DNA of 16,563 nucleotides from Bacteroidaceae bacterium (lineage in GTDB: Bacteria > Bacteroidota > Bacteroidia > Bacteroidales > Bacteroidaceae), in the NCBI GenBank assembly GCA_017557475.1, contig JAFYYO010000334.1, positions 1-16,563 of the forward strand, in the 5' to 3' direction. Positions 1 to 16,563 of this stretch are shown piece by piece. Each line of letters begins with the position of its first letter. The stretch's first letter is position 1. Below the pieces are notes generated by a model. It did not search any database and was not told where the DNA came from. It worked only from the letters and a program-made list of their open reading frames with translations. The translations under genes were made by a program, and so were the position numbers.

Positions 1-330
1 CTTCAAGGGATTGTCGGCTTTGCGATAGAGTTCGCTGATGATGATGTAGAGCATCAGGAGCCCGTAGAGAGCAAACATCTGGGCAGTCTGCGGACTCGCA
101 ATGGCGCTGAGCCAGACGCCTGCAACCAGCACCACGCCGGCCATCGCGTTGATGGGGCGAGGCATGTTGGCGTCTTCATAGGTGTTCATAAGACTGCCGA
201 ACTCCCACAGCGTTCCTGCCGCAGCAAGGGCAAAGAAGAAGAAGGCACTGACAGGACTATACACTGTGCAGCCTACCAGAAGCAGCACATAGACGGCACC
301 AGTCAAGGTGCGGATGATTAAGTTCTTCAT
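1..330 (-). CDS. cdsA: Phosphatidate cytidylyltransferase CdsA, N-terminal part
   Basis: The gene is cut by the left edge; the first 110 codons are present, starting MKNLIIRTLTGAVYVLLLVG. CdsA makes CDP-diacylglycerol from phosphatidate and CTP, the branch point of phospholipid synthesis, in the inner membrane. The visible part is hydrophobic: segments at about residues 10-25 and 30-38, then about 66-78 and 88-100, separated by a short polar stretch (TYEDANMPRPIN). The reading ends in SELYRKADNP, which resembles the equivalent stretch of Bacteroides CdsA proteins as I remember them. The catalytic C-terminal signature lies outside the window, so the call rests on the N-terminus and on the usual Bacteroidales order rsfS-ftsH-cdsA. 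It starts 62 bases after the ftsH stop and is probably co-transcribed with it. No Shine-Dalgarno site is visible; the spacer holds a palindromic repeat. Confidence 0.82.
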   Translation of the reverse strand, partial: MKNLIIRTLTGAVYVLLLVGCTVYSPVSAFFFFALAAAGTLWEFGSLMNTYEDANMPRPINAMAGVVLVAGVWLSAIASPQTAQMFALYGLLMLYIIISELYRKADNPLK

Positions 331-336
331 AATGGA

Positions 337-364
337 CCCCCTCTAACTCCCCCCTGAGGGGGAG
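337..364. repeat. REP-like palindromic repeat, copy 1 (ftsH-cdsA spacer)
   Basis: A 7-bp perfect inverted repeat, CTCCCCC (347-353) and GGGGGAG (358-364), has the 4-base loop CTGA. On the minus strand it is followed by TTAGAGGGGGTCC. A related element lies in the opposite orientation at 422-452 inside the end of ftsH. Short G/C-rich palindromes with a GGGGAGG-TTRGG pattern are scattered through Bacteroidales genomes (from memory). It could weakly attenuate read-through from ftsH into cdsA or protect the upstream mRNA end. Confidence 0.6.
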
Positions 365-392
365 GACTTATGAGAGGTAAAATAATTATTGG

Positions 393-2408
393 TTATTCGG
401 TTTCTTGTCTCTCTTTGTTCTCCTCCCCTTCATGGGGAGGTTGGGAGTGGTCAGGAGCTTCGTCTGCAAGCAACTCATCTGTTCTGCTTGCCCAAGGACG
501 AGGGCCGAAGATGCGTTCCACATCTTCTGCAAAGATGACTTCTCGATCGACGAGCAACTGCGCAAGGGCAGCATGGCCTTCTGCGTTCTTGCTCAGGATG
601 TCCTTTGCTCGAGCGTATTGTTCGGCAATCATCGCCTTTGTCTCCTCGTCGATGAGCTGTGCCGTTGCCTCGGAATACGGGCGTTGGAAGCCGTACTCCT
701 GATTGTCGTAGTAGCACAGATTAGGCAGTTTGTCGCTCATGCCCATGTAGGTAATCATGCTGTAGGCTTGCTTGGTGACGCGCTCGAGGTCGTTCATCGC
801 CCCACTACTTATTTGACCACAGAAGAGTTCCTCAGCTGCGCGACCTCCCAGAGTGGCGCACATCTCGTCGAGCATCTGTTCGCGAGTTGTAATCTGGCGT
901 TCTTCAGGCAGATACCAAGCTGCTCCTAAGGCTCTTCCTCGCGGCACAATTGTGACTTTGACGAGTGGGTTGGCGTACCTGAGAAGCCAGCTGATTGTGG
1001 CATGACCAGCTTCGTGGAGGGCGATGGTGCGTTTCTCCTCAGCAGTCATCACCTTGTTTTTCTTCTCAAGACCACCGATGATGCGGTCCACAGCAGCAAG
1101 GAAGTCGTCCTTATCGACTGCAGTCTTCCCGTTTCGAGCCGCAATGAGAGCCGCCTCGTTGCAAACGTTGGCGATGTCCGCGCCACTGAATCCAGGTGTC
1201 TGTCGGGCAAGGAAATCGATGTCGAGGGAAGTGTCGGTCTTGATTGGCTTGAGGTGAACTTGGAAGATGGCCTTGCGTTCGCTGACGTCAGGAAGTTCCA
1301 CATGTATCTGCCTATCAAAGCGACCTGCACGAAGCAGGGCTTTGTCGAGGATGTCCGCTCTGTTTGTGGCGGCCATGATGATGACGCCGCTATTGGTGCC
1401 AAAGCCGTCCATCTCGGTCAGAAGCTGGTTGAGCGTACTCTCTCGTTCGTCGTTTGCTCCCATCTGAACACCGCGACTTCTTGCTCGGCCAACTGCGTCG
1501 ATTTCATCGATGAAAATGATGCAAGGCGCTTTTTCCTTAGCTTGGCGGAAGAGGTCGCGCACTCGACTTGCTCCGACACCTACGAACATCTCTACGAAGT
1601 CGCTGCCCGACATACTGAAGAAGGGCACATCTGCCTCTCCTGCAACCGCTTTTGCGAGGAGCGTTTTACCTGTTCCCGGAGGTCCCACAAGCAGGGCTCC
1701 TTTGGGTATCTTGCCGCCGAGGTCGGTGTAGCGCTTGGGGTTCTTGAGGAACTCGACGATTTCCTGCACCTCGAGCTTTGCGCCTTCCTGACCAGCGACA
1801 TCAGCAAAGGTCACCTTGTTGTCGTCGTTCTTCTCGAAGAGCTTCGCGCGACTCTTGCCGACATTGAAGATTCCCATCGGTCCTCCGCCATCGCTTCCAC
1901 CGCTCATTCGCCGCATCAGATAGATCCAGAAGAACACGATGAGGATGAGCGGACCGAAACTCCAGAAGAAATGCATGAAGTCGTCCTCGCCTTGACGATA
2001 CTCTATCTCGCCCTTGAAGTTCTCGAGTGCCTGTTGTTCACTGATGAAGTCCTCGAGCTTGTCGGCAGACGGAACCTGCACTACGACGAATGGCCGAGTG
2101 CCGCTATCCACCTTTTGTTCCTTGAAGACATCGCGTATGTGGCTGGGTTCGACGTACATCTGCAGCGAACCATCCTTCTTGTTGACGATGATGCGGGATG
2201 CATAACCCTGCTCCACATAACTCTTGAACTCGCTATAATTAGCGTTTCGCGAAGAGGCGCCAGACAGGAGAGTGCTGTCGCCGCTGAGGAGCAAGTAGCC
2301 AAGTGTGACGGCGATGATCAGATAGATCCAAGTCAGGTTTATCTGCGGACCCTGCTTCTTGTTCTTATTAGGGTTGATTTTCTTGTGGTTATTCTTATTG
2401 TCGTTCAT
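393..2408 (-). CDS. ftsH: ATP-dependent zinc metalloprotease FtsH
   Basis: FtsH is a membrane-anchored hexameric AAA+ protease that degrades unfolded or regulatory membrane and cytosolic proteins. This copy has 671 residues. After a basic, Asn/Lys-rich N-terminus there is a membrane segment at about 25-42, a periplasmic domain at about 50-140 and a second membrane segment at about 147-165. The AAA module has Walker A GPPGTGKT (242-249), pore loop FVG (275-277), Walker B IIFIDEID (297-304) and the second region of homology [20 protein letters not shown] (347-366). The protease module has HEAGH (465-469) with the expected third zinc ligand Asp540 in AMND. All key residues are present, so it should be active. 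It starts 11 bases after the rsfS stop and lacks its own visible promoter. The last ~25 residues are acidic and polar, and part of them is encoded by a palindromic repeat. Confidence 0.97.
422..452. repeat. REP-like palindromic repeat, copy 2 (inside 3' end of ftsH)
   Basis: CCTCCCC (422-428) and GGGGAGG (434-440) form a 7-bp stem around TTCAT, followed by TTGGGAGTGGTC. This matches copy 1 at 337-364, which lies in the opposite orientation. It falls within the ftsH reading frame and encodes about [11 protein letters not shown] of the C-terminal tail. It is in frame and does not disturb the catalytic domains. Confidence 0.6.
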
Positions 2409-2419
2409 AGATGCGAGGT

Positions 2420-2782
2420 TCAGTCGAGGTTAGGAATGCTTTGCAGGTCGGCATCGGCCCAGAGGTGCTCGATGTCGTAGAACGAGCGGAGTTCGGGCAG
2501 GAAGATGTGCACGATGACTTCGGCAAAGTCCATTGCTACCCAAAGAGAGTTGTGAAGTCCGCTGACGGCGATGGGCTTGGCAGCTACCTTTTCTCGGCAT
2601 GTGTCTCCCACAGAATGGGCGAGAGCCTGCACCTGTTGAGGCGAGCCGCCTGAACAGATGACGAAATAGTGACAAACAGCATCGGGTATTCCCGTGAGAT
2701 CAGCCACCACGATGTCTCTTCCCTTTTTATCCTGCAATCCTTCTACAATAGCTTCTACCAACTCGTTCTTCTTTTTCTTCAT
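2420..2782 (-). CDS. rsfS: Ribosome silencing factor RsfS
   Basis: RsfS (YbeB/Iojap family) binds ribosomal protein uL14 and blocks subunit joining, lowering translation under starvation. I start it at 2782, giving 120 residues beginning MKKKKNELVEAIVEGLQDKK. An in-frame start 23 codons upstream exists, but it would lie over the -7 promoter element at 2822-2829, so it cannot be the start of the main transcript. Family signatures are visible: VADLTGIPDAVCHYFVICSG near residues 27-46, and the C-terminal WVAMDFAEVIVHIF followed by R-FYDIEHLWADAD. The length is usual for the family. It is first in the rsfS-ftsH-cdsA operon, 11 bases before ftsH. Confidence 0.93.
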   Translation of the reverse strand: MKKKKNELVEAIVEGLQDKKGRDIVVADLTGIPDAVCHYFVICSGGSPQQVQALAHSVGDTCREKVAAKPIAVSGLHNSLWVAMDFAEVIVHIFLPELRSFYDIEHLWADADLQSIPNLD

Positions 2783-2821
2783 TCGCGATATATATAAAGA
2801 TGTATTATTTCTAATTGTGTG

Positions 2822-2852
2822 CAAAGATACGAAGAAGCATGCAAAATGCAAA
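2822..2852 (-). promoter_or_regulatory. Promoter of the rsfS-ftsH-cdsA operon
   Basis: Read on the minus strand, TTTG (2849-2852) is followed by 19 bases and then TATCTTTG (2822-2829). This is a perfect match to the Bacteroidota primary-sigma promoter (-33 TTTG, -7 TAnnTTTG). Transcription should begin a few bases past 2822, giving a leader of about 30-40 bases before the rsfS start at 2782. Confidence 0.8.
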
Positions 2853-2878
2853 ATAAATTAGTTTTTTTTGGCAAATTA

Positions 2879-2910
2879 TTTGGCTGGTTTGCAAAAAAGA
2901 CGTACCTTTG
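2879..2910 (+). promoter_or_regulatory. Promoter of tRNA-Gln
   Basis: TTTG (2879-2882), a 20-base spacer and TACCTTTG (2903-2910) match the Bacteroidota promoter pattern. The mature tRNA starts 10 bases after the -7 element, so the 5' leader is only a few bases. This promoter diverges from the rsfS promoter, with about 25 bases between their -33 elements. Confidence 0.8.
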
Positions 2911-2919
2911 CAGCGCAAT

Positions 2920-2990
2920 TGGGCTATGGTGTAATGGTAACACTGCAGATTCTGGTCCTGCCTTTCCTGGTTCGAGTCCGGGTAGCCCAA
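2920..2990 (+). tRNA. tRNA-Gln, anticodon CTG
   Basis: The cloverleaf folds by eye. Acceptor stem TGGGCTA (2920-2926) pairs with TAGCCCA (2983-2989), discriminator A2990; D-stem GTGT/ACAC; anticodon loop TTCTGGT (2950-2956) with CTG at 2952-2954; variable loop of 4; T-stem CCTGG/CCGGG with loop TTCGAGT. The weak U1-A72 first pair is a known identity feature of bacterial tRNA-Gln. CCA is not encoded. One oddity is that the loop-closing anticodon-stem pair (A2949-C2957, positions 31-39) is an A-C mismatch. Confidence 0.93.
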
Positions 2991-3000
2991 CAGCCTAATT

Positions 3001-3033
3001 AAACGAAAGTGATGGAATTGCTTTCGTTTTTTT
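3001..3033 (+). terminator. Intrinsic terminator after tRNA-Gln
   Basis: The perfect 9-bp inverted repeat AAACGAAAG (3001-3009) and CTTTCGTTT (3021-3029) runs directly into a T-tract ending at 3033. It lies 11 bases after the tRNA. Confidence 0.85.
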
Positions 3034-3045
3034 GTGCCCTTTCCC

Positions 3046-3217
3046 AAAGCGCTTTCAGGAGTGTCGGCAAACTAGGCGTGGCTAATTGCCAAACTAGACG
3101 TGCCTAGTTGGCAATCATAACGTGCCTAATTGGCAAACTAGACGTGTTATGTTTGCAATCATAACGTGTTATGTTTTTGGATGCTCCCAGCTCTCCTGAA
3201 AACAAAAGCGCTTTTTT
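3046..3217. other. Long inverted repeat enclosing repeat array A, ending in a T-tract
   Basis: AAAGCGC (3046-3052) and TTTCAGGAG (3053-3061) are complementary to GCGCTTT (3208-3214) and CTCCTGAAA (3193-3201). This gives 16 paired bases with a 6-base bulge (3202-3207) around a loop of 131 bases that holds the whole 22-bp repeat array. A run of six T follows (3212-3217). The arrangement resembles a terminator whose loop has been filled by the array. It could instead act only at the DNA level as array boundaries. Confidence 0.5.
3066..3175. repeat. 22-bp palindromic tandem repeat array A (5 units)
   Basis: Five head-to-tail units of exactly 22 bp, at 3066, 3088, 3110, 3132 and 3154, are the reverse complement of the units in arrays B and C. 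Each unit is two palindromic arms around a CACG-type core; the canonical core is AACTAGGCACGTCTAGTT read on the minus strand. Here the arms come in two types, CTAG/TTAG-like and CATAA/TTATG-like, and two units combine one arm of each type. There are no unique spacers, so it is not a CRISPR array. The rest of the non-coding stretch 2991-3439 holds the tRNA terminator, the corA promoter and its leader. Confidence 0.85.
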
Positions 3218-3240
3218 CCGAGAAAAAACTCTCGTTTTGT

Positions 3241-3271
3241 TTTGCGTTTTGGTCTTTTCTTCGTACTTTTG
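3241..3271 (+). promoter_or_regulatory. Promoter of corA
   Basis: TTTG (3241-3244), a 19-base spacer and TACTTTTG (3264-3271) fit the Bacteroidota consensus. Transcription would start near 3277, leaving an unusually long leader of about 160 bases before the corA start at 3440. Confidence 0.75.
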
Positions 3272-3277
3272 CACCCG

Positions 3278-3439
3278 CAAACATCAAAATCAAAGCTATT
3301 CTATAACAACAATGGACGACTATCACGCGGATAATTACGATTCTTAGCGCTCCGGAGTTTGCATCGCCATGCACGCTCCAAAGGGAGCCTGAAGATTGTG
3401 TGCATGTACCCCAAAAGAAACAAGAGGAGGAACGAAACG
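3278..3439 (+). promoter_or_regulatory. Long structured 5' leader of corA with mini-ORFs
   Basis: The leader holds two tiny reading frames: 3312-3347 (MDDYHADNYDS, 11 residues) and 3369-3392 (MHAPKGA). GCTCC occurs twice (3349-3353 and 3375-3379) and both copies can pair with the same GGAGC (3384-3388); the nearer one gives a 5-bp hairpin with loop AAAG. The CTCC in both copies can also pair with the GGAG in the ribosome-binding-like AGAGGAGG (3423-3430 region) just before the start. Competing pairings of this kind are typical of attenuation or translational switches. Leader-ORF control of corA is known in Salmonella (corL); similarity of mechanism here is inference only. Confidence 0.4.
3312..3347 (+). 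CDS. Possible 11-residue leader peptide upstream of corA
   Basis: ATG to TAG encodes MDDYHADNYDS, beginning about 35 bases after the predicted transcription start. It is acidic (four Asp among 11 residues) and has no recognisable family. It may be an occupied leader ORF that couples ribosome position to the competing GCTCC/GGAGC pairings downstream, or a chance frame. Only its position in an unusually long leader supports it. Confidence 0.25.
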   Translation: MDDYHADNYDS

Positions 3440-4366
3440 ATGCGAACTTACTGGAACACTTCGAATGGTCTGCGTACCATTGAAGAATGGCAGCCTGGCT
3501 GCTGGGTGCAGGTAACCTGCCCAACACAGGAAGATGTGAACTTCCTGGAGGATACCCTCAAGATTCCCGATTACTACATTAGCGATATTGCCGATACGGA
3601 CGAGAGAGCCCGTTACGACATCGACGAAGGCTGGGTGCTCATCATCCTGCGTATTCCTTATGTCAAGGACACTAAGAGTAGAACTCCCTTCACCACGATT
3701 CCTCTGGGTATCATCATGAAAGGAGATGTGCTCATCACCGTCTGCAACTTCGAGACAAACATGATGATCGACTTCGTCTCCTATCAGCAGAAACGCGGTT
3801 TGGGCTTTGTGGATAACGTGGATATGATATTCCGTCTGTTCCTCAGTTGTGCCGTATGGTATCTGAAGCGCCTGAAACAGATCAGTACTCGCATAGATAA
3901 GGCAAAGCAGAACCTCGACCACAAGATCAGCAATGCCGACCTTATCGCCTTGAGCCGCTTGCAGGACAGCCTCACATACTTCGTCACATCCATCAGAGGA
4001 AACGAGAATCTGCTCTCGAAGCTCAAGTTCAAACTGCCCATCGACGAGCTCGACGCAGACATGATAGAAGACGTAGGCATCGAGATGAGCCAGGCTCGCG
4101 AGACCACAAACATCTATGCGAACATCCTTGACTCCACGATGGACACCTACGCCAACCTGATTAACAACAACATGAACTCCGTCATGAAGATGCTCACAAG
4201 TATTAGCATTATCTTGATGTTCCCGACGCTCATCGCCAGTCTCTTCGGCATGAACCTCGTCAACGGCATGGAGCAATGGACTTGGGGCTTTCCTATAGCG
4301 ATGTTCCTCTCAATCGGAGTGACCGTCTTGTTTATGTGGTATTTCAAGCGGAAAACGTGGATTTAG
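3440..4366 (+). CDS. corA: CorA-family magnesium/cobalt transporter
   Basis: CorA proteins are homopentameric inner-membrane channels for Mg2+ (also Co2+, Ni2+). From the start at 3440 the protein has 308 residues. It has an N-terminal cytoplasmic alpha/beta domain, a long helical stalk (about 140-245), TM1 at about 251-271 ending in the GMN signature (270-272), a short loop NLVNGMEQWTW and TM2 at about 282-302, then the basic tail KRKTWI. I chose the ATG at 3440 because AGGAGG lies about 10 bases upstream and the frame before it (an ATG at 3404 in frame) encodes a low-complexity basic stretch unlike CorA. It is a single-gene unit with its own promoter, a long leader and a terminator. A Zn-exporting ZntB-like role cannot be excluded from sequence alone. 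Confidence 0.9.
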   Translation: MRTYWNTSNGLRTIEEWQPGCWVQVTCPTQEDVNFLEDTLKIPDYYISDIADTDERARYDIDEGWVLIILRIPYVKDTKSRTPFTTIPLGIIMKGDVLITVCNFETNMMIDFVSYQQKRGLGFVDNVDMIFRLFLSCAVWYLKRLKQISTRIDKAKQNLDHKISNADLIALSRLQDSLTYFVTSIRGNENLLSKLKFKLPIDELDADMIEDVGIEMSQARETTNIYANILDSTMDTYANLINNNMNSVMKMLTSISIILMFPTLIASLFGMNLVNGMEQWTWGFPIAMFLSIGVTVLFMWYFKRKTWI

Positions 4367-4378
4367 TCCTTCATTCAG

Positions 4379-4404
4379 CATTGAACATTGAACATTGAAC
4401 ATTG
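4379..4404. repeat. 7-bp tandem microsatellite
   Basis: CATTGAA is repeated three times and followed by CATTG, directly after the corA stop codon and before its terminator. Its position in the 3' untranslated region means copy changes would not affect the protein. Confidence 0.85.
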
Positions 4405-4430
4405 TTTTTTCAAATTACAGATAAAAAAAG

Positions 4431-4462
4431 AAGCTCTTTCCTTGCAGGTTAGAGCTTTTTTT
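4431..4462 (+). terminator. Intrinsic terminator of corA
   Basis: AAGCTCT (4431-4437) pairs with AGAGCTT (4451-4457), followed by a T-tract to about 4462. An upstream A-run (4423-4429) makes it potentially usable in both directions. Confidence 0.75.
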
Positions 4463-4489
4463 GCTTATTTTGCGTCCACTATACCTTAA
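4460..4489 (+). promoter_or_regulatory. Probable promoter of the DUF349 gene
   Basis: TTTG (4460-4463), an 18-base spacer and TACCTTAA (4482-4489) partly match the Bacteroidota consensus; the last two bases of the -7 box differ. It lies only 14 bases before the ATG at 4504, so the leader would be very short. Evidence is weak apart from position after a terminator. Confidence 0.35.
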
Positions 4490-4503
4490 TAGAATAAACA
4501 ATT

Positions 4504-6414
4504 ATGACTGACGAACTAGAAACTACTGCCCTTGAGCAGTCTTCTGAGATTACTAACGAGCAAGTTGAAGAACCCGTAGTGAAACAGGCAGAACCCGTTG
4601 CTGAACAGACCGAGCCTGAGGTAGAGCAGACTAATGCGGAACCCGAAGCAGAGGAACCAGAAAGCGAAGTTGAGGCTACTGAGGCTGAACAACATGTCGC
4701 CGAGCAAACCTTCCAGACAAAGGATGAAGTCGTTGCCCGAGTAAAGGAAATCGCCCAAAGCGGCGAAGCAGGCGACAAGACAGAGCTGGCTCTGCTGAAG
4801 CAACTCTTCTACAAGTTCCATAACGCCGAAGTTCAGGAAGCCTTCAAGGCTTTCGTCGAAGCAGGTGGTGAAGAGGACAAGTTCATGCCCGAACCCGATG
4901 TGACTGAGCCTGTTTTCCGCGAAGCTATGCAAACAATCCGCGAACGCCGTGCTGCCATCCAGGAAACACTGGAGAAACAGAAGCAAGACAACCTGAAGCG
5001 CAAGCTCGAGATACTTGAGCGCATCCAGCAATTAGCCTCTACTCCTGAGGAAGCAAACAAGAACTTCGACGAGTTCAAGGCACTTCAAAACGAGTGGAAG
5101 GAAATAAAGGCTGTGCCGGCAGAGCGTGCTACGGAGCTTTGGAAGAACTATCAACTCTACGTAGAACAGTACTATGATCTGCTGAAGCTCGGTCATGAGT
5201 TGCGCGACTACGACTTCCGCAAGAACCTCGAGACCAAGATGCGTCTCATCCAGCAGGCAGAGGCTCTTGCCGAGAATCCTGATGTGCTGCAGGCTTTCAA
5301 CCAGTTGCAGACGCTCCATCAGGAGTGGAAGGAGACGGGTCCCGTTGCCAAGGAAATCCGCGAAGACGTGTGGGCAAAGTTCAAGGAGGCTTCTACCGTC
5401 ATCAACAAGAAACATCAAGCATATTTCGATGCCATCAAGGCTCGCGAGGAAGAGAACCTTGCGAAGAAGACTGCACTGTGCGAACAACTCGAAGCCTTCG
5501 AGACAGATGGTCTCAAGACCTTCGCCGACTGGGATGGTATAACACAGAAAATCAAGGACCTGCAGGCAGAGTGGAAGACCATCGGCTTTGCTCCGCAGAA
5601 GATGAATACCGCTATCTTCGAGCGCTTCCGCCAGGGTTGCGACGCCTTCTTCGAGAAGAAGAACGCTTTCTTCAAAGGCATAAAGGAAGAACTCAACACC
5701 AACCTCGCCAAGAAGAAGGAACTCGTGGAGAAGGCCGAATCGCTGATGGAGAGCACAGAATGGCGCTCTACAGGCGACGTCCTCATCAACCTGCAGAAGC
5801 AATGGAAAGAGATTGGAGCTGTGCCTCGCAAGTATAGCGAAGACCTCTGGAAGCGCTTCACAGCAGCTTGCGACCACTTCTTCGAGGCTCGTCAGGCTGC
5901 TACGGCTGATGTTCGAAACGAGGAAAAAGCCAATAAGGAGCAGAAGCTCGGCATCATCGATCAGCTCAAGCAACTCGCTGAGACTGAGGGAGAAAACGTC
6001 ATCGCCAAGGTTAAGGAACTCCAGCAGCAGTGGAGCGAAGTCGGCCACGTGCCCTTCCGCGACAAAGAGACCCTGTATAAGGAGTATCGTGCGCTTTGCG
6101 ACAAGATCTACGATGCCTATGGTGTCAGTCAGGCACAGCGCCGTCTCAACAACTTCCGCAAGAACTTGGCGTCAAAGATAGAGAGTGCCGGCAGTTCGCT
6201 TGGCGACGAGCGTCAGAAGATGCAGCGTGCCTACGAACGTATGCTGGCCGAAATCAAGACCTACGAAAACAACATTGGTTTCCTCAATGCGGGCAGCAAG
6301 AAAGGCAATTCGCTTGTCGAAGCCATGAACAAGAAAGTGGAGAAACTTCGCGAAGAACTCAATCTCCTTGCTCAGAAGATTAAGGCCGTCGACGAAGAGA
6401 TGACAGAGGAGTAG
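4504..6414 (+). CDS. DUF349 five-repeat coiled-coil protein
   Basis: This 636-residue protein has no signal peptide or membrane segment. Residues 1-70 are an acidic, Glu/Gln/Pro-rich, low-complexity tail. The rest is mostly helical and carries five DUF349 repeats, each marked by a Trp in an LQ-x-x-W-K-x-I-G-x-V-P motif: W198, W275, W357, W434 and W510, spaced 77, 82, 77 and 76 residues. Most repeats continue with LW-K-F...CD-FF (for example 448-460). A final helical segment (about 545-636) looks like a coiled coil. DUF349 proteins are widespread in Bacteroidota and other bacteria; I know no firmly established function. The gene stands alone between the corA terminator and its own terminator at 6523-6577. 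Confidence 0.88.
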   Translation: MTDELETTALEQSSEITNEQVEEPVVKQAEPVAEQTEPEVEQTNAEPEAEEPESEVEATEAEQHVAEQTFQTKDEVVARVKEIAQSGEAGDKTELALLKQLFYKFHNAEVQEAFKAFVEAGGEEDKFMPEPDVTEPVFREAMQTIRERRAAIQETLEKQKQDNLKRKLEILERIQQLASTPEEANKNFDEFKALQNEWKEIKAVPAERATELWKNYQLYVEQYYDLLKLGHELRDYDFRKNLETKMRLIQQAEALAENPDVLQAFNQLQTLHQEWKETGPVAKEIREDVWAKFKEASTVINKKHQAYFDAIKAREEENLAKKTALCEQLEAFETDGLKTFADWDGITQKIKDLQAEWKTIGFAPQKMNTAIFERFRQGCDAFFEKKNAFFKGIKEELNTNLAKKKELVEKAESLMESTEWRSTGDVLINLQKQWKEIGAVPRKYSEDLWKRFTAACDHFFEARQAATADVRNEEKANKEQKLGIIDQLKQLAETEGENVIAKVKELQQQWSEVGHVPFRDKETLYKEYRALCDKIYDAYGVSQAQRRLNNFRKNLASKIESAGSSLGDERQKMQRAYERMLAEIKTYENNIGFLNAGSKKGNSLVEAMNKKVEKLREELNLLAQKIKAVDEEMTEE

Positions 6415-6416
6415 AA

Positions 6417-6526
6417 AACTAGCCACGCCTAGTTGCCCAACTAGGCACGTCTAGTTTGCGAATTAGGCACGTCTAGTTTGCCAACTAGCCACGCCTAGTT
6501 TGAGATCATAACACAACAGCATAGCA
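6417..6526. repeat. 22-bp palindromic tandem repeat array B (4 units plus a half)
   Basis: Four exact-period units start at 6417, 6439, 6461 and 6483, with canonical core AACTAGGCACGTCTAGTT. A degenerate fifth (6505-6526) keeps only an ATCATAACAC arm, the alternative arm type seen in array A. The array begins two bases after the DUF349 stop codon and ends at the left arm of the terminator. The 328-base gene-free stretch 6415-6742 otherwise holds that terminator, the next promoter and a hairpin; I see nothing in about 6580-6680. Confidence 0.88.
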
Positions 6527-6577
6527 AACGCTTGCCAGAAAGAGGTGTCCCTCAAGGCAGTGCGTTTGCTTTTTTTG
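6523..6577 (+). terminator. Intrinsic terminator of the DUF349 gene
   Basis: AGCAAACGC (6523-6531) pairs perfectly with GCGTTTGCT (6562-6570). The stem continues inward as TTGCC (6532-6536) with GGCAG (6556-6560), with one bulged base, and a run of seven T follows. It sits after repeat array B, so the array would be transcribed as part of the DUF349 mRNA. Confidence 0.88.
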
Positions 6578-6686
6578 TGTCCTTTATCTCGTCTCTTATC
6601 CACCAAAAACACTTATTATCTCACGAAAAAAGGAACAAAGAAGCATTTTTAGTAACCAAAATAGTGCTTTTCCGGATAAAAAATCG

Positions 6687-6723
6687 TACCTTTGCAGCCG
6701 ATTAGTGCGCACTATGCGCGCAC
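6687..6723 (+). promoter_or_regulatory. Promoter and 5'-end hairpin of the acyl-chain operon
   Basis: TACCTTTG (6687-6694) is a perfect -7 element; I see no clear TTTG at the -33 position, so activation or a weak promoter is possible. Just past the likely transcription start, GTGCGC (6705-6710) and GCGCAC (6718-6723) form a 6-bp GC-rich hairpin with a 7-base loop. It would sit at the 5' end of the mRNA and could stabilise it. The gene starts 20 bases further on. Confidence 0.65.
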
Positions 6724-6742
6724 GTACAATAATAATATAGGC

Positions 6743-7882
6743 ATGAAGTGTACCGTAAAAGCTGTCGAAACTAAACGTCAGATGACCGACTTCGTGGAAC
6801 TTCCAGGGAAGATCTACAAAGGCAATTCATGCTATGTGCCCGACTTGGAAAAGGACGTGCGAGGCTGGTTCAATCCCAATCACAACCCAGGTCTCGGGCA
6901 TTGCGACGTGAAGCCTTTCGTCGCCTACAGCGAGGAAGGAGAGCCTGTTGGACGCATCGTGGGCATCATCAACCACAAGGCAAACCAGATCTGGAAAGGC
7001 AATTGCGTACGCTTCGGATGGATTGAGTTCATCGACGACACAGACGTCTCCGCCGCTCTACTCAAGGCTGTCGAGGATTGGGGAAGAGAGAAGAGCATGG
7101 ATTCCATACAGGGCCCGCTCGGCATCTCCGACTTCGATAAGGAAGGCATGCTCGTCGAAGACTTCGACCAAATGGGTTCCGCCATCACCATCTACAACCC
7201 TGCTTACTATCCTGAGCACATGGAGAAGCTCGGCTTCAAGAAGGAAGTGGACTGGGTACAAGTAAAGGTGGAGGTTCCTACGGAAGTGCCGGAACGCTTT
7301 GCTCGCGTTTCAAAGCTGGTGAGCGACCTGTATGGACTGAAGGTAAAGAAGCTCACGCACGATGACATCTACAAGGAAGGCTACGGACGCAAGATATTCC
7401 ATCTGCTCAACGAAGCCTATAAGCAGCTCTTCGGCTATACGCCTCATACCGATGAAGAGGCAGATGCTTTCGTCAACGAATACATCAGTATGCTCGACCT
7501 CAAGATGCTGCCGATGGTGGAGGACAATGAAGGCAACCTCATCGCCTGCAGTGTCACGATGCCCAATCTCTCGCGAGCCCTGCAGAAATCGCATGGACGC
7601 CTGTTCCCCTTGGGATGGTTCCACTTGCTGCGAGCACTGAAGTTCAAGCACGAAGATGAGGTGGAGCTACTCCTCATCGCCGTTCATCCCGAATGGCAAG
7701 CATTGGGAGTCAACGCCTTGCTCTTTGCCGACCTCATTCCCATCTTCAATGAGATAGGATTCCACAACGCAGAGACAGGACCGATGCTCGAGAGCAACAT
7801 GAAGGTCCTCTCGCAGTGGAAGGTGCTCAACCCCACTTTCTGCAAGCGCAGAAGATGCTTCAGTAAAGAAATTCAACCGTAA
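6743..7882 (+). CDS. Large GNAT-fold N-acyltransferase-like protein
   Basis: From the ATG at 6743 this is 379 residues; the longer frame beginning at a TTG (6692) would overlap the -7 promoter element, so it is rejected. There is no signal peptide. An N-terminal GNAT-like region contains VGRIVGIIN (about 69-77), a GP motif followed by DFDKEGMLVEDF (about 124-141) and YNPAYYPEHMEKLGF (about 151-165). A second segment has LLLIAVHPEWQALGVNALL (about 309-327), which resembles a GNAT acetyl-CoA-binding strand and loop, and ETGPMLESN near 344-352. The size and GP...G-L-EdF motif resemble a family of long GNAT proteins in lipid clusters; I recall bacterial ceramide synthase (bCerS) being GNAT-like, but I cannot confirm membership. 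It heads a tight operon with a KAS and an ACP, so an acyl-ACP or acyl-CoA donor and an amine acceptor are likely (inference). Confidence 0.75.
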   Translation: MKCTVKAVETKRQMTDFVELPGKIYKGNSCYVPDLEKDVRGWFNPNHNPGLGHCDVKPFVAYSEEGEPVGRIVGIINHKANQIWKGNCVRFGWIEFIDDTDVSAALLKAVEDWGREKSMDSIQGPLGISDFDKEGMLVEDFDQMGSAITIYNPAYYPEHMEKLGFKKEVDWVQVKVEVPTEVPERFARVSKLVSDLYGLKVKKLTHDDIYKEGYGRKIFHLLNEAYKQLFGYTPHTDEEADAFVNEYISMLDLKMLPMVEDNEGNLIACSVTMPNLSRALQKSHGRLFPLGWFHLLRALKFKHEDEVELLLIAVHPEWQALGVNALLFADLIPIFNEIGFHNAETGPMLESNMKVLSQWKVLNPTFCKRRRCFSKEIQP

Positions 7883-7902
7883 ATCGTTAATAGTTAAATC
7901 GT
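7880..7902. repeat. Short AT-rich direct repeat in the GNAT-KAS spacer
   Basis: TAAATCGT occurs at 7880-7887 and 7895-7902. The first copy includes the stop codon of the GNAT gene. It separates two genes of the operon by 30 bases; no terminator is present. Confidence 0.5.
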
Positions 7903-7912
7903 AAAAGATATA

Positions 7913-9133
7913 ATGGCAAACAGAGTAGTAATAACAGGCATGGGCATTTGGTCCTGCATCGGAACCAGCCTTGACGAAGTGCGCGACGCACTCTATCAAG
8001 GCAAGAGTGGCATCATATTTAGCCAGGAACGCAAGGACGCCGGCTTCCGTTCGGCACTTGTAGGCAACGTCCCCAAAGTGGACCTCAAGCCCTACGTCCC
8101 TCGTAACCTCCGCAACTTTATGCCTGAGGAAGCACAGTACGGCTATATTGCCACCAAGCAGGCACTCGAACAGGCCGGCATCGACGAAGACTATCTTAAC
8201 ACACATGAAGTGGGCATCATCTATGGCAACGACTCCGTAGCAGAAGCAACGATGCAGAGCCTTGACAAGTTCCGTCAGGCTACCAGCACAGTGGCTTGCG
8301 GCAGCGGTGCCATCTTCCAAAGCATGAACTCCAACATCACTATGAATCTGGCCTGCCTCTTCAAGCTTCGTGGCATCAACCTCACCGCTTCGGCAGCCTG
8401 TGCATCAGGTTCTCAGAGCATCGGTCTGGCTGCTTTGCTCATATCTCAGGGCTTGCAGGACTGCGTGGTTTGCGGTGGTGCAGAAGAGAATAATATGTAT
8501 GGCATCGCCTCCTTCGACGGCATCCAAGCCTTCTCTATCCGTGAAGACGAGCCCGAGAAAGCCAGCCGTCCCTTTGATGCAAGCCGTGATGGTCTCGTTC
8601 CAAGTGGTGGTGGTGCAACCGTCATCCTTGAGAGCTACGAACATGCCGTCAAGCGTGGTGCCAACATCATAGCAGAGATAGTAAGCTGGGGCTTCTCCGG
8701 CAACGGCGACCACATCTCGACACCCAACGTCGCAGGCCCAGCTCGTTCACTCGAACTCTGCCTTCGCAACGGCGGCATCGACCCGAAGCAGATTGGCTAT
8801 ATCAACGCTCACGCCACCAGCACAGTCATAGGTGACCGTCGTGAAGCCCAAGCCATCGCTCAACTCTTTGGCGAGCGCACCGTGCCCGTTACCTCTACAA
8901 AGAGCCAAACAGGACACGAGATGTGGATGGCTGGAGCTAGCGAAATCATATATTCAACCCTGATGATGAAGAACGGCTTCATCGCTGGCAACATCAACTT
9001 TGAGAAGCCTGACGAGGAAACAGCCTGCATCAATGTGCTGCCAGAAACAAAGGAGACACACTTCGACATGTTCCTCTCCAATAGCTTCGGCTTCGGTGGA
9101 ACTAACTCCACCCTCATCGTGAAGAATGTTTAG
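7913..9133 (+). CDS. Beta-ketoacyl-ACP synthase (FabB/FabF type)
   Basis: The enzyme condenses an acyl chain with malonyl-ACP, extending it by two carbons. At 406 residues it has the normal KAS I/II length. The complete catalytic set is visible: Cys163 in SAACASGS, His300 in NAHATST, Lys330 and His335 in TKSQTGHEM, plus the GFGGTN loop (393-398). The usual HGTSTP around the first His reads HATSTV here, so substrate choice may differ from housekeeping FabF. There is no partner chain-length factor, so it is a single condensing enzyme rather than a type II PKS pair. It stands 30 bases after the GNAT gene and 42 before the ACP gene. Ketoreductase and dehydratase activities would have to come from elsewhere, or the beta-keto product is used directly. 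Confidence 0.93.
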   Translation: MANRVVITGMGIWSCIGTSLDEVRDALYQGKSGIIFSQERKDAGFRSALVGNVPKVDLKPYVPRNLRNFMPEEAQYGYIATKQALEQAGIDEDYLNTHEVGIIYGNDSVAEATMQSLDKFRQATSTVACGSGAIFQSMNSNITMNLACLFKLRGINLTASAACASGSQSIGLAALLISQGLQDCVVCGGAEENNMYGIASFDGIQAFSIREDEPEKASRPFDASRDGLVPSGGGATVILESYEHAVKRGANIIAEIVSWGFSGNGDHISTPNVAGPARSLELCLRNGGIDPKQIGYINAHATSTVIGDRREAQAIAQLFGERTVPVTSTKSQTGHEMWMAGASEIIYSTLMMKNGFIAGNINFEKPDEETACINVLPETKETHFDMFLSNSFGFGGTNSTLIVKNV

Positions 9134-9175
9134 AACTTATTAGATATTATTTATTACTAACCAAAACAATAGAAT

Positions 9176-9418
9176 ATGACAAGAGAAGAAATCATTGCAG
9201 AGATCAATGCCGAATTGGCAGAAGAGTTTGAAATCGACGAGAGCGCTATCACTCCTGATGCTCCCATCTACCAGACGCTCGAACTCGACAGCCTGAGCCT
9301 CGTTGACCTCATCGGTATCGTTCAGACTAAGTATGGCGTGCTCATCTCTAAGGCTGAGCTTCCTAACATCAAGACCTTTGCTCAGCTCTACGATTATATC
9401 GAGCAGCATCAGAAGTAA
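9176..9418 (+). CDS. Acyl carrier protein
   Basis: This 80-residue acidic protein has the phosphopantetheine attachment Ser39 in the LELDSLSLVDL motif, with helices either side as expected for an ACP. It is likely a dedicated carrier for this operon rather than the housekeeping AcpP, because it is flanked by a KAS and a FAD oxidoreductase instead of fabF/rnc-type neighbours. Its TAA stop directly abuts the ATG of the next gene, suggesting translational coupling. Confidence 0.93.
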   Translation: MTREEIIAEINAELAEEFEIDESAITPDAPIYQTLELDSLSLVDLIGIVQTKYGVLISKAELPNIKTFAQLYDYIEQHQK

Positions 9419-10822
9419 ATGCACGATGTCCTGATTATCGGCAGTGGGCTGGGCGGACTGGAGTGCGGGGCTCTGCTCGCCAAACGCGGGCTTAAGGTGC
9501 TTGTGCTCGAAGGTTCCAATCAACCAGGTGGCTGCATGCAAAGCTTCCGCAGAGGCGGATTGCATTACGATACAGGACTTCATTATGTAGGCGGGCTTGC
9601 TGCTGGGCAAGCGATGCACAACGCCTTTGCGGAACTCGGACTGCTCGACCTGCCTTGGCAAAGGATGGACGAAGACTTCGACCACGTCATTATAGGAGGT
9701 CGACACTTTGCCTTCCACCAAGGCTACGAAGCATTCGTCGAGGGATTGGCAAAAGACTTCCCGCATCAGCGAGAAGCGCTCCAAAGCTATGTCAGTAGGC
9801 TTCAGAACATCACAGCAGCAGACATGGATGTCTGTGCATACGACTTCCTTTGCCAGACATTCTCAGACGAGTTGCTCCTGAACGTAGTCAGTGCTGCCGC
9901 CATGAAGACGGAACTCCGACGCGAGTCGCTTCCTCTCTTTAACTTCGCACACACCTGTTCCAGCTACATCGAGAGCAGTTGGCGGCTCAAAGGCGACGGC
10001 AATCTGCTGGTGAGAAAGCTTGTTGACACCATCGAAGAGGCAGGTGGCGAGGTTCGGACGAACAGCAAAGTGACACGTCTGACAGAGCAGGATGGACACA
10101 TTACAAAAGCTACTTGTGCTGATGGACAGGCCTACGAAGCGGAATACTTCATCTCCGACATCCATCCGGCTATGCTTTGCAGGTTGCTTGAAGAGTGTCC
10201 TTCGGTGCGCAAGGCCTTCCGCAGAAGGATGCAGACGGCGGAGAATACCTGTGGCATGTTCACTGCACAACTCAGCATAAAGCCTGGTGCGTTGCGCTAC
10301 TTTGCACATAATGTCTTTGTCTATGACAAGCCAAACGTCTGGACAATGACGGAGGAGAACAACCCTGTGAAGGGAGTCATGATAAGTGCAAGGGTTCCCG
10401 AAGATAGCTCGGACAGTTTGAGACAGATAGACCTCCTCACACCTATGCCTTGGCACGAATGTCAGGCTTGGTCAGAGACAAGGGTCGGACATCGCGGCGA
10501 CGACTATAAAGCCTTCTGCCAAAGCAAGACCGAGCAGTGCATAGCATTGGCTGAGCAATACATTCCTAGCCTTCACGAAATGGTGGAGCAGTGTTATACA
10601 AGTACACCTCTTACTTATCGTGACTATTTAGGAAGCCCTGAAGGTGGAGCTTTCGGCATGCGTAAAGATTGCCGCACATCGATGCTCAGTTTCCACTCCG
10701 TGAATTCGCCGCTTCCCAACCTTTTGCTTACGGGGCAGAGCATCATCCTGCCTGGTATCGAGGGCGTCACCATGACAGCCTTCGAAACATGTAGCAAGAT
10801 TACACGAGACATCGCAAGATAA
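9419..10822 (+). CDS. FAD-dependent oxidoreductase, CrtI/RetSat-like
   Basis: This 467-residue protein begins MHDVLIIGSGLGGLECGALL, a Rossmann FAD-binding GxGxxG motif, followed by the LVLEGSNQPGG second-strand signature (28-38). The conserved DTGLHYVGG lies at 51-59. The C-terminus has the second FAD contact, LLLTGQSIILPGIEGV (about 435-450). This layout matches the phytoene desaturase / retinol saturase group (COG1233), which acts on polyene or other unsaturated lipids. The start abuts the ACP stop codon exactly. In this setting it could saturate or desaturate an ACP-linked or lipid acyl chain; the substrate is unknown. No membrane segment is obvious. Confidence 0.85.
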   Translation: MHDVLIIGSGLGGLECGALLAKRGLKVLVLEGSNQPGGCMQSFRRGGLHYDTGLHYVGGLAAGQAMHNAFAELGLLDLPWQRMDEDFDHVIIGGRHFAFHQGYEAFVEGLAKDFPHQREALQSYVSRLQNITAADMDVCAYDFLCQTFSDELLLNVVSAAAMKTELRRESLPLFNFAHTCSSYIESSWRLKGDGNLLVRKLVDTIEEAGGEVRTNSKVTRLTEQDGHITKATCADGQAYEAEYFISDIHPAMLCRLLEECPSVRKAFRRRMQTAENTCGMFTAQLSIKPGALRYFAHNVFVYDKPNVWTMTEENNPVKGVMISARVPEDSSDSLRQIDLLTPMPWHECQAWSETRVGHRGDDYKAFCQSKTEQCIALAEQYIPSLHEMVEQCYTSTPLTYRDYLGSPEGGAFGMRKDCRTSMLSFHSVNSPLPNLLLTGQSIILPGIEGVTMTAFETCSKITRDIAR

Positions 10823-10832
10823 CAAATAATAC

Positions 10833-13367
10833 ATGACAAGAAAACTCTTTGCAACCCTTGCCCTGCTTCTGGCATTCAGTGTGAATGTCTTGGGTCAGAA
10901 GATTACCGGTCTCATCCTGGATGCTTCCACCGGTGACAGTCTGTCCCTGGCAGGCGTCAGTTACAAGGATCGCAAGACTTCTACCATAGCCGACTTGGAC
11001 GGCATCTTTTCCATTGCGCGCATCAATGGTGCGACGCTCGTCTTCTCTTGTATGGGTTATAAGGAGGAGTCGGTGAACATCACAAAGGCTACACCCAGCC
11101 GACTCACCATTAAGCTTAAGCCCGACACGAAGGCTCTGCAGGAGGTCACCATCAAGGCAGAGAGGAAGCGTTACGTCCGCAAGGACAATCCTGCCATAGA
11201 GCTCATGAAGCGTGTCATCGAGGCCAAGAAGGACACCAAGCTCGAGAACCATGACTACTACATGTACAACAAGTACCAGAAGTTGTCGATGGCCCTGAAC
11301 GACTATAAGGTCAAGGAACTGGACAGCACGGATGTAGGCAAGGTGAAGTGGACGCAGCAGGCTGAGCTTAGTCCGTACAACAACAAGATGGTCGTACCCA
11401 TCTCCCTTGATGAGACGGTCACGCAACACATCTATCGTAAAGAGCCGAAACAGGAGAAAGACATCATTCAAGGCGAGCAGAGCACTGGTTTGAACCAGCT
11501 CTTTGCAACGGGCGAAATGGTAAATACAACGCTGAAGGAAGTCTTTCAGGACGTTGACATCTACGACCAATATGTCAAGCTCTTGAAGTTCCCCTTCCTG
11601 AGTCCCATTGCTTCTGGTGCGACAGCGTTCTACAGGTACTACATTACCGATACTGTCCTTGTGGATCGCGACTCGTGCTACCACTTGACGTTCACGCCCA
11701 ACAACCCGCAAGACATCGGCTTCAGCGGTGACATCTACATCTTGAAGGACTCGTCTTTGCACGTCAAGAAGTGTCACCTCTCTATTCCGAAGAAGAGTGA
11801 TGTCAACTTCGTCAGCTCGCTTCACATTGACCAAGTGTATAGTCAGTTGCCTAACGAAGAGTGGGCACTGACGAACGATGACATGTGGGCCGAGATGACA
11901 TTGCTTGGCAAGAGCCTCTTGGTGGTGCGCAACACGCGTCTTTCCGACTACAGCTTCGAGCCTTTGCACAAGAACCTATTCAAGGGTCAGGCCAAGGTGA
12001 AACGCATGGCCGATTCGCGCAACCAGGACGAGGACTTCTGGAATCAGTATCGAGCCGTCGAACTTTCGCAGAAGGAGGGTGGACTGGGCGACTTCATGAC
12101 GGCCATGTCGAAGTCGAAGAACATGCGCATTCCCTTGCTTGTGGTCAAGACGCTCTTTGAGAACTACATCGAGACATCTCGTGCAGGCAAGCCAAGCAAG
12201 TTCGATATAGGACCCGTCATCAGTACCTTCTCGACCAACTTCTACGATGGTTTCCGTACACGTATCGGTGGCAAGACGACGGGTGCTTTCAATAAGCACT
12301 TCTTCCTTTACGGCTATTATACTCACGGATTCAAGTCGGGAGGCAACTACTACGGCTTCGAGGGCAGCTATTGTTTCAACAAGAAGAAGAACTCGAACTT
12401 CGAGTTCCCGCAGCGAATGATTGTCTTCGAGAGTTCGCTCGACGTTACGTCTGTCTCCGATAAGTTCCTTAAGAACAGTAAGGACAACCTTTTCGTCAAC
12501 TTCAAGACCGAGACGGTCAACATGCTTTACAAGAACAACAAGCAGCGACTCGGCTTTGTATGGGAGACGGATTACGGTCTGAACTTTACGACGAACGTCG
12601 TTGCGGAGAGTAACAAACCTGTCGGCGACCTGCGTCTCATTCATGTCAGCGACGACACGGAGGATTTCCGTATGCGCACCACAGAGTGGAATGCTGCCGT
12701 ACAGTTCTGTCCTGGACAGACCTACATCAATACCAAACAAGACCGCTGGCCTATCAATAAGGACCGACCAGAGTTCACTATCCGCCATGCCATCTGCTTC
12801 AAAGGCATCCTTGGAGGCCAGTATGCTTCCAACCAGACTGAGGTGGGCATCTACAAGCGTCAGTGGTTGGGCAGTTGGGGACGTATCGACCTTTATGCCT
12901 CAGGCTCAATGCAATGGAACAAGGTGCCGTTCCCGCTCCTCATCACACCGCCGACGTGTATCTCTTATGTAGAGCAGGAGGGCACTCTCAACATGCTTCA
13001 CAACATGGAATTCTTCATGGACCGTCGTGTCTTCTGGTCATTGGCGTGGAACATGAACGGCAAGCTTTTCAATCGCATTCCGCTCTTCAAGAAGCTCAAA
13101 CTGCGTGAGTACTTTGCTTTCCGAGGCGTTTGGGGTACGCTTACAGACAAGAATAATCCTTTGTTGAACACTAGCGATGAGATGCTCTATAAGTTCCCCG
13201 AAGGCTCATACGCCATTGATGGCAGCAGGCCTTACATGGAGGTGGCAGTCGGCATTCGCAACATCCTTAAGGTCTTTGGTGTCGATTATGTGCGTCGTCT
13301 TAACTACTTCGAGCATCCCGGAACGAAGAAGAACGGTGTCCGCTTCAACTTGACATTCTCCTTCTGA
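10833..13367 (+). CDS. DUF5686 outer-membrane protein with carboxypeptidase-regulatory-like domain
   Basis: This 844-residue protein has a signal peptide (MTRKLFATLALLLAFSVNVLGQ). A carboxypeptidase-regulatory-like beta-sandwich covers about 24-105 (ITGLILDASTGDSL... ADLDGIFSIA). A linker with KALQEVTIKAERKRYVRKDNPA leads into the large DUF5686 region. The C-terminal half has many alternating aromatic and polar stretches and ends in RFNLTFSF, as expected for an outer-membrane beta-barrel. It is related in layout to SusC-like proteins but lacks a visible TonB-plug pattern. It begins 10 bases after the FAD oxidoreductase stop and so is part of the operon. Function of the family is unknown; surface or lipid-linked transport is possible (inference). 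Confidence 0.85.
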   Translation: MTRKLFATLALLLAFSVNVLGQKITGLILDASTGDSLSLAGVSYKDRKTSTIADLDGIFSIARINGATLVFSCMGYKEESVNITKATPSRLTIKLKPDTKALQEVTIKAERKRYVRKDNPAIELMKRVIEAKKDTKLENHDYYMYNKYQKLSMALNDYKVKELDSTDVGKVKWTQQAELSPYNNKMVVPISLDETVTQHIYRKEPKQEKDIIQGEQSTGLNQLFATGEMVNTTLKEVFQDVDIYDQYVKLLKFPFLSPIASGATAFYRYYITDTVLVDRDSCYHLTFTPNNPQDIGFSGDIYILKDSSLHVKKCHLSIPKKSDVNFVSSLHIDQVYSQLPNEEWALTNDDMWAEMTLLGKSLLVVRNTRLSDYSFEPLHKNLFKGQAKVKRMADSRNQDEDFWNQYRAVELSQKEGGLGDFMTAMSKSKNMRIPLLVVKTLFENYIETSRAGKPSKFDIGPVISTFSTNFYDGFRTRIGGKTTGAFNKHFFLYGYYTHGFKSGGNYYGFEGSYCFNKKKNSNFEFPQRMIVFESSLDVTSVSDKFLKNSKDNLFVNFKTETVNMLYKNNKQRLGFVWETDYGLNFTTNVVAESNKPVGDLRLIHVSDDTEDFRMRTTEWNAAVQFCPGQTYINTKQDRWPINKDRPEFTIRHAICFKGILGGQYASNQTEVGIYKRQWLGSWGRIDLYASGSMQWNKVPFPLLITPPTCISYVEQEGTLNMLHNMEFFMDRRVFWSLAWNMNGKLFNRIPLFKKLKLREYFAFRGVWGTLTDKNNPLLNTSDEMLYKFPEGSYAIDGSRPYMEVAVGIRNILKVFGVDYVRRLNYFEHPGTKKNGVRFNLTFSF

Positions 13368-13402
13368 TTCCTATACATTATATATTTAATAGTATTTGTC
13401 CT

Positions 13403-13903
13403 ATGTTTAGTCGTGTATTAATAGCATTTCTTTCGTTCTTTGCATCCTGCTCATTGCTTTTTGCAATTACGATACCCAAGGAGCATATCTACGTCTTTGA
13501 ACGCAGCACGAACTCCAACTACGTCTGCTATGACATCAACTTAAAAGGCGGCAATCTCTGCCAGAAGGAGCCGCTTAAGTCCTATTGGGTGTTGGACGAG
13601 GGAACCAGGATAGGAGAGCCTTCTTATTTGGAGAAAAAGATTGCTTTCGGCATCAAGGTCGTCAGTTCGACCGAGAATGAGGCTGTTGTTCACATGACAG
13701 CATACAAGGACTTGAAGATACGCATCTGTAAGCACAAAGGGAAGTGGGTAGGCATCGTCAAGCAGAATGGTCACGAGATGGTTCTGCAGAAGATGTTTGC
13801 CCAGATGAAGCAGTCGGTTTATCCCAAGTGCGAGTATGTGGACGTCTACGGCACGGACATTAATACCGGCGAAAAGCGAAAGGAACGCATCATGGCGAAG
13901 TAG
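13403..13903 (+). CDS. Small exported protein, DUF4833-like
   Basis: This 166-residue protein has an N-terminal hydrophobic signal (residues 4-21, FLSFFASCSLLFA then ITIPKEH). A cysteine at position 16 lies in a weak lipobox-like FASC. The mature part has NSNYVCYDINL, KSYWVLDEGTR and AFGIKVVSS, which I associate with DUF4833; the family call is from memory. It is beta-rich with Lys-rich segments. It follows the DUF5686 gene by 35 bases with no terminator between, so it is probably the last gene of the operon, ended by the terminator at 13926-13977. No catalytic residues are evident. Confidence 0.6.
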   Translation: MFSRVLIAFLSFFASCSLLFAITIPKEHIYVFERSTNSNYVCYDINLKGGNLCQKEPLKSYWVLDEGTRIGEPSYLEKKIAFGIKVVSSTENEAVVHMTAYKDLKIRICKHKGKWVGIVKQNGHEMVLQKMFAQMKQSVYPKCEYVDVYGTDINTGEKRKERIMAK

Positions 13904-13925
13904 TTTAAGCCGGAAACCATAAAGC

Positions 13926-13977
13926 AAAACAGAAGGCAGCAGGGATGCAAATTGTATCTCTGCTGCCTTCTTGTTTT
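13926..13977. terminator. Strong bidirectional terminator at a convergent junction
   Basis: AGAAGGCAGCAG (13931-13942) pairs perfectly with CTGCTGCCTTCT (13960-13971). The stem extends inward with mostly paired bases (GU pairs included), and outward as AAAAC/GTTTT with one bulge. T-tracts exist on both strands. It serves the plus-strand operon ending at 13903, and probably the minus-strand redoxin gene ending at 14107 after passing array C. Confidence 0.9.
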
Positions 13978-14086
13978 ACTACCTGTGCCTAGTTCCTCAA
14001 CTAGGCACGTCTAGTTTGCCAACTAGGCACGTCTAGTTTGTCAATTAGCCACGTCTAATTTGCCAACTAGCCACGGTGTGTTTTCA
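13977..14086. repeat. 22-bp palindromic tandem repeat array C (3 full units plus 2 degenerate)
   Basis: Full units start at 13999, 14021 and 14043, all in the same orientation as array B. Degenerate units in exact phase flank them (13977-13998 and 14065-14086). The first two full units share AACTAGGCACGTCTAGTT exactly; the third has TTAG and CTAA in place of the CTAG arms. The array lies between the bidirectional terminator and the stop codon of the minus-strand redoxin gene. Confidence 0.87.
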
Positions 14087-14106
14087 GACGAGGCTGCGTA
14101 TGTTAG

Positions 14107-15252
14107 CTAAAGCAACGTCCTGATTGCCTCTTCCAGATTGGGAATGTCCTCCTGCCTGGCCTGTAGGTCGCAGTTTCGGTCGATGAGGAAATAGCAGGGC
14201 AGGTGTTCTACGGAATACAATTCGAGCATGTCGCTCTCCAATCCTTCCTCGCAATAGACGCTGACCCAAGGCAGTGCTTCGCATCTTTGCTTCCAGAGAT
14301 GCTCGTTGGCATCCACGCTTACCTGATAAATCTCGAATCCTCGGTCGTGATACTTGCCGTAAAGTTCCCGCAAGAGGAGCGTCCTTTCCGTGCTTCCGTC
14401 CAAGGAAAACGCGGTGAAATCGAGCAAAACGACGTTGCCGCGGAGGCTGCTGAGCGTCCTTTCCTGCCCGTTGATGTCGGGGAAAGTCATGTCGATGATG
14501 CCCAGTTCTCGCACTTTGTCGCCGTCGATGTTGAGCACAATCTGACGCGGCTTGGCTTGATTCTTGCGGCCCTCCTGAATGATGTTGCAGAGGTTCTGGG
14601 TGCGTGGGCTCTGCGTGTACTTTTCGTTCCAGGCATTGGCAACTGCGCGCATCCAGGTCAGGTCGCTCTTGTCGTGCATCGGATTAAAGATGAGGCTCGA
14701 GCCAAGCGTCTGGAAACAGGCGTAGTAACTGTAGGCTTTGTCGTAGTTTCCGAACAGAAAATCCTTCTTGACCTCCGCTTTGTACTTATCGACGAGCCCT
14801 TCTATCATAGTGTCCCGTTCCTCGATGGTGAAGTTGCGATCAGTGGAGATGCGGCGCACTTCTCGCTCCAGGTCGGCCAGTTTCAGGCAGAGAAGTCGGA
14901 TGGTGTCACAGGTTCCGCTGCCCTCCACTTCGTAGCCGAACGACAGATTCTTCAGGTCGGCCTTGATGCGAATCGACTCCGTGCTGTCGATAGCGAGGTT
15001 GATGCCTTGACCACCAATGCGGAGACGATAGAACTCGGGACTCTCGACGCCATCCTTCTCGAAATGGAAAGCACCATCTTCCTTCAGCCGAACACTGTCG
15101 ATAGCCACAGTTCCTTCGCCCAAAGTCAAGTGTTCCAAGTAGAGCATGCACGAGTCAGCACCGCTGATTTGACCTTCGATGCAGAACTTCTTCTCCTGTC
15201 GGCAAGCACTCAGCAAAACGAGTGCAAAGAGTATTGTAAGTGTCTTCTTCAT
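14107..15252 (-). CDS. Redoxin-fold lipoprotein (DUF4369/TlpA-like) lacking CXXC
   Basis: The start at 15252 gives 381 residues with a lipoprotein signal, MKKTLTILFALVLLSAC (Cys17 lipidated). A longer frame reaching 15279 would overlap the promoter -7 box. Residues about 20-120 resemble the beta-rich DUF4369 domain; a helical linker follows to about 230; the last ~130 residues form a thioredoxin/AhpC-TSA fold (FPDINGQERTLSSLRGNVVLLDF, FEIYQVSVD, cis-Pro EHLPCYFLID). Where TlpA has WCxxC this protein reads FTAFSLDGS (about 278-287), so no redox-active pair is visible. This loss is common in one Bacteroidota subgroup, as I recall, suggesting binding or scaffolding rather than disulfide exchange. 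It has its own promoter. Confidence 0.85.
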   Translation of the reverse strand: MKKTLTILFALVLLSACRQEKKFCIEGQISGADSCMLYLEHLTLGEGTVAIDSVRLKEDGAFHFEKDGVESPEFYRLRIGGQGINLAIDSTESIRIKADLKNLSFGYEVEGSGTCDTIRLLCLKLADLEREVRRISTDRNFTIEERDTMIEGLVDKYKAEVKKDFLFGNYDKAYSYYACFQTLGSSLIFNPMHDKSDLTWMRAVANAWNEKYTQSPRTQNLCNIIQEGRKNQAKPRQIVLNIDGDKVRELGIIDMTFPDINGQERTLSSLRGNVVLLDFTAFSLDGSTERTLLLRELYGKYHDRGFEIYQVSVDANEHLWKQRCEALPWVSVYCEEGLESDMLELYSVEHLPCYFLIDRNCDLQARQEDIPNLEEAIRTLL

Positions 15253-15276
15253 TCCTTTCAAGTCGTAAATGCAGTG

Positions 15277-15307
15277 CAAAGGTACGAAGAAGCGAATACA
15301 ATACCAA
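15277..15307 (-). promoter_or_regulatory. Promoter of the redoxin lipoprotein gene
   Basis: On the minus strand TACCTTTG (15277-15284) is a perfect -7 element. A TTG (15305-15307) lies 20 bases upstream of it. The start codon is 24 bases downstream of the box. Confidence 0.75.
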
Positions 15308-15345
15308 GCAATCTAATCAATAATTTGTACTTAAGAGTGCAGACG

Positions 15346-16563
15346 TCATACGGATTCAATGAAGAAGACGACTTGGTCGCGCTCTTTCTTGCTGAGGTTG
15401 CGGAAGCGGAGAACCGAGTTGTAGGCATCGCTTGTGCCGCCTTCCCATCGGCATCCGTGCCACATAATAGCCTCAATGACGTTGCGAGCACGACAGTCGT
15501 GAAGTCTTTCGACTCCACCTCCACACTTAGTCGCCAACCCTCGTCCCCAGAGAGGTGTGGTGCGACACCAGCCCGTTCGAATGTCGTTCTTCATCCAAAG
15601 ACGGTGCTGAACAAAGTCGGAATAGGGCCAGATCTTCTGATTGGGATAGCGCGGCATGTCGTTGTCGGCAAGGAAGAACTTGGCGGGGTCCTGGATGTGG
15701 TCGTCTCCTGTCTGCCAAGAAGGACGATGACAGGCTGCACAACCTATTTGTGAGAAGAGTCGCTTGCCTTCCTTGAAATCCTCTGTGGCAGTATTTCGAG
15801 CCGCAGGAACCGCGAGACCTCGATGCCAAACCATCAGGTTTCTATACTGCGCATCACTCATCTCAGCCTCGAGCGACTTGCTGGTCAGATAGGTATATAT
15901 GTCCTGCTCGAGGTTGCCTGTGTGCCATTCGGAATGAGCATGGTCAGGATCTATGCGGTTGATATACTCCTCGAAGCCTGCCTGAACATCGGCATCCGCA
16001 GAAGCCTTCGTGGCATAATACTTGCCGGCAAGGTCGAGGTAATGGTATCGACGGTCTGAGCGCGTCACATTCGTTATGTTCCAGATGGCGTTAGCGCCAG
16101 CCGCATCAAGCAGAGGACCTCGTGAAAGGGCATAAGTATAGCGGCGAACATACTTCGTGCCATCGCCTTGAAGAGCATTGCTGTAGTAGCTGTTCCACGT
16201 ATCAGAAGCGCTGTTCCACATAGCAGGATTCAGCGCATCAGTCCGACCAATACTCTTGAAATACTCACTTTCCGCTTTCCATTGAGCCGTGATGTCTTCG
16301 TCGGGAATAGCATCGGTGAGTCCCGTTCCATAAATACCGATAGTGGATTCAAGCAAGACACCAATCTCGTTGTCATACTCTTCTTCAGAAAGTTCCGTAT
16401 CTGTGCCGCTGCGTTGAACGACGACGGGAGCATAGTAAGCAGTGTAGGGAATCGAAACCTCGGGATAGATAAGGGAATAAGTCTCACCATCGGGAAACTG
16501 ATTGTCCCATTCGTCGGTGTAATTGTTCCAAGCTATCTTGATTTGATTCTCGTCGATAGGAGC
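15346..16563 (-). CDS. Di-heme oxidoreductase family protein (DHOR), C-terminal part
   Basis: The frame is open through the right edge, so the N-terminus is missing; 405 residues are visible. A heme-binding CAACH (coding positions 15727-15741) is followed by HRPSWQTGDD, then WPYSDFVQHRLW, WCRTTPLWGRG, LHDCRARNVIEAIMWHG and the terminal ERDQVVFFIESV. This order is that of the DHOR (DUF1111) family of periplasmic c-type cytochromes. A second CXXCH, expected nearer the N-terminus, is not in the window. Cys occurs at four positions in the distal motif region (WCR, KCG, HDCRA, HGC). It lies upstream of the redoxin lipoprotein gene, 93 bases away, with a separate promoter between them. Substrate is unknown; electron transfer or peroxide handling in the periplasm is plausible. 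Confidence 0.87.
   Translation of the reverse strand, partial: APIDENQIKIAWNNYTDEWDNQFPDGETYSLIYPEVSIPYTAYYAPVVVQRSGTDTELSEEEYDNEIGVLLESTIGIYGTGLTDAIPDEDITAQWKAESEYFKSIGRTDALNPAMWNSASDTWNSYYSNALQGDGTKYVRRYTYALSRGPLLDAAGANAIWNITNVTRSDRRYHYLDLAGKYYATKASADADVQAGFEEYINRIDPDHAHSEWHTGNLEQDIYTYLTSKSLEAEMSDAQYRNLMVWHRGLAVPAARNTATEDFKEGKRLFSQIGCAACHRPSWQTGDDHIQDPAKFFLADNDMPRYPNQKIWPYSDFVQHRLWMKNDIRTGWCRTTPLWGRGLATKCGGGVERLHDCRARNVIEAIMWHGCRWEGGTSDAYNSVLRFRNLSKKERDQVVFFIESV

Follow-up and report, generated by a model that had tools for sequence, protein, structure and literature searches.

Short tandem arrays with a period of 22 bp, three of which lie in the stretch of Bacteroidaceae DNA analysed here (16,563 nucleotides, referred to as the window), belong to a genome-wide family. 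Its period, dyad symmetry, copy number, abundance and preference for gene ends, as well as the occurrence of different sequences at shared sites, were all computed from related genomes. The arrays may act at the level of DNA, as dyad sites spaced two helical turns apart and bound by a putative protein near transcript ends, a reading whose chances are put at about even.

Three phased arrays in the window

Tandem Repeats Finder reports a period of 22 at 3066-3175, 6417-6526 and 13977-14086, in agreement with the preliminary description of this DNA. The motif AACTAGNCACGNCTAGTT, allowing up to three mismatches, matches the window 20 times versus 0.07 expected from shuffles, a count that takes both strands and in which a near-palindromic unit can score twice. 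The estimate of about 17 CTAG tetramers within the arrays proved exact: the window holds 21 in total, and 17 fall inside the three arrays (4, 7 and 6, respectively). Each unit consists of a 7-bp half-site, a 4-bp core, the inverted 7-bp half-site and a 4-bp linker, which together make an imperfect palindrome. In the window the core is CACG, itself non-palindromic, and the linker is often TGCC. The arrays and their neighbours are as follows.

2920..2991, + strand: tRNA-Gln(ctg), upstream neighbour of array 1
3001..3029, + strand: terminator-like hairpin with a T-run, 3' of the tRNA and upstream of array 1
3066..3175, - strand: array 1, five 22-bp units with core CACG on the - strand and the words AACATAA, AATTAGG and AACTAGG mixed
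4504..6414, + strand: DUF349 protein gene with array 2 at its 3' end; the query for finding relatives
6417..6526, + strand: array 2, four good units (6417-6500) and one degenerate, between the DUF349 stop codon (6412-6414) and a terminator hairpin
6523..6576, + strand: terminator-like stem AGCAAACGC / GCGTTTGCT with a T-run at the end of array 2, read directly from the sequence, its loop exceeding the length covered by the hairpin scan
13403..13903, + strand: DUF4833 protein gene, left member of the convergent pair around array 3
13931..13971, + strand: terminator-like hairpin of 19 pairs, upstream of array 3
13977..14086, + strand: array 3, three good units (13999-14060) and a degenerate unit at each edge, between convergent genes
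14107..15279, - strand: thioredoxin-like/DUF4369 protein gene, right member of the convergent pair around array 3

Arrays 2 and 3 mostly use the half-site word AACTAGG or near variants. Array 1 lies in the opposite orientation, with the core as CGTG on the + strand, and combines a CTAGG-like with a CATAA-like half-site word, which leaves some of its units non-palindromic. Some of the outermost units of the window arrays are degenerate. By the ORF list all three arrays are intergenic, as had been claimed, with small opposite-strand ORFs overlapping arrays 1 and 2. Array 1 lies downstream of tRNA-Gln and its terminator and array 2 starts two bases past the DUF349 stop codon, ahead of its terminator; two of the three arrays sit past a terminator-like hairpin. 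A 10-bp inverted repeat, AAAGCGCTTT, at 3046-3055 and 3205-3214 encloses array 1.

The genes of the window are ordinary ones: FtsH (named from its M41 peptidase, AAA and FtsH_ext domains), RsfS, tRNA-Gln, CorA, DUF349, ketoacyl synthase, FAD oxidoreductase, DUF5686, DUF4833 and a thioredoxin-like protein, together with a protein at 6692-7882 that has no Pfam match. At gathering thresholds, Rfam matched only the tRNA in the window. Apart from the arrays, an 11-codon ORF encoding MDDYHADNYDS (3312-3347, + strand) stops 11 bases ahead of the CorA frame. When the sequences upstream of corA were compared among the loci listed, a start reading MDDYHA, MDDYYA or MDDYPA preceded corA in 55 of 59 loci, down to CorA proteins only 68% identical. 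By analogy with mgtL, a magnesium-sensing leader peptide, this ORF may encode a leader of the same kind.

Family members in related genomes and at shared sites

Relatives were found through the DUF349 gene, giving 78 loci, mostly from metagenome-assembled genomes of rumen and gut Bacteroidaceae/Prevotellaceae. None of these 78 loci matched the window motif with up to two mismatches, and 13 of 16 relative genomes searched whole did, with 2 to 112 matches each (both strands counted, so palindromic units can count twice) versus 0 to 2 per genome for a reversed control motif. The absence from the 78 loci suggested a repeat private to the window, an idea abandoned once arrays of other sequence were found at the same sites. 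An exact-motif search of relatives understates the family, because species differ in their half-sites and have unlike arrays at the same syntenic sites. The preliminary description had looked to relatives for intergenic arrays in conserved 22-bp phase; the phase is indeed constant and the arrays are mostly intergenic, while the unit sequence changes from species to species.

Its suggestion of a genome-wide family is borne out by the tally of periods as well as by the motif. In a pool of 3.88 Mb made up of the window, related loci and sampled genomes, from which arrays repeating at 12 bp or less were removed, noncoding tandem arrays number 195 at period 22, 18 at period 21, none at 20 and three at 23, with at most six at every other period from 14 to 40. 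Locus L004, which lies within G003:C1, and L035, within G413:C7, are counted once each in this pool. A lag analysis of two genomes likewise gives a spike at 22. The five best-sampled genomes (1.53 Mb) hold 193 arrays, 162 of them noncoding, or about one per 9.5 kb. These arrays have a median of 4.0 units (interquartile range 3.4-4.7, maximum 8.4). By extrapolation, genomes of the rumen clade would carry up to a few hundred arrays each. Gene calls followed a simple ORF rule and the remaining 31 arrays overlap called ORFs, so counts by gene context are approximate. Within the same five genomes, 56 of 64 places matching AAC-N4-CACG-N4-GTT are clustered or have a similar neighbour at 22 bp.

The shared architecture is filled with many different letters. 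In relatives, units (with the first half-sites and cores as listed per array, small variants occurring) include ATAAGTC-CCTG-TACTTAT-TGCC, GCTTCAT-CATG-ATGAAGC-AATT and GGAGGAC-TGCA-GTCCTCC-CACG. The consensus units of the 162 noncoding arrays reach a mean dyad score of 7.57 of 11 versus 5.76 for shuffled units, and 51% of these arrays versus 3.3% of shuffled units score at least 8; the 31 arrays overlapping called ORFs score 7.06 versus 5.67. Several unrelated arm sequences occur in each genome, and half-sites vary among arrays within one genome.

The specific class to which the window belongs, with open arms, is narrower. A survey of 399 genomes sampled from the family gave two successive copies of AAC-N4-CACG-N4-GTT-N4 in five, each of them already known from the search with the window's gene, and in no other of the remaining 394; among genomes reached through loci, 17 of 20 have them. 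The reversed pattern has no match in the 399 sampled or the 20 locus-derived genomes. As far as sampled, the AAC/CACG/GTT class is confined to the group related to the window, whereas the array architecture is wider. In 40 stretches from other family members (582 kb, some stretches shorter than 3 kb), six arrays have period 21 and four have period 22, with none or one at each other period from 15 to 30. Plain palindromes account for several of these but not for all, and shorter repeats make up two of the period-21 arrays. Under looser settings, 140 kb of a more distant genome, G129, holds six arrays at 21, three at 22 and none elsewhere between 15 and 30. Palindromic period-21 arrays were also noted in distant relatives (L047, 1187-1270; L052, 19735-19823; L232, 10291-10395 and 17472-17559), and periods 21 and 22 can occur side by side in one genome.

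Arrays of different sequence occupy the same syntenic sites in related species. From a map of 32 loci, tallied by hand, a period-22 array follows DUF349 in 14 of 28 loci that have both neighbours, is flanked by the two convergent genes in 11 of 20, and separates rsfS from corA in 7 of 22. The remaining gaps from corA to the DUF4833 gene hold a single period-22 array (in L015). Tandem Repeats Finder alone adds a further array at the convergent site, in L010; several of the loci that have none there have a very short gap. Other gaps in several loci gave period-21 hits, at least some of which are 7-bp repeats. After DUF349 the half-site reads AACTAGG in the window, AAAGACC in L001, AACTTAA in L005, ATAAG in L008 and GCTTGTA in L021, and the DNA shared between pairs of 21 loci is 76-94% identical. 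Between L018 and L019 (92% identical), an orthologous array has gone from AAGC..GCTT to AAGA..TCTT, a paired change on both arms, the right arm being changed in three of the four readable units (one case, in an alignment read by eye).

Placement near gene ends and covariation of the arms

Counting only gaps of 120-600 bp in the five genomes, with shorter and longer gaps left out, an array is present in 38 of 70 convergent gaps, 55 of 181 co-directional gaps and 16 of 66 divergent gaps; the difference between convergent and divergent gaps has p = 0.0004. Within co-directional gaps, the median distance of arrays in four of the five genomes is 36-48 nt to the upstream stop codon and 104-168 nt to the start codon that follows. 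The exception is G014, in which arrays occupy no convergent gap out of four and four divergent gaps out of nine, with co-directional medians of 236 and 350 nt. G007 shows no enrichment of convergent over co-directional gaps (5/16 versus 13/42). The counts do not support arrays as replacements for terminators. Terminators were detected about as often in convergent gaps with arrays (16/46) as in those without (12/43), and in co-directional gaps they are commoner alongside arrays (8/59 versus 9/164). Beside co-directional genes, CACG lies on the sense strand 26 times and on the antisense strand 19 times, which is no clear bias.

Pairing between the N4 arms of the open-arm class was examined both across and within genomes. 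The pooled search gave 128 single-unit hits versus 10 for the reversed pattern, and each of the 75 clusters (2.83 Mb) contributed a single unit to the pooled test, whose null mixes genomes. Watson-Crick pairs exceed expectation at n1 (34 versus 26.6; p 0.03, weak), n2 (47 versus 27.7), n3 (48 versus 29.1) and n4 (44 versus 32.3), with no excess of G-T or A-C in the same 75 clusters. Sliding the register gave no clear excess, at 74 versus 67.6 and 57 versus 64.7 (from a first run of 76 clusters, with two loci counted twice). Taken alone, G004 has a slight pairing excess (4.72 versus 4.62 of 7, p 0.05).

A permutation within genomes used 125 arrays from 11 genomes, one place per array, drawn from 150 listed places that cover 11 of the 17 class-matching genomes. 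Here n3 reaches significance in each of the two units (p 0.001 and 0.0003), as does n4 (p < 0.001 and 0.04), and n1 and n2 are significant in neither (lowest p 0.057). The pooled covariation is thus partly a between-genome effect. Across the linker the inner pairs co-vary as well (n3 0.003, n4 0.025), and so do the outermost halves of two units at these positions (n3 0.007, n4 < 0.001). Because they co-vary about equally within a unit, across the linker and between units, the pairing is not specific to one hairpin; rather, a single inner word recurs through the array in either orientation. A hand-picked subset of 101 places gives a like picture, with n4 significant in one unit only. Among mismatches at n4 in the first unit, A-C (2 versus 9.8) is depleted more than G-T (36 versus 43.4); in the second unit the effect is weak (A-C 12 versus 15.0, G-T 23 versus 26.5). 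G-T pairs are never significantly above expectation in either the pooled or the within-genome tests. On balance, the covariation agrees better with repeated half-sites for a binder than with a 7-bp hairpin.

A putative binding site and competing explanations

On the favoured reading, each array would present a run of about four dyad-symmetric putative protein-binding sites, all on one face of the DNA, to a candidate DNA-binding protein or small set of paralogues that would bind them cooperatively. A period of 21-22 rather than 20 or 23, about four copies, a motif found in or beside arrays at most of its places and insensitivity to strand together suggest a cooperative dimer on one face; the preliminary description had also envisaged proteins on one DNA face, with which the period is compatible as a matter of fit. 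The inner half-site words recur within an array in either orientation, whether compared across the core, the linker or different units, as would be expected of repeated half-sites for one binder. The location at gene ends, convergent ones above all, suggests that bound arrays could serve as a boundary between neighbouring transcription units, whether by curbing read-through, retaining supercoils or structuring the nucleoid. The same kinds of boundary role have been proposed for REP/BIME elements. We infer from these patterns that such a protein exists, that it binds cooperatively and that the arrays act as boundaries. Against this reading, half-site variation within one genome is hard to explain with one sequence-specific protein, and replacement of array sequence at many sites would need a hypothetical homogenising process.

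Were the binding-site reading right, gut and rumen Bacteroidaceae would hold a large set of gene-end elements that would escape repeat catalogues based on sequence, since nothing but the 21-22 bp phase and the dyad is shared. It would also point to an abundant DNA-binding protein, provide a natural test of a protein and hundreds of sites evolving together, and be relevant to how adjacent transcription units are kept apart in these bacteria. A broader and more tentative proposal, considered unlikely, is that a class of chromosomal elements, arrays of about four dyad sites exactly two helical turns apart at transcript ends, is defined across Bacteroidaceae by helical geometry and not by sequence, its letters being rewritten in concert at lasting sites as the reader protein or proteins change specificity. 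If true, such geometry-defined arrays would be a bacterial counterpart of fast-evolving satellite or insulator DNA.

The main rivals invoke either no function or no sequence-specific reader. Neutral or selfish satellites, generated and homogenised by slippage and unequal exchange, with template switching at imperfect hairpins perfecting the palindromes and gene ends persisting as the places of least harm, are an unlikely explanation. In their favour, array centres lie nearer to their own consensus than edges do (for instance, 0.89 versus 0.68 in G003, where edges include partly flanking sequence), identity is higher within arrays than between arrays in four of five genomes, the inner words are common to the whole array and not matched unit by unit, and the array orthologous between L018 and L019 shows the paired change given above. 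Against this rival count the confinement of periods to 21-22 with none at 20, the narrow range of copy number, the AAC/CACG/GTT frame common to many genomes and the presence of arrays at the same sites in many species. That frame, conserved in sequence, also argues against purely structural DNA, in which supercoiling between convergent genes would make the palindromes extrude as hairpins or cruciforms that are read by shape, for instance by HU-like proteins or gyrase. This possibility is rather unlikely; arms that differ while geometry stays the same across classes, inner-arm covariation and the preference for convergent gaps speak for it. The stems are short and often imperfect, however, within genomes the outer arm positions show no significant covariation, and cruciforms need no exact two-turn spacing.

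An action through RNA, which the preliminary description had raised as a hairpin per unit, is a weaker candidate and seems quite unlikely: units in 3' untranslated regions would fold as CACG-loop hairpins that protect or regulate the mRNA. Arrays do lie past stop codons, the unit can be drawn as a 4-nt loop on a 7-bp stem, the N4 arms co-vary by Watson-Crick rules when pooled, and the stronger depletion of A-C than of G-T at n4 of the first unit is a mild hint of G-U tolerance or single-stranded structure. These points are outweighed by the lack of a clear sense bias, by outer pairs n1 and n2 that do not co-vary significantly within genomes, by inner covariation about equal across the linker and between different units, by G-T pairs that are not significantly above expectation and by an excess in G004 that is slight; moreover, two of the three window arrays lie beyond a terminator-like hairpin, and the unit-wise RNA hairpin is accordingly not upheld. 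Least probable of all is spread as REP-type palindromes by a tyrosine (Y1/RAYT) transposase, or as other miniature mobile elements. The arrays are REP-like in being abundant, extragenic, species-specific and biased to gene ends (PMC3733652, PMC1525189), and 9 of 16 genomes have Y1_Tnp. RAYT mobilisation was nonetheless rejected as a general cause, Y1_Tnp (PF01797) having no match in the other 7 of the 16, six of which carry the motif. The arrays also recur at fixed sites. Origin as MITEs was likewise rejected, since terminal inverted repeats are not general (mean flank score 6.39 versus 6.20 for mismatched flanks in 187 arrays); 22 bp further out the same arrays show a small excess (6.29 versus 5.95, with high scores in 2.7% versus 0.7%). 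A phage origin was set aside after the architecture pattern gave no match in viral contigs, in a search that had no positive control and whose reversed control also gave none.

The arrays had not been recognised as REP, BIME or CRISPR, and by the tests made they are neither REP nor CRISPR. According to PMC3733652, PMC1525189 and PMC2817692, REP elements are small extragenic palindromes in high copy, species-specific and situated mainly in convergent and co-directional gaps. Among the REP features tested, only the extragenic palindrome in high copy was found in the arrays, as seen in the noncoding majority and in dyad scores above those of shuffles. Unit listings read by eye have no common terminal GTAG or CGTC tag; CGTC appears only where the letters after CACG begin with TC, and is then internal. 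The arrays differ from REP further in running head-to-tail in fixed 22-bp phase, whereas REP units alternate or are spaced, in having several unrelated arm sequences per genome, and in occurring in genomes without the transposase. Binding by DNA gyrase, IHF or Pol I is a further trait of REP/BIME elements. Given the shared gap preference, the function of the arrays may still resemble that of REP. CRISPR arrays are likewise made of short near-palindromic tandem units, but the present units are contiguous with 4-bp linkers, have no spacers and occupy many sites, and no cas domain was found among ten window proteins scanned.

Other phased or inverted repeats come close in single respects. Plasmid iterons are direct repeats of about 22 bp that are helically phased and protein-bound at a replication origin; the arrays share the repeat length and the helical phase, but lie at many chromosomal sites, and none of the ten window proteins has a Rep domain. 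The dRS3 elements of Neisseria are intergenic inverted repeats of about 20 bp with a variable middle; they resemble the arrays as inverted repeats in intergenic DNA, but are not known to be phased head-to-tail at 22 bp. Among the papers listed by searches of open-licence literature, none described arrays such as those of the window. Heptamer direct repeats of the TAACTGA type, abundant intergenic tandem repeats reported in five Bacteroidetes, differ in having a period of 7 rather than 22 and, in the main species, a position mostly just upstream of start codons (PMC4679880). Period-7 tandem repeats are also very frequent in the present material, with 150 rows over 79 sequences (L001-L078 and the window), among them a CATTGAA repeat in the window at 4379-4404; these are possibly the same as the heptamer repeats described in other phyla.
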